64,000 bases of DNA, from the NCBI GenBank assembly GCA_019155205.2, contig JAHNZQ020000092.1, positions 737,612 to 801,611 of the forward strand, read 5' to 3'. The notes beneath the pieces were generated by a model. That model was not told the origin of the DNA. It worked only from the letters and a program-made list of their open reading frames with translations, and made no database searches. A program made the position numbers and the translations under genes. Each line of letters starts with the position of its first letter. Positions within the stretch are counted from its first letter, which is position 1. Below, piece after piece: positions 1 through 64,000 of this stretch. Origin of the DNA: Gracilaria vermiculophylla (Eukaryota; Rhodophyta; Florideophyceae; Gracilariales; Gracilariaceae).

Positions 1-125
1 CACAATTACTACCCTTCCTAGGGACACCCCCAAATGGGGCTAGTGAAGCTAATACTATTCATAACCACGGTTGTGGCAGCCGGGAGCGGATCAAATCCTT
101 ATGAAGACTGCTGTTGCGGCATACC

Positions 126-998
126 CTAGACGGGTCGTTGCACTACATGTACCGCAGCGTTATCTTGCTGAAAAACAAAATTCTTTCCATGCAAGCAATA
201 TGCAAATGGTAACAAGGAGTTGTATAGAACATTCTGATAACTTTCCAAATTCATATTACCCTCAATGAAAGCAATATCAGTTGTACCTTTCTTAGACATT
301 CCAGCCCACACCATAATAGAAGCTCTACCTGAATGCCTGGATGTTAAAGTTTTCTTTTCTTTTCGCAGATCATGCCAATAATATTTAAAACAATCTAGTC
401 CGTCTAAATTGAACTGTTTCTAATCTGAGAATATAACATCTTTCCATTTATTTTTCCAGCAAGCCATCGGAGCCCACCATGCAACGCAATTTGCTTTATG
501 GTGGTCCTGGAAAAAAAATGTTTTCCTCATCTTTACGAATCGATATAATTTTTTTTGCTTGATTGCTCGCCATACTGTTGATTTTGAGACTTGTTTAGGC
601 AATGCTTCTGCAATTTCCGTGCACGACGCACTTTTTCGCGATAGTTGCGCTTTATACGCTTCTGATCAGCTGGTTTCAGAAGTTTGGGGCGTCCAGCGGA
701 ACGTTTAAATCCATATTATGTCGGATTTGATAGAAAAGGTGCCACAACATGACGCGAACGGCCGAGTTTTCTAGCAATATTGCACACGTTGTGGCCGTTT
801 GCTTTATATTTAAGGATTCGGTGCTGTTTTGAAAGCGAAAGAGGACTTTCTCTCGCCATAACTGAGAGATACTACGGAATGTTCTATACTTTTGAAACGC
901 GTTTTTGATGGTATGAACGAAGGGGGGTGGCTACAGAAGGCAAAAATCCATATTTTGGCGCGCTTTTCCAGTGTCCTATATTTTTGAAACGCACTGTA
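126..998 (-). mobile_element. Decayed Tc1-like transposon (transposase fragments plus one end)
   Basis: Read on the minus strand, this stretch contains in order a helix-turn-helix segment with the Tc1 signature GRPK (about 830-650), a central segment beginning PKQVSKSTVWRAI (602 downward), and the catalytic core with FSD (about 420), LDG, MVWAGMS (314) and QQDNAAVH (about 155), which matches the first two catalytic acidic positions of Tc1-family DDE transposases. The copy is dead: a stop interrupts the N-terminal region near 700, the frame shifts between about 650 and 600, and a single stop replaces the codon just after FSD near 420. The third catalytic acidic residue is not found between 126 and the window edge, so the 3' part is lost or lies outside. 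The matching second terminal repeat is not visible. The family call is firm; the exact outer limits are not. Confidence 0.85.
881..998 (-). repeat. IR/DR-type end of the Tc1-like element
   Basis: Bases 998-968 read on the minus strand as TA followed by CAGTGCGTTTCAAAAATATA, the usual Tc1 pattern of a TA target site followed by CAGTG. A second imperfect copy of the inner motif (GCGTTTCAAAAGTATAGAAC) lies in the same orientation at about 901-881, roughly 90 bases inward. Two direct repeats inside one inverted repeat is the arrangement that binds transposase in IR/DR elements such as Sleeping Beauty. The motif and spacing are seen; the binding role is inferred. Confidence 0.7.
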
Positions 999-1487
999 CT
1001 CTAATTCTTCACATCCCTTTGCCCAAGCAGAATGGGCGCGGAAAGTCAGAAGCCAGGATAGATTTTTATGCAAATTTTGCATTTTAATGCAAATTTTGCA
1101 AAAACCAGGGAAGGGTTGACATTCGTATGTTTATGTGGCGATGGACTGGAGACTGTGTGAGCTTTTGTGCCCGTAACCGAAAGTCTATGGCGGGGTTAAC
1201 GTAATTTCCCGTAAAAACTTCATTCTTACGACCACAATTGCCAATGCCGAAATTCCCTACCGTCCTTTTTTTCAAATATTGGATATTACAGTTGTCTGTA
1301 CTTGATCTCCGTCTTTATTAACTCTCTCCTGCACTCCCATTCCTTCAATGCGTATGGTACCACTAGCGGGGAATGCAATCCATTTCGACTAAGAAAATTG
1401 CTGAGCCTGGGAACCTTCGTGTCTCGGACAAATAAAAATCTTTTGCCCTCGGCCGCCATTCCGTTGCACGAGGGAAGAAAGACCACG
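999..1487. other. Intergenic, between transposon end and shikimate kinase
   Basis: No gene is recognised. Two copies of the near-palindrome ATGCAAATTTTGCA lie close together at about 1067-1100. The reading frame of the following gene is open back to about 1302 without an ATG, so part of this stretch may be 5' leader or an upstream exon. Confidence 0.5.
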
Positions 1488-2372
1488 ATGATCAAAGAGA
1501 GCACCAAAATGAAGACATCCATTTTTCCAAACATATCTGGGAAGCTGGGCACCAAAATGTCACGCCCGGCTTTTGTTTCTTCAATACCGGTAGGCTTGAA
1601 TTCAAAATCATTCGCAAGCCGCGGAACATGTGAAACAAATGCGATGGGGATACCATTAGTGCCTCGTATAAACAAAAGGGCATGCACTTTAATGTGCGAG
1701 AGGGCTGAGGAGTTTAAGGGGCAGCAGCAGCCTAAACCACGATTCAAAAAAGAATTAACACCAGAAGTCAAAGAGTTGAAGAGCGTATTGAAGAAGTGCT
1801 CCATCTATTTGATCGGTCCCATGGGAACTGGAAAAAGTGCAGTTGGGAGATACTTAGCGAGTGAGCTTGGCTTTCGTTTTCTTGACACCGATCAACTTAT
1901 CGAAAACGTGGCGAGGAAATCCATACCTAAAATATTCGAGGACGACGGTGAAGAAACTTTTCGTGACCTGGAGTCTGCAATTCTCGACCAGGTAGCGGCG
2001 TTTATTGGGTGTTGCGTTGCAACAGGAGGGGGAGCGGTCTTGAGAAAAGAGAACTGGGGCAAGCTGCAGACAGGGATAGTAGTTTATCTCGAAACACCAA
2101 TCGATGTATTGAACGACCGTTTAATGAGTGACAATCAGAGACCACTTTTGAAGAATATGAAAGGATCGACACTCCGAGAACGCATCAGGGATATACTGGA
2201 GGAAAGGCGTCATCTGTACAAACAGGCAGATCTAACAGTTCATGTTGAGCGGGATATGCCAGTAGACGACGTTGGTAAGGAGGTTATTCGACTGTTGACA
2301 AATTTCATCAAAGCCAATCCACCACGCAGTTCTGCACTGTATGCAAACAAACTACCGAAAAAAGGCCAATGA
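1488..2372 (+). CDS. Shikimate kinase, probably plastid-targeted
   Basis: Phosphorylates shikimate to shikimate 3-phosphate with ATP in the aromatic amino acid pathway, which is plastid-located in algae. The 294-residue frame from ATG 1488 has a basic, Ser/Thr-rich N-terminal extension of about 100 residues followed by a complete kinase domain: P-loop GPMGTGKS (about residues 110-117), the shikimate-binding DTD, the GGGAV glycine loop, and an RPLL segment with the lid arginine. Bacterial enzymes are about 170 residues, so the extra N-terminus fits a transit peptide. The frame stays open upstream to 1302 without an ATG, so the true start could be 1488, the ATG at 1509, or an unseen upstream exon. 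The family call is firm. Confidence 0.92.
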   Translation: MIKESTKMKTSIFPNISGKLGTKMSRPAFVSSIPVGLNSKSFASRGTCETNAMGIPLVPRINKRACTLMCERAEEFKGQQQPKPRFKKELTPEVKELKSVLKKCSIYLIGPMGTGKSAVGRYLASELGFRFLDTDQLIENVARKSIPKIFEDDGEETFRDLESAILDQVAAFIGCCVATGGGAVLRKENWGKLQTGIVVYLETPIDVLNDRLMSDNQRPLLKNMKGSTLRERIRDILEERRHLYKQADLTVHVERDMPVDDVGKEVIRLLTNFIKANPPRSSALYANKLPKKGQ

Positions 2373-2852
2373 CGGTTATCAAGAAGGCATTGCACAGTGG
2401 ACACGTCCGCCTGAGCGTTGCGTTCAAGGAAGCGATATGAATAAAGTTGTAGGTAAATGTTACGCTGCATGCTTCCGATTTCATTGCCGACTTCTGCATT
2501 TCGAGGAGTTTGCATAGTGGGTGCTCTAAAAAATGCCTCCGAAACACCGAGAGCTTGCTTCCTAAGATATCGGTACTGGCGATTGCTATTCGCAACAGCA
2601 GTGCGCTTAGAAAACGGAGCGCGGAACACCATAACATATGGAAAACACCAAAAACAGATGATGCCTGTACACACTCTAGAGAAGGCATAGGCACATTTAC
2701 TAAATAAAAAGGGGAACTGTATATACTCAAACCATACGTAGGAGTACTGATGTTCGATGGATGCGTCTGAGCTTTTCCCGATTTTCAGCGCTAACTGGCT
2801 CGAATCTTCACAGAGATTCTTTTAATATCGCTTTGAACGCAGCTGACCGTGG
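2373..2852. other. Convergent 3' region, no gene seen
   Basis: This stretch separates the 3' ends of shikimate kinase (plus strand) and the small spliced gene (minus strand). AATAAA-like sequence occurs near 2703. Short open frames on both strands lack recognisable protein features. Confidence 0.5.
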
Positions 2853-3248
2853 TCAGTGACCATGGTTGTCATCCTTCGCGCCCTTCTTCAAAAATGGCTT
2901 TGCAAACCGCTTGTTGGGAGTATCCAGATAGTCCTCGTCTACGGTAGGTACAATACACTCCATGTTAGCGAAACCGAGACGCATTGATCAAGGCGTGTTG
3001 ACTGTCACAACCGCACACTCACCCTTGACTCGGAAAAGCATCGCACTCATTACAAGAACAGATGTGAATCCGATCGCAAACCTAAGAGAGAGCCAAAACC
3101 AAGAAAAATGAGAAACAAAACAGTCAGTTCCGCTTTTAGAAAGCTTTTGTAATAACCAGCAGACCGTGACGAGTCCATCAACCTACGGATACAAGTGACG
3201 GCCGCGAAGGTTCTTAGCAAAAGTCTGAAGAGCAGTAGCCTCCGACAT
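2853..3248 (-). CDS. Small three-exon membrane protein, possibly mitochondrial ATP synthase subunit i/j-like
   Basis: Reconstructed by eye. Exon 1 is 3248-3187, exon 2 is 3081-3023 and exon 3 is 2938-2853, joined by two GT-AG introns (donors GTAGGT and GTGAGT; the first acceptor has a long pyrimidine tract ending TCTCTTAG). The phases join exactly to give a 68-residue protein: a basic N-terminus, one hydrophobic span (about residues 20-36), then an acidic stretch and a charged tail with NKRFAKPF followed by KKGAKDD. Size, the PF at the start of the membrane span and the RFAK tail resemble yeast ATP synthase subunit i/j (ATP18) as I remember it; this is a tentative family guess. It sits head to head with the PABPN1-like gene. 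The exon structure is well supported by sequence; the function is not. Confidence 0.6.
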
Positions 3249-3745
3249 ACTGGGCGAGGTGATCGATGCGTGTGAAGCAGCGACGACACGACTTGGCGGC
3301 CTCACGGGGTTGAGGTGTGGTGAAAACCGTTCAGCGGCGCACATGAAGTTGAAGGCAATGAGGATAGGTGTAAAACGTACGTGAGTTCTGTAAGCCGGGT
3401 CTCGAAAAAGTTTAACGTGGTGGAAGGTTTTTCAAGTTTTTGAGAAGGTTTCGATCGCGTGAGAATCACCATTCGCGACGCTGATTCTCAATCGCGGAGT
3501 TATGAGTTCATGACCGGGCTGCAATTGCGGAAGACGCACGACTGTTTGTAACCAGACGCCCTCGCCCGCATTCGTCATCCATTCACGTTTCTACTCCACT
3601 ACATGTTTGCCCAACTCCTTTTCCGAGCGCTTTTGTGAACAATCAAAAGCATCTATTACGCTTCTTAGTTCACATCTTTCTCGCCTTCTAGACAGGCTTT
3701 TTACCAACTTCCATTAACTTTTGATTTCGAGCTAATTTGCAAATT
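3249..3745. promoter_or_regulatory. Presumed bidirectional promoter region
   Basis: These 497 bases separate the start codons of two divergent genes, the small spliced gene (3248, minus) and the RNA-binding protein (3746, plus). No convincing TATA box or other gene is seen; the role is inferred from layout alone. Confidence 0.35.
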
Positions 3746-4701
3746 ATGGCCACCAGTGAAGAGGAGGCTGTCCTGGAGACCAACTTTCAAGAAGCCGAGA
3801 CGGCTAATGTATCTGACAAGGAAATGCACTCCGTCGAGCAGAACGGAGAAGAAAATCAACAAAAGACTGGCCCCCCTGACGAGCAATCCGAAAACAACCA
3901 GGAGGATGAAAAGCCCGCTACTGACCTCGATTCGGTATGTTGTTTCTTCTCAACCGCTTCCTATCCTTCAAACTGTCGTTCCAAATCACCCAATATCTGA
4001 CACCCCATATTCAATTTGAACCTTTGTGCCCGAAGGAGCTTGAAAGAATGAAAAAACGTTTGCTTGAGATGGAACAGGAATCTTTTCCGCTAAACGCAGA
4101 GAATTCGGGCGACCAAGATAATGATGCCACTATGGGGTCCAACTCTGCGGCCACCAACGCCGCTGCAAAGGCATCCATGGAGGCCAATGTGGCAGGTGCT
4201 GGCATTGCAGCCGAAGATGCAGTTGCCGATGCTGACTCAAGGTCAATATATGTTGGAAATGTACGTTCACATCCCGTCCAATGACTCATCATAAGGTTTT
4301 TATGCTCTTGGTCAGCACATCTCTAACAATCATCGTGTTTGGCTTTTCTCGTCTCTCAAATGCAGGTTGACTACAGTGCGACAAGTGAAGAATTGAGCAA
4401 GTATTTCGAAGAGTGTGGGACAATCAACAGAGTAACAATCATTACACACAAGCCGACCAGAACCCCAAAAGGGTACGCTTATGTGGAGTTCAAGGATCAG
4501 CATGCTGTTCAAAATGCGCTTATCTTGAATGAAGCCATGTTCAAAGGGCGGCAACTCAAGATTACAGCGAAGAGAACCAATGTACCCGGGTTGGCGAGAG
4601 GTGCGAGGGGAAGAGGGCGTTTCTTTCGTGGAGGGCGATCGTCTTATCACTATGGACGTCGGCCTCGTGGTCGCCCTCGTGGGCGGTGGGTCCCGTATTG
4701 A
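3746..4701 (+). CDS. PABPN1-like RRM protein (nuclear poly(A)-binding protein 2 type), three exons
   Basis: Binds growing poly(A) tails in the nucleus in known relatives. Exons are 3746-3934, 4036-4260 and 4366-4701. The introns start GTATGT and GTACGT and end AG, both in phase 0. The protein (249 residues) has an acidic N-terminus, a short helical segment with [15 protein letters not shown] typical of PABPN1, a linker rich in Ala and acidic residues, one RRM with RNP2 SIYVGN split by intron 2 and RNP1 GYAYVEF, and a C-terminal Arg/Gly-rich tail with several RG and RPRG repeats. The first ATG (3746) begins the obvious acidic N-terminus and follows an in-frame TTG that need not be used. Domain order matches the family well. 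Confidence 0.88.
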
Positions 4702-5914
4702 AGTATCATGTGCTGTTTTTGAAGAGGCTTCTGAATGCTTGCTATTAGATTTGTGGCATATTCTTTCATTCGGTGATTGTCTCATTAGAAGGTCTATCAC
4801 ATAGTTGGTGAAGTTGTCGTCGAGGAATATTTGACGGCTTTTACTCAAGCAATCGTTGGCCTAAAACGACTCGGGTGGAGTGTTCTTTACCATTGAAAGG
4901 CCTGAAACAAGCTGACAGTAAGACAGAATCAACTTTTGGGAAGTAGAAGCATTTTCTCTCCAGCTTTTGTTTGCTCACAATCAACACTGTTTTCACGCAT
5001 TTCTGCTCGCAACTGCAGAATCCGTGTTTTCATGCTCGGCAAACCTAGCGACGAGCTTTCCCCTTTCTCGTAGAAGGAAAAGTTCTAGTTTGGTTGTGAC
5101 AAGCACGTGCTCGTAATTGTTCAGCTATACGTCATTATTGCCAGAGGTGTGTGCTGTTCATGAAAGATACATGAATCTATCATCCCTCCATTCCGGGGTA
5201 AACATCAAAACGAACAACAAAATAATTTGGTTTGAGTAATGCTCAAGTTCCAAGACTTTTTTCGACGTCGACCTCATCTCATGGTAAATTTGTCGCCAAG
5301 AACTACAAGCCTCGGTGATATGGTTTCGTCTTCAGCATCTTGAACGCTGGCTAGTCCCTTGATGGCTAGCCACTTGAACACAGTTCGTGCCCAGTAGGAT
5401 CATACCCTGCATTTGCTATATTTCCGTCTGCGTTATCTCTTGAATTTTTCTTCATTGGCCATTTGTTTTCTATTGGGTATCTAGCTAGTATTCGTCAGAC
5501 AAACCAACCTACATGAGTGATACTGTCGCAAGTTATTGTCTGTTTCAAGGACGCTTATTTTGCGAAAGCTGGATAAGGTCATCCACCAGTGCGGTCACAC
5601 ATGACTGCGGTTGTCGTAATGCAGGCTAAACTCAAGCGAACCCTCCTTCGCGTAGCTGTCTGATTTTTGGGTCAAGAAGCGCAGAACGTTTTACGAGGGG
5701 TAAATCAGCATAATTTTATTAACATATTTTGGTGAATATTAGAGATTGCATTCTCTAATATAATTGGCTGGCGCCGCACGTTAGAAACGCTGTGTTCTCT
5801 GGGCTCTTCAGTCCTGATTGGGACAGCGCTTTCCGAGTTGGCTTTTATTTCAAGCTCTTAGCTCTTCATCACGTGAAGATAGACTTTACGACTCTTCCTT
5901 GAGACCCCTATGAC
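4702..5914. other. Convergent intergenic stretch, no gene recognised
   Basis: About 1.2 kb between the 3' ends of the RRM gene and the mTERF gene. A 34-codon open frame starts at 5239 on the plus strand, but nothing marks it as a gene. No RNA gene, long repeat or mobile element was recognised. Confidence 0.5.
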
Positions 5915-7486
5915 TTACACCAAGTCTTTCCCTTCAATGTTCTGCACGCGCGTTTCTAAGAATGATTTATACTGGCTCAGTTCAATATGAATAAGTCGGC
6001 AAAATTCTTCGTCTGAAGGAGATAGAACACGATTGAGACCAATGTCACGCACGGAACACCCCATTTCTTTCACAAATTGCGTCCTAGGTATGATTCGAGA
6101 TCCCAAGTCGTATGAAAAACATGCAGGAAATTGGGAAAGTTCATCCACGGAGAGTCCAACCTCTTGCATAAAATACTCTACTTTTGGTAATGTATTCTGC
6201 CGAAGATCGTAACCCAGAATGGAAGGAAATTGTTTGACAAACAGGGAAACATCAGTAACACCCCAAAATTTGAAGAATTCCACGACCGGAATCATCTCTT
6301 GCTGTACGTCCAGAGTAAGTATGTACGGAAAGGACCGAACAATCTTGATGACTTCAAAGTGTTCTAGACTTAAGGTGTTTCTCAAGAAATGGAGGGCTGG
6401 CCTCAATTGCTTTTCAGTAGAACAGGTGAGAATTTGCGGATATTTCTTCATGATGGATACCCGCTCATGCTGCTCCAGACAAGCCTCACACTCTAGAAAG
6501 TGCATCACGGAGTGGAGATTTGCTCGTTTTGTTACTAGCAAACCCGGTGCGACGCCGAGCAGCTGTTTGAGATCAGACTTTGGTGATATATGTGTTATGT
6601 ACTCTGATAGCCAGTCTATGGTCGGAGCCATTTGAGAGTCAATGTCAATGGATATGATCCACGGGAAGCGGCGTATAAAGAAACAAACTTTGTAATATGG
6701 GAACGACAAGGGCGGTCTGCCCAAAAATTTTGCCAGTCGGTATATTGCCGTGGGGTGCAACGAGAGAATGTGTGGCCATCTCAAAAGAATGCGCCGTATG
6801 TGCTTCGGTTGCATTCCGAGTTGGTGCAGCGCATTTAGTGTTTCACGAATCATATTCAGGTCCATTAGCAAGATATCCGGTCTCACGGAAAGAATTTGCC
6901 TCTGTTGGTGACATGAGATACTCAAAGACTTTTCAAACAGGTCTAATGTTTTCGAAGCGGATGTGGGTGTGATACTGAGAAGCGAGACAATTCCTAGCTT
7001 CGAAGTAATGCGTGACAAAGGAAAATTGTTGATCCCGTGTTTGTTCAGAACGGACAATAAAGCCGGCCATGTTTCAGGAACCCGAGAGCCTTGAGCAGAT
7101 AAAACGCTGAGGGCATGCTTCGCGGCTGAAGTTGCACCCAAGGAGCGGAGCGTTGCTTCTATCTCTTTAGCTTGATTGATACTGCTGGTTCTTTCAAGCA
7201 TTTGAGAACACCCCTGAACGGATGAGAAACGCCGTATTCGACATCTTGCTACTTTGACGTCACCGTAGAAGCCCAGAACTCCGAGCGAAGGGCCTGTTGC
7301 AATAGGCAAACAGAATGCATGAAATAATGTCGCTGAACAGGGGCTGCGAGATTTCTTCAGAATGTGGTAATCTGTCATAGACTGGAAAGACGATGACACA
7401 GAGATTCCGTCTCTATCGGAGCATGACTTGGAATTTTGACGAGTCCGTTTTCGTATCCATGGTCGAGGAAATTGGACATGAAGCAT
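5915..7486 (-). CDS. mTERF-family organelle protein
   Basis: mTERF proteins bind organellar nucleic acids and act in transcription termination, splicing or ribosome assembly in plastids or mitochondria. The 523-residue frame starts at a clear ATG (7486) with a basic, Ser-rich N-terminus suited to organelle import. From about residue 190 onward it shows the repeating pattern of this family: paired helices with a conserved proline and a Leu/Gly ending, for example QILSVRPDILLMD, ILLRWPHILSLHP, FIRRFPWIISID, MKKYPQILTCS, IVRSFPYILTLD and VKQFPSILGYD. At least seven such repeats can be counted. Single exon. Which organelle and which nucleic acid it serves cannot be read from the sequence. Confidence 0.85.
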   Translation of the reverse strand: MLHVQFPRPWIRKRTRQNSKSCSDRDGISVSSSFQSMTDYHILKKSRSPCSATLFHAFCLPIATGPSLGVLGFYGDVKVARCRIRRFSSVQGCSQMLERTSSINQAKEIEATLRSLGATSAAKHALSVLSAQGSRVPETWPALLSVLNKHGINNFPLSRITSKLGIVSLLSITPTSASKTLDLFEKSLSISCHQQRQILSVRPDILLMDLNMIRETLNALHQLGMQPKHIRRILLRWPHILSLHPTAIYRLAKFLGRPPLSFPYYKVCFFIRRFPWIISIDIDSQMAPTIDWLSEYITHISPKSDLKQLLGVAPGLLVTKRANLHSVMHFLECEACLEQHERVSIMKKYPQILTCSTEKQLRPALHFLRNTLSLEHFEVIKIVRSFPYILTLDVQQEMIPVVEFFKFWGVTDVSLFVKQFPSILGYDLRQNTLPKVEYFMQEVGLSVDELSQFPACFSYDLGSRIIPRTQFVKEMGCSVRDIGLNRVLSPSDEEFCRLIHIELSQYKSFLETRVQNIEGKDLV

Positions 7487-8812
7487 TAGGACAATGAAGC
7501 AGATCTTAAGAGATTGAAGTACGGCCTTGGCCTCTTCGAAAAAAACTCGGGTGACGACATTCAGGAGATTTCATCAAAGCCCTCATTCTTTGAAAACGTG
7601 ACGACTGGGGATGGGCGATATTTGAGATGCTCATGGTGTTGCTGGCGCGGGAGTGCCTGCATGGGTCTCCTGGTCGATGAAGCGAGTGCAAATTTCAGAT
7701 AATTTTTTCGGCACTGGGGCCATTTCGTGAAATGAGTGGCACAAGGAGTCACAACTGAAGTACATTTCTCCCAACGTAATGTATCATCCAAGGAAGTTCA
7801 TGGTGTGGCTGATAATTCTATTCAGGTGTTATTCGCAATCAAGCTTTTTCGCCGCGAAGGCAATGGTGGCCACTCGTGAGCGATACGGAGTAAGTTCTTT
7901 ATATACTTAGCATTTAGATATTTCCCCTAATACGAATTCCGATTTTGTCTGCTGTTCATGATACACCCTCAAAAAATTCAGGTTCAGTGTTCTAAAGTAC
8001 TACAAGCCTGACGAAATTGAACGACGACGTTGTTCCAAATGTGTAATACTTTAATACCGTGCCCTAGTTAACTATTAAGAGCCTGAAAAAATGCGCGCGG
8101 CTGCGTGAGAAGGGCGATCAATCCGATGTCACCTGAAGCCTTCGGTTTTTCTGAAACGAGAAATCTGAAAGAAAAGGTTTTCTACAGCTAAGTGAAAACG
8201 AGGGGTTGCACAGTTTGAAAAAACGGAAAAGACTTGAGATGTAGAGAACTAGCCAATGTGGCAGGATAGAATAGTTCATTAAAGCTTCTCGTAGTATTGC
8301 CATGGAGTGAATTTGCTGAGAATTGTTTTATCTGGGAGCAAGATCAAGATGTCCCACATTATACTTAAGCTCGTGGGATTGAAATTTGCAAAACAACTGG
8401 CCACCATGTACATGAAACTAAGCTATTCTTGATAGTTCTGTAATATATAATCGTACCGTGTAAGAGGCCGATATCACCCAGGATGATAAAAACAAGCATC
8501 TATTGTGGATTGATTGTGAGTCGGCTACTGTCTAATGCATGCATGGTGATTGCAGCAGATGTTTTCTGACGATGATACTCCCCTACCCTCCTCTGCTGCT
8601 GCATTTACCAAGGTAAAGTATGTACCTCCCTTGACCTGATTGCCTGACGAAAACATTCTCAATTTCGCTGTATTTCACAGCTTCCTACAGTATTTCATAC
8701 ATAATTGCCTCCATTCGCTTTCCCACTATTACGACGTACTTTGAGTATAGAGCCGCGGCGCGTTAGCAAGAAGGAGAGCGTGAGTTACAACACCACGACC
8801 TTGATGTTTGGG
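7487..8812. other. Intergenic, with unproven exon-like pieces
   Basis: No complete gene is recognised in 1.3 kb. On the plus strand around 7820-8055 a coding-like segment ends at a good donor (GTAAGT, about 7890), and a later segment reads YYKPDEIERRRCSKC before a stop near 8055. Near 8560 a short frame starting MFSDDDTPLPSS ends at GTAAAG. I could not join these into a convincing protein. Confidence 0.4.
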
Positions 8813-9472
8813 TCACCACCAAGAAGGCGTTTCATCTCTTCGACATACACCGTCAGCGCACTGCAGACCTGAGCCACATGTCCACAAGGGATCTAAACCA
8901 CATCTCTCCCCAATTGTCTTTGGTCTCACACAAACCTTTTCGCGTGACGTAACAGCAACGCAAACACATCCATCTACGCACAAGGAGCCCCGAGATTTGC
9001 AATTACCTCCTTCCGGGATTTTCGGCCTTTCACAGACTCCTTCTCTGCATTCCCATCCGAATTCACACTCGCCAACGAGATCGGCGTCACATCGCTTCCC
9101 GCGGCTTTTAGGTTTCAAGCATCGTTTCCCGTCATAAGTATTAACGCACACTGCATGTCTGACGCATTCAGAGTCTTCATCGGAACAGTCTCCGCCAACT
9201 ATGACTCTGGGTCGCCTGCAGATATGATTCCGACACTCGAGACCTTTGTCGCATTTCCATGATTTGACAGATCCACACACCTCACCAGCAGGTACCCGGA
9301 GCACACATCTTTTCCAAAAAAGTCTGCCGATGCAACTTGCGGTCTTCGGACAGTTACTGCATACCGACCAATATGAGCTCAACTGAGGTACGCCCGGGAA
9401 TGCCTCTCCAGATATTTGGGGAGCCGCAGAGCAAACACAGACGGACAGCAGGAGAATAAAGGTGTGCAACAT
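8813..9472 (-). CDS. Secreted cysteine-rich modular protein
   Basis: From ATG 9472 the 219-residue product begins with a clean signal peptide (hydrophobic LHTFILLLSVCVCSAA) and then is almost wholly cysteine-rich. Two module types alternate. Type A has the spacing C-x7-C-x5-C-x4-C and occurs three times (ending in NHICRRP, EGVCERP and DGVCRRD). Type B, between the A copies, is about C-x6-C-x5-C-x8/9-C. The style is like EB or dickkopf-type extracellular modules, without a firm family match. An in-frame ATG 45 bases upstream (9517) would bury the signal peptide, and a TATA box at 9554-9547 places likely transcription start near 9520, so 9472 is preferred. Probably extracellular or cell-wall; partner unknown. 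Confidence 0.8.
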   Translation of the reverse strand: MLHTFILLLSVCVCSAAPQISGEAFPGVPQLSSYWSVCSNCPKTASCIGRLFWKRCVLRVPAGEVCGSVKSWKCDKGLECRNHICRRPRVIVGGDCSDEDSECVRHAVCVNTYDGKRCLKPKSRGKRCDADLVGECEFGWECREGVCERPKIPEGGNCKSRGSLCVDGCVCVAVTSREKVCVRPKTIGERCGLDPLWTCGSGLQCADGVCRRDETPSWW

Positions 9473-9546
9473 ATTGTTCGTAAGTTGAAACAGGCAACCG
9501 TGGCTTGTGTGGTTCATCAGTTGGTGAGGCGATAGTCAAAGTGGCA

Positions 9547-9554
9547 CTTATATA
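9547..9554 (-). promoter_or_regulatory. TATA box of the cysteine-rich gene
   Basis: TATATAAG on the minus strand lies about 75 bases upstream of the preferred ATG (9472) and about 30 bases upstream of the alternative ATG (9517). With usual TATA-to-start spacing, transcription would begin about at 9517-9525, leaving little or no leader for the upstream ATG. Confidence 0.6.
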
Positions 9555-9597
9555 GTGGCGAACGGAAGATGGTCCGCGAGATTAGGCGGCAGATGTC

Positions 9598-9963
9598 TTA
9601 CTTGTCAAACGATTCTGGGATGCTGCAACCCACATGCTCAACCAACAAGGCGGCTCTGTAGCCTACCACACCCAAAATAATAATCGGAACCCAACCGTAG
9701 TCTACACTGCACCTGTGAAAAATCGTAAGAAGTATTCATGTGCGGTGTCCGTCTCGAAGGCCTCCCCTTGTTATGTTGTGAAGTCGTGAACAAATAATTA
9801 GATTCTAAAGTGAAACGACATAAAGAAAAATGGTCTACGCTGTTGCTAACAAGACAATTATTGTGAATATGATTTATTACCCTGTTTTGGAGGTCGAGAG
9901 GCATAAGCGCCAGCACGTGGAGCATGTACTGGCCAGCAAGTAACGGCAAGGAAAGTAAGCCAT
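9598..9963 (-). CDS. Candidate small two-exon membrane protein
   Basis: Proposed by eye: exon 1 is 9963-9881 (ATG, then a Cys/Leu-rich stretch), intron 9880-9713 (donor GTAATA, acceptor TTTTTCACAG), and exon 2 is 9712-9598. Phases join exactly to give 65 residues. Exon 2 encodes DYGWVPIIILGVVGYRAALL, a hydrophobic span, followed by a short tail ending ESFDK. The frame of exon 1 stays open upstream, so the start may be earlier. I do not recognise the family. The second exon looks coding; the first exon and start are weak. Confidence 0.35.
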
Positions 9964-10243
9964 CCGCCGTTGTTGAGTGTATTGGAGATAGATGATATGA
10001 AGACCGATGTTCGGACTGTATAGCTGTTTAAAGTCAACAGTAACTGCACTTCCGAGCTCAAAAGACAGGAATAACGCCAACAAGTCAAGCTGCAATGCAC
10101 ACATGTAGCAATCGCGTTTGGCCACGGCGAAATGAAGATTTGTTGTCGAACGAATTTTTAGTTTTCAAGACAGCTACTATGGCATCTTTGAAAAAAAGGA
10201 AGAAAGTTTATATGGATGACGCGTTAGTAGGCAGGGAAAGGTA

Positions 10244-10870
10244 TTAAACGGAGTGAACTGGTGAATCGAAGTCCGGTTCCTTTGCTGAAACTCGACAAGC
10301 AGCATGTATTAGACTGAGAATGATTCCGAACAAAGCCCATGACCCAATAATACCAATAGCATTCGTCAGGTACAAAAGAAAGAAGGACACTGCGGCAAAA
10401 GCGATCTTCTTTGAGGTAGCGGTTAGTCGAAGCGGCCCAATGCTGAGGGCATCAACATTGTGCAAAAACATAAAAACGTAAAGCGCCACAATCATAACAA
10501 TACAAAGAAATGAGAACGGATGAACAAGAACACTGGCAGTGGAAAACACCAGGAAACAGAGCAAATAGTTGCTCGAAAAGTAGGTCAGGTTATCGACTAA
10601 TCTCTCCTGCAACTCGGCGGCACTGGCGGGCGGGACAAACTTCTTGCCGTTGAAAAACTCTGCCCATGGCTTGGCGGAGGTCCAAAGCGCGGAAACGTGC
10701 GTTTTGGCGTTCTCGGTGTGCGGTGCAAGAGCCGGTACTGATTTCGAAAGCGCAGTGGACAGCTGCGAGAGAGACGCGATGGACGTCAAGGCGCGCAGCA
10801 CATTTGCTGCGGGAGGGGAGGGGCCATTTGTCTGGGTGGCGGGCAGGGGAGACGGGGCGGAAGCTGGCAT
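10244..10870 (-). CDS. PRA1/YIP3 family membrane protein
   Basis: PRA1 (prenylated Rab acceptor) proteins sit in Golgi/endosomal membranes and help recycle Rab GTPases. From the first in-frame ATG (10870) the product is 208 residues: a Pro/Ala-rich cytoplasmic N-terminus, then the PRA1 region with the characteristic NLTYFSSNYL segment and two hydrophobic hairpins (FLVFSTASVLV to VALYVFMFLHNVD, and IAFAAVSFFLLYLTNAIGII to ALFGIILSLIHAA), ending in a short acidic tail. This domain order and spacing match the family. Single exon, head to head with the DRS1-like helicase across a GC-rich 345-base gap. Confidence 0.85.
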   Translation of the reverse strand: MPASAPSPLPATQTNGPSPPAANVLRALTSIASLSQLSTALSKSVPALAPHTENAKTHVSALWTSAKPWAEFFNGKKFVPPASAAELQERLVDNLTYFSSNYLLCFLVFSTASVLVHPFSFLCIVMIVALYVFMFLHNVDALSIGPLRLTATSKKIAFAAVSFFLLYLTNAIGIIGSWALFGIILSLIHAACRVSAKEPDFDSPVHSV

Positions 10871-11215
10871 TTCGGCGCGACGAAGTGCGAGAAGGAAGGA
10901 GGGGGGTGGGACGGCGCAAGTGGTGGTGGCGAAGGAGTTCGGGGGAATGGACAATGGTAGTAACAGAGGACTGCGGTTGGGGGCGTGTCAGCAGCGGGGC
11001 AGCTGAGGTGCACTCGTATGGCGTGGCAACGCACGGCGGCTGCGGACTAGAGTCCCCGTCACGGCGGCGTCGAGTTTGGCGCAACACGCCCAAAAACATT
11101 TGCCAAAACATTTGCATTGATCCGCGCCACTGCGGGCTGCCGCGAATGTGCTCTACCCTCGACCAACGCTGCCGCAACTAACCACGGCCGCCGTCCCTCG
11201 CGCATCGCCTCCGTA
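10871..11215. promoter_or_regulatory. GC-rich bidirectional promoter region
   Basis: Lies between the start codons of the PRA1 gene (minus) and the DRS1-like gene (plus). Very GC-rich without a clear TATA box, like the divergent gaps near 14.7, 32.5 and 42.1 kb. Role inferred from layout. Confidence 0.45.
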
Positions 11216-13213
11216 ATGGAGGATGCGGACGGCTTCGTGCGAACGCTTCCAGACGCTGCCGACAGCGACTTCTCGGACGATGACGCGTCGCAGCTCATGT
11301 TTGGCTCGGATGACGACGGCGGCGCGGAAGGCGTCTCAGCCTCTTTCTTCGAGGCGCACAAGCCTGCCGCTTGGGATCTCAGCGACGCACGCAAAGAGGC
11401 TGCCTCGCTCAGACCGTTTCAGTCCAGCATTGACGATAAGATTCGTGGCGCGCTTGGAAAGATTGGTGAGCAGAGATCATACCCGCAACGCGATGGGCAT
11501 CATGGCCATGAAGACGCGTCCGATGCACACGAACCAAATGCAAGCGCAGCGGAACCGGCTGACGAGGCGGGGAAATGCGGAGAAGAGCATGGGGATGATG
11601 AGCTCAATGCTCCTGAAGAGCAGCACGCATCCAACCTGAAGAAGGGGCGCAAGCGACTTCGCAAGGAGAAAGCTGCCGCCAAGTCGTTTCAGCAGCTGCA
11701 TTTGTCCAAGCCTTTGCGGAAGGCCGTTGACGTACTGCAGTGGTCGCAGCCCACACCCATACAGGCGAGCGCCATTCCGTATGTGATGGCCGGACGCGAT
11801 GTTTGTGCTAGTGCTGTCACTGGTTCTGGCAAGACTGCCGCCTTCGTACTCCCGGTGTTAGAACGATTATTGCAGGCTGGCATTGACAACTCAACACGCG
11901 TCATTATTTTGCTACCCACTCGTGAGCTTGCTGCTCAGTGTCATGCGGTTGTTCAAAGCCTTGCCAAGTATACCTCAGTCAGGGCTGCCTTAGCTGTTGG
12001 TGGGTTGTCGAACAAAGCACAGGAAGTCGCTTTACGAACCCATCCACACATCATTGTGGCGACGCCGGGTAGGTTAATCGATCACATTAGGAACGCCCAC
12101 AGTTTTTCACTTGATGACATCGAGATCTTGATCATGGATGAGGCTGATCGATTGTTGGAAATGGGATTTCAAGCAGAGGTGCAGCAAATTGTGAGTGCCA
12201 CACCCCCGTCGCGACAAACTCTGTTATTTTCTGCCACCATGAATACGCAACTGAACGCGCTGATCAAACTATCGTTGCGCAACCCCATCAACTTGAACAT
12301 AGACCCCATGTTTAACGTTGCCGAAACTCTTTCACAAGAGTTTGTAAAACTGCGACCAACGTTTGAACGCAACAAGAATGCCTTACTATTTTCACTGGTG
12401 ACGCGAACTTTCAAAACGCGCACCATCGTCTTTTTCCGGCACAAGGTGACTGCCCATCATTTCAAGATTCTTTTCGGGTTGAGTAAGCTCAAGTCGGCGG
12501 AACTGCACGGTAATTTGACACAGGCACAACGTTTGGCGGCGCTTGATGAGTTTAGAAAAGGACTCGTTGACTTTTTGTTGTGCACTGATTTAGCAGCTCG
12601 TGGACTGGATATTGCTGGTGTTGAAACCGTTATCAACTATGACATGCCCACAGAACTGAAGGAATACGTGCATCGAGTTGGTCGTACTGCGCGCGCGGGA
12701 AGTGTCGGAAGAGCTTGTAGTATTGTCTGCATAGGTAACAATGATGAGCGAAAGCTGTTGAAGATTATTGCTAAACGAGCCAAGGGACAGTTGGTGGCGC
12801 GTGTTGTGCCACCTGCTGCGATTGGGAAGTGGAGTGCTTGGCTTGACCGGCTGCAGCCGGCACTGAAGGCTGTTTTGAGAGAGGAAAGGCAGGAGAAGGA
12901 AATGAGGCTTGCAGAAATGGAACTGAATAAAGCTAACAACTTGATGAAGCATTCGGACCAGATCTATGCTCGCCCAGCACGAACTTGGTTCCAGACTGAA
13001 GGCCAAAAACAAGATGAGAAAGTAAAAGCGAGGCGTGAAAAAGGATTGCCTGAAACACGAGATGAGAAGTCGAGACGCTCCTCTCAGCAGAAGAAGGAAG
13101 CAGAGCTGGAACGCAGGAAGAGAAATAGAGAATTGGAGGACAGGGAGGGCACGTATTCCAAGCAACGGGCCGAAGCTCGAATATCGAAACGCAAGAAAAG
13201 GAAACGGAAATAG
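11216..13213 (+). CDS. DRS1: DEAD-box RNA helicase, DDX27/DRS1 type
   Basis: ATP-dependent RNA helicase of large ribosomal subunit assembly in the nucleolus. The 665-residue product starts at ATG 11216 with a long acidic N-terminus and basic stretches, followed by the full motif set: Q motif FQQLHLSKPL..QPTPIQ, TGSGKT, PTRELA, GG, TPGRL, DEAD (about 12140), SAT (about 12232), ELHGNLTQAQR, ARGLD and HRVGRTAR. The FQQLHLSKPLRKAV start and the RLIDHIRN and ELHGNLTQ.QRL stretches match DDX27/DRS1 better than other DEAD subfamilies. The C-terminus is a Lys/Arg/Glu-rich coiled region ending in KRKKRKRK, a nucleolar-type tail. Single exon. Confidence 0.9.
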   Translation: MEDADGFVRTLPDAADSDFSDDDASQLMFGSDDDGGAEGVSASFFEAHKPAAWDLSDARKEAASLRPFQSSIDDKIRGALGKIGEQRSYPQRDGHHGHEDASDAHEPNASAAEPADEAGKCGEEHGDDELNAPEEQHASNLKKGRKRLRKEKAAAKSFQQLHLSKPLRKAVDVLQWSQPTPIQASAIPYVMAGRDVCASAVTGSGKTAAFVLPVLERLLQAGIDNSTRVIILLPTRELAAQCHAVVQSLAKYTSVRAALAVGGLSNKAQEVALRTHPHIIVATPGRLIDHIRNAHSFSLDDIEILIMDEADRLLEMGFQAEVQQIVSATPPSRQTLLFSATMNTQLNALIKLSLRNPINLNIDPMFNVAETLSQEFVKLRPTFERNKNALLFSLVTRTFKTRTIVFFRHKVTAHHFKILFGLSKLKSAELHGNLTQAQRLAALDEFRKGLVDFLLCTDLAARGLDIAGVETVINYDMPTELKEYVHRVGRTARAGSVGRACSIVCIGNNDERKLLKIIAKRAKGQLVARVVPPAAIGKWSAWLDRLQPALKAVLREERQEKEMRLAEMELNKANNLMKHSDQIYARPARTWFQTEGQKQDEKVKARREKGLPETRDEKSRRSSQQKKEAELERRKRNRELEDREGTYSKQRAEARISKRKKRKRK

Positions 13214-13740
13214 TTGCGTGCTACTCCTGCCTTTATTCATCGACTACGAATGCTCGACGGCCAAAACAATTGTCCGTTATCAACTCGCCGGGTTTCGGAA
13301 TGTTCAGGACGATGGTGAATACGACGCGGTTCGCCATGTGACGCCAGGTAATATTCATAAATAGAACGTCAGATCATGCCCACAATGTGATGAGGTACAT
13401 TACATTCGCACTTGATGATTGCAAGACAATCAAGAAACAACCGATGAACGGCGATGAAGTCACTTGCACAGGAGAGCGAAGTTATTGAAGGCAAGTGCAG
13501 GTGGCAAGCACAGATGCCTCAGGCTGGAAAAGACGTGTTATCAATGAAGTGAGATTGCCATAGCGCAGGTGAAATTTACAGGCGAAGTCAAAATTGGTGA
13601 TGTTAGGTAAGTGTCTCCAACTGGCGCAGTCACAGCGGCAGATAGAGGCGGCCGTGAGGATGGTGCGCAGGAGTGCTCCAGACTCGGCGGAAATAAACAA
13701 TAGCACAACTTGTTTAAAAGATGTACTCTCTGAAGGGCAG
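13214..13740. other. Convergent 3' region, no gene seen
   Basis: About 530 bases between the stop codons of the DRS1-like and GID4 genes. Short open frames here are antisense shadows or lack features. Confidence 0.5.
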
Positions 13741-14679
13741 TCAGTTGAAATGATAGTCGGCAAACGAAGCGCCGGAACATGTAGAGTCGGCATTCAGTTG
13801 CAAGCGTTGGTACGGTTGACTGTGCGGATCATAGTAAAAGCCTAGAATGGCACCCGTCAGTCTGTCCATGCACACGTAGTAGAAGCCGGCGATGGTGAGA
13901 TTGCATTCCTCATCGGGACTCACAAAGAATATTTCCTTCCAGCGCATGAAGACATAGCGCAGCTGGGAGAGGTCAATGTCGTCACCACGATCACATTTTA
14001 CGCGTTGGTGCAGAGGGGCGAAGGCGACAAACTTTCGCCAGTGATCAACGTCGTGGTCGACGTCGGCGTCCCACTGGGCGGTCCAGAAGTAATGGTTGCG
14101 GTTGTCGATTATCTGGCCTTCCCAGAAAGTGACGACGGGCGAGACGGCCTTGGGCACATCTAGCGCCTCCATGGAACCGCAAATAGTGCCACGGTTCAAG
14201 TCAAGTCCCTGAATAACGACATTGACGCGCCACTCGTCGGCGCCCTTTGATTGAGAGGAGGATGTGTTAACAGTCTGAGTGCCGGAGAAAGTCTGGCCCA
14301 CGGCGAGAAAAGTGGCGGTGCGGAGGCGGCGAGGTGGAGGGGGGTGGTCGCGGTGGTCGCGTGAGAGCGAATCAGGGGAGGATGGGGAAGTCTCGCCGAC
14401 CAACATGGGGGGGCTGCGGCACGGGGGAGGAAGAGGCGGTGTCAGTTTCGGGTCGGGCAAACGGCGGCGACGCGCCGGAGAGGGGGTGGGGCGCTCCAGG
14501 GTGGAAGGTTGGTGGGGTTCGAGGGGGGGGAGAGGGGGGGAAGGGGTCTGGGACGGGAGAGAACGGGACAGGAGAGCAGAAGAAGGAAGAAGGGCGCGAC
14601 GGGCGGCGGTGACGGAATTGCAGTGGCGGAGCGGGCGCGCGGCTGCGCGCGAGAGCGTGGGGCGCAGGCGCTCAGGCAT
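13741..14679 (-). CDS. GID4: GID4/VID24-type substrate receptor of the GID/CTLH E3 ligase
   Basis: GID4 recognises N-terminal proline (or related) degrons for the GID/CTLH ubiquitin ligase. The best start is ATG 14679, giving 312 residues: a low-complexity Pro/Arg-rich N-terminus of about 120 residues, then the VID24 beta-barrel with landmarks VGQTFSGTQ, VNVVIQGLDLNRGTICGSM, VTFWEGQIID, WTAQWDADVDHDVDHWRKF, YVFMRWKEIFFV and IAGFYYVCMDRLTG. These match human GID4 blocks in order and spacing. An open frame extends further upstream without a better ATG. Single exon; divergent from TRAP-gamma, with only 269 bases between start codons. Confidence 0.9.
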   Translation of the reverse strand: MPERLRPTLSRAAARPLRHCNSVTAARRALLPSSALLSRSLPSQTPSPPLPPLEPHQPSTLERPTPSPARRRRLPDPKLTPPLPPPCRSPPMLVGETSPSSPDSLSRDHRDHPPPPRRLRTATFLAVGQTFSGTQTVNTSSSQSKGADEWRVNVVIQGLDLNRGTICGSMEALDVPKAVSPVVTFWEGQIIDNRNHYFWTAQWDADVDHDVDHWRKFVAFAPLHQRVKCDRGDDIDLSQLRYVFMRWKEIFFVSPDEECNLTIAGFYYVCMDRLTGAILGFYYDPHSQPYQRLQLNADSTCSGASFADYHFN

Positions 14680-14948
14680 GGGGCGGGAGCATCGACACTT
14701 GCTGCGAGACAAGGCGCAGCGGCGCGCGGACGCGGTGCGTGATGGCTGGCGCTGCCGCGCCGTTGCCCGTTGCGTGTGCATCTGGCGTAGCCCTCGACGT
14801 GGAGCCGCTGGAAATCGTGGCCGCGTGTCACGCCGGCCGCACGTCGACGATGGCGGACGTTGGCTCGATTTGGCAGAGCGGATCGGCCAAGCAGTGTGGG
14901 CAAGCAGTAACTCAGAGCGCCTGCAGTTCCTTGCGGAAGCCGTTCGCG

Positions 14949-15470
14949 ATGGCAAACGACGAATTTGAGGGTTTGGTGGAGGACTTTGGGCGCCGGCCGT
15001 CCATTGCGAGGCGCTTGTTATACATTTTCTTCGCTGTCGAGGCCGTAGCAGCCGCTACGCTGTTCTTCGTGCGAGTCTTCCTCATCGATGTGAACGCATC
15101 GCCCGTTACGTTGGTCATTGGCGCTCTGGTATCCGTCGTCATTCTGTCCATGTCGTATCACAATCTGGCCTTCGCGCGCGCCGCTCGTATCCGGCGCACG
15201 GCTGTGCCGCCCACCAGGAGCGCCTACAAGGGGCAGGCAGATGGCTTTGAGAAGGCGAAAGCGCGCTTCGAGGGGCGCATCTCGAGCGCCGCCCTGTGGT
15301 ACTCTTGCGCTTATAACAACGCGCTGTTCATGGTCGTTGCCCCATTTCTCGGGTTGCACATGCTGGCTGACAAGCTCGGCGGAGACTTGAATTTGCTCGT
15401 TTCCGGTGCTGCCGCCGCCTCGTTGGCCTTATTCAATTCCAAGTCCGCTATGAAGGCCATCGGAGAATAA
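14949..15470 (+). CDS. SSR3: Translocon-associated protein subunit gamma (TRAP-gamma/SSR3)
   Basis: Multi-spanning ER membrane subunit of the TRAP complex bound to the Sec61 translocon. From ATG 14949 the product is 173 residues (animal SSR3 is about 185): a short acidic start (ANDEFEGLVEDF), two hydrophobic spans, a basic cytosolic loop, then a second pair of spans beginning WYSCAYNNALFMVVAPF, which aligns with the FSIFYNNTLFLVV block of SSR3. In-frame ATGs at 14742 and elsewhere would add a GC-rich extension that has no counterpart in the family and crowds the divergent GID4 start, so 14949 is preferred. Its stop lies 13 bases from the stop of the convergent next gene. Confidence 0.85.
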   Translation: MANDEFEGLVEDFGRRPSIARRLLYIFFAVEAVAAATLFFVRVFLIDVNASPVTLVIGALVSVVILSMSYHNLAFARAARIRRTAVPPTRSAYKGQADGFEKAKARFEGRISSAALWYSCAYNNALFMVVAPFLGLHMLADKLGGDLNLLVSGAAAASLALFNSKSAMKAIGE

Positions 15471-15483
15471 ATACAACATCTAA

Positions 15484-16368
15484 CTATTCTGAGCGTTCTT
15501 CGGGCTGCTTTTTGCACACTGCCGCGTCTACTGCGCGTGCCAAGTTTCCCACTGCGGGCCCCCCAGCAAAGTAAACCGCCACGATCATCCACGGAATGCC
15601 AAGCACATCCCACTCATTATACGAGTACAAATGCCCAATATTAATCAGCCCAACTTCAAGCATTGGGCCACAAATAGCGGTGAGCGCGCCCATTGTGACC
15701 CCTGCAATGCTGCGATCCATAAAGTACCATTCCAGTATCCCCATCACAGCCAGGATTTGCGCTGCGAGCTGCGGCATTCCGTTCTGCGACAGCGCACCGG
15801 AGAGGTAATAAATGCTACAAAACATACATACAGTTGCTAATGCTTTGGGAACATTCATGTCCTCAGCTACAATGCCTCTGCCAAATATACTGTCAAGCCA
15901 TGTCACGCCATTTGTAATGATCAGCCCCGCCAATATGAACAGAGGCGATGTAAACCACGCCGTCGTGACGTTCATGTTTGCGCCGAACAGACCGAAGCTT
16001 AGTTCAATGGGATGTTTATATTGCAGCACTTCAAACTGCGAGTGATAGTTATCAAGCAATGGACCCAGAACACTTGAAATTCCGCCCATTATCAGTTGTG
16101 TTTTTCCGCACGGAAGGGAAATGCTTCGACTTCTTTTCGTGTGCTCTGCCGCACAACAGGCGATGTTGTTATGGACAACATTTTTGAGAGGCTGACGCAT
16201 CGTGATCTGAAGAGAAGAAATGAACGCTGGTGCTGCATGCCTCTTCAGCTCTCGTCCAACCTGCATGACGCCTGCACGTAGGAACGGGTCGCTTCCAAAC
16301 GTGAGTAGATCCGGAGATTTCTGCTTGACGATTCTCAATTGGGAGCAGCCAATGTATCCGCATGCCAT
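15484..16368 (-). CDS. INSIG-like multi-span membrane protein, probably plastid-targeted
   Basis: The 294-residue product (ATG 16368) has a long Arg/Ser/Cys-containing N-terminus of about 90 residues, suited to a transit peptide, then five or six hydrophobic spans. The C-terminal half contains WYFMDRSIAGVTMGALTA, a glycine/asparagine-rich turn, GIPWMIVAVYFAGGPAVGNLAR. This pattern recalls the last helices of the INSIG fold (a D-R-S motif and GG..VGN.GR). Animal INSIGs bind SREBP cleavage-activating protein and HMG-CoA reductase in the ER; plant and algal relatives are uncharacterised to my knowledge, so no function is claimed. Stop-to-stop distance to TRAP-gamma is only 13 bases, so the two transcripts almost certainly overlap. 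Confidence 0.55.
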   Translation of the reverse strand: MACGYIGCSQLRIVKQKSPDLLTFGSDPFLRAGVMQVGRELKRHAAPAFISSLQITMRQPLKNVVHNNIACCAAEHTKRSRSISLPCGKTQLIMGGISSVLGPLLDNYHSQFEVLQYKHPIELSFGLFGANMNVTTAWFTSPLFILAGLIITNGVTWLDSIFGRGIVAEDMNVPKALATVCMFCSIYYLSGALSQNGMPQLAAQILAVMGILEWYFMDRSIAGVTMGALTAICGPMLEVGLINIGHLYSYNEWDVLGIPWMIVAVYFAGGPAVGNLARAVDAAVCKKQPEERSE

Positions 16369-17139
16369 AAATGTCTGCCACTAGCTAATTAAGTTTACAC
16401 CAACACCAATATCGTTATTTTCTCACAATTTTCTCGCAGAGAGATTACCGAGGTCTGACGTGTGATTCACTAGTGAGATTTAAAAAGGCAAGCGAAACTA
16501 CGTTATCCCTCGTCGCACCTTTATGCTGCACGAAATCAACCTCGTTTAACATCAGCGATCAAAGTACGATATTTGCTTCATCTGGAAACAATGATCCCGG
16601 CGTATGCGTACCTTAACACTGACAGCAAACAAGATGATGACCAACAGCCCGCTCAACAGCTGTTCGACATGCCGATATTACGACATTGTCGTTGGGCCTT
16701 CTAAAGAAAAACATGGACAGGGAAACTGCCCGATAAGTATGACCGCAGCTGCTGACCTTGTGAGATATGAAAATGGCTTAATTCACCCAGAAGGTGACAG
16801 AAACTTTATAGCCTCTTGTTCACAGAAACTGATTCCGCAACCATATTTCGAACCGAAGACATGAGACCACCTTAAAATCCTGCAAAGGTCGTACATCCAT
16901 CGCAGCAAACACCCAAATCTCAAGTGGACTTCGCAACCCCCTTTGTTGTGACTCAGCAACCGTCGTTGACACATGCAAGAGCCAGGTGCTGCGTCCACAC
17001 TTCAGACGACAGCTAGCAGCTCAAACGGTGAAAACCATATCCTTTTGGTGTACAGCAGTTTTTTTCCCAAGGGTGGTTCATCATCGGCACAAAAAGAAGC
17101 ACGAAAGATATGATATTTGAGTTCACTATATACCTCGGC

Positions 17140-17181
<42 letters not shown>

Positions 17182-17470
17182 TAATGGTACACTTGGTGTT
17201 GTGGGTGGCTATAATAACTGTGGGCGAAAATATGCACACTGATCATTACCTTCGAAAATTTGTTCTTTCCCGTCAACTCCTACCATATCGACCACATCCC
17301 ACTAAATCACCCTTATTCTCCCCAAGTCTTACCTTAGGACCCTTGTAGATGTTACCCCGTTTGCAACATCAGACTCGCCAGCCATCCTGCGGCTATTACA
17401 TTAGCCTATTAAATCTGGGAGTCTCAGATAGTGTTATAAAATGTACGAAGATGGATCAGAGTTCCGAAAG
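16369..17470. other. AT-rich intergenic stretch
   Basis: No gene is recognised in 1.1 kb. A frame of 86 codons starts at 16604 and a 37-codon one at about 16590 on the plus strand; neither shows a family signature. An (AT)n tract lies at 17141-17182. Confidence 0.5.
17141..17182. repeat. (TA)n microsatellite followed by a T run
   Basis: About 16 uninterrupted TA units at 17141-17173, followed by about ten T. Seen directly. Confidence 0.95.
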
Positions 17471-19153
17471 CTATTCAACATTTCTTGGTACCATCTGAAT
17501 TCCACACACACGCCACAGGCGTACTCTGTTTATATCTTTCTTGCCAAGCTTTGGGATTACTCCGAATGTTTGCTCTGCCCACTCATTGGCCACCGCAACC
17601 ATCTTCGCTTTACTCCATCCGATCTTTCTTCGAAGAGTATTATGAAATGCAAGCCATGATACGTATGCTTTTCTGGCAGCCTTTTCATCAACAACCTTGG
17701 TTCGCAGTTTCTTTCCGTCAGGCACGACAATTTCTTCACGTTGAAGTTGAAGACCAAATCCGCTCTCCGCTTTCGTGACCGTCTGGAACTCGTCTTCGCC
17801 GAGTAGCATCACACTCAGTCGCTCGTTGCTTTCTTTCTGTGCCAGGAGGCCGATGCGTCTGAAGTACTGATCTTTTTGATTGGGCATATCCATGTGCACC
17901 ACACAGTCGATGCGGGGCAAGTTTGTGCACGTAGCAAGTGTATCTGACGCAAATATAACTGCTCGTTCAGATTCATAGAAAACCTGCAGACCTCTTTGGC
18001 GATTCGCAATCGTTGTTTGTGAATGAATGTCTATAACATTCATACCTCGTTCGCGACAAAGACTTGCGTAACATTCAATAATTCTAGCTGCAGGGAAGAA
18101 TACAATCATCTTGAAAACACCAGACCTCTGATATGCGCTTTTCGTCATCCTCATCAACTCCTTGAGTCGCTGTCTGGGAGAACCCACCCGAGCTCTTTGG
18201 TTCACTAAGCTGTAGTCAACCTGGACGAACAATTCTTCTTTAGTCATCAGTTGCACCTCTTCCTTCGATTGTAGAGACCATTCCACTACTTCGTGCTTTT
18301 CTCGGACAAGAGACATCGCAATGTCCCTGAGTTTGCCTTCGTGTGGCCTTGGTTCCATAAGAACATTCTTGCGACGGTTTGTGTCTGGTAGTTTGTCCAA
18401 AAGCTTTCGTAGATTTCCAAGAGCTCCAGTGGAAACAATACGCGTGAGGTCTACAACCATGAAAAACTGGACCCTCTTTAGCCATGGTGGTCCGTGGGCA
18501 TTCTGTATGAATTGCTTGACGGCACCTCTTGGAGTGGCAATGACAATGACGGCTCTCTTTGAGGAATTTGCATTCATTGCAGCATGTTTCCAACTCCCAT
18601 AGCCTTCGCCTGCAGCTACAATCACTTTGAAGCCACCTCGCAGCTCCGCTTCCGCCGCTGCAAGCAGCGCGGCGTCGCGCGTGGGCACGATGATGAATGC
18701 ATGTTCACCTCGTTCTCTCCCAGAGAGTGCAGTTAAAATCTTTCCCTGGAGACCGGCGCCAATGACGAGAACGTCACGGCGGGATCGTAGTGTTGCGCGA
18801 ACCGCACGCGCTTCTGGACCATTAGGAACAGGGGAAATGAAAGGGGTAATGTGGGCGTCTCCTATTTCAGCGGGAAGTGGAGTGGGCGGTCGTTTGCTCA
18901 CTGGGGCAGGAGGTTTTGGGCGTCTCTTGAGGTGAAGCGGCCGACGGCATGTCCACTTTGGCGGGATTGGCTTTGATGGTGACACTGAGTGAAAGGGATA
19001 TACTGTTGGGGCTATGAGAGGACGGGACTGCAAAAACGCTGTTGGTTTACGAGCAAGCAATGGATCTCCCATGCCAGGATCGCATCTTGCGACTCTCATG
19101 TTTCCGGCTTTCTTGTCACTGTTTATCAGATTGATCGCAACATCAGAAATCAT
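17471..19153 (-). CDS. DEAD-box-derived protein with all catalytic motifs lost (pseudo-helicase)
   Basis: From ATG 19153 the product is 560 residues with a basic, Pro-rich, organelle-targeting-like N-terminus. The two RecA-like domains of a DEAD-box helicase can be followed, but the motifs are eroded: the P-loop position reads IGAGLQGKI instead of TGxGKT, DEAD reads DLTR, the SAT position reads MEPRP, motif V reads LATCTNLPRID, and motif VI reads FRRIGLLAQ in place of HRxGRxxR. PTRD and ATPRG remain. The C-terminal block (YVSWLAFHN, then GWSKAKMVAVANEWAEQTFG and IPKLGKKDINR) matches the extension of MSS116/plant RH31-type organelle helicases. The frame is intact over 1.68 kb, so it is probably an expressed protein without ATPase activity, not a pseudogene. 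Single exon. Confidence 0.75.
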   Translation of the reverse strand: MISDVAINLINSDKKAGNMRVARCDPGMGDPLLARKPTAFLQSRPLIAPTVYPFHSVSPSKPIPPKWTCRRPLHLKRRPKPPAPVSKRPPTPLPAEIGDAHITPFISPVPNGPEARAVRATLRSRRDVLVIGAGLQGKILTALSGRERGEHAFIIVPTRDAALLAAAEAELRGGFKVIVAAGEGYGSWKHAAMNANSSKRAVIVIATPRGAVKQFIQNAHGPPWLKRVQFFMVVDLTRIVSTGALGNLRKLLDKLPDTNRRKNVLMEPRPHEGKLRDIAMSLVREKHEVVEWSLQSKEEVQLMTKEELFVQVDYSLVNQRARVGSPRQRLKELMRMTKSAYQRSGVFKMIVFFPAARIIECYASLCRERGMNVIDIHSQTTIANRQRGLQVFYESERAVIFASDTLATCTNLPRIDCVVHMDMPNQKDQYFRRIGLLAQKESNERLSVMLLGEDEFQTVTKAESGFGLQLQREEIVVPDGKKLRTKVVDEKAARKAYVSWLAFHNTLRRKIGWSKAKMVAVANEWAEQTFGVIPKLGKKDINRVRLWRVCGIQMVPRNVE

Positions 19154-19778
19154 CGAGAGTGTTGGCACGGCAGATGGGATCAATCGGAACTACGATTCGC
19201 GATGCTTCTCAAATTGCCATTGAATCCGAAAGCAACTTAGCGATTAGCGGCAGTACCGTCGATAAGAATGCCAAGCTACGTACCGTGAGGTACAGTATGA
19301 GTCTGATCTCTGTGACTGACGAGGGTTCGATACCACAGCGCAAGGAATATTGCGGGAGTACGAATTTGACTTTCGCTCAAACGATGCCAATTTTATCCAA
19401 AACAAGATACATTTGATCTGCCCTTTGAACAAGATCAACACATAAATCACCCAAACCGGCCACATGCACCAACTTGGGCATCTTATTGAACGAACTTCCC
19501 ATGTTTTAGAGGGATATCCCACTTGTTCGAAGATGACCACCATTGAAACCTTGAAGCAGCAAGAGACCGTCAAAATCTTAATTTGTAAGGAAAACTTGGA
19601 CAGCACCTTTATCAAAACGACGCCACGGATTGCTCGCCCGTCATAGTGAGCCATATTTCAACACTTCAAAGAGTTATGCCTTAAGAGCAATTTTGCCGCC
19701 TCTACATCGGACTGCTCTTTAAGAACTGTAGAATCGCTCGTCGCCGCAAAACTAAAACATATCATACAAGAAGTTTAT
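19154..19778. other. Intergenic, no gene recognised
   Basis: About 625 bases between the pseudo-helicase start and the SET-protein stop, both on the minus strand. A GGTTCGATACC stretch near 19326 recalls a tRNA B box, but no cloverleaf forms around it. Confidence 0.5.
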
Positions 19779-21356
19779 CTACTCGTTGAACAACGCCTGA
19801 ATGTCTTCATGCGAGATCTGGAGCTTCCTAACATCGCCAGCGCCGAAACTTTGAGCTTCAAACTGAAACAAGTCTGTTCGCAACAATTGCTGCGATGGCG
19901 GTAACAAAACGGTGCACACTCTGCCCACAGATTTACTTACCTTCTGAAAATGTGAAACTCGGTCCAAAGTGGCCTTCAGCACTCTGCGGCGTTCGTGACA
20001 GTACAACAATTCACCGTCAGAACCGGCAGTGTCGAAGTCCCACGCTGCTGTGCATGGCTTGCGTTCAAATATCGACTCCAAGCGTTGTTGCTCCGCATCT
20101 GAAAATTGGGGAAGATCGGCAAGAAGACTGTGACATTTTTCAATAATTGCTTCCCATGCGTTCAGTTCGTTCTGCAGATCAATTGGGTTGCATTTGCTCG
20201 ATTTGGGTTCACGCTGTTGGCATTGCTCTAATTTATCAAGCTGATGAGCTGACGCTGCGGCGATCCTAACGGCGATCATAAGTTCGTCATCGAGTTTATC
20301 CATGTGGAATGCAAATATATTATCTTTGTTTGCAATGCCCATCCGTTTTAAAACTGCAAGCTTCCGATCCCATAGGAGCGAAAGAGACGGAGTCTGATGC
20401 GCTAGCTGTAATACCCATTCGCGAAAATCGGTTATGGTGACGGTATTTGACGGGTTATTGCCCTCAACGAAACCATAGAAGAACAAAAAGTCGTCGTTCG
20501 ACTTTGACCCATACGAAACGTAAACCTGCTCACCGGGTTGGAAGCATGTGCCAGTTATAATTCGAATACAATCAGCAGTGTCGTCGTACAATATTTTCGT
20601 GGGAATGTGTACGGATCCATTCGCCATATCCAACATTGGAAACAAAGCATACTCAACAGGTTTTTTGAATGGTTTTCCCAAGGGAGGTATACCAAACGCT
20701 CGACTCACAACATTAGAAGAAGCCCAACAAAACAATTCCAATGAAACAAGATGACGCTGGTGTTTCGGTAAGGACTTTTGAAAGCACAAGTAATTTGATT
20801 TGATATTACTGCGGTACAGGTCAGCCGAAATAGTCATATGATAAGGAGAGAGTCGTGAAGCAAGCGTGGAGCGTCCGAAACGATGATATGCCCACAATAC
20901 AGAGGCGGGTTCAGTGGGTAAAGTACTTATGTATGCGTGGAAATACGACGCATCGCCTGCAAGATACTCATCCAAGAGCACAACAGTGAGTCGAGTATGC
21001 CACGAAGCATCCTTCCAAAACGTAAACGCAAGCTTGGTGAGCACGCGTAAAACAGGTGGTTTCTGACCAGTGTTTGCAAGAATTGCCGTCGACCGTGGGA
21101 TGCGGATAAGCTCGTCGCCGGCACGAATTGGTCGGGTAGCAAACAAGCCACGAAGCCCGTGATGCGTGCTGATTGTGAGAGAAGGGGCGCATATTCCAAC
21201 CTGTTGACACCAATCCATTAGTCTCGCCAGGTTGTGCTCCGGGTGGGTGGACTTGGTGCAGCATTGCCATAGTGGTTTGGGAGTGGAATGGCTTCCGTTG
21301 GGGCGTGCATCAAGCACATATGGAGCGGCTATGAAGCAGTTTTGTAGATTGGTCAT
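19779..21356 (-). CDS. SET-domain protein of the Rubisco LSMT/SETD3 type
   Basis: Members methylate lysine or histidine in non-histone proteins (Rubisco large subunit, aldolase, actin). The 525-residue product (ATG 21356) has the split SET layout: an N-terminal part with GLRGLFATRPIRAGDELIRIP, an inserted helical region, PMLDMANG, and GEQVYVSYGSKSNDDFLFFYGFV, followed by an LSMT-type substrate-binding helical domain with ILAN/LLADLPQF segments. The usual NHS of the cofactor pocket reads NGS here, while the YGxKxN tyrosine is kept, so activity is uncertain. No obvious transit peptide, although the first 40 residues are weakly basic. Single exon. Confidence 0.82.
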   Translation of the reverse strand: MTNLQNCFIAAPYVLDARPNGSHSTPKPLWQCCTKSTHPEHNLARLMDWCQQVGICAPSLTISTHHGLRGLFATRPIRAGDELIRIPRSTAILANTGQKPPVLRVLTKLAFTFWKDASWHTRLTVVLLDEYLAGDASYFHAYISTLPTEPASVLWAYHRFGRSTLASRLSPYHMTISADLYRSNIKSNYLCFQKSLPKHQRHLVSLELFCWASSNVVSRAFGIPPLGKPFKKPVEYALFPMLDMANGSVHIPTKILYDDTADCIRIITGTCFQPGEQVYVSYGSKSNDDFLFFYGFVEGNNPSNTVTITDFREWVLQLAHQTPSLSLLWDRKLAVLKRMGIANKDNIFAFHMDKLDDELMIAVRIAAASAHQLDKLEQCQQREPKSSKCNPIDLQNELNAWEAIIEKCHSLLADLPQFSDAEQQRLESIFERKPCTAAWDFDTAGSDGELLYCHERRRVLKATLDRVSHFQKVSKSVGRVCTVLLPPSQQLLRTDLFQFEAQSFGAGDVRKLQISHEDIQALFNE

Positions 21357-21835
21357 TCTAGATCGTACAACTCATCTTGAATTTCGGAGCGGGGTAAGGG
21401 TGCAATCACGCAGATCTCACGAACGATTTCTGATGAAGCCGGTGTTAAACAAGAGCTCCCGAGGGGTGATTTGTACTCTAAAACGGCGAATCTTTTACGA
21501 TTATCAGAACCTGGATCTGTGTGTCATTCCTTAACGAATGACACGAGGATGGGCCATGAACATCCTCGCTTTCTGTTGAAGGACGGGGCTGCTAGTATTA
21601 TATTCCATGCCAGCCAGGGGGCCTGTACAAGCCCCAGCAACCTAATGTATGACTCTTATTTTTGCACTCAAACCAGTATTCACTCATGTCGCGCTACACT
21701 CACTGAGGCTATTGCCAAGCATGAATGAGATTCCTTAGATGTCTCGAATCGCAGTAGCATCCTCATACTACAAAGCAACCGTAAAACTTAAATCACACAA
21801 GCTCAACATCAGCAGGCATTTCTGCCGTTGGTGAC

Positions 21836-21838
<3 letters not shown>

Positions 21839-21873
<35 letters not shown>

Positions 21874-21907
21874 TGTGGGTACATATGTCTAATTTCTACT
21901 TAAAGCG
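21839..21907 (+). repeat. (TC)n tract plus shared TGTGTTGTGGGTA motif
   Basis: About 15 TC units are followed by TGTGTTGTGGGTA and, after nine extra bases, AATTTCTACTTAA. The same order, (TC)n then TGTGTTGTGGGTAATTCC then TACTTAA, occurs at 36588-36812. Two copies of the same arrangement suggest a dispersed repeat. Confidence 0.6.
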
Positions 21908-21971
21908 TATGGTGCCATCTACTTTACCTTCGCCTGCGAAATGTGGCTTTCACTGAGCAACCGGACTACCG

Positions 21972-22310
21972 ATGCGCATGAGGTCAAATACCCCCTCCAT
22001 TACAATTCTCGGCGAGTTAGATGCGGGGTCTCAACATCGAGTAAAAACTTGTGTCAATCCACTTGTTTTCAACGATGAAAAAATGACACAAATTGTTCCC
22101 AACTTCCTTTCCGTAGCGAATATCACAGAAACCTTTGTTTTCCCATCCAGTTTGGGCTCAATATTCGCTGGTCAATCGTTTCCCAAGATAATTGTGCAAG
22201 AATCCACGCCCCATCCCCCACATTTTCCGCGACCATTTCCGATTCTAAAAGTGTTATCCTGTCGAGAAAGCTATTCTCCTTCAAAAAGATTGCAACAACC
22301 TTTCTCGTAA
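21972..22310 (+). pseudogene. Coding-like fragment, possibly TRAPPC13-related
   Basis: A 112-codon frame from an ATG reads like protein in its middle part: ITILGELDAGSQHRVKTC, then VPNFLSVANITETFVFPSSL and GSIFAGQSFPKIIVQES. The last segment resembles the TRAPPC13 block LPQNFGNIFLGETF as I remember it. After that the frame degenerates into Pro/Phe-rich sequence. It may be one exon of a spliced gene, or a decayed copy. No upstream exons were found. Confidence 0.25.
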
Positions 22311-22510
22311 CGGTCTTTGCTGCTGAAGGTCACAAACAGGCCCTTTTTCGCCGCAAGTATCAATAATAAATGGCAGTACTGGCTATCAGTTCAAGTACGG
22401 CAAGGTCCTCGCGGAACACTACCACTATGAATTAGATGCTTCGAAGCGTTCTCTTGCTAGTTTAACCGTGAAATTCTTCATCACAGGAGCACAACGCCCA
22501 GCCGCCAGGG

Positions 22511-23887
22511 CTATCTGCATCCGTTGCTCATCCATCTGTACAATTTGTTGCGCAATCCCCACCCAGTAATTGAATACGTTTCCCTGGACATTGAAGACGT
22601 CCTGCTGGACGAACTTCGGTTACTGTTAGAAAATGAGGGGAACATACGAATAGGACCTATATCAATATCCGAAGAGCTTTCATCCTCTTCCTCAGGAGTT
22701 TCTGGCGTTTCTTGGCTGGCGTCATCCTGAGAACGTTCCCAGACTTCCGCTTCCGCTCCGGGCATGACAGTATTGTCACTGGGAATGTGTGTTGGTTCTT
22801 GATCACTGTCATCGTCACCCTGGAACTGTGCTGCTTGTTCTGTGCTTTGTTCAATTGGGCCCAGAACTGTTTCAGCAGGCCTTTGGTCTGAAGGAACGGT
22901 GTTGATTNNNNNNNNNNNNNNNNNNNNNNNNNNNNNNNNNNNNNNNNNNNNNNNNNNNNNNNNNNNNNNNNNNNNNNNNNNNNNNNNNNNNNNNNNNNNN
23001 NNNTCTGAAGGAACGGTGTTGATTCCAATCGACGTCTGTTGTTCGACAATGGTTCTACTTTTCCCCGCTGATTGAGGACTGTTGTTCTCATTCTCAAAAG
23101 AGTCGGACGGAAGTGGGTCAACATGAGTATCTCCCAAGCGAGGTGCTATGCCAGTGGTGTTGTTAAGAACATTTCCGTGCACTTGCCTACAGCTGCTTTC
23201 GTCCAACGAATGGCATCCGTCGTTGACCGATCTGGTGAAAGTGGGCTCATTCTCGGAATCAGTTGATGCATGGATGTTTTCGCAGGATTTCTTACCTCCG
23301 TTCTGTTCCTGTTTTTCGATTGAGCTGCTGTGCGATTGCAGCGTGTTCTCATCTGCTGTAGTATCTGGAGTTGTACGTGGGTTCAACTGCAGAAACGTGG
23401 CGTTTTGACGATTAAGTTGGTCAATGATGGGCTGCGCTTCTTCTCTGAGCTGTGTCGCTTTTGCAGTATTTCGCGCAACACCGTGCCCATATTGATAGCA
23501 TTCCGCAAGATCCATCATCGCATTGGGGTTGTCAGGTTTTTTGCGGAGCGCCCTTCGAAGCCATCGCACGGCTTCTTCATAGTTTTGCAGCTGTGAATGA
23601 ATCCATGCAATGTTTCGACAGTTGTGTGATTGAAACATGTTATCTACGAGACGATCGTATCGGGAATACTCTGGTTCAGAGAATGGAAAAGGTTGGTGAT
23701 TGGCCAGGTTTGACAAGTCCAGAAGTTGTGCATCGATAGAGCAGCGACCCGCTTCAACAGGACAACAGTGTTCATGCACAAAGTGTTCACAATGTGGCAG
23801 CTGCCGAACTTTTTCACCTTCGGCAAACGGCGTTTTGCAAGATGCACACCAATTATCGGCTTGTTGAGTGACTGAGGGATCATTCAT
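22511..23887 (-). CDS. RING-like zinc finger plus TPR/Sel1-type repeat protein, interrupted by assembly gap
   Basis: The frame starts at ATG 23887 and spans 458 codons, including 32 unknown ones. The N-terminus has WCASCKTPFAEGEKVRQLPHC..HFVHEHC..C, a Cys/His cluster like a RING/H2-type E3 finger but without a clear full C3HC4 set. Next come two tetratricopeptide or Sel1-like units (NCRNIAWIHSQLQNYEEAV, then PNAMMDLAECYQYGHGVARN). The rest is a low-complexity acidic, Ser/Thr/Gln-rich tail. The gap (22908-23003) lies inside a repeated INTVPS-coding segment. A ubiquitin-ligase role is plausible but not shown. Confidence 0.6.
   Translation of the reverse strand: MNDPSVTQQADNWCASCKTPFAEGEKVRQLPHCEHFVHEHCCPVEAGRCSIDAQLLDLSNLANHQPFPFSEPEYSRYDRLVDNMFQSHNCRNIAWIHSQLQNYEEAVRWLRRALRKKPDNPNAMMDLAECYQYGHGVARNTAKATQLREEAQPIIDQLNRQNATFLQLNPRTTPDTTADENTLQSHSSSIEKQEQNGGKKSCENIHASTDSENEPTFTRSVNDGCHSLDESSCRQVHGNVLNNTTGIAPRLGDTHVDPLPSDSFENENNSPQSAGKSRTIVEQQTSIGINTVPSXXXXXXXXXXXXXXXXXXXXXXXXXXXXXXXXXINTVPSDQRPAETVLGPIEQSTEQAAQFQGDDDSDQEPTHIPSDNTVMPGAEAEVWERSQDDASQETPETPEEEDESSSDIDIGPIRMFPSFSNSNRSSSSRTSSMSRETYSITGWGLRNKLYRWMSNGCR
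22908..23003. other. Assembly gap (96 N) inside a tandem repeat
   Basis: The 21 bases immediately left (22887-22907) and right (23004-23024) of the gap are identical. A gap bounded by the same sequence marks an unresolved tandem repeat, so the true length and repeat number are unknown. Confidence 0.95.
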
Positions 23888-25331
23888 TTCCCTGCCTTTG
23901 CAACTGTTGGTGCTGCAGTGGTGTGGTTAGTGATGGTTATTGCCATATCATTAAGAGCTGTTGGGGTCTTTCGAGTGTCTCACCCGTCACGACCATGCCG
24001 CAATGTGCAGTGCTGCTGTGATGGTTTGCAACATAGGGATGTGTCCGTCAATGAGATTGGCGTAGAAAAACACGTGTTTTGCCAACTGTGAGAACTGATA
24101 TGTCTCAAAAGCTGCTCATCAGCTGGATGAATTTGCGAGCATGATGATGTAAAGTACATCAAGCCGCACTTTTTGAAACAAACGGGTGCATAAATTTGTA
24201 GTTGGGTGCATGAGACAGAGCTAGCAACAAATTAATGCACCCCTTTCAAGTTTTCTTTCAGACTGGTTGTACAGTAATTGTAGTTGTTCAAACATTGTGG
24301 CCGTCACGCATCAATCCCTGGGAATCTCTTGCAAAACAACGCACTCCTCGAGGTGTAACGGTTTACATGCGTCTTCTTCTACCAACACCAACAGAGCGGA
24401 AGGCTAAGTCGTTGATAGAAATTACTAAGATTCGGCCGTTACGGTCTTTGGCCTTCTTACTGTACGTACTTTACGAAGAGAGAACCCCCGTTAGGTCAAG
24501 TACTTCTTCCACGTTGGAATCAGGGCGTGATAGACCATAACTATAAACATTGGAAAAACGCGTCCCCTTTGGAGTTGAATAAAAATATGTAACGACAATT
24601 AACATGCTGAGCCAACTCTGTCGGCATTTGCAACAACGCAGATGGCGTAATTTGTCTCTCGGCATGTGCGTTAGGTCACCTGTAAGTCCACAGTAGCTGT
24701 GCATTAAAAGTAATGATAGGTCCTTAATCCCAGCCATGCGCGAGGCTTGCTCTTTGTTTGCCCTCGCGGACCTTGGTGGCATGTCATGAAAAGGCCCCCG
24801 CCCGACTGCACGCACGCAGTGTGTCGTGCTCGAGCTGCTCTTGTCAATCACTTTCAGCGCAGTCGGCCACGGATTCGCTGTTGGACGAAGGTGCAACCTC
24901 TGTTTCCCCGGTTTTTCCCTTCCGTGCAAGCTCTTCTAAGGAGCCACCGGAGAAAGGTTTTTTAGGGGGTTGAACAGGAACTACACTTGTATCGATGATG
25001 ACGGTCTACGAGCCGCTTCTTTTACCTGATTTCGCCCAAAATTATGAGGCTTGTACGCAAAAAACGTCCTCAATGATACTGTTGATGGTAAATGTGATAC
25101 AAGCAAAGCGCCTTGCCGTGGTGGGCTCCTTTCCTGACTAGTTCTAAAGGATGAATTAAGCTGCAGTGTAGACAAAGGATATTCTTGTCGGAAACGAAAC
25201 GCTCCTGCGCTTGGAGACATCTAAGCAATCTAGTTCTTGCTTAGCACTACAATGGACCAAATGAGTGTATCACGATTATGGTGATCACTGGTTTGACTGC
25301 ATAGTTAAGAGTTATAGGTTGCTGAGGCTTT

Positions 25332-25372
<41 letters not shown>

Positions 25373-25752
25373 ATGGATGGTCCTTCTGCCAGTCCATAAT
25401 ACAGCTTGAGCAGGTACTCTTAATTTTTTCTCATGACGCTTCCTACACTTGGGCATAATGAAATCGCCAACCAACGGTTTCTAACTCACGTGTTGAAAGG
25501 CACAAGTGGAGCTGCCTGGACATGAAAAGTTTTAAACGCATGAACACCCAGCTCCTGAAAGCTGGGCGCCTGGAAAACACAGCTTCTCGTCTTTAACTCA
25601 TAACTATCAGCGACTGGAAATTCCATAAACAAAGTTCGTAGAGAAACCTATCTAAAGCTCAGAAGATTAAAAGCTGATGTCCACAATAAAGAAGAAGAAC
25701 ATTCTAATAACGTATCATGTGCTATTTGCATCACTGATTAAAAGTCAAGCTC
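23888..25752. other. Intergenic, no gene recognised
   Basis: About 1.9 kb. Open frames of about 100 codons (24235-24540 plus; 24471-24929 minus) show no family signature and overlap each other. A (GA)n tract lies at 25335-25370. Confidence 0.45.
25335..25370. repeat. (GA)n microsatellite
   Basis: About 18 uninterrupted AG units. The flanks do not carry the TGTGTTGTGGGTA motif seen beside the other two TC/GA tracts. Confidence 0.95.
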
Positions 25753-28370
25753 TTAGTCCTCGCTTTCGGATCCAGACATAGTGAGCTGTTCGGTGATGTT
25801 GTTTTGTAAACCATTGCCATTGGCAGTAAACTCCACGTTACTATCTTGCATCAGTAGTGCATCCCGCAGGCCTTTTAGGGCGCTGATCTTCTTATTCACC
25901 CTCAGTCGCGTCTCGTGCACATCATCACGTAACTTCATCATGTCTGCTAAAGATCTGCCTCCAAGGATTTGAGATACCAAGAAAGGGTACTTGGGAGGGA
26001 TTCGTTCTGAGGCCACTCTTGTTCGTTTCTCCCCAATAGGAACATCAAAGATATGGGTGGTTACCGTTCTGATTGCGTTGTCGATGTACCTTGCCTCAGC
26101 TACTGGTATGTAGGAAATTAAATTCGCGACGTAGGTCTCTCTCGTCTTTTCATCATCAGCTCCCAGTCCTGGAGGATTCTTCAACTTCTTGTAGGCATCA
26201 ATAAAACTATCATTTATCGAGTCAGGACGCATCGCCTCATCGACATAAAGCCACTCCAATCTGTTCATTGCTCTTCCCTTTTGTTCCTCAATCATCTTTC
26301 CAAAGTAATCTTTCAATATGCCCGGTAGCACCGCATACTTGCTGGTCTTAATATCGACAATCACATTTAAACACAAAATCGCTGCTCAAAAAATAAAAAA
26401 AAGGGATGTCAGAAATGAAACTAACATCGCCCTGAGGAGAGTGAGAACGCAGTCGTACCAGCAGAAGCAATGTCATCGCACAAGGATTCAGCAAATGCCC
26501 TCCACCTTTCAATGCATCTCCGGACTTGCTCGAAAAGAATTTCGGGGTTTGGTACGGTTCTACAGCAAAGAAAATGAGTCAGTATGAATGCATCTGGCGG
26601 GCCATTGCCGATTGAAACTTTTTGCTTACGATTCGAATTTGCCGTTCCCGCCCTCTGCGATTGCCTTCTGCAACTGGAGGAGTTGAGACTCAGAATTGAA
26701 GTCCAATGATGATGATCTTATCTGATCTTTAAAACCGGCAATACGAGTGTTCCGTCGGTATCCAAGCTTGCACTTTTCCAACTCTTTTTCCTTCATCCCC
26801 AGAGAAATGTCTTTCGCTTCATACTCCAACGACTCGTATTCGCCGTTCGTCGCTTTCTCGAAGTATTTTTTGATATCCTGCTCAGTCACATAAAAATCCG
26901 AAAGAAAGTGTCCAAATGATTAGGGTCTTGACACACACACACACACACACACATGCGAAGGTTCCAAATCTTTCGAATTCAAACTTACTTGAATGATATA
27001 ATCGAACTCCTGAAGGGCATTCTGTTCCTTCGTCGGAGGTGGTCCAAGTGCCTTTAGTTCCGCCCTAGCACTGTGCAAGGCCTTATCGGTCTCGGAAAGC
27101 ATCACTGTTGATCTCTTTAAGATTTCTTGAGCCAGGAGACTTCATTTTTGAAATCCCAGCACGTAAATGTTCAGAACACAAATTAGACAAATCATAAACA
27201 CATCATATCGTCAGAATTTTGTCACCCCATTGGTCTCCTACACAATGCGTATGCTTACCTTGAGAGCTTCGATACGAGCCTGTGTGTTCCACATCGTTCG
27301 AGAATATCTGATTGGCAGTATGGCTCATGTGTTTCAAAGTAGCTCATCTCGCGTTCTCGGTCAAGTTCAAGTCGGCGTCGTAGATCCTTTTCATCTGACT
27401 TGCTTGCGTTACTCACGATTCCGTACCATCCATGAGGGATGGCAGAAAATGGTCCTTGATTACTTAAAATTTCTGCGATGTCCTGAGGTGCCTTCTCATC
27501 CTGTGGGCCCTCCCCGACGAGATCACACTATACAACATGAGAGGAAGAACAATGTCAATACGGGCTGTTCTTCTGCATTCAAACGGATGAAATGAATAAA
27601 ACACGTACCTTTGTCAAGCAATATATGATTCTGGCGCGGAAAGATCTGGTCTCTTCTTCGTCAAGATCACTCTCAAACTTTTCCAGAAGACTGACAATAT
27701 TGGCATTCCTTAGATTTGAATTTGCAGGTACTACAACCAGAAAAATTGTGCGAGGATCTTCCATGTATTCAATCAAAGTGTTTCGAACACGATCTACATC
27801 CTTAGTCTGCCCACTTTGGTTCAATCTCTCTCGCTGAATAAAGCCAGGGAGGTCTACTAGTGTAAGGTCCACTATTTCGTCTCCTTCGATGCTGATGGTA
27901 ATTGGAACATCAGTAAAACTTGCTTCAACTCCGGGGGTTCTTTTGCTTGCCAATTTAAGTTCAAGCCCTTGTATCTCACTTATGAGGTCAGTGATGTCAT
28001 CCGGGTTGCTAAACTCTCTTCTATTCCTTTGCTTTTGACCTTCCACACCTGCACTCCATATTGCACCAGAAAAGGGTTTACCTGGCTTGTGCTGGAGACG
28101 GACTTGTGTCGGACATTTGGTTGTAACTTGACTTCCACGTGGGAATGGAATTTTGCAGATTGACTCTAATAGAGAGCTCTTGCCCGTGGATTCATCTCCA
28201 AACACTGCAATTCGTGGAAAAGATATTTGTTGACGACCAATTTCCGCTTCGGTGTTGTTTATAGCACTGAGAACTTTTCCAATATACCCTTCGCGCATCT
28301 TCTGTTGAATGGTTGCATCTTTTTTTTTGGATTGAAACTTCGTTGAACTTTGCTGCTCTTCGGAATACAT
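25753..28370 (-). CDS. Dynamin-family GTPase, six exons
   Basis: Membrane-remodelling large GTPase. Exons on the minus strand: 28370-27609, 27527-27259, 27139-26989, 26880-26630, 26559-26459 and 26381-25753; all phases join, giving about 720 residues. The GTPase domain has G1 GDESTGKSS, the G2 threonine in VTTKCPT, G3 DLPG, and G4 TKCD, whose codons are split by intron 1. The middle/stalk region follows (GWYGIVSNAS, GTHRLVSKLSSLLAQEILKR, LKALGPPP), then a C-terminal helical GED-like part (ILKDYFGKMIEE) and an acidic tail. No PH domain, proline-rich tail or membrane anchor is seen, so it resembles DRP/Mx-type dynamins. Exon 4 may begin at 26880 or 26877 (alternative AG). Introns are 70-119 bases, and intron 3 carries an (AC)n tract. 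Confidence 0.85.
26931..26952. repeat. (AC)n microsatellite within dynamin intron 3
   Basis: About 11 AC units on the plus strand, read as GT repeats in the transcript, within the 108-base intron 26881-26988. Confidence 0.9.
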
Positions 28371-30253
28371 GGTGAAAGAATAGGACTGAATTGCGGATGA
28401 TGCTTCTCGATGAAAACGGCAAGGGCTAGTGCTGGTTGAGCACTTCCGATTCCCTGTTCCTATTTCCCAAAAGCCACACAAGCGTAGGTTGAATATATAG
28501 CAAGCGCAGAATAAAGGCACCAGTTGGTTTATGTACAGAGTATCAATGGTGTCCAAGAACTTGAGTTAGCTATAAAGTATGGTGTTGCCAACTGGGATGG
28601 ATTGTGAAGATGGATTTGAAGGTTTTATCTCCATGCGCCCGTGAGATCGGTCACGCCGAAAAAAGACACCTTAAATAATAATCCCACTAGATCGACGAAA
28701 TGTCGTCCAGTTCATCGTACTCATGTATACATTCTATTTGCCACAGTGCTCTGATGTGGTTGTTTGTCATGGACTTTAACATTACTCTACTTCCTGCGTC
28801 AGTCTATCAATACAAGTATCTTGAAAGAGAGGCCGTGAATTCTTGAGGTTCAAGCAAAATCCGCATACAGTAGTCTTCTGCACCATGCTCGGCGTTTCCA
28901 ACTGTGTAGGGGTAGAAATACCTGAAATTGATGAAAGTTCCCGATTCGCGAGTTCAACATGACAGGCAGATGTAACTCTTATGTATGACATGACTGACTA
29001 GAGCTTTCATGAACATCAACAAGGACGGTCGCAGTTGAGTCGGGCTATTTGTTCTGCAAAGCAAAGTGTGCTATTCCAAAGCACTGCGCTTTTGTACCTT
29101 ACTTCTATCCTGTGACAATATGCTTGACGTTTTTTCTTCATGTCATGAGAATACACAAAAACTTTTTCAACAACTTTGTTGGTCTTGTGTTGTAAATAAC
29201 GCCAATAACTGGTCGTGTTTTTCAGCGCATACACTAAGTCACGGATGTCTCCAGGTATGGGTTGATGTGTTCTAATAACTGCCCACTAAAATGAATTTTC
29301 TCGTTAAAGTCGTGCATCGTCCTTTTTCATAGTTGGCAGAAAAAGTTTAAAACCCAAAGCGTCACGATGCATCGGTTTTCAAAGCCAAGTAAAGCTCAGA
29401 GCTCAGCCACGGCTTGGCAAATGCCTTTTAGTTGTCCAATCGTCCACGTAAAAATTGTCCTTTGGTCCTTACATCTCGACATGGACAAAAATTCAATTTA
29501 ACCACTGTCCAAGATTGTAGTGTCGCTTTGAGCGACCCCACGGAAGAGACACTTGGAATCGATATATCAGATTTATATATTCTTTTGCCCGGGAAATATG
29601 ACTTATTTTTATTTCTTTTACAGAGCCAAAAAGCCTTGTCCATGTCTATATGTACAGTTGTGACATATTCGATACTGCTACTGTCATGTAACAGGCGATT
29701 ATGAGACATGCCGTAGATGTCATGAACTTAGAAAGTTGTCATGGAACCCTTCGTAACTGCAACTCTGTTTATGTCTAAATGCAACAGAGTTAATGTAATA
29801 CCTAAGAGATCTTGCAATGCCGAAGAGACTTGCAACTCTAAGGCAACTGCATCTCTGAATGGTAAATTCTTATGCAACTGCATTTCCAATGCAGATGATG
29901 AACTATAGTGATGCTAAAAGGGTGCCAGCGAACCCTATAAGTAGAGGGAACCGAGTGACGGATAACGTCACCGGGGTCAACAGAAGAAAACCGAGAGTGC
30001 GAGTTGTGGAGAACCAGAACTCCACAAGCCATTTGTGCTCTATCACCTTGCCTATCCGCAGAATAAGCATCTATCACTCTACCCCCCTACATCAGCCAAT
30101 CATATCGCTCCTGTGATGGGGGATTTCACAACAGTAGAAAGGGCCTTTGGTGTGAACGCATGTGTGGCCTCTTTCTCTGAATTATAATAAAAAAGGGCGA
30201 AAAGTGATGGCATTGATTAAAAGTGTTGAGGGAATAGGGTGCTGTAATGGTAG
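28371..30253. other. Intergenic, no gene recognised
   Basis: About 1.9 kb upstream of the dynamin gene. Contains a perfect nine-base inverted repeat (AACTCTGTT at 29761-29769 and AACAGAGTT at 29783-29791) among several GCAACT-type short repeats. Open frames of up to 93 codons lack recognisable features. Confidence 0.45.
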
Positions 30254-30518
30254 TCACTGATAAGGCCAATGGTCGATCACTCTGCGTGTACGAAAGTCGT
30301 CAGGACCACCATGAGGCGGCGGCTGGTGGATGACGGACACGAAAATCTGAATCAGCCAGGCTTTGCCGCAACGCTCCTCCGAACTGAGGTAAGAAATGCT
30401 CTGGCAAACATCCAGAGCACGTGAACCACGGCCCACAGCGGGGGAGCGCATGCGCACGTCCACGAACTCGTGCCACCAGACCCCGCGATTCAGATCACAC
30501 GACCGCAGCACCCCGCGT
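30254..30518 (-). CDS. Candidate 3' exon of an unidentified gene
   Basis: The frame runs from a plausible acceptor (a run of T, then TATATCCTCCCAAG) at 30519 to a stop at 30254 and reads like protein: DLNRGVWWHEFVDVRMRSP, VGRGSRALDVCQSIS, then ERCGKAWLIQIFVSVIH. No upstream exon or ATG could be identified before the Hint gene's 3' end at 30734, apart from an internal ATG. It may be a real terminal exon, a short gene starting at that internal ATG, or chance. Family not recognised. Confidence 0.3.
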
Positions 30519-30733
30519 CTTGGGAGGATATACAAAAAAAGCCACAATGACGAAATGCTGCTTAACGATCCGGGGGCATACAAATATCGATCGGAGCCCA
30601 GACTTGCGACAATATTTACGGGCCTTTGGTTGCGGAGACTCACAAAACACGATAAGCAAAACAACTGTAAAACAGCCGCCTAGGGAGACTAACTCCGCTC
30701 TGTAGAGGCCAACGGCGAACTATGTCAAACACT

Positions 30734-32290
30734 TCAAAACCGTCGCGGCCCGCGCGGTAAAAACCGCTGCAAGCCACGAACGCCGCCGTTCAATATCCCG
30801 TCCAAAAAGCCGCTAACACCAGCATGATACATTAATCTGACTGGTGCAAGCAGCACAGAATGCGCCAACCGAGGATGTACAGCCGTGGTGTACGTCGATA
30901 CGCGAACCCCATCCACAACAATGTCGCCATGCAAAGTATGCGGAGCATATAGACCGCGTTCTTTAACACTGTCAAGGCTCACGACAACAGTGTGCTTTCC
31001 ATCCGCCACTTGCAATCTATCCCCAATCGCCACGTCGCCGGCAGCACACATACGGCCGCCCACGTATAGGTAATGCCCTTCGGACAAAGTAAGCACATGT
31101 CCATCATGCGTGCCAATTCTCACAAAGTTGTGCATCACATTTCGATGTTGTACGCGGTGCGAGAAGAAAAACACATCTGAATAGAGCCCTTTTCGTACTT
31201 GTACACGGTGTCCAATGTTCAAGTCACGAAGCTGAATGGTTGATCCATCTTCCAGTTGGACTGTGGACGATGCCGAGAAACACGCCGGTGCGCTGCTCTC
31301 TGATTCAGGCTGGAGACCAGTTTGCGTGCCACCTTGACTTCCGGCACCGCCAAAAATGGTGCCCGTGGAGGACTCAGATTGCTCCGAGTCGGACTCCTCT
31401 TCGTCCGGCTCCGTGAACGTCGAGCCAGATTGATCTGAGCCGTCTTCTGGGGGCTGATCGCCCTGGAGCTCACTGTCGTCCGGTTGCTCATCTTGCTGTT
31501 CCTCATCGGTTGGCTGAAGCGCATCGGACTGGGTTTCAGAAGATGGCGGCACAGAGACGGTGGGAGGATCACCCAGCATTCCCGGGTTCTCAAGGGCGGC
31601 GTCTACGCTAGGATCCGAGACAGGGCCTTCAGAAAAGTCTCCCTCGCCGCCCACAACATCTGCGACGAATATACAGCCGGCACGGAAATGGTTGCGAAAT
31701 GTGAGCAACAGATACTTGTTCTTGCCCGTGAGTTGGACTTTTCCAAGCGGGATGTTCCAGGCCGGCTGAAACCACAGAAAAGCGGTTCCGGCTCGCATAC
31801 GAACGCCCCGGCAGCTGCGCTCGGTGAAATCGTAGCCCAGCACAAACGGCTGCTTGGCGGCGGCTTCAACGAGTTCTTCGGTGACCCATGTGGCATTCTG
31901 GCCGGTTCCGGCGCCAGCCCAGTACGTGATGACGTCAAGTGGGTTGGAAGCCATGGTGACGAACGGGTGGTCGCTGGTGGTGGCGATGACATTGCCTGAA
32001 GACTCGCACATCCGGTCGTCCAACAGGGTGTTGATGTGCGGGATGATGATGTTGAAGGCTGGAGGGGCGGGCAGCGTGGAGGGGGAGCTAGTGACCTGAA
32101 ACTCGAACGTGTTGGTGGTGATCTTCTGGGGGCAGTTGAACGGCCTGGCCACTTCAGCGGAATCGGGGTGCAACGAGTAAACGCCCAACACATCGGAGCG
32201 CGCGGTGGCGCGCGCCGAGGCGGCGGCGTGGGAGCGCGCGGCGGTGCGCAGCGCGACGGCCAGCGCGAGCAGGAGCGCCAGCGCCGTCAT
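30734..32290 (-). CDS. Secreted protein with C-terminal Hint (hedgehog/intein-type) autoprocessing domain
   Basis: From ATG 32290 the product is 518 residues. It begins with a signal peptide (TALALLLALAVALRTAA), then a roughly 190-residue globular domain with five Cys that I do not recognise, an acidic Ser/Asp/Glu/Gln-rich linker (about 230-330), and a Hint domain from about 337. The Hint nucleophile is Cys337 (ACFSASSTVQLEDG), the T/SxxH motif is SEGH (403-406), and the end reads GLYAPHTLHGDIVVDGVRVS, which matches the hedgehog Hog end APLT..G..VV..V..S. By analogy it should cleave itself before Cys337 and may attach the N-terminal part to a lipid or other nucleophile; that is inference. The usual C-terminal SCY is STY here. 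Single exon, head to head with TOM22. Confidence 0.85.
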   Translation of the reverse strand: MTALALLLALAVALRTAARSHAAASARATARSDVLGVYSLHPDSAEVARPFNCPQKITTNTFEFQVTSSPSTLPAPPAFNIIIPHINTLLDDRMCESSGNVIATTSDHPFVTMASNPLDVITYWAGAGTGQNATWVTEELVEAAAKQPFVLGYDFTERSCRGVRMRAGTAFLWFQPAWNIPLGKVQLTGKNKYLLLTFRNHFRAGCIFVADVVGGEGDFSEGPVSDPSVDAALENPGMLGDPPTVSVPPSSETQSDALQPTDEEQQDEQPDDSELQGDQPPEDGSDQSGSTFTEPDEEESDSEQSESSTGTIFGGAGSQGGTQTGLQPESESSAPACFSASSTVQLEDGSTIQLRDLNIGHRVQVRKGLYSDVFFFSHRVQHRNVMHNFVRIGTHDGHVLTLSEGHYLYVGGRMCAAGDVAIGDRLQVADGKHTVVVSLDSVKERGLYAPHTLHGDIVVDGVRVSTYTTAVHPRLAHSVLLAPVRLMYHAGVSGFLDGILNGGVRGLQRFLPRGPRRF

Positions 32291-32736
32291 GGGGGCGTGC
32301 GGTGCGGAGGGGGGGCAGGGGGTGGGGGGGGGGGCGGGAGGGGAAGATGAGGGCGCGACGATCCGCACGCTGTGTGAGCGCGCACACGCGCGCGACGCGC
32401 CTTTGAGCTGAGCGCTGCGCGGGGCGGGGCGCGGGGCGCGCGCGCCGACGCCAACGTCAGCAGCAGCCGCGCGCGCGCGACGCGCTCGCAACGCGCCGCG
32501 CCGCTCGCCCAGCCCCGCGTGGCGCGCGCGCCGTGTGCCACCTGGCGGCGCTTATGATCGGGCGCTGATCCAATCGCGCGCTATCCGATTTCCCCCTTAC
32601 ACCGGCTTACATCAGTCGGCGCGCCAAAGCGAAAGCGCTGCGAGGCGCCCATCGCCGTCCCGACGCCGTTGGATCCGGGCAGCGTCCCGCGACACCGTCC
32701 TTTTCAGCAGCTCCTCCGCCGTCGCTATCGCACCCC
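32291..32736. promoter_or_regulatory. Very GC-rich bidirectional promoter region
   Basis: 446 bases between the divergent Hint and TOM22 start codons, with long runs of GCGCGC and no clear TATA box. The role is inferred from layout. Confidence 0.45.
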
Positions 32737-33174
32737 ATGGCGCCGTCCAAACCCCCCCAGTCGCCGCCCGACGACAAGGTTCCCAACGGATCTGTCATCG
32801 ATCCCTCCGCCGCCCCGCTGCCGCACAAGGGGTCCACGCTGGAGACGCTCCAGGAGACGTGGGAGGACATCAAGGACGCCGTCACAGAAACCCCCACCTA
32901 TATCACGCTCTCCTCCAAATTTAGCTCCATCTCCACGGCTGCGCGCTCGGCCTGGAACATCTCCAAGAAGCTGGCCTGGGTCCTTGGCACCACATCGCTT
33001 GTCCTGGTTGTACCACTTCTCTACGAAATCGACAAGGAAATGGGCCCCGACGCGTCTATCTCCCCATCGTCTACAGCAGCGCCTACAGATGCCGCCAACG
33101 CCGCCACCTCCGACGCCACTGCTCCTTCTGCAAGCTCGTCGTCCGAAGCAACCACCGCCTCGCAACAGTCGTAA
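32737..33174 (+). CDS. TOM22: Mitochondrial import receptor subunit TOM22
   Basis: Central receptor and organiser of the outer-membrane TOM complex. The 145-residue protein (ATG 32737) has a Pro/acidic cytosolic part with ETWEDIKDAVTETP, an amphipathic segment, and one membrane span with its flanks, NISKKLAWVLGTTSLVLVVP followed by LLYEIDKE, which closely follows the TOM22 pattern WxxGTTxxxLVLPxxxExEK. The C-terminal intermembrane-space tail is Ala/Ser/Thr-rich. No cleavable presequence, as expected for a tail-region anchor. Single exon; its 3' end faces that of the glycosyltransferase 145 bases away. Confidence 0.85.
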   Translation: MAPSKPPQSPPDDKVPNGSVIDPSAAPLPHKGSTLETLQETWEDIKDAVTETPTYITLSSKFSSISTAARSAWNISKKLAWVLGTTSLVLVVPLLYEIDKEMGPDASISPSSTAAPTDAANAATSDATAPSASSSSEATTASQQS

Positions 33175-33319
33175 ATTGCAACCACCTTGTACACTCGTCA
33201 AACTCATCTTGTTTCGATCTCAGTTCTGTATATAACCTTTACAAAATCGTCATATCGAATCATCTATTCCATCTTTTGTCATACCTTGTCCTCACAACAG
33301 CCACGCCGCCCCGTTGTTT

Positions 33320-35593
33320 TCACGCGCTCCCGTTTCGATCGGAGGCGTAGTGCTTGGGCAACGTCTTTTCACTGCCCTTCTTGTCTGTCGAGTCAACCTT
33401 AATCCCGTTCGCCATAATACACTCCCCGTTCACATATGTCCCCTGGTTTCGACATCCAAGTAAATCACAAATCTTCTGCATCGGAATCAGATAACTGCGA
33501 GAATACCCGTACTTCACGCTTTCCTCCACGCTTTTCCCAAGTTGCCAAAGCTCCACCATGTCGTCGCGCAAAGAACCCGTTGATAGAAAAGCCCCGCGAT
33601 ACCGGTTAAACCCATGATAAGTCAGAGCAAACGGAAAGTTTAGACGATGCTCGAGTTTCCACGGGGCTCGGCACACCCCCCGCATCAGCAGCGTTCGAGC
33701 GGGGCCTGCATAGCGATTCACGCACATGTAAAGTCGTTGCGAACCACAGTTCTTGCATAGGCTCGTCGTATCAAGCTCACATTGCGCGATGTGCGTCCGC
33801 AACGCTTCCACAAGTGCTCTAGACATGAAAATGGCAGCCCCTTGAGGCACCGCTGGGCATCCCAAACTGCAAAACGCATCCTCACACATGTGCGATACCT
33901 TGTGCATCACCTTGCGCCCGTTCAGAATCTGACTCACGCTGTATTCTACGTGCGTCCCTTGAAACTGTTTTGGAATGTCTTCGTTCTTCATGTAGCAGTG
34001 GCGCCCTCCGTATTTCTTGCTTGCGTTGCGAAGCCAGGTTGCAAACATTCCGCTGTCACCATTATCAATTCGCGCTTGTTCGCCAGATCCGCCCCAAAAT
34101 TTCATGCGAGGGTCAAACATTGTTAGATATTCCCTCAGGCCCCCGGGAAACACGAATGTGTCGTCATCTACGAGCGCAAGCCATTTGATTTCGGGGTTGT
34201 CTCTCATTGCTCGATCCCAACTTTCCCGTACTCTTACCAGGTGACTCCATGATTGCATCAAAGGTAGACGCTGCTCCAGTTCCGGTTGGTGCGGCTGTAC
34301 AACAGCAACTTGTCGTCCACGGGCAGCTTTCAGCTCGTCCTCATTCCTAGGAACGTTTGTGAAAATAGTCAGTCTGTCCTGTGGGACGGCAGTCATCCAT
34401 GTTTCTGTTTGTGCCCCTACTCTTTCATCAAAAGTTGGCCGCCCTGCAAGAATCGCATAGTATACTTCTCTCTCGGATAAGACATTGGGATGCACTTTGT
34501 TCCCGCTTTGATCAAAGACATGCACCACAGTTCGACAGCCGTTCCGATTGCTGATTTCTTCAGCCAGCCGCAGTATGCCCTCCAGACCATTGCCCGGGTC
34601 CAATTCCGGTGCGTGCGGTGGTGGGATGATGTGGTCCCAATCTCGGACTACGTCGCGATCGTCCATGTTCGCTGCTTCGGGATTCTTGTCAAGGTCAGCT
34701 CGTTCGAAGTTAAGCACGAGCCGATCGATTTTTTTGCACATGACACCAGCAGGCTCCAAGGCTTCAAGTAACTCGAGATACCAATACATTTCTTGGAAGG
34801 TCAGGGCATTGAAGCGGACAACAACAGTACCGAGATTGCCGTTTCCCTTCGCAAGATTCATCTTGGGAACTTCATTCCCGCTCTCCTCCCACGGGTATGT
34901 GATGCCATCAATAAAATCTTTCAGCACGAAGCTGCGAGCTTCCATGGACTCTCCAACTTCTGTAATGGAGTTTGGAGCCCGGAAGGACACAGTTTCTGTG
35001 TCATTTTCAGCAGCAGGCAGCAACTGCGTGAAGACGTCAAAGTGCGCGGTTTTTGTGGCCTTGTTAGACCTGATGTTGTTCAACGGCTTTGCCATTAATG
35101 GATCTGCGTCAAATGCGACTACACAAAACGCTCGAATGGAACTCTGCGTCGCACGCAAGTACTCTTCCAGAAACTTGCTGCCCTCATTCAGAAAAGATAC
35201 GACGTGGCGACCATCACGTGCCCCGAATTCTGCATATAACCAAGAACAGCGGCGATTGGAAACGTCATCAAAGTTTTTCGGTCGAGGCACGAAAGAATGT
35301 ACTCTATGTGAGAAAATTGTTTCTCGATGAGGTTCTCGAAAACGAAATCTGGTGTAGTGAACTTGCAGTTTGCTGTACTGTATCCCCAATACACGAAGCA
35401 ACACATACAAACACACACAAAAACAAATTGTTAGAAGGAGAGGTACCGTCCATGGCCGTCGGCGTAATGGCCTGGACGTGAACAGATACCATTCTGTACG
35501 GAGTTTTCTAGAGAGGCGACGGAGTGATCTGACTAGATGAAGTCTGGAAAGGGGACCTGAAGCCGCCATAGTTTGACGCGTCCTAGGAACCAT
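33320..35593 (-). CDS. Type II membrane protein: methyltransferase-like region fused to fringe/GT31-like glycosyltransferase
   Basis: From ATG 35593 the product is 757 residues: a short basic cytosolic tail, one membrane span (about 50-70, LLLTICFCVCLYVLLRVLGI), then two regions. The first (about 121-380) resembles an FkbM/methyltransferase-type Rossmann fold: YAEFGARDGRHVVSF, CVVAFDADPLM and VVVRFNALTFQEMYWYLELL. The second (about 380-700) resembles fringe-type GT31 enzymes: an initial strand AILAGRPTFDER, then WLALVDDDTFVFPGGL with the metal-binding DDD at about 476-478, then GGSG and CPAVPQGAAIF. Probably a Golgi enzyme acting on cell-wall or glycoprotein glycans. The S-adenosylmethionine loop (E/D-x-G-x-x-x-G) is only partly conserved (EFGARDG), so methyl transfer is uncertain. 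An ATG at 35569 is an alternative start. Single exon. Confidence 0.75.
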   Translation of the reverse strand: MVPRTRQTMAASGPLSRLHLVRSLRRLSRKLRTEWYLFTSRPLRRRPWTVPLLLTICFCVCLYVLLRVLGIQYSKLQVHYTRFRFREPHRETIFSHRVHSFVPRPKNFDDVSNRRCSWLYAEFGARDGRHVVSFLNEGSKFLEEYLRATQSSIRAFCVVAFDADPLMAKPLNNIRSNKATKTAHFDVFTQLLPAAENDTETVSFRAPNSITEVGESMEARSFVLKDFIDGITYPWEESGNEVPKMNLAKGNGNLGTVVVRFNALTFQEMYWYLELLEALEPAGVMCKKIDRLVLNFERADLDKNPEAANMDDRDVVRDWDHIIPPPHAPELDPGNGLEGILRLAEEISNRNGCRTVVHVFDQSGNKVHPNVLSEREVYYAILAGRPTFDERVGAQTETWMTAVPQDRLTIFTNVPRNEDELKAARGRQVAVVQPHQPELEQRLPLMQSWSHLVRVRESWDRAMRDNPEIKWLALVDDDTFVFPGGLREYLTMFDPRMKFWGGSGEQARIDNGDSGMFATWLRNASKKYGGRHCYMKNEDIPKQFQGTHVEYSVSQILNGRKVMHKVSHMCEDAFCSLGCPAVPQGAAIFMSRALVEALRTHIAQCELDTTSLCKNCGSQRLYMCVNRYAGPARTLLMRGVCRAPWKLEHRLNFPFALTYHGFNRYRGAFLSTGSLRDDMVELWQLGKSVEESVKYGYSRSYLIPMQKICDLLGCRNQGTYVNGECIMANGIKVDSTDKKGSEKTLPKHYASDRNGSA

Positions 35594-35873
35594 GGAGATG
35601 GGCAACCGGAACGAGGGAATCGGTAGGCGTTGGGACTGGGGGCTGTCCTCGAATGGAGCGGGAATTTGAAGTTGAAGCTGGTGGCCACTGTCAAGACATG
35701 GCCTAGAGAGGGCAGTTGTGGAAGCGCGTGCGAAGGTTCGGAGGCAACGCAGGTGGTGCCAAACGCTCACGTTATGGTTTGTCGTCAGAAGATGTGTTTT
35801 CCGGTTGATACGAGCGCGCAGAATGGTTTCTCAGCAACACCCTGGTTACTGCCGAGTGGCCGGTGTCATTTGA

Positions 35874-36489
35874 ATGGCAACGTTTAAAAGTTTCGAGAGC
35901 CATGCACCGTTTTTGGTAATACCGTCGCGGCCTGTTTCATTCGCTCTGTTTGCCAGGTGCGGGCCCGGGCGGCTATCAGCTTTGCGTCTCAGCGCCTGCC
36001 GACGTCGACGGTGGCATGCACGCTTCCACCGCGGTTTCTTCCGCCGCTTGATACGGTAGCGGCTGAACTGGGCTTTTGCGAAAACAGTTTCCAATCCAAC
36101 GATTTTGATTGTGTTTTGTGAGCAGCACATACTTAGCGGGTGGTCATCTACTTGCTGCACTCAAAACAGCGCCTTCTTGGCAGCCACCCCTGGGCATCCC
36201 ACTCAGTTCTCTTTATCCGAGATGCAGGATAGGGTTCCCGGCCAGTTTCTGTCGGATAACCAACGCGTCATTGCAAGCTATCAAATGTATCGCCAGGTGT
36301 AAGATTATAAACTATCAATATCACAGCTGCATACTCTGATTGATGATATGTCCTTCTCCAGATAAATTGGTACAGGGTTACAAGGTGATTCTTCCTCATT
36401 GCTCAGCATGTTTCAGTCTTGAATGGTGGACAACGTTCATTCCGTGGCGGATTGGAATTAGACCAGGTTCTAGTGGCAAGACACCGTAA
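35874..36489 (+). CDS. Small three-exon protein of unknown function
   Basis: Reconstructed by eye: exon 1 is 35874-35956 (donor GTGCGG), exon 2 is 36170-36298 (donor GTAAGA), and exon 3 is 36417-36489 (acceptor TTTCAG). Phases 2 and 2 join exactly to give 94 residues. The product has a hydrophobic N-terminal part (HAPFLVIPSRPVSFALFA), then SLSEMQDRVPGQFLSDNQ and RVIASYQMYRQV, and an aromatic C-terminus LEWWTTFIPWRIGIRPGSSG. The first acceptor (CAAAACAG) has a weak pyrimidine tract, so the exon 1-2 junction is less certain than exon 2-3. Head to head with the glycosyltransferase, 280 bases apart. The stop codon lies inside the first unit of a 38-base tandem repeat. Family not recognised. Confidence 0.5.
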
Positions 36490-36571
36490 CTAAAGTTAGA
36501 CCAGGTTCTAGTGGCAAGACACCGTAACTAAAGTTAGACCAGGTTCTAGTGGCAAGACACCGTAACTAAAG
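36458..36571 (+). repeat. Three perfect 38-base tandem repeats
   Basis: Units at 36458-36495, 36496-36533 and 36534-36571 are identical and begin TTAGACCAGGTTCTAG. The first unit contains the last codons and stop of the small three-exon gene, so the duplication arose from its 3' end. Confidence 0.97.
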
Positions 36572-36584
36572 TTCAAAGTGTTGT

Positions 36585-36587
<3 letters not shown>

Positions 36588-36654
<67 letters not shown>

Positions 36655-36787
36655 GTCTCTCTGTCTCTCTCTCTCTCTCTCTCTGTCTCTCTGTCTGTCT
36701 CTCTCTCTCTGTCTCTCTGTCTCTCTCTCTCTCTCTGTCTCTCTCTCTGTCTCTGTCTCTCTCTCTCTGTCTCTCTGTCTCTCTCTG
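36588..36787 (+). repeat. Compound (TC)n/(TCTG)n microsatellite
   Basis: About 200 bases of CT repeats with interspersed GTCT units, followed directly by TGTGTTGTGGGTAATTCC and TACTTAA, shared with the 21.8 kb locus. Confidence 0.97.
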
Positions 36788-38290
36788 TGTTGTGGGTAAT
36801 TCCTACTTAACGCAGAGCGTCTCTGTTCATAGAACCGCTCTCTCCCCAGAAAGACCAGCACTCTTTCAGGCCACTTTCTGATGATATCTCGAACCGATAA
36901 ATTCCGGCGTCCACTCAATTCACCGTCGCCAATATACTTCATTAATTCATTAACATGAAATCTGCTGGTCTCCATTGGAGATCTATATATCTAGAGCGAA
37001 TAACTTCTGGCGACAAAGTTACCGAGATGTCGAGGAGACGTGGGTATACATACGAATGTTTTGCAATCGCCCAACTATTATGTGCGACGTGAATGTCAAC
37101 TATGGAGTGAGAGATTTATGTACGTATGATGCATAGCTCTCATTCATAGCTCTAAGACGTTCAGCTGAATACCTAAGAGCACATGCTTGTGAAACCAGAA
37201 CCGAAACACCATCTGTTTCTAACGTAAGTGAGGAGGACCTCTTCGCCAGATATGTACGGCTTTTGTACGAGAATTTGGCAGTCCAAGCAGATTTATATGT
37301 ATGCAGCTACCCCTTCAACGCTTGCCATTAATGTAACCAAAGAAGCTATACACTGTTCGCTGAATACTCTCGATTAACCATTAACCGAGTGCATTCCAAT
37401 GCCATGTATGAATCCTACAGTAGCAAGTGTCAATTGCTGTTCAGCGTGAAATAACAGAAGCCCGAAGAATTGTTTTGACACTGATTTAGGATCAATACTC
37501 CAACGTGACCGGGCACATCTGCGAGATGAACAAATCAACGACAATGCAAACAATTGTTGGCACTTATGTGCTGAATCTGCGAAACGCATCGAAGGTATAC
37601 TATAGATCGTCCTCGAAAGAAGTGCTATACATGGGGACGATTTGATAGCACCATTTTTCCTGTGCTTGTGGTCTGCAGTCTGTCGCACATGCTCTAGAAA
37701 CACAGCCGCAAGATAATTTATTACTGTGTAGGTATTCGTGAGAACAAAAATTTAGGTGCTCCGTCGCTGCTTCTCTTTTACAAACTTGGGTTGCGAGAAT
37801 AAGTGCAGTATCCTAAGAACCCTTCTTAATATTTTCGGCTCTCTACTACCTATCGTTGTGGATATAAGTCTTAAATGACGTAAACCATAATGATCTACGC
37901 ACGTTTGAGCCACCCATACCTCCCCCCCTCCGCCCCTTCGAGCGGATTTGAAGGCACTCATCACTAGCGAGGACCATGTTGTCGAGAGCAACGTAAAGCC
38001 GCGCAAAGAGGCAAACAAGTTCTTAACACTCAATTCGTGGCAAAGTGTGGAATGCATGCTACTGGATTAGAAAGGTCAATGGCCGACAAGCACTACGAAA
38101 CTGTACAAATACATCAAAGACGAAAATGCGAAGCTGCTTGGTTGATGACGTTTTTCCGGGTGCCGGACTGAGAATTTTGGACTTCGAAACGACCATTGAC
38201 ATCTAAGCGCATCGCACCACGAATCATCAAAAACGAAAACGCCAAACTCTCAACTTGTACTTTGTAAATGCCACCTAATTAACTAATACA
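36788..38290. other. Intergenic, no gene recognised
   Basis: 1.5 kb downstream of the microsatellite and beyond the STE20 kinase stop. Minus-strand frames at 37374-37703 and 37752-38057 (about 100 codons each) show no family signature. The stretch could contain decayed mobile sequence starting at the shared TGTGTTGTGGGTA motif. Confidence 0.4.
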
Positions 38291-41200
38291 TCAACTGCCC
38301 TCCGTTTGACTGCTATTCTGCGGCTGTTCGACGCTTTGTGTCCGACCGTCTTCTTCCACAACCCCTCTGTAGCCCTCATGCCCTTGACGTGGTTGAATTC
38401 TATCTTCTAACACTCCATTGCTTTTTGAGGCACCATTGGGCATGCGATGCTTTGACGGGGTCGTTGGGGGACCAACAAATGCAACATTGTGTTGTTGTAC
38501 ATCAGCAGCATTTAGAATTTGGTTGTTCCGAATGCTGCTTCGTGGGTTACTACCGTCAGGCAGTCCAGAACCCATACTTTCTACGTTCACTATAGGTACA
38601 GTCCGCCCGCCAGTTCCCAGTGAATGGTATGTACTCAGTTCAGACCTTTGCTGGTCCGTAGCCGGCTGGAGAACACTGCTAGGGTGACCGCCGCTATCTT
38701 GTGCTAGTGGACCTCCTTCGTACTCTCCATGTTGCATACCTGTTGATTGTGTCCATCTAGATACAGATACTGCGGCTTGCATACGATCTGGATCTATTTG
38801 ATAACATATGCTGGACCCCTGAGAATTCATATTGGCCTGAGACGGCCTCGTCTGCGCGCTGATATCATGCGCAACATCATGAAATTGCAACGGGTACGAA
38901 GTATTTTGTTGCAAATGGCTCCCCGGCGAGTTCTGAATAGTTTGCACCGGGACGGCTGAGCTTGCATGTGGGGAAATGTATACTTGGTGAAGCATCGCGT
39001 TTGAGGTTCCAACTGGGGTCTGGACTTGCATACCAGTATGGGGTTGCGATTGTGGGATTGGCGTCAAACGAGTAGCAACTTTTTGTGCTGGCTGAAGAGT
39101 CGACTTTCCCTGACCGTATTGCTTGGGAACACTCTGTACAGTGTTGATTGGAATTTGATGACTTTGGACCATCGCGGAAGATACAGCTGATGTACTTTGA
39201 GAATGAGGGAGAGAAACCGTGTTTGGTGTGATCGGAGTCCCGGTTTTTGCAACAGCCTCAGGAACAGAAATACTGCGGGTTCCGACCGAGGGCTGGGGCA
39301 CGGCACTGCTTTGAGTCTTTCCCTTCACAAAAGAAAGCTCCTTTCGCAAAGCTTCGTTCTCTTGAGCTAAGGCATGAATCGTACTGTACAGTTCTGAGAG
39401 CAGAGAGAAGGATTGTTTTGCAAGAGTTTGAGACGGAGATGAAGAAATTTCAGGGAGCGGTGAAACAAGGGGTGTGCTCTGCCGGGAATTGAGCACTGGT
39501 GTGCCTGTAGTCGATGACACATTAATAATGGCAGTCGTGGCACCATTGGGTACCGTGTTGAACGCTTGTCTCTGATCGATGTCCTTCACCTCGAATCTGC
39601 TCTTTGCCTTCGTTATGGTTGGACCACTACTGGATGGCGGGAGGGGGACGCTCGTTGACGCAGTTGCTGACTGTGCAACAGATGTTGACGGTGTCAGAGG
39701 TTTGGTAGGGGCTTTTTGAATTTCCTTGACCTCAAACCTGCTCTTCCTCTTTGTAGATGCCTGTGGTGCTATTCCAGGTTGACCCGTACCAGAAAAATTG
39801 CTCCCACTAGTTTGCAAATTGCTAGGTGTCAACACAGTGGTGACTTTTGGCTGCAAGGTAGCAACTGCGACTCCCTTTGTCACATTAGCTGCTGAAGATG
39901 ACACCACTGGGGATCCGCGTGCAGTTGCATGTGCCGAAACCTGAAGACTACTCACTGGTTGAGCTGTCTGAACAGGAATCACGTGACTTGAAGCACCCGG
40001 TTGAACAGTTTGCACACCAATGCTGGGTTTTGCAGAAGGTTGAGTGCTCCTCATGACTTGGATACTACTTGTAGAAGAAGCAGATGCGAGTGATCCCTTT
40101 GGAGGTACAGAGTGGATTGGTATGAGCGGTGATGATTGTGACGAAGATGTGCGAGCCGCATCATTTGCACGGGTCGCTGGATAACGCATTTGTTTGGCGT
40201 CGACGTTAATAACAACGGGTGCCACACCTCGTGAACTCGAGCGGTCATGAGAGGGTGCAGCAACCTGGGCATACGACGGTTGTGCTGCACTATGAGCAGG
40301 TTGAGATGCACTTGAGACCGGCTGTGGAAGTGATGATACACGCGTTTGCTGAGTAGGCCTGGTAGGCGCATAAGAGGACACGCCTTGCGAGTGAGAAGCC
40401 CCAGGTATTTGGGTACCAGGAGCGGAGGAAGAAGGCGGCACACTATCTTCAACAGGTGAAGGTGGGAACAAAGAAGGAAAGTCATTAGAATCATCTAGAA
40501 AACTTTCAATCTTACCATCAATCTTCTCTGTATTGGTGACTTCTGAGACTGTGAAGCGGCCTTTCTTTAACAAACCGACTGTCTTTGCAGGCAACGGGGC
40601 ATTATTATGACCAATATTCATTGCTCCAAGCGCTGAGTGGATCGAGGCATTTGACTGAGAAGAATGGATAGCACGGACGAACTCATTACCCTGCTGAATA
40701 TTCTGTGCAGATACAGATGGACTATCCGAGGTGCCGTCTGCGCTCATCTTTCTCGTCGGATGAGCGTCATATGAAACATCGCCAACAAACTGTTCGACTG
40801 CTCCGCTGTCAGACGGTGATGTCTCTGCGGTGGTCTGCTGCTCACTAGAATTAGAAGATTCCCGGTTTACATGACCTTGTTGCACCTTTCCATCATCCCC
40901 GTTGTCGTCAAAATCCCAACCCATCCCTTTGGCTGTAAGGTCATGGATTCCAGATCGATGGGGCTGTGAAACTTTCTGCAATTGACGGATAAGCTGTCGT
41001 TGAGACCCACCCCGTGAGCCTATGGGAGGCAGTTTGGCGATGGTTTCGGGTAAATCTGGTGGCTTTTGTACACCATTGGCAAACAGCTTGTGCTTGAGAA
41101 GTTGTTTCGCAGATGGACGGATCTTGGGATCCTTTTGTAAACAATCGGCCACAAAGTCGTGGTAGTCTTGCGAAAACTTGGATGCAGCATCGCCCGTCAG

Positions 41201-41914
41201 CGTTGGCGGCGGATTCTGCAGAGTGAAAAATAACACTTTCATCGGCGGATAGCTGTAGTACGGCGCGCGTCCTTGGGCAATCTCAATGGCTGTGATACCC
41301 AACGACCATACATCAGCTTTGTAATCATAGCCCGATGCTTGCTCCATAACCTCCGGAGCCATCCAACAAGGGGTACCAACAAAGGTTTGTCGCTGTTTTC
41401 TATCCCAACCGCCTTCAACCATCCAGCCCATCATTCCGTAGTCTGACAGCATTACGTTGCCCTGGGAATCGAGGAGAAGATTGGCGGCTTTGACATCGCG
41501 ATGCATCTGGCCGTGACTGTGAAAGTACTCGAGCGCTTTGAGGACGCAGTGTAGAACGTAAACGGCAAGGTGTTCGCTGAGCCCATCGGTGTACATGCGC
41601 GACATGAGCGCGTGAACGGAGCCACCGGTGAGAAGGGGCATGACAATCCAGAGGTCTGCGGCCTCGACGAAGGCGGTAGAGAACGGGACCACGTTGGGGT
41701 GGCTGGAAAGGCTCATGACTTGTATTTCACGGATGATGTCCTCGAGGGAGGCCTGTAGCCACTCGAGTTCGACGACTTTGATGGCGACTTCCTCATTGAT
41801 TCGACCACACCAGGCGCGGTATACGTGGGCGCAAGTTCCTTGGCCTATCTGTTCGCGGAGCTCGTAACCGGAGGCGGTAGCAGGAAGGCGGCGGTTGGCA
41901 TGATGCGACGCCAT
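38291..41914 (-). CDS. STE20-family protein kinase, OSR1/SPAK/Fray type
   Basis: From ATG 41914 the product is 1207 residues. The kinase domain occupies about residues 14-285: glycine loop IGQGTCAHV, VAIK, catalytic HRDVKAANLL, then SDYG in place of SDFG, TFVGTPCWMAPEVMEQ..GYDYKADVWSLGITAIE, and YPPMKVLFFTLQNPPP, all close to OSR1/SPAK. The tail is a long Ser/Thr/Gln/Pro-rich region with three short RFxV motifs: KKGRFTVSEV (near 40550), SRFEVKEI (near 39735) and SRFEVKDI (near 39595), and a helical segment LYSTIHALAQENEALRKEL. RFxV/I is the docking motif recognised by the CCT domain of OSR1/SPAK; plant relatives carry a GRFxVT motif. No obvious CCT domain is seen at the C-terminus. Single exon. 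Confidence 0.85.
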   Translation of the reverse strand: MASHHANRRLPATASGYELREQIGQGTCAHVYRAWCGRINEEVAIKVVELEWLQASLEDIIREIQVMSLSSHPNVVPFSTAFVEAADLWIVMPLLTGGSVHALMSRMYTDGLSEHLAVYVLHCVLKALEYFHSHGQMHRDVKAANLLLDSQGNVMLSDYGMMGWMVEGGWDRKQRQTFVGTPCWMAPEVMEQASGYDYKADVWSLGITAIEIAQGRAPYYSYPPMKVLFFTLQNPPPTLTGDAASKFSQDYHDFVADCLQKDPKIRPSAKQLLKHKLFANGVQKPPDLPETIAKLPPIGSRGGSQRQLIRQLQKVSQPHRSGIHDLTAKGMGWDFDDNGDDGKVQQGHVNRESSNSSEQQTTAETSPSDSGAVEQFVGDVSYDAHPTRKMSADGTSDSPSVSAQNIQQGNEFVRAIHSSQSNASIHSALGAMNIGHNNAPLPAKTVGLLKKGRFTVSEVTNTEKIDGKIESFLDDSNDFPSLFPPSPVEDSVPPSSSAPGTQIPGASHSQGVSSYAPTRPTQQTRVSSLPQPVSSASQPAHSAAQPSYAQVAAPSHDRSSSRGVAPVVINVDAKQMRYPATRANDAARTSSSQSSPLIPIHSVPPKGSLASASSTSSIQVMRSTQPSAKPSIGVQTVQPGASSHVIPVQTAQPVSSLQVSAHATARGSPVVSSSAANVTKGVAVATLQPKVTTVLTPSNLQTSGSNFSGTGQPGIAPQASTKRKSRFEVKEIQKAPTKPLTPSTSVAQSATASTSVPLPPSSSGPTITKAKSRFEVKDIDQRQAFNTVPNGATTAIINVSSTTGTPVLNSRQSTPLVSPLPEISSSPSQTLAKQSFSLLSELYSTIHALAQENEALRKELSFVKGKTQSSAVPQPSVGTRSISVPEAVAKTGTPITPNTVSLPHSQSTSAVSSAMVQSHQIPINTVQSVPKQYGQGKSTLQPAQKVATRLTPIPQSQPHTGMQVQTPVGTSNAMLHQVYISPHASSAVPVQTIQNSPGSHLQQNTSYPLQFHDVAHDISAQTRPSQANMNSQGSSICYQIDPDRMQAAVSVSRWTQSTGMQHGEYEGGPLAQDSGGHPSSVLQPATDQQRSELSTYHSLGTGGRTVPIVNVESMGSGLPDGSNPRSSIRNNQILNAADVQQHNVAFVGPPTTPSKHRMPNGASKSNGVLEDRIQPRQGHEGYRGVVEEDGRTQSVEQPQNSSQTEGS

Positions 41915-42300
41915 GGGAGAGGGGGAGGGACGAGGGATTAGTTGCGCCGCGGGCAAGGATGCCGCGGCGAGGAGAGAGGCGGTGAACGCTGACAGCGTGC
42001 AGGACAGGTGCGGACGCGCCGGGAGGAGAGAGGAAAAGCGTGGAGGGGGAGGAAGAGTGGAGCAGGAGGCAGTAGAGCGGCGCGGTTGTGGCGGGCGTAC
42101 GGTGGTGGCGCCATTGCCACGCCGCGCGCTGGCGGAGTGCGCCAGCCCGCCACGCGTCACCAATTTTTGCCCATTTTTGGGCGCGGAACGCAATCGTGGC
42201 ACTCTCCCCAACCGCACGCTGTCGCCCAAATGCTGTTGTGCACCGATCGTGCATCTCCGCGCATCGCCGCACAACCGCCTCGCCGCCGCTCCGCTTCGCA
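41915..42300. promoter_or_regulatory. GC-rich bidirectional promoter region
   Basis: 386 bases between the divergent STE20 kinase and NDUFS6 start codons; GC-rich, no clear TATA box. Inferred from layout. Confidence 0.45.
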
Positions 42301-42633
42301 ATGCTCCGCCGCTCGCTACTTCCCCTACAGCGTCTCGCCGCGCGCTCCCTGGCCACGCCGCCGCGCCGCCCCCACATGCATCTGCCGCTCGGCGCCGTGC
42401 CCGAGGACACCGACCTGCAGCGCGTCCGCTCCAAATGGGGCTCCGATGCCATGGAGAAGATCCAGAGCACCGACGTCATCGAGGTGGACGGCGACGTCGC
42501 CGTCTGCAACGGCGGCGGTGGCGCCTTAGGGCATCCAATCGAGTACATCAAGCTGTACGTCTCGGACGAGGACGCGGGCCCGCAGGTGTGCAAATACTGC
42601 GGACTCAAATTTGCGCGCAAGAACCATCATTGA
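42301..42633 (+). CDS. NDUFS6: Mitochondrial complex I zinc-binding subunit NDUFS6 (13 kDa)
   Basis: Accessory subunit of respiratory complex I that binds one zinc near the N-module. The 110-residue protein (ATG 42301) has an Arg/Leu/Ser-rich presequence (LRRSLLPLQRLAARSLA), a short linker, and the diagnostic block VAVCNGGGGALGHPIEYIKL followed by CKYCGLKFARKNHH. The zinc ligands are the first Cys, the His of GHP and the CxxC pair, as in human and yeast-type relatives. Single exon; GC-rich 5' half. Confidence 0.93.
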   Translation: MLRRSLLPLQRLAARSLATPPRRPHMHLPLGAVPEDTDLQRVRSKWGSDAMEKIQSTDVIEVDGDVAVCNGGGGALGHPIEYIKLYVSDEDAGPQVCKYCGLKFARKNHH

Positions 42634-42944
42634 GTTGCCGACAGGGTGCGGCACGTCCCCGATTTTTGAACGTCCAGCCATTGCTCCTGCCTGCCACCGG
42701 CATCCACCCCGTCCTCAAATTCATGTTAACTGTCCACACCCGCATCCAGTTGCTACCCAGCAGCACAAGCAACCCATCGCGTGAATGACGAGCCACCAAG
42801 CCGTCCCCTCTTCGCATTTTGTACTGTACTGGTTGCGACTTCGTAAACGACACGTTTATTCCTGCTGTCGTGCCTCCTGTCCATAGCTGAGTTATCACAA
42901 TTAGCCGTCCGATCCTTTCAGCGAGCGAAGTCGCCGTGCATCGC

Positions 42945-43394
42945 ATGCTTCCGGCGCTGCTTTCAACTGCCGTCGTATATCCAACCAAGCCACAAGTTGA
43001 GGCAACTTGCACGCTGCTCAAACCCGCTGAAAACATGTCGTTACCGAATCCGCCCCAGTCTGAACAAAATCTGCCGACAGGAGTCGCTCTTCCGTCTCAC
43101 AAGCTGCCCGCGCCCGCCGTGCCTACCCCTGGAGACATTACGCAGTTGCAGCGTAGCATATCACTGCTTCAAAGAGACATATCCCATCTGCAACACAAAC
43201 TCGACTGCCTTCAACAACTGAACGAAACGCTCGGCGATTCGGCGCTGACCATGCCAGAAGATCTAGGCCATTGGGACGACGCGAATCCAAGAATTTCCGG
43301 CTTGATCCACCGCATTCGTCAGACGTACCTCCTTTCTGAGCAAGTGCGAAGCCTAAGAGATCAGAAGCACGCAGGTGGTTCAAAGGGCACGTAA
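42945..43394 (+). CDS. Small coiled-coil protein of unknown function
   Basis: A 149-residue frame from ATG 42945 (alternative ATG 43035, giving 119 residues). The central part is a predicted coiled coil with regular Leu/Ile spacing: ITQLQRSISLLQRDISHLQ, then KLDCLQQLNETLGD. A later segment reads ISGLIHRIRQTYLLSEQVRSL. No domain is recognised. GTAAGC overlaps the stop codon, so a splice donor there is possible and the C-terminus may differ. Confidence 0.5.
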   Translation: MLPALLSTAVVYPTKPQVEATCTLLKPAENMSLPNPPQSEQNLPTGVALPSHKLPAPAVPTPGDITQLQRSISLLQRDISHLQHKLDCLQQLNETLGDSALTMPEDLGHWDDANPRISGLIHRIRQTYLLSEQVRSLRDQKHAGGSKGT

Positions 43395-43407
43395 GCCTTT
43401 GCCCGCA

Positions 43408-43647
43408 ATGGGAGGAAGCTGCTCAAGCGAATCACGTTTTTATCGCCCCACACTTCCCTTCTGGACACAAAAACAAATTACGGCCTTGCGCCGAGAACCA
43501 ATTCCTGGACATGCGCACGAGTTCATCACTTCTTTATGCTCGCAGGACGAATTTATCCCAGTACACGTTGGAGATTTTTTCAAGGAAAGCCTTGTGGTGT
43601 TGTCTTTGAAACGCGACTACAATCTCGCTGGAGGCCGAAAGGCGTGA
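43408..43647 (+). CDS. Small protein with N-myristoylation-like start
   Basis: A 79-residue frame starting MGGSCSSES: glycine at position 2 and serine at position 6 fit the N-myristoylation consensus, and Cys5 could be palmitoylated. The rest (FWTQKQITALRREPIPGHAH, then DEFIPVHVGDFF) has no recognised domain. It begins 13 bases after the previous stop. It may be a separate gene, a downstream exon of that gene, or chance; moderate to low confidence. Confidence 0.35.
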   Translation: MGGSCSSESRFYRPTLPFWTQKQITALRREPIPGHAHEFITSLCSQDEFIPVHVGDFFKESLVVLSLKRDYNLAGGRKA

Positions 43648-43867
43648 GGCGTTTTACGTCCTTGGGCGGACCGAACTGAGACTCTAACGCAGATTATCTA
43701 TCAATTTCTGACAAAATGAGTGGTAAAGAAACCAGCTTCTACCAAAACCTGATTGCGACTAACATGCTTGCCGACTTCTAATAAGTAATCACAAGATTTC
43801 ATGCTTTTTTTTCAAGACGCAAAGAAACACCGAGAATTGCTGAGAGGCAAGGGTTGACTCTAAACTT

Positions 43868-44897
43868 TTATCTGCCGTTGTTTTTGTCCCGTTGATATCT
43901 CACCAGCGCGTCCAGAAATTGCCTTAAGCCGTACTGGTATTGTTGTTGACCGCTACTGGTAGGCAGTCCGAAAGAGCTGAGAATCTCGTTGGCGTGTCCA
44001 GAATGCAGAGCGTTCGATAATGCTGATGCTTGCCCTTTCAATGAAGGTGCACGTAACACATCGGCCAATTTATCAACAGATCGATCCTGCTCTGGTAGTT
44101 TTTCAAGAAGCCGTGGTATCTTTTCTTGAAATGCGGCGTCACGCAAGATAGGTTGCAGTATGTCCATTTCGAGCAAGTCGGAAAGAGTTGGAGTTTTCAC
44201 AACTTCTTCCCTACGTTGCGCTAGAGTGGCGCCTGGTATCATGCCCTGAAAGCGTTCTAAATTAATAGGATCCAATCCAGCGGTTGATGGCGGCTCTCTT
44301 AGAGCCGGACGCGGGCTTGTAGCAGGATCATTGCCGGGTTGGTTCTGAGTAACGGGTTGTGGGGGTGTTTGCGGAGAACGAAGAGTGTCCAGATTCATCT
44401 ACACATAGATAACGAACAGAAGAGCCGTGATTAGTAGCGAAATTTATTCATGACTTCATTCGTATTGTTAGAGCAAACTATACCTGTTGAATACCCTCGG
44501 GGCCGCTTTCCAACAAGCGATTTACAGAAGCGATATTGGCAGCGTCTTGAGATGCGTCGCTGCCCTGCATCCAGAAAAACATTCGAGTATCACCCTCTTT
44601 CCATTTGAGGACGTACACCCTTGCCGACGCCGGGCAGCTGGTCACTTGTTTCACCTCCGCATCGCCGTTGAACAGAATGAGATCCTGTTCAACAGAAGTG
44701 GAATTCCGGGGGCGCCATTGAAGGTGCATCAAACCGTCGGAAGCAGTGACGATCTGAAACATTCCTTTGCGGGGATCGGCCTCGACACGATTTGTTGCTG
44801 GATCTCGATTGAGGATACCCGCCCGAAAGGACACATGGGGCTGTGGGTCAGACGGAAGGAGCGCGCCCATTCCGCCAGACTGCAAAATGCCGTCCAT
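43868..44897 (-). CDS. RPN13: Proteasome ubiquitin receptor RPN13/ADRM1, two exons
   Basis: Exon 1 is 44897-44484 and exon 2 is 44398-43868; the 85-base intron starts GTATAG, ends TAG, and is in phase 0, giving 314 residues. The N-terminal half is a Pru domain (VSFRAGILNRD, KGMFQIVTASDGLMHLQWRP, ARVYVLKWKEGDTRMFFWMQ), which binds ubiquitin and Rpn2. The second half after a Pro/Gln linker is a DEUBAD-type helical domain (TLSDLLEMDILQPILRD, LLEKLPEQDR, LRQFLDALV), which in relatives binds the deubiquitinase UCH37. Exon 2 starts with an ATG by coincidence, which could mislead gene callers into calling two genes. Confidence 0.9.
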
Positions 44898-45653
44898 TTC
44901 TTTCTATGCAGAGTACGAGAAAAAAGCAAGTGTTGCAAATGCTGTGAAAGAAAAGAAAGTTAAAGGATGAAGCAGTGACAAGAACTTGCAGTGGTTTTTG
45001 AATTGCAGTCAAAAGCTCGGAGGTGTACAGACGGCGTGAAAGCAGTCTCAGCGCGACATAGAGCGCATTGAAACTATTAGGCGGATGTGTCTAGTTTATT
45101 TCGCGGCATTCGACGTTGCCAAATCAACTAGACGTTTGCTCCCTGCCCGGCTTGCAAGCTGCCCAGTCTGGCCACGTTGCAGAGTTGCTACACGTTTGCA
45201 AGGTTTCCAAAAGCAGCAACTTCTTGCCTTTTTCTGAGGGCGACGTCACCCCCCAAGCGCAAAACAGAAAATATCAACGACTCTTCAGAGGAAGATCTGC
45301 TTCAGCTTCCACTTGTCGCGCGCTGAACGGGCTACCCTCCGAAAAAATACTTGTGTGTCAAATGACAGCGAGACCGAGGTGCTCTGCCGTTGAGGTGCGC
45401 CGAGAGGCGTTTGAGCTGATTTTGACGTTGGCGCCCGGTGGGGAAGAGCCCTGAGTCAAGAATCCAGCTCTTCCAGACATCTCGGCTCCGTGTGAACCTC
45501 TGCCGTACCCTATACAAAACGCGCTGCCCCCCTCTGTACTTCACAGCCCGTCGCAGCCATCCGCTACGTCGTCCCGGCTGACCTTATTTTTTCACACCCG
45601 CTGCAGATCTTCTCTTGTTAGTCTTCTGAACTTCATTCCTCTCTGCCGGTAGT
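44898..45653. promoter_or_regulatory. Presumed divergent promoter region of RPN13 and Lhcr
   Basis: 756 bases between divergent start codons. A plus-strand frame (45116-45454) lacks an ATG and family features. No clear TATA box was identified for the light-harvesting gene. Confidence 0.35.
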
Positions 45654-46307
45654 ATGGTTGCTTTCGTCTCCGCTCTCTCCCTTGGCGCACGCCCTGCCTT
45701 GACGCGCTCATCGATATGTGGCGCACGACTTTCCGCCGCAACGGTTTCTCGCGGCATCGTTCGAATGGCCGAGGTCTCCCCATCTGTACCGTTCCTCCCC
45801 AAGCCGAAGAATCTATCCGAAGACATGGTGGGGTACGCGGGCTTCGACCCATTCGCCATTTCTAGCTTGGTTGACGTCAAGTGGCTACAAGAGTCAGAGA
45901 TCAAGCACGGCCGTATCTGCATGCTTGCCTTCCTCGGATTTATTGTGCAGGAATTCGTGCATCTTCCGGGCCCTGAATTCGCCAACCCGGTGGCTACTGA
46001 GGCATTTTATCAGGTGCCATCTGCCGGCTTGTGGCAGATCTTTTTGTTTTGTGGTTTGAGTGAGTTCATTCTCCACAAGGGTAAGATCACCTACCTCAAC
46101 ATGTTTGAGGACGGTGCCGTTCCTGGGGAGCTAGGGTTCAACCCCATGGGGCTGAAGTTTGACGAGAAAACTAGGCTGAAAGAGATCAAGAACGGAAGAC
46201 TGGCCATGTGCGGCGTCGGTGGTGTGATCCATTCTATGTTCCTTTACAAGATGCCTGTGGTTGCTCAGCTTCTTGACTTCAAACCGATGTCTGTACCACT
46301 GTATTAA
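45654..46307 (+). CDS. Light-harvesting chlorophyll-binding protein, red-lineage Lhcr type
   Basis: Photosystem I antenna protein in red algae and their plastid descendants. The 217-residue precursor starts MVAFVSALS, with a phenylalanine near the N-terminus as in red algal transit peptides; cleavage is likely near residues 35-40. The three-helix LHC fold is clear: helix 1 with ESEIKHGRICMLAFLG (about 80-95), a middle helix (WQIFLFCGLSEFIL), the GDPF-like motif FNPMGL, and helix 3 with RLKEIKNGRLAMCGVGG (about 174-190). The E..H/NGR motifs carry the paired chlorophyll-binding and salt-bridge residues. Single exon. This is the best evidence for the type of organism. Confidence 0.93.
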   Translation: MVAFVSALSLGARPALTRSSICGARLSAATVSRGIVRMAEVSPSVPFLPKPKNLSEDMVGYAGFDPFAISSLVDVKWLQESEIKHGRICMLAFLGFIVQEFVHLPGPEFANPVATEAFYQVPSAGLWQIFLFCGLSEFILHKGKITYLNMFEDGAVPGELGFNPMGLKFDEKTRLKEIKNGRLAMCGVGGVIHSMFLYKMPVVAQLLDFKPMSVPLY

Positions 46308-47032
46308 GCTGCTAGTGCTGCTAGTTTCGCGTGCGGCGCTTCTTGCGCCGCTGCTCTCTACGGCAACTGCACAGCATAGAATAAAAGCCTTTTCTACATG
46401 TTTCGCCACCTTCGAACTCTGTCTCTTCAGGGAATGCGATCTATTCATACCAACGCGGGTTGGCGCAGAGAGTTTCACTTGCCCATGGTGAACCGTGCAG
46501 GGATGGAGCGAAATTCCAGCCTCGACAACTAAACGTCACGTCGATGCAGCTTTCCGTGGGAACGTGGGATACGTGTATCAATTTGGTACCCCGTTGCCGG
46601 GCACCCGGAGTTGAGGGGTATTCAGCTCCGTGCTGTACAGCAGCGCAGTTGCTGTCCTTGACATAATGACAATAGCAGGTGGATGTCAGCGACGTCGTCG
46701 CATGACAGCAGCGAACGGCACTGTGACCGGGGCGCACATACGAGCTCTACTGGGGATGATATTTGCGTTTCTGTAAGGCACGCCGGACACTTGCAAGATA
46801 TCTACTATGTACAGATGTCAGTGGCTGCGTGGAGCAGTAGACCGGTTTGAACTCTTGTTTCAGTGGCGCTGCCCGACCAAAAGCGCCGCCAGTCGAACCA
46901 TCTAGCCTGCCCATCTCGCCGCCCTTCCTTGCAGGATCCCCGCCCGCCCTGACACGACTTCTGCGCACTTCTCCCTCCCTGACGCCGCGCTACCCCTTTT
47001 TTCGACGACGTTCCCCATCACTCGGCTAGTTG
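46308..47032. other. Intergenic, no gene recognised
   Basis: 725 bases between the Lhcr stop and the E2 start, both on the plus strand. Open frames on either strand lack recognisable features. Confidence 0.5.
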
Positions 47033-47602
47033 ATGAACCCCCATCGACGCGCTCCCAGCGACTCTCGTCGTCCGTATTTTGGCACTGCACGTGCCCCCCA
47101 CCAAGCCATGAGTATGGGCGGCCCCTCGTCACATCGCCGGAAAGAACTTACGCGCGTCGCACAACGCCGTCTTACGCGTGAGTTGGCTGAGTGGTCGGTA
47201 AAGACACCGCCTGTTCCCGGCATGTCCGTTTCGGAGACTGATCGAGTGGACGAGTGGCTCGTCACCGTCACCGGCGCCGCCGGCAGCGTGTACGAAAACG
47301 AACAGTACACATTGCGCTTTGTTTTCCCTTCTGATTACCCTATGGAAGCTCCGGAAGTCGTATTTTTGCAACCCACGCCTCGCCATCCTCATGTCTATTC
47401 CAATGGGCACATCTGTCTCAACGTGCTATACGACGGATGGAGTCCTGCGCTCACTGTCACCTCTGTCTGTCTCAGCATCGTTAGCATGCTGAGCAGTGCC
47501 ACAAAGAAAGGCGTTCCCCCCGACAACGATACCTACATTCGCAACTGTCAAGGAAGGTCACCCAAGCAAACACGGTGGATGTTCCACGATGACCATGTTT
47601 GA
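47033..47602 (+). CDS. Ubiquitin-conjugating enzyme E2, UBE2W type
   Basis: UBE2W-type E2s transfer ubiquitin to protein N-termini. The product is 189 residues from ATG 47033 (ATG 47108 gives 164, closer to the family's 150-160). The UBC fold is complete: helix 1 RVAQRRLTRELAEW, YTLRFVFPSDYPMEAPEVVF, the active-site segment HPHVYSNGHICLNVLYDGWS with catalytic Cys, and VTSVCLSIVSMLSS. The SNGHICL, SVCLSI.SMLSS and PPDN stretches, and the C-terminal WMFHDDHV, match UBE2W (WWYHDDTC). Single exon. No signal or anchor. Confidence 0.88.
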   Translation: MNPHRRAPSDSRRPYFGTARAPHQAMSMGGPSSHRRKELTRVAQRRLTRELAEWSVKTPPVPGMSVSETDRVDEWLVTVTGAAGSVYENEQYTLRFVFPSDYPMEAPEVVFLQPTPRHPHVYSNGHICLNVLYDGWSPALTVTSVCLSIVSMLSSATKKGVPPDNDTYIRNCQGRSPKQTRWMFHDDHV

Positions 47603-48691
47603 CTATCGTCTTCTTCTCCACTAGGCGTCTTTCAACCATGTACAGATTATGTTTCATTCGCTTTAGAAGCTTTGCAGCACACTCCAACCCTTCTCTTGTA
47701 TCACAGTACACACATACAACGCTACATTGCCCTTCTCGTTCTTAGTCCATTTTGCTCAGCTTTAAAGGACCCATAATTATTCTACTCGGCAAATATCTGG
47801 TGTCAAAGAGACTAATTAATGCCAGCTTGCTTAGCCCCTCCATCGCATCGTTTCTAGTCAACTTTCATACTCATCATTTGTCTCCATTGTTAGAAAAGTG
47901 TACCGCTGAGTATTTCATTTCTTCCCTCATTTGATCAATGTAGCGTAAGTGTGTCGCCGTGCAGTGTTTCCCATATGGTTCAGTTTAGATACTACTCTTC
48001 AGTTTGATAGCGTTATCGTAAAACATTCAGGTAAACAATCATAACGCAAAGTGACGTACGTGGTCAATGGCGCTTAATGGATGCTTTGCCTTCCATCTAT
48101 GAAGCCAGTTCGGACTTTCCATGCATTATTGCATAGCTTATCCATCTTGGCGTGAATCAAACATCACCCACGGAACCTCTGGTTCTTCGATCCTCCCTTT
48201 TCCGCTGCACACGTACACAATGTCGAGACCAACCACATCGCTCCTTACAGCTGCCGACGCGTTGGAACTCCATTGTGCATTCACTTTGTCTGAAAGTAAA
48301 AGCGGTCGTTATGGCGCGCTGGGGCGATAACCTTCATTGTTGGGCTGATTTCCCCTTTCGATTTTCTTTTCCCCAGATCCGCGCGCCGTGTTCTACGAAA
48401 TGTAGAGAACGATACAACACGTCAATGAGTCTGAGTCATAACCACAAGTCCTGAACGTAAACCGCCATTACATGCGCTCGAACACATCACTCATCTTCTC
48501 ATACCAAAAGACTTGGCAAATTAGTTGCTTTCCCTGCCCTATAACTTTGATTCTAGATTCGACGCTGGGTCTATGAATGATATTGGCAGTATATGAGCCG
48601 TTTGTGGTTGAAATAATGTTGTCAGATTCTTCAGTTACAATTTGCTCCAGCAAATGAGGCAACATGGCATCAATCAAAATCATTTTCAATC
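47603..48691. other. Intergenic, no secure gene
   Basis: About 1.1 kb. A minus-strand frame (48683-48468, 71 codons from an ATG nine bases beyond the CtpA stop) reads ILIDAMLPHLLEQIVTEESD but is not recognised. Nothing else is supported. Confidence 0.4.
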
Positions 48692-50047
48692 TCAGAAGTC
48701 GGGGGGTAAACATGTATGTACATCTACTTCTAGACTGCATTCTTTCTTAAAGTCCGGCGTAATGCCAATCTTGTTGATGTTAACGTGATTAGGGGTTTCA
48801 TATCGAGCAACAGTGACAGCTATGCCGCTTCCATTGCTCAGCTGTGAAACGGTTTGTACAACACCTTTTCCAAAAGTCTGCTCCCCAACAAGCTTCGCTC
48901 GTCCGTTATCCTTCAGCGCACCAGCAAGAATCTCGCTGGCACTCGCTGTCCCACTGTTCACCAATACGCACATAGGAACATCCGTTAAGATGCCATCGTT
49001 GAAAGTGTCAATCTCATCGGGTACACCGCTCTTGTCCATTACGAAGACGATAGGTGTTCCCCCTTTAAGGAAAAGCCGTGCAACGTCAACGCCCCCAGGA
49101 AAGTAGCCACCCGAGTTGTTTCGCAGGTCAAGAATGATTCGATCTATTTGTTTCATGTCGTAGTTGTTAAGGGCCGCTTTTAAGTCTTCTGCGGTTGTAG
49201 AACTAAACTGTTTGATCTTGATGTACAGTTCTCTGGGTTTCGGCATCGACGACTTGACGCTCTTTAGCTTCAAGTTCTCCCGAATCATCGTGAATGATTC
49301 CTCTTTTCCAGTTCCCCCATTGTGCACGACAGTAAGTGTTATCGTCGATCCCGGTTTCCCTCGAATTCGGGCAGCAGCTTCGTCAGGTGTAAGGTTGCTC
49401 GTATCCTCCCCGTCGATGAGTTTTATTATGTCTCCTGGGCGTACCCCCGCCCGTTCGGCTGGAGAATCATCTATTGGAGCAGTAACTTTCAAGTTGCTTT
49501 CAACTCTGGCCGGAAACATTTCCACCCCCACACCCGCAACTTCACCCGTGGTAGAGGATGTAAGGGAGATGTATTCCGGCGGAGTGAGAAAGCGGGTGTA
49601 TGGATCTTCCAACAATGCCAGCATATCCCGTATAGCTTTGTACGCCTCTTCCATCGATCCGTATGATTTTTTAACGGCACGCATACGAGTTTGAAACCAA
49701 TCTTTGTGGTTAAATGTTCGGTCAATGAACGACTGATCAACTACTCGCCATGCTTCTGCGACAAGTTTCTGCGGCTCTGTTAGCGCTATCGAGTTTTGAG
49801 GAAGAAGAAGGAGCCCAGAAAGCACTGCAGCGACGATTTGGGTTTTGACTTTTCCTGCACACATTTGGAACGCATATTGGTTGCTTTGCCTATTCCGGCA
49901 TGCCAGAGATGGACGCAATGGGGTTGAAAACAAAATTGCAGGAGCAATAAACGTCAAGGGCGGAAGCGGAGCCTCGATACGGAGTGCAGGCCGTTCTCGG
50001 ATGGAGAAGAGGGCATACGGAGGATACTGGCGTTGACGCTTGGGCAT
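48692..50047 (-). CDS. ctpA: D1 C-terminal processing peptidase (CtpA), thylakoid lumen
   Basis: Serine peptidase that trims the photosystem II D1 precursor. From ATG 50047 the product is 451 residues: a basic plastid transit region, then a hydrophobic lumen-targeting signal (IVAAVLSGLLLLPQNSIA) typical of Sec-type thylakoid import, then the CTP fold with EDPYTRFL, a PDZ domain (VGVEMFP..PAERAGVRPGDIIKLIDGED) and the S41 catalytic part (ILDLRNNSGG, NSGTASASEILAGAL, GEQTFGKGVVQ). Using the ATG as residue 1, the catalytic serine is about 369 and lysine about 394, the same 25-residue spacing as in the Scenedesmus enzyme (372/397). Single exon. Confidence 0.93.
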   Translation of the reverse strand: MPKRQRQYPPYALFSIRERPALRIEAPLPPLTFIAPAILFSTPLRPSLACRNRQSNQYAFQMCAGKVKTQIVAAVLSGLLLLPQNSIALTEPQKLVAEAWRVVDQSFIDRTFNHKDWFQTRMRAVKKSYGSMEEAYKAIRDMLALLEDPYTRFLTPPEYISLTSSTTGEVAGVGVEMFPARVESNLKVTAPIDDSPAERAGVRPGDIIKLIDGEDTSNLTPDEAAARIRGKPGSTITLTVVHNGGTGKEESFTMIRENLKLKSVKSSMPKPRELYIKIKQFSSTTAEDLKAALNNYDMKQIDRIILDLRNNSGGYFPGGVDVARLFLKGGTPIVFVMDKSGVPDEIDTFNDGILTDVPMCVLVNSGTASASEILAGALKDNGRAKLVGEQTFGKGVVQTVSQLSNGSGIAVTVARYETPNHVNINKIGITPDFKKECSLEVDVHTCLPPDF

Positions 50048-50376
50048 GTTTCTTGAGCGCGTATGGAAAAGAGAAACTGCCGTAGTTTGGATGGAAATAG
50101 ACAAAGCCACGAGGATAATTTCTGGGATTAAAAACTTCAGGATGAACGCAGCTCGAGTAAAGTATGAAGGAAAGCTGTCGACATGTGTGGCTCCTTCAGT
50201 TACCGTTTTGACGTCTGCCCAAACAAACACATTGCAGACGCGAAGCAGTTTCGCAGACGGATCAGAGGGGCAAAACCGATTGTGGTGGGGATCTGAACTG
50301 AGGTTGAGATGATGCTCTCAAATTCTCTCCTGACCAATCATAGCCTTCAATCGGTATAGATTGGGAACTGAATGCA

Positions 50377-50616
50377 TCAGATCCTCATCCACTCATGTTC
50401 CTGCAGCCTTGCCATATACATTGCAATGAATTGCGGGGTGAAATAGCAATCATGCATATGGCTAAGACAAGGCACCGTTGTAAAGTATGCACCTGGTTCA
50501 TAACGAGGATATACTATGTGAGGGGGTTGAATTTCACTCCGTGAAAAAAGCGACCCACCAGCCACGACATGCCAGGTAGAGAAAAACAGAAACTGAATGC
50601 AAAACAGTACACTCAT
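50377..50616 (-). CDS. Possible small secreted protein
   Basis: A 79-codon frame from ATG 50616 begins with a hydrophobic signal-like segment (SVLFCIQFLFFSTWHVVAGG) and continues with a Pro/Tyr/His/Cys-containing mature part of about 58 residues. No family is recognised. It lies at the edge of the AT-rich island. Plausible but unproven. Confidence 0.3.
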   Translation of the reverse strand: MSVLFCIQFLFFSTWHVVAGGSLFSRSEIQPPHIVYPRYEPGAYFTTVPCLSHMHDCYFTPQFIAMYMARLQEHEWMRI

Positions 50617-51972
50617 TTATATTAAACACTCAATTAGGCAGAATTATCGCAAGGTACCCCTCATGCTGGAAAAATTTAGGATATGAAGTTAATTGATAGA
50701 GCCAAACTCATATATGAATTGACTTCTTGCCACGCCTGAATATTTTATTGAGAAGTTGCTAATCACCCTCTGATCTTCTTTGACTTTCACAATTAAGAAA
50801 CTTCCTCGCCATTACTGATTCACACAATGTTCCCCTTCTATTCGACATAAAGAACTGATTTTCAAAAATCGTTTCCGTGATGGAGAAAAAACTGTTAAAA
50901 ATTCAAAAATAATATTCATATCTGAAGTGTGTCCTGCAGATCCCGAAAAGTATCAGATCCATCAGAGAGCTTAAAAACTTTCTTTCTGATTGCTGCGTAG
51001 TGCAGGAAATAAAATCTTCTCTCAGGATGATTGTGCAAGCCCAAAAAAAAATCGTAAATCGCTGCAACACAGTGTTTTTTTTCAAAATAATGACACAGCT
51101 CACAGTCCTCCGATGTAATTTTCGGAAATAACTTTTGTTGTACTTTTGAAGACATTTTTTTAAATAAATACATGATAAAAACCGCGTTCATTTGGATGCA
51201 TTAAAATTAAAAACCCATTTTTTAAAGCAAAAAGGAAGTAGAGTTCCCCAGATTTAATCAACTCAAATGTGATATGAACCAAAACAGTCAAATTTTATTA
51301 AAGGTTTCTGTTTCTGTTTTAGTGGAAACCAAAAATTGAAGTAAAATAAACATTTGTATGGAATTAATCTAAATACGAAGCATAGACTTTTCAAAATGAA
51401 ATGAATAAGTGAATACAAAAACTGTTTAAATTCATTTTAACCTAACAAATTTTTTTTCACGTTCTTTTTCTTCTTATGAAGACTATTAAACAGTTTTTCA
51501 ATGCATAAGATATCCTTTATGCTCTCAATACGTAAAGATATATCCTGAGTAAACAATATAAAATAGAATAAGGCGGGTTTCGACAAGAAGCAATGAAAAC
51601 ATGAGCAATAAATTTTGGAAAAATGTAATTCAATAAAATATATAATTATATAATTAAAAAGCAATGAAAAACGATAGCGAATATTTTGAACATATTCCAT
51701 AGGAAAATTTTTCCCAAACAAATATCGTAGCACATATTGTAAATGGGAGCGAATTTAATCAGTAGACGACCGCTCAGGAACAAATGCGAAGCCAACAATT
51801 GATTTTACACCCTTTTAGCTCTCTGTTTTCATCTGTTCCTGTATCTTGTTGAGCCGTAGCTATGTAGTACTTAAGAAAGGAGAAATCGGACAATACCTTC
51901 CGCGCCCCAGAAAAACGTGGCAAGAAAAGCGACAATACGAGCTCCACGCTGTAATCAAGGTTTGCTTCCAAA
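50617..51972. other. AT-rich island, left part
   Basis: By eye this 1.35 kb is far richer in A and T than neighbouring gene regions, with runs such as AAAAATTC and ATATATAATTATATAATT. It contains a minus-strand 91-codon frame (50916-51191, separate entry) and a weaker 98-codon frame at 51437-51733 without an early ATG. No tRNA, rRNA or transposon signature was seen. Confidence 0.6.
50916..51191 (-). CDS. Hypothetical 91-residue protein in the AT-rich island
   Basis: An ATG-started frame with a protein-like composition (KITSEDCELCHYFEKKHC, then AAIYDFFLGLHNHPERRFYF). Open frames this long are rarer by chance in DNA this AT-rich because stop codons are A/T-rich. Two CxxC-like cysteine pairs hint at metal binding, but no family is recognised. 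It could be a remnant of a larger gene. Confidence 0.3.
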   Translation of the reverse strand: MNAVFIMYLFKKMSSKVQQKLFPKITSEDCELCHYFEKKHCVAAIYDFFLGLHNHPERRFYFLHYAAIRKKVFKLSDGSDTFRDLQDTLQI

Positions 51973-53574
51973 ATGTCACAGAAATTTATTGTTTTAATCG
52001 TTTTTATACTCTGGATTGGATCCATTTCAGAAGTACTGGGATATTCAGATTGTCCAAGAAAGTGTCAAAAGAGTACAAGAAGGATGAAGTTTCGATGTCT
52101 GCGATTGTTCGAAAACTGCAAACTGGAAAGATGTGTGAAAACATTCAAGAACGGGAGAAAAACGCTAGGTTTTATTTGCACCGAAAGAGGTTTCCCGCTC
52201 ATCAAAGCTTCGCCATCGCCCATTTTTATCCTCGGACCAAAGCTTCCCAAGAACAAAAAGAAACTCTCATATCCTCCTTTCTCACCAAAGAATAAAGAGA
52301 AAAGGAAAGTTGTGGATGACATACTTGAAGAATCGATTGAGCCAGAGAGCTCTTCTGAATACGAAACAGATGCAGAACTACCAAACGCTCCAACACTTCC
52401 AGACATGGCAGACATGGAACTGATAGAGGACAAAAAACACACCTCTATTTTGTCTAATTTCCAACCTATTGCGAACCCATTCCAGAATTTTGCGACTAAA
52501 GAGAATCCACACAAAATATGGAAAAAAATACTTAACTTCGCGACGGTGCATGCCTTATTCGAGAAATCCCTCCGAAAGCAGGAACAGGAAACATTCTACG
52601 AGGAAGACAAGAAGAATGGTAAAAAAAAAGAAATAGATTCTGGTTCTTTACCCTCTCATAAATCAGAAACGAATCTTCGAAACTTCACTCTTGAAGCCCA
52701 TCCAAAGATTGTAAGACTTGGTGAGCCGAATGTTGTGAAACTCTCTATAAAAATGGATAAGGGAAATCAAGTAGATGGCTTGGAGAGCTTGTTGGCATTT
52801 CCGTTGGACTCAAAGACGCAAAAACGAACGGGAATATGCGTTGAATTGGCTGATGATGGAACGAGTATCTACTTTGATGATGATGCAGAAGACAATGTGT
52901 TCACTGGAGTTTTTGCAATCAAGAGTGATTTGTTGAATGAGCAAATCGATTTTGAAGTTGTGCCAGTTATCGATGGTGTAGAAAAAAAATCGCACCCTCT
53001 TTCCTTTGTTGCCAGGAATGTTATTTCATCGTACGGAACTCATAATCCGACTGCAGACGATATTGAAGAGGGATTACCGAAAAGCCCTCGTATTGCAGTC
53101 ATTGATAGTTTGAATGATTTGCAACTGAAGGTTTACTTCATTCATTTCAGTGGCATGGAGCTCCTTAGCGGGGTTCAGTTTATGCAAGATGTGGTTGGAA
53201 TTCAATGTGATGAGAGTGAGAATTCTAACCTGCTAATGGACTTCAAGGATGAGGGCAACGTTCAGACGGTCACAATAGACATGGATAGTGCGATGAAGAA
53301 GGGAATACTTGGAAAATCTGCATCGATACAACTTCGAGCGGGGTATAAGAAACCAGTGGAAGGGTCCCCTATTCTCATCATTTCTGTTTTAGAGAACAAG
53401 AAAACGAAAACTACACTGAATGATTCACGTCTTGCAACACCAATCATGTTGGGAAAAGAAGAAGATTGTCCGACGGAAGTCGTTGCGAAGATATCTATCT
53501 ATGTTGGAGAGAAAACGGCGGTGATCTTAAGAGGAACATCGATGCAGAACATGGATAGTAACGATCTCTCATGA
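51973..53574 (+). CDS. Orphan secreted protein with six-cysteine N-terminal module
   Basis: The 533-residue product (ATG 51973) starts with a signal peptide (FIVLIVFILWIGSISEVLG). A compact basic module follows with six cysteines spaced C-x3-C-x10-C-x6-C-x4-C-x14-C (residues 27-69). Next come a Lys/Pro-rich stretch, an acidic linker (about 115-150), and a larger C-terminal part (about 230-533) of predicted strands. Within it, VELADDGTSIYFDDDAEDNV then FTGVFAI resembles the DDG..GD..AGDGVYT turn of extracellular beta domains found in bacterial and planktonic proteins. Codon use is clearly more A/T-ending than in neighbouring genes. I do not recognise the family. It may be horizontally acquired or fast-evolving; the sequence alone cannot decide. 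Confidence 0.7.
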   Translation: MSQKFIVLIVFILWIGSISEVLGYSDCPRKCQKSTRRMKFRCLRLFENCKLERCVKTFKNGRKTLGFICTERGFPLIKASPSPIFILGPKLPKNKKKLSYPPFSPKNKEKRKVVDDILEESIEPESSSEYETDAELPNAPTLPDMADMELIEDKKHTSILSNFQPIANPFQNFATKENPHKIWKKILNFATVHALFEKSLRKQEQETFYEEDKKNGKKKEIDSGSLPSHKSETNLRNFTLEAHPKIVRLGEPNVVKLSIKMDKGNQVDGLESLLAFPLDSKTQKRTGICVELADDGTSIYFDDDAEDNVFTGVFAIKSDLLNEQIDFEVVPVIDGVEKKSHPLSFVARNVISSYGTHNPTADDIEEGLPKSPRIAVIDSLNDLQLKVYFIHFSGMELLSGVQFMQDVVGIQCDESENSNLLMDFKDEGNVQTVTIDMDSAMKKGILGKSASIQLRAGYKKPVEGSPILIISVLENKKTKTTLNDSRLATPIMLGKEEDCPTEVVAKISIYVGEKTAVILRGTSMQNMDSNDLS

Positions 53575-54701
53575 CTTTCAGCCTTTGCACTTGTTTGGAA
53601 ACCACGTGCAATTGAAAACATCAGACCGCCTTCAATGAGCTAAATGTGGAATGAGGGAGAGGTGTTCGAGTGCAATCCAAATTTGTATCTTGCGAAGTTG
53701 TACATTTTAGATTTTGAGCGATAGAGTTAGAAAGCTTTTTGTTTGTGTATTTCTCTTCTTTCAAAGGATGTTTTTTTTTTCAAGTCGCACCTATTTTGCA
53801 AACCAGGGGTTTCACTAGCTAGCGTCCGCAAGGCCGACTAAGCATCATTTCCCAGGCCTTTACTCAATGTTGACGAGTCTGTGCTGTGAAGGTCAGCAAT
53901 TATTTTCATATAGTCTTCTTTCTGGCAGAATTTTGACGCTCAAAATTGACACGTAAAGATACTGCAAAGCTCAACTACTTCAATCTCTCTCACGCTCTCC
54001 GTTTCGGTAGTTTTCGCTATGAAGGCTGTATTTGCAGTTTCACCATCATTTACTCGAGTAGTTTGCTTGCATCACCTACAATTGAATAGCTCGTCACAAA
54101 CTTCATTACCATGTACCAATATCATGTTGGTACATGATACTGAAGTTTGTTAAGCGGTACCCAATACGATTCGAGCTGGAGCCCGACTCGGGTTGGCTCG
54201 CAGACAGAACTAATTCGTAGAATTCTCCAAGAGTGTCGGCTCCTGCTGTGAAGTGCTCACAGCGCGTGACCCGTCCAAACAGAGGCGGTTCGCACTCGGG
54301 AGAGGAGGCTGGGTGGGGTTACTGTGCATAGGAAACCTTATGAGGAGGCACCCTTCATTAATTCCTATAAAAATTATATTCTCGTGATCTCAATTACCTA
54401 TGAAAACTTTTCTTGCTGAAACCCTTGTATCAAGGTGGCCCTTGGCCGCTCAGCTGGAGCTGTTGTGTATGCCGGATCATGCGCCTTCCGCCTCAATGCG
54501 GCATCGCCCGATCAATAGCTCGTCGTCCGGTCCAGTTGCATTGATCCACCAGCCCATTCAGCGGGGAAGCTCAACATTATTTCGGTTTGGGGTAGTATCA
54601 GATAATATTCGGGAAAGAGATATATGATAATTCTGATACTATCTATACATTTCTGGACGTGATATACTTCAGAGCCGTCGAACCCCGCTGACGCTCTGGA
54701 A
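53575..54701. other. Intergenic with a strong hairpin
   Basis: About 1.1 kb between the orphan gene and GAR1. Composition returns towards normal to the right. The only notable structure is the inverted repeat at 54096-54150. Confidence 0.55.
54096..54150. repeat. 24-base inverted repeat with 7-base loop
   Basis: Left arm 54096-54119 and right arm 54127-54150 pair at 22 of 24 positions (the two mismatches are internal), around a loop TATCATG. The arms begin ACAAACTTCA and end in CATGTACCAA. It could be a small palindromic mobile element, an RNA hairpin (including a small-RNA precursor), or a protein-binding palindrome. Confidence 0.9.
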
Positions 54702-55460
54702 ATGAGTGGCTGGGGTCGAGGAGGTCAGGGTAGCCGCGGATTCGGAGCAAGTCGCGGCAGAGGTGGTTTCAGGGGAGGCCGAGGCGGCAGAAGAGATTCA
54801 TTTGGAGGAGGAGGGTACAGCGGAGGAGGGAACGGTGGAGGAGGGTACGGCGGAGGTGGGTACGGTGGAGGAGGGTACGGTGGAGGAGGGTACGGCGGAG
54901 GTGGGTACGGAGGAGGGGGGGCGGGGGGAGGGGGAAGAGGATATGGGGGAAGAGGTGGCTTTCGAGGAGGTGGGCGATATAACAATAGATACGAAGAGGG
55001 ACCCCCAGAGTCGCTTGTTGAAACAGCATCTTTTCTCCATCCTTGCGAGGGTGAAATGGTTTACAAGATGATTGCTGCTGCACAGGTTCCCAAGTTCAAT
55101 GCAGGTGTTTATCTGGAGAACAAAACTCAAATCGGCAAAGTGGAAGAAGTTCTTGGCCCGATCAACGAAGTTTACTTCTCCGTGAAACCTACAGAGGGCG
55201 TGGTCGCAACCAGCTTTAAACCGGGCGATAAGGTTTTCATGGGACCCGATAAACTGATGCCGCTCTCACGTTTTACAGATCCTCCTCCGCAGCGGGGAGG
55301 CGTCGGCAAAGGTGGAAGAGGGGGACGTGGAGGGAGAGGAAGGGGGAGAGGTGGTAGAGGCGGTGTGGGTGGACGCGGTCGACGAGGTATGGCATTTGGA
55401 CGTGGCAGAAGTCGCGGCAGAGGCTCAGGGTTTGGACGAGCAAGGGGTGGTTGGCGATGA
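54702..55460 (+). CDS. GAR1: H/ACA snoRNP protein GAR1
   Basis: Core protein of H/ACA ribonucleoproteins that pseudouridylate rRNA. The 252-residue protein (ATG 54702) has Gly/Arg-rich tails at both ends and the central GAR1 domain: [56 protein letters not shown] and [20 protein letters not shown]. The N-terminal tail contains a run of GGGGY units (about 54830-54915) encoded by a purine-rich minisatellite that is likely to vary in length. RGG repeats fill the C-terminal tail. Single exon. Confidence 0.95.
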
Positions 55461-56602
55461 TCTTATCACACAGTGTTCGTCTCAGGAGGACAAATGGTTC
55501 TCTTGGTTATCTCTTCTGCGAACTTGCGAAAGACAAAAAAGCTTTTCCAGCCCCACACTTTAGAACATAATTCACGAAAAAGGATTGCAGCGATGGTTTT
55601 ATGGTTTTGGACAATATTATTCTGCAAGCGAGCGGCGGGAAAGTCGAAACCTACTACGCATTCTCAGTTTTTTCTCTGCTCTGTCTGTTAGGCCCGTTAG
55701 CTTCTGTCTTCGTGACGAGGCGGATGAAGAGCATTAATGCAGCAAAATGTTTAGTTGTAACTTGTGTGTTCTCTCACACGGGTTTGTCGTCTTTCTGCGG
55801 AAAGCAAACAGAGTTTTCCCTTATTTGATGTTAGTCTGCCCTGGAACAAGCCACATATTTCGGAGGCAAATGTGCAATGAAACGTGGTGAGAAGACATAT
55901 TGCCGTTCACTCTATGGTGGGAATGTTTTCTGCATCGATACACGGGCACGAGTATAACGCGGTACGTCAATATCTTTTAAAGCTCAAATGTATTTCGTGC
56001 TGGCAATGTTGAAATAACAAACATTAAGAGCAAGAGGTTGCAAGAGAGCTTCTTCTTAATTATGAGTAGCTATACAGTTAATTATTCGTAAGGCGAAGGG
56101 GCCGCTAGACACCCTCCACAACCTGCAAAGCGCCCTAAGAAATCCTAGTCACTAGTTGCCGACACACAACTGGGTTTCGCTCACTTCGCGACTACCTAGT
56201 TGTGTAAAGACCGCATTTGACCTCTCAGGTGTTCTTGGAAACCTAAGCATTTCGCTACCGAAGCTGATTGCCTTTCCATCGTCCTTCCTTCACGTTCACC
56301 GCTTCTTTGACTCCTCTTGAGCTCTTCGGCAGAGCGCCTCACAACGACAAGGGGCTTACACGTTGTGCCGCACGGGAGGTCATGCGACAAGTGGGCAGGT
56401 GTGGCCCGTGAAAAGCTTTACGAGCTGTAGCCGGAGATGCTAATCATTTGTTGTTCGTGGTTTTTATAGAAAGCTGTAGCAGACAGAGTTCGGAAAATGC
56501 GTTGCCTTCGGCTTTGTTCAAAAAGAAGATTGATCGGCGTACATTAGCGTTACCTCATTTGCGCAGAATCAGGTTTCGTGTGGCATTGACAGTAATATTA
56601 GT
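55461..56602. other. Convergent intergenic stretch, no gene recognised
   Basis: 1.1 kb between the 3' ends of GAR1 and the giant BLTP1-like gene. Short open frames only; no RNA gene or repeat noticed. Confidence 0.5.
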
Positions 56603-59600
56603 TTACATTGTTTGTCTGACGAGGGGATCGCAAAGAACTTTCACTAAGGCCTCTAACGGCAAAACCACATGATGATACATGTATCCTGGAATATCCTCCC
56701 CGTTTCCGAGCCTGTTCTGCATCCTAAACAGTACGTCAGATGTGAAATCTCCGATCACATCAATTCTGGGGTTCAGATTCACAGTCACTTCGGGAATCCT
56801 ATTGTTCCAGTAGCCATTATCGCGAGCTGATGAAGGCTCTTCCGTGCGGTTGGCAGAATTCTGGGAATCTGAGCCGCCTTCGACACCATGCAGAGTGAGA
56901 AGTGTTAGATCCCGGAATTGTCTCCAGTTGTAAAAACCAGAACCGAGCTTGATGTCAAGATGCCCTTGAAGGTCCACTTTCAGTGATTCTGATATGTCCC
57001 AGATACGAAGGACGAGCGCCGGGTCGGGAATTTTGCACAAATCGCTGAGAACTTGTCGCTCATCATCATTGTATGACAGCTTCATCACATCAAAGTTCAA
57101 CTTCAGCTTCTTTTGTTTCTCGACGCTGCTCGCGTTATCCGTCGCGACCCAGTGCTGCTGAAAGAGGTCATACCTCGATAGAGATATTGTTGCGTTGTGA
57201 CGCCGTTCTTCGAACTGATAGCCTCGCAGAACCAAAACCAGTGTTCTACCTTTCACACTAATATTGCTCCCATTCGGTAGCAGCAGACTTTTGCTACTTA
57301 CGCGAAGAACTTGCGCAAAAGCTTCAGGTGACAGATTTGCATTCACTTCGATTTGATTGTCATCTTTTGCTCCATTTAAACTCTCGTCTTGCTTTTGAAT
57401 GGTAGATACCACAGTGCTTCGAAAAGTTCGATCCATACTCCCAGCCCGTTTTGACCCTTTCACAATATCTCTTTCTGACAATAGCTTCACTTCATTGCCA
57501 AGCTTCTTAATCAAACCTAGAAGCCTTGCAATGGCCTGCAAGAGAGTATGAGAGACCTCCGTTCTTATGTCAGTACTTTCAAAAACAACCGAATACGGCA
57601 GTGCAAGGCAATTAATTGCCAATGCGTCGATATCAAGCCTCAACGTATGGGTCTCATATCTCAGAATATCGAACTTTAAGCGGTTCATTATGTTACCAAC
57701 GGATGTCCAATTCCGGTCAAGAGCATTTTCTTTGGATGTCATTCCGTACATGATGTTCTCCCTAAGAGATAGATTGCAACTCAAGAAGTCCCAACGTGCT
57801 CTGACCATCCCTTGATGAAGTACAGCAAAAGATGCAACAGAAGGTGGCATTGATGTGTTTGATGTCGGTGATGAACGATTTAAACCAAAGAAAAAGCGGT
57901 GAACAAAAACATCCATCTGGCTGGCTTTCGCGTGAGGGGTTGCTTGAAGTTTCAGCTGAAATCGAATATCTGGGTCCACTTTGTTCTCTGGTCCAATCGA
58001 GAACTCGTCACGAACTGTTTTACCTGATACATCATCTTCCAGCTTTATCTGTTTGGTTTGCTGTTGGGTCCGCAGAGCTGATCGGTCTCGAGCTGTTGTT
58101 TCGTCTGTGACTTTTGCTCCTCCAAGCACTACAAGCGCGTTCCTCTCAGATTTCTCGAAGGTTGGTACGATTGAATTGGGACTTTCGTCGGCATATGTGC
58201 TCGATACTGCCATTGATCGTGTTCGTAGCCGGTGCCGCCTTTCAGCTAGTAAGACAGTCTTCGCTTCCATCAGAGCAACTACCTGTGGCACATGTAAAAC
58301 TGAATGCGGTCCAAAACAAGGACTTATTCCATGCAACATCCTCGCGTTTGAAAGTCGCAAACTTTGTGGTTTGGCACCTTCGAGTAAAGGAGTTATTTCC
58401 AGCTTTAAATCTGGCGATATACCAGTGTACACGGTTGTGTGCGTTTCTTCTTCCCCAAATATGGGCGATGTCGCCACTGAAAGCAAAAAAGCTGAATGCT
58501 GTCCCGCAAAAAAGCCGAACTTAGACTCAAAGGACATTTTAGCTTCTTCTTGAGCGCGATACAGAGACTCCCCGAAACGGACCAAGACGCTGACGTCACG
58601 TGAGACTTTGCGTCCAGCATTTTGACTTGGTGCGTTATTGAGGTACAAATTGCTCTGATTCGCTTCTTGTTCTCCCACCACCGCGCCAAACAATTCTGCG
58701 AATAGATTCGAGACTCGTTGAAGGCAGCTTCGAGGAAACTCTCCTTCTCTTCCGGAGAAATCAACATCTACCAGATCGAAATCATGACTCACGTCCCTCG
58801 CAACTGCTATGCTGAATGCTGGAATACTGAGCTTCGACCAAAGATCAGCTTCGGACAATCTTGATCGCTTCACCAAGACGTTTTCCTGTATGTCACCAAG
58901 ACCTTCGATAAAGCCACTAGTCCTGGTAATTTTTAACCTCAAGCTCTCAAATAGTAAACGGTCTTGTCTTTCGGTTAGATTTGAAAGAGAATCACCCCCC
59001 ACGCTGCTCCCCGGTCCCGACGTGTCTGGGCGTGATATCAGTTTCTCCGAGAAATTTTTATATTCCTTCATCGTTTTTGCCTCGATTATGGCCATTACAA
59101 AGTCTTTTCTGGGATGAATCATCCACGTTCCTGGTATTATCACAAGAGACGTTGGTCCAAACAGAGAATGACCTTCCTGCGAGTTATGATTAATAGCCAA
59201 AACAAACCGAGCATGGTGAGAACTCAGTAACGACGAGTTCTCCCAAAAGACACCTACAAAGTCAAATTTCACTTCTAGAACATTGCGGACGGAAATGTTA
59301 GGATTCTCAAATCTTTGCCTGGCAAAAAGATGCAGATCTGTAGCACTTAACGCAAGCCTTGACGACGAATACTCCTCCGAGCTGAGAAGTGGAACTGCTA
59401 ATTTGAAACGTTGTACGTTAAACCCGACGAGAATAACTCGGTGTTCAGTTGGCTTGCTTGGGGTAACAGATTTAGGAAGACGTTGACGATTGGAAGACAA
59501 ACTGTTGTAATTCACCACTTGCAAATCTGAAAGAAACTCCTGTTCATCAGCCCATGTGGCTGCGTCCCGTAATAATCGCCATGGATGTAACTTTCCGGAA

Positions 59601-62600
59601 ACGGAATGGACTTCTACTCGAAATATGAATGTGTGCTGGAGGTCTTCTTGGGATTTCAGCACATCCACTCGAGATCTCTCCAAAGCAATGGATAAACTCG
59701 TTCTTTCGTCTTCAGGTTTGATTTCATCTACAGTGAATTCCGCAGATGGCATGCGCATTAATGAAAGGGAAATCCTAGGAGCATTGGTCGCAGTCCGAAG
59801 TTGAATTCCCTTCTCAACTAGCTTATTCCACTCAAATGTACCAGTCACAGTTTGTAAATGAAATAAAGCCACAATTGGACCACTTGCTAGGCTGAGAGAC
59901 ATGGGCCGAATCGATAATTCCATGCGAACCCCTTTGGTTCTTTCCCAAGCTGCGAAAGAACGGGTGAGTGGAGTACCAGGGACAGGGTCGTAGTCCTCGT
60001 GGAAGGGCTCATCAGGATCTTGATTTGATATTCGAGCGCTGTCATGAACGCGAGCCTCAAGAACGTTTGAAGGGAGGTTTTGAAATGCCATCAAACCGGA
60101 CACGGTGAACAAAATATGGCGAAGTCCTTGAACTGAAGTCGAGTTTCTTAGGGGCTCTGCGGTAACTTTTAGCAACGTTGGAACCCCTATTGATTCTACC
60201 CACTGCACTCCACGAGCATCTACGCTTGGAAAATTTAGAACCTCATCAGAGCTCCAAGCTGGTGCGGCTAATCGTAGACCATGTCCGTAGAGCCTTAATC
60301 CCAGGGTTAGTGCTGCCTTGTCCGCCTCAGACGCAACTGCTGAAAAGAAGAGCCCATCCAATAAGTATGTGACGCTCATCGATGTATCTTGTGGATGGAA
60401 ACCCTCAAGAATCACTTTGGAGTCTTCAAACAATAGGTCAATCGCCAAAGTGGAAAATAGAGCCCGTCGACCAAGAGAAGTAGACATTAATCTTGTAGCT
60501 CTAGCCATTTCCGATATCGAATGCTTGGTGGACACAAAAGCCGTGAGAACACCTTTGAGATCTTCTTTAAATTCTTCCCGAAACTTGAGAACTGATTGCA
60601 GATCACGTGCTTGAAGTGTGGCGATGAATCCAGAGATGCGAGCAGACAAAATAAGCTTTGGGGGGCTTTGCGGAAATATGTCTTGAGCGATGCTGACTGT
60701 CATTCCAAACCGAGAGATTGAACCAGCCATAGTACAATTCGGATCGTTAGAAGATCGAAGATCGGAAGATGATGCCGTCAATACAATCGAACACATGCCA
60801 TTTGGGGAAGACATCAATGTCAGCCTCGGCTGTTTCACAATGAAAAACACCCCTGCATCTCTTGCTTGCTTCTCACTTGGCTTTACTTTGCCAGGCATTC
60901 CTCTTCGGCGTGTATATTGCATTTCAACTTTTCTAACAGACAAAAACATGGTAATGTTAGGGAACGTTCCTTGAAAGATTAATGGCGTAGGTTTTGAGAT
61001 CAAAGAAACGCGTTTGCGGTGACTCTCGTCAAGTGAACGAAATGATTGCGTTCGTCGCCCATTCTTTTTCGGCATTCCTTGTTCCCTTCCCTTTCTGTCT
61101 GGGAATGCTGTTGACCGAAGTTTCATTTGATCATGTACAGGCTGCGAGAATTTCCTCACTGGTGATTCATCTCGGCGCATATTTGGTCTTTCAAATGCAG
61201 GAGGAACAACGGTTTTTGGAATCATGCGCTTTGCTCGTTTCCGCGGTGGCCCTGTTTCCCCGGCAGTTCTCTCTGCAATTACTTGATATATATCGGATTC
61301 TTCACTCCTCATCAAAGCCTCAACTTCATTATTCTGGGCTTTCAGTCGCCCTGTTGAGTGCATTCCAAAACTGTCACCCTTCGCAGCATTGTTTAGATTA
61401 TACCCTTCACTGAACGCAAGACTTTGTCCGAGGAGCGCTGAAGAGTCGGTTTTTCTGTCATATTCTGAAAGAGTTCGAGTTGCAGAAGAAGCCTGATTGA
61501 CTGCCATTCGTGGAACTCCAGACGAACGCAAAGAAAATGAACTTGATGAAGGTTGGTTAAGATTTTTGATTACGTTCGCCAAGGGCTTGTGCTGAAATTG
61601 ATGTTTAGATCGGTTTCTGAAATGAATCGATCGTTGATATGAAATCGGGGACCATCGAAAAGCATTTCTTTCCACATTCGCAGGTGGACTGCCTGCAGGA
61701 CCAAAATAGCTGATGGAGTAGCCATTTGGTGAGTTTGGCGCGTCTTCGTTATGCTTATTGATCACCTTGGTTGATGTAGTGAGTTTCATCTTGTCCCCAT
61801 CAACATCATCATTATGCTCTGGATCAATTCTTAACATCGGAAAGAACTTCGATACTCCTCCCACAAAAGAAGCAACTTCAGATACCATTCGCAAAGAATG
61901 CGCCGCAATGCTTTCTGTCATGAATACTCTTATAGTGCCGAAGGCTGCTTTGATCACCAATTCATGTGGACTCTTAGCACCGATGTCGCCAGGTCTTACG
62001 GACGATCCCGTCTTACAAAGAAACACATTGACCTGAAGCAATTCTTGTCCACTGATTTTCATGGATATATTTCTGAAAGCCAAATCCATGGAACGTATGC
62101 CCTCCACCCCCATTGATTTCACCTTGAAGCCTGGCGGTTGTTCCCTCACGGTAAATTCTGTTCCCACGTTCTTTATTGGCAAGTCTTTGTGCTCAGGTTT
62201 GAAGCGACGTTCATTAACAAATAAAAGATAAACATCTAATGGACGTCTTTGACATAGAGTGGCCAAAGTAGTTGAAAAACATCGGTTACATATGGTTTCC
62301 AGGGCTTCTGTTTGGACCTTTTGCAGTGAACTACAATTCAGCGCTAGTGTTCTAAGCATGAGAAGAAATACTGAAGCAACTTTCCCAAAAGCTGTGTATG
62401 CTGAAAGAGAACTATTCTTAGAACCTAAATTGAACGACTCCAGTTTGCATACCAAAGTGTCGCTCTTTTTCTTTTCCCTGAAAATGGAATAGTTCGCTCC
62501 ATATTTACCACCGTTACCAGTAATATTCTCTCGAAAAAGGAATGTGATTCCTTTCGCGATTCCAATTTCTTCTTCATCGGTTACTTGACGGCAGCATTGG

Positions 62601-64000
62601 AGAACAATGCTACGTAAAGAAACATGTGTGCTTGTCTTAATCGAGAAGAAATTAGATTTTGTCCTAGAGCCGAGGTCTGATTGGCTTGGGATTTCATTGC
62701 GATGAAAATCGCTTGTCTTCAGTATCTTTGTGTATGCGAATTGCAATCCAAGTGGAACAGATACGATAAGGGAGGTCGAACCCGTTCCAGAAATAGAGAA
62801 CTTGTCCGTTTCAGAAGATTCCACGGCTACGGGGGGAAGGATATGAATTGATAACTTTGCAGTTTCAAATACTTTCATGGAGCATGTTTGGTTTGCATAG
62901 AGTAGCACATATTCGGGAATGGGAGAGAGCGTGGCCGATTCATAATGAGTCCACAAGGCTAACAGTCCATCAACATCATGTAAAGCACGTTGACTTTCAT
63001 CAGCATTTTCCGTGATATGCTTGTATCGTGAAAGCCCCTCTTGCATTCGAGTTACAATATCATTGGCTACCTCTACGCACGATGGTGAAATCTTCAAAAT
63101 TATGGGGTTAGGAAGCGATACGGACATTGTTTCAACTCGAGCCAAGGGTCGACTTCGGTCTTTCCTCAGGGACTTAGAAATTGAATCCTTTCTTATCTCT
63201 GAGAGAAAAACCCACCATTCTTGTCTCGCAACATTGGTTGATTTACGATCAAATGAGCCAGCGGAAGTTGCAGATAGGGTGTTAGTGGCCCATCGCGGAA
63301 TGCGCTTGCCGAATTGATCAAAAAGAGCCGTAACATGTCCTTCCTGAAGATACTTGATGCGTGAAGACCAGATTGATGGACTAAACTCCATAAATATATC
63401 CAGCATTACTCTTCTGCATACACCTACCTTCTTCAAAACTCCAATACTCTTGAATACATTTGAAGAAGTCTCTTCTCCAAGTGGGCTTGCATGTGAAACT
63501 TGGGCTCGCATGGTTGCTTCATCTATCCATGGTGGAAGTTTCTCATCCCATGGAATCATGATTTCTAAGTTGAATTCTGGAACCAAGAACCGGGTCCGTG
63601 ATGCCTGACGTTCTGTGGCAAGAGAGGAGGTGACAAATCGCATGCCTGTACCAAGAGACATGTGGGTAATGGCTTGAAGAAATTTGGGGACGGCTCTCTG
63701 CAACAGCTGCTCAATTGGCCCTCTTTCGGCTCTGTTTCGCAGTGGTGGGGTTCGCTGCCCGGATCTTCGAGCCGCTGCAGAGCTTGCTGGCGACAAAACG
63801 AAAAAGTCGCAACTATTGACGCGGATCTGTATGGTATCAACAGATAGCATGGATGCAATCGCAGTCTGATCTTCGAAGAGAGAATGCGGAATAGCATTAG
63901 TCGTAAAAGAGGATAAGCATATCAAACTGTAATCCATAATACATCCTTTAACTGCATCCACGTCAAGCCCCAGCTCTGAATTATATGATCCCCAAAAAGG
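56603..64000 (-). CDS. Giant bridge-like lipid-transfer protein, BLTP1/KIAA1109/Csf1 type (5' partial)
   Basis: The frame is open without interruption from the stop at 56603 to the right edge of the window (2465 codons), so the start lies outside. BLTP proteins form long hydrophobic grooves that move lipids between ER and other membranes. No P-loop, transmembrane cluster or repeat family of other giants is seen; the chain consists of many predicted beta-strand units with scattered Ser/Arg-rich loops. The C-terminus reads WRQFRDLTLLTLHG, then NPRIDVIGDFTSDVLFRM and YMYHHVVLPLEALVKVL, which matches the end of the FSA/KIAA1109 C-terminal domain (PRIDVIGDLTPxV). Family call rests mainly on this end and on size. 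Extremely long single exon. Confidence 0.65.
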   Translation of the reverse strand, partial: PFWGSYNSELGLDVDAVKGCIMDYSLICLSSFTTNAIPHSLFEDQTAIASMLSVDTIQIRVNSCDFFVLSPASSAAARRSGQRTPPLRNRAERGPIEQLLQRAVPKFLQAITHMSLGTGMRFVTSSLATERQASRTRFLVPEFNLEIMIPWDEKLPPWIDEATMRAQVSHASPLGEETSSNVFKSIGVLKKVGVCRRVMLDIFMEFSPSIWSSRIKYLQEGHVTALFDQFGKRIPRWATNTLSATSAGSFDRKSTNVARQEWWVFLSEIRKDSISKSLRKDRSRPLARVETMSVSLPNPIILKISPSCVEVANDIVTRMQEGLSRYKHITENADESQRALHDVDGLLALWTHYESATLSPIPEYVLLYANQTCSMKVFETAKLSIHILPPVAVESSETDKFSISGTGSTSLIVSVPLGLQFAYTKILKTSDFHRNEIPSQSDLGSRTKSNFFSIKTSTHVSLRSIVLQCCRQVTDEEEIGIAKGITFLFRENITGNGGKYGANYSIFREKKKSDTLVCKLESFNLGSKNSSLSAYTAFGKVASVFLLMLRTLALNCSSLQKVQTEALETICNRCFSTTLATLCQRRPLDVYLLFVNERRFKPEHKDLPIKNVGTEFTVREQPPGFKVKSMGVEGIRSMDLAFRNISMKISGQELLQVNVFLCKTGSSVRPGDIGAKSPHELVIKAAFGTIRVFMTESIAAHSLRMVSEVASFVGGVSKFFPMLRIDPEHNDDVDGDKMKLTTSTKVINKHNEDAPNSPNGYSISYFGPAGSPPANVERNAFRWSPISYQRSIHFRNRSKHQFQHKPLANVIKNLNQPSSSSFSLRSSGVPRMAVNQASSATRTLSEYDRKTDSSALLGQSLAFSEGYNLNNAAKGDSFGMHSTGRLKAQNNEVEALMRSEESDIYQVIAERTAGETGPPRKRAKRMIPKTVVPPAFERPNMRRDESPVRKFSQPVHDQMKLRSTAFPDRKGREQGMPKKNGRRTQSFRSLDESHRKRVSLISKPTPLIFQGTFPNITMFLSVRKVEMQYTRRRGMPGKVKPSEKQARDAGVFFIVKQPRLTLMSSPNGMCSIVLTASSSDLRSSNDPNCTMAGSISRFGMTVSIAQDIFPQSPPKLILSARISGFIATLQARDLQSVLKFREEFKEDLKGVLTAFVSTKHSISEMARATRLMSTSLGRRALFSTLAIDLLFEDSKVILEGFHPQDTSMSVTYLLDGLFFSAVASEADKAALTLGLRLYGHGLRLAAPAWSSDEVLNFPSVDARGVQWVESIGVPTLLKVTAEPLRNSTSVQGLRHILFTVSGLMAFQNLPSNVLEARVHDSARISNQDPDEPFHEDYDPVPGTPLTRSFAAWERTKGVRMELSIRPMSLSLASGPIVALFHLQTVTGTFEWNKLVEKGIQLRTATNAPRISLSLMRMPSAEFTVDEIKPEDERTSLSIALERSRVDVLKSQEDLQHTFIFRVEVHSVSGKLHPWRLLRDAATWADEQEFLSDLQVVNYNSLSSNRQRLPKSVTPSKPTEHRVILVGFNVQRFKLAVPLLSSEEYSSSRLALSATDLHLFARQRFENPNISVRNVLEVKFDFVGVFWENSSLLSSHHARFVLAINHNSQEGHSLFGPTSLVIIPGTWMIHPRKDFVMAIIEAKTMKEYKNFSEKLISRPDTSGPGSSVGGDSLSNLTERQDRLLFESLRLKITRTSGFIEGLGDIQENVLVKRSRLSEADLWSKLSIPAFSIAVARDVSHDFDLVDVDFSGREGEFPRSCLQRVSNLFAELFGAVVGEQEANQSNLYLNNAPSQNAGRKVSRDVSVLVRFGESLYRAQEEAKMSFESKFGFFAGQHSAFLLSVATSPIFGEEETHTTVYTGISPDLKLEITPLLEGAKPQSLRLSNARMLHGISPCFGPHSVLHVPQVVALMEAKTVLLAERRHRLRTRSMAVSSTYADESPNSIVPTFEKSERNALVVLGGAKVTDETTARDRSALRTQQQTKQIKLEDDVSGKTVRDEFSIGPENKVDPDIRFQLKLQATPHAKASQMDVFVHRFFFGLNRSSPTSNTSMPPSVASFAVLHQGMVRARWDFLSCNLSLRENIMYGMTSKENALDRNWTSVGNIMNRLKFDILRYETHTLRLDIDALAINCLALPYSVVFESTDIRTEVSHTLLQAIARLLGLIKKLGNEVKLLSERDIVKGSKRAGSMDRTFRSTVVSTIQKQDESLNGAKDDNQIEVNANLSPEAFAQVLRVSSKSLLLPNGSNISVKGRTLVLVLRGYQFEERRHNATISLSRYDLFQQHWVATDNASSVEKQKKLKLNFDVMKLSYNDDERQVLSDLCKIPDPALVLRIWDISESLKVDLQGHLDIKLGSGFYNWRQFRDLTLLTLHGVEGGSDSQNSANRTEEPSSARDNGYWNNRIPEVTVNLNPRIDVIGDFTSDVLFRMQNRLGNGEDIPGYMYHHVVLPLEALVKVLCDPLVRQTM

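What the first reader, a model, noticed from the sequence alone, without database searches (positions are those of the whole stretch)
30734..32290. Hedgehog-type self-processing secreted protein in an alga
A signal peptide, an unrecognised cysteine-containing N-terminal domain, an acidic linker and a complete Hint/Hog-like domain with Cys nucleophile and SEGH motif suggest a secreted factor released or lipid-modified by self-cleavage. Hint proteins occur in several protists and algae, but their ligands, acceptors and roles are largely unknown; this N-terminal domain appears new to me.
Basis: partly seen in the sequence, partly recalled or inferred. Interest (0 to 1): 0.75.

Follow-up and report, generated by a model that had tools for sequence, protein, structure and literature searches.

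The report
Red algal Hedgehog-type self-cleaving secreted protein
A red seaweed related to Gracilaria carries a family of 32 genes ending in the same self-cutting domain as the animal signal Hedgehog, with one catalytic acid replaced by histidine, which suggests that algae use this chemistry to release or lipid-tag many different secreted proteins.

Summary
The minus strand at 30734-32290 encodes a 518-aa secreted precursor with a strong Hedgehog-type Hint domain (PF01079, E 2e-25). The modelled Hint best matches Drosophila Hedgehog, first of all the engineered D303H (D46H) mutant 6TYY. Named homologues place the host in the red algae, near Gracilaria. Red-algal Hog proteins are known since 2008 (PMC2362128), so the class is not new.

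- The genome has 32 Hint loci. All 32 keep Cys1, the block-B His, and a His where animal Hedgehog has catalytic Asp303.
- The N-terminal domain is a real family with four invariant cysteines. It is in at least 13 of the 32 loci and in Pyropia and Porphyra. It models at pLDDT 92 with no confident fold match.
- Other copies carry fasciclin, trypsin, temptin or pentapeptide modules.
- Helix 1 of the sterol-recognition region is largely kept; no HWY motif is seen.
- The genome encodes a Dispatched-like transporter.

Most likely the protein self-cleaves at Cys337 and passes the N-domain to a sterol or similar alcohol. Cleavage and adduct are untested.

The parts
30734..32290 (-). Gene for the 518-aa Hog precursor, one open frame
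   Evidence: ORF; full-length homologue of similar length in Agarophyton chilense, 69% identity over 98%
32213..32290 (-). Probable signal peptide, about residues 1-26 (end is a guess)
   Evidence: Hydropathy score 3.04; modelled helix 2-20
31631..32203 (-). N-terminal domain, about residues 30-220; four invariant Cys in its family
   Evidence: Alignment A1; leave-one-out profile E 1.1e-38 for this row; model pLDDT 92.2, pTM 0.89
31283..31630 (-). Linker, residues 221-336, acidic towards its end and largely disordered in the model
30881..31282 (-). Hint domain, about residues 337-470
   Evidence: PF01079 2.1e-25; Foldseek to 6TYY 8.8e-12 and 1AT0 4.4e-11
31280..31282 (-). Cys337, the predicted nucleophile and cleavage site
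   Evidence: Cys in 32 of 32 own loci and in 151 of 151 retrieved homologues aligned there
31157..31159 (-). His378, at the place of Drosophila Asp303 (D46 in Hint numbering)
   Evidence: Alignment to 1AT0 and to the D303H mutant 6TYY; His in 32 of 32 own loci and 152 of 152 retrieved homologues aligned there
31073..31084 (-). Block-B motif S403-E-G-H406 (TxxH of Hedgehog and inteins)
   Evidence: His406 in 32 of 32 own and 153 of 153 retrieved; position 403 T or S in all (own T17 S15; retrieved T85 S68)
30737..30880 (-). C-terminal helical region, residues 471-518, with AH-P-R like helix 1 of the sterol-recognition region
   Evidence: A476, H477, P483, R485 tally; modelled helices 473-480, 482-489, 493-500 and 505-508; compared with human SHH in PMC7242414 (passages)

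Best explanation
The gene makes a secreted Hog-type precursor. In the secretory pathway the Hint domain shifts the Ala336-Cys337 peptide bond to a thioester on Cys337, helped by the S-x-x-H pair. His378, in the place of Hedgehog's Asp303, acts as general base for a membrane alcohol, most likely a sterol (cholesterol being the main sterol reported for red algae), recruited by the C-terminal helical region. Attack of the sterol frees the N-terminal barrel domain as a sterol ester and discards the Hint part. A Dispatched-like transporter may then help the lipid-tagged product leave the membrane. The N-domain would act outside the cell, in the wall or between cells. Shown: the sequence features, the predicted fold, the conservation, the gene family, and the presence of the transporter gene. 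Inferred: cleavage, sterol as acceptor, use of the transporter, site of action.
For: Hint identity by profile, by sequence to Drosophila Hedgehog (E 1.2e-11 to 6td6_B, 6.3e-11 to 6TYY, 1.4e-9 to 1AT0) and by modelled fold (6TYY E 8.8e-12, rmsd 2.2, target TM 0.83). Cys337 and His406 kept in 32 of 32 own loci, which argues for live chemistry across a diverged family. His378 also in 32 of 32; an engineered D303H Hedgehog keeps the fold and cholesterol activity and accepts more sterols (PMC9163320, section 11), whereas D303A loses cholesterol transfer but keeps thiol cleavage (same review, passages). SRR helix 1 residues H374, P379 and R381 of human SHH, of which H374 and R381 are needed for processing and P379 for protein level (PMC7242414, passages), have counterparts: H477 in 24 of 32 own loci, P483 in 29 of 32, R485 in 31 of 32. 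Cholesterol is reported as a main sterol of Gracilaria salicornia and of most red algae (PMC3113362, passages). The Dispatched-like protein scores 161.6 bits to DISP1 against 46.8 for the best non-Dispatched chain.
Against: No cleavage or adduct has been measured. The residue before Cys is Gly in animal Hedgehog (PMC7906309 and PMC9163320, passages) but Ala here, and Gly in 0 of 32 own loci and 4 of 151 retrieved. The second SRR helix with its HWY motif, needed for cholesterol transfer in SHH, is not seen: 0 of 32 own and 0 of 153 retrieved have HW[YF] in the last 60 residues. The motif-J Cys is Thr here and Cys in only 3 of 32. The review's D303H data come from one engineered fly protein. Dispatched- and Patched-like proteins occur in other protists without a Hedgehog pathway (Chlamydomonas Patched homologues: PMC9222137, passage), so the transporter may have another job; NCBIfam, with no Dispatched model among its hits, matches it weakly to Patched (56 bits) and NPC1 (47). 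No sterol data exist here for this host.
Confidence: 0.6

Rival explanations
1. The Hint domain is a self-cleaving pro-domain only: the thioester is hydrolysed or cut by small thiols, and a plain N-domain is released without any lipid.
For: No HWY helix, no Gly before Cys. In SHH, loss of helix 2 leaves cleavage without cholesterol transfer in the presence of DTT (PMC7242414, passage).
Against: A residue at the general-base place that serves sterol transfer in Hedgehog is strictly His in 32 of 32 own loci; mere hydrolysis would not demand it. SRR helix 1 residues are mostly kept.
Confidence: 0.22
2. The acceptor is not a sterol but another hydroxyl, such as glycerol, a glycolipid or a wall galactan, so that the Hog family covalently anchors secreted proteins to membrane or wall.
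For: The N-terminal modules are of extracellular-matrix kinds (fasciclin, trypsin, temptin, pentapeptide), His widens substrate tolerance in the fly mutant, and the C-terminal region differs from the animal SRR.
Against: SRR helix 1 residues are largely kept and cholesterol is abundant in red algae (PMC3113362, passages). No direct evidence for a sugar acceptor.
Confidence: 0.12
3. The domain is a dead relic and the protein stays whole.
For: Only that no activity has been measured.
Against: Cys1 and block-B His are unbroken in 32 of 32 paralogues with widely differing N-termini, and the Hint part is 75% identical to the A. chilense gene against 60% for the linker.
Confidence: 0.05

Closest known systems
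Red-algal Hog proteins of Burglin 2008 (Chondrus, Griffithsia, Porphyra, Gracilaria changii)
   Same: Secreted N-terminus plus Hog domain, motifs J and K kept with the motif-J Cys replaced by Ser, Thr or Asp (PMC2362128, passages); Thr here. Very likely the same family.
   Different: Burglin had fragments and one or two ORFs for the other red algae, and found no matches for the Porphyra Hog2 upstream region. Here a 32-locus repertoire, a shared N-domain with a model, and the invariant His are described. Whether the Porphyra Hog2 upstream region is this same N-domain was not tested (figures are not held).
Animal Hedgehog (Drosophila Hh, SHH)
   Same: Signal peptide, N-terminal domain, Hint fold, Cys1, S/T-x-x-H, SRR helix 1 residues
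   Different: No Hedge domain (no HH_signal match in the protein at E <= 1); His instead of Asp303; Ala instead of Gly before Cys; no HWY motif; Thr instead of motif-J Cys
Engineered D303H (D46H) Drosophila Hedgehog, PDB 6TYY
   Same: His at the general-base place; first match of the modelled Hint
   Different: A laboratory mutant in one fly protein; here His is native
Nematode Warthog, Groundhog and Quahog proteins
   Same: Lineage-specific Cys-rich secreted N-domains joined to Hog domains, in large families; acceptor unknown (PMC2362128, passages). I recall, from no call, that nematode Hogs also bear His at this place
   Different: No similarity of N-domains was tested; nematodes also have many N-domain-only proteins, which I could neither find nor exclude here
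Cyanidiales kelch-Hint proteins
   Same: Red-algal secreted module joined to Hint (PMC9812998, passages)
   Different: Those are subtelomeric; 0 of 32 loci here lie within 50 kb of a contig end, and none of the 31 own proteins scanned with Pfam has a kelch hit

Membership tests
Hog (Hedgehog-type Hint) proteins | Hint fold of the Hedgehog type, above Pfam cut-off | tested here: met
   PF01079 90 bits against 29.7; Foldseek best matches 6TYY and 1AT0
Hog (Hedgehog-type Hint) proteins | Cys1 nucleophile and T/S-x-x-H block B | tested here: met
   Cys337, Ser403, His406; 32 of 32 own loci with Cys, T/S and His
Hog (Hedgehog-type Hint) proteins | Secreted N-terminal domain upstream | tested here: met
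   Hydropathy scan and N-terminal helix only; no dedicated predictor
Hog (Hedgehog-type Hint) proteins | Self-cleavage at Cys1 | not testable with these tools
   Needs expression
Animal Hedgehog proteins | N-terminal Hedge domain (PF01085) | tested here: not met
   No HH_signal match in this protein at E <= 1. Genome-wide search also found none, but its control rang nowhere, so that part is inconclusive
Animal Hedgehog proteins | Asp303 general base | tested here: not met
   His378 aligned to it
Animal Hedgehog proteins | Gly before Cys1 | tested here: not met
   Ala336; Gly in 0 of 32 own loci
Animal Hedgehog proteins | SRR helix 1 (His, Pro, Arg) | tested here: met
   H477, P483, R485, with one residue more between His and Pro than in SHH
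Animal Hedgehog proteins | SRR helix 2 with HWY motif | tested here: not met
   No HW[YF] in the last 60 residues of 32 own and 153 retrieved proteins
Animal Hedgehog proteins | Cholesterol ester on the released N-domain | not testable with these tools
   Needs mass spectrometry
Vint (VWA-Hint) | Vint profile above cut-off | tested here: not met
   16.3 bits against 27
Inteins | Curated intein N-terminal profile above cut-off | tested here: not met
   TIGR01445 21.6 bits against 24.5

The most novel reading that the evidence does not exclude
Red algae use Hog domains as a general covalent lipid-tagging system: dozens of unrelated secreted modules (the new four-Cys barrel, fasciclin, trypsin, temptin, pentapeptide, kelch) are cut from their precursors and esterified to cholesterol by a native His version of the Hedgehog active site with broad sterol tolerance, and a Dispatched-like pump exports the products. 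The machinery that makes and releases animal Hedgehog would then be older than animals and run here without the Hedgehog ligand.
Probability: 0.3. Interest if true: 0.85.

Novelty: new variant of a known kind. Interest (0 to 1): 0.52.

Why it matters
Covalent attachment of cholesterol to protein is known essentially from Hedgehog. If a red-algal Hog does the same with His at the general-base place, it would show that the reaction is older than animals and not tied to the Hedgehog ligand, explain why an engineered D303H enzyme works, and give tolerant natural catalysts for joining proteins to sterols. It would also give a first handle on secreted factors of red seaweeds. A purified Hint reporter and a set of sterols would answer the main question.

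Tried and rejected
Stand-alone N-domain proteins: a profile search with A1 against the protein database found nothing at E <= 0.01 among 6790 candidates. This negative is weak: three N-domain proteins already in hand (P0139, 296 aa; P0068, 336; P0093, 337) fall in its length range (about 107-341 aa) and were not reported. A single-sequence search of the own genome found only the window gene and missed at least 12 paralogues that carry the domain, so it excludes nothing either.

Borderline members: L038 (leave-one-out E 0.029) and L029 (0.027) are not counted; L024 gave no match and L035 2.1. L032's domain lies in a separate upstream frame of the same strand; that both belong to one gene is inferred.

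Tree of 185 Hint domains: modules cluster (15 changes against 33.6 when shuffled; as low in 0 of 200), but 74 rows bear no label, 78 of 182 inner branches are open, and the N-domain group needs 14 changes (starred branches force only 2). It does not settle shuffling against descent. Its 76 N-domain rows used the self-inclusive profile and so include L038.

Selection bias: the 153 retrieved homologues were found by shared words with the window protein, which favours its motifs; the 32 own loci came from the Pfam profile and are the less biased count for His378. The 10 weakest of the 130 hits were not listed and not examined.

Natural His in print: searches and passages of PMC9163320, PMC8529194, PMC7906309, PMC4695875, PMC13060885 and PMC2362128 showed no mention of a native His at this place; Zhao 2019 itself is not held. 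That nematode Hogs bear His is my recollection.

Full report
What is there. The minus strand at 30734-32290 holds one open frame of 518 codons from ATG 32290. The protein has a hydrophobic start that looks like a signal peptide, an N-terminal domain of about 190 residues, a linker of about 116 residues, and a C-terminal part from Cys337 that matches Pfam Hint at 2.1e-25. Full-length homologues of similar size are in Agarophyton chilense (69% identity, 98% covered) and Gracilariopsis chorda (55%, 94% covered). All retrieved homologues that carry an organism name are red algae (Agarophyton, Gracilariopsis, Gracilaria, Pyropia, Porphyra, Hildenbrandia, Rhodochaete); most of the 153 carry none. 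The host is therefore a red alga close to Gracilaria; its species is not given.

The Hint domain. By sequence the best solved relatives are Drosophila Hedgehog chains: 6td6_B 1.2e-11, the D303H mutant 6TYY 6.3e-11, wild-type 1AT0 1.4e-9. The AlphaFold model of the whole protein has mean pLDDT 81.9, with 92-98 over most of the Hint part and a low-confidence linker. Its best PDB matches are 6TYY (8.8e-12, rmsd 2.2) and 1AT0 (4.4e-11, rmsd 2.4), then inteins. The fold and family are thus settled.

The active site. On an alignment of 32 own loci and 153 retrieved homologues, Cys1 is Cys in 32 of 32 and 151 of 151 aligned; block-B His in 32 of 32 and 153 of 153; the block-B first place is Thr or Ser in all; and the place of Drosophila Asp303 is His in 32 of 32 and 152 of 152 aligned. 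The retrieved set is biased towards the window's own motifs because it was found by shared words; the own loci were found with the Pfam profile and are the fairer count. In Hedgehog, Asp303 is the general base that activates cholesterol; D303A keeps thiol cleavage but not cholesterol transfer (PMC9163320, passages), and D303H keeps the structure, pKa and activity and gains more than 200-fold on coprostanol and more than 300-fold on epicoprostanol (PMC9163320, section 11, reporting Zhao 2019, which is not held). The red algae thus carry natively what was made in the laboratory as a substrate-tolerant variant. I saw no mention of a native His in the passages read (listed under Tried and rejected); from memory, nematode Hogs have it too.

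The C-terminal region. Human SHH needs two SRR helices; in helix 1, mutation of H374 or R381 drastically lowers processing, P379A lowers protein level, and in helix 2 the HWY motif is needed (PMC7242414, passages). Here H477, P483 and R485 take the helix-1 places and are kept in 24, 29 and 31 of 32 own loci and 126, 147 and 146 of 151 retrieved. The window copy has one residue more between His and Pro. No HW[YF] is found in the last 60 residues of any of the 32 own or 153 retrieved proteins. The residue before Cys is Ala here; in the own set A10 V9 S5 T3 L2 H1 I1 K1, never Gly. So the sterol step is plausible but not secured.

The N-terminal domain. An iterated profile and then leave-one-out profiles without close relatives find it in 13 of 32 own loci at E 1.8e-6 or better (best shuffled sequence 0.87), with L029 and L038 borderline. 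It is also in Pyropia yezoensis, P. vietnamensis and Porphyra umbilicalis, hence older than the split of the two large red-algal classes (class membership recalled). Four Cys and an Arg are invariant in the 22 rows of A1; in the 34-row A2, which includes truncated proteins, two Cys are invariant and two are at 90% or more. It is more conserved between the window and A. chilense (155 of 191, 81%) than Hint (100 of 134, 75%) or linker (70 of 116, 60%), which points to the N-domain as the product that matters. The model is confident (pLDDT 92.2, pTM 0.89, 34 rows) and rich in strands; no confident relative was found.

The family. The genome of 44.8 Mb in 27 contigs holds 32 Hint loci over the cut-off, on 12 contigs, none within 50 kb of a contig end, two pairs closer than 10 kb. 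Pfam scans of 31 of the 32 (all but L011) give: fasciclin 2 (L020, L028), pentapeptide 2 (L036, L039), temptin 1 (L026), trypsin 1 (L023). With 13 N-domain loci and 2 borderline, 11 remain without a known module; two of these (L011, L021) have short open frames and may lack upstream exons. A start with a hydrophobic stretch was found in 29 of 32 by a crude rule, of which L012, L022 and L032 are doubtful.

Partners. Two proteins match the Patched family in the genome. One (L042) is closest to Dispatched: 161.6 bits to DISP1 6xe6, against 46.8 for NPC1L1 and 44.3 for Patched; NCBIfam, which lists no Dispatched model among its hits, puts Patched first at 56 bits. The other (L041) is closest to NPC1, with Patched near (NCBIfam NPC1 289 bits, Patched 198). 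No match to the Hedge domain was found genome-wide, but that search had no working control. Red algae hold cholesterol as main sterol and Gracilaria salicornia yields cholesterol and 22-dehydrocholesterol (PMC3113362, passages).

Mechanism. Best reading (0.6): secretion, N-S acyl shift at Cys337, attack on the thioester by a sterol activated by His378, release of a sterol-tagged N-domain, perhaps exported by the Dispatched-like protein. Rivals: hydrolysis only (0.22), another acceptor such as a glycolipid or wall sugar (0.12), relic (0.05).

Placement. It is a Hog protein by each feature I could test; it is not a Hedgehog (no Hedge domain, Asp303, Gly-1 or HWY motif). Hog proteins in red algae, their altered motif J, and the idea of an ancestral sterol-adding Hog are in Burglin 2008 (PMC2362128, passages and section 16).

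Noticed in passing
L042 (G000:C22:980500-988000), 1493-4483 minus: Dispatched-like transporter gene about 48 kb from the tandem Hog pair at C22:1033063 and C22:1036263; may be chance.
   Followed up: partly
L041 (G000:C1:1350400-1358400), 2393-5599 plus: NPC1/Patched-like sterol-sensing protein; the Pfam scan at E <= 0.001 listed no NPC1 N-terminal domain.
   Followed up: partly
L026, L023, L020, L028, L036, L039: Hog proteins with temptin, trypsin, fasciclin or pentapeptide N-terminal modules.
   Followed up: partly
L015 and L022: Two Hog proteins whose Cys-rich N-terminal parts look alike by eye (FFPC...CDCVPMG...NCPAHA) and have no Pfam match; possibly a second unnamed Hog-linked domain.
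   Followed up: no
retrieved proteins P0078, P0116, P0118, P0126, P0128: Hog domains with copper monooxygenase (PF03712) or dioxygenase (PF00775) domains, without organism names.
   Followed up: no
window 32737-33174 plus: Short divergent gene upstream, Tom22-like below the curated cut-off (25.7 against 28.7 bits).
   Followed up: no
window 33320-35770 minus: Fringe-like glycosyltransferase over the cut-off (25.3 against 21 bits); no link to the Hog gene was tested.
   Followed up: no
window 56603-63961 minus: A 2452-aa open frame without a Pfam match at E <= 0.01.
   Followed up: no
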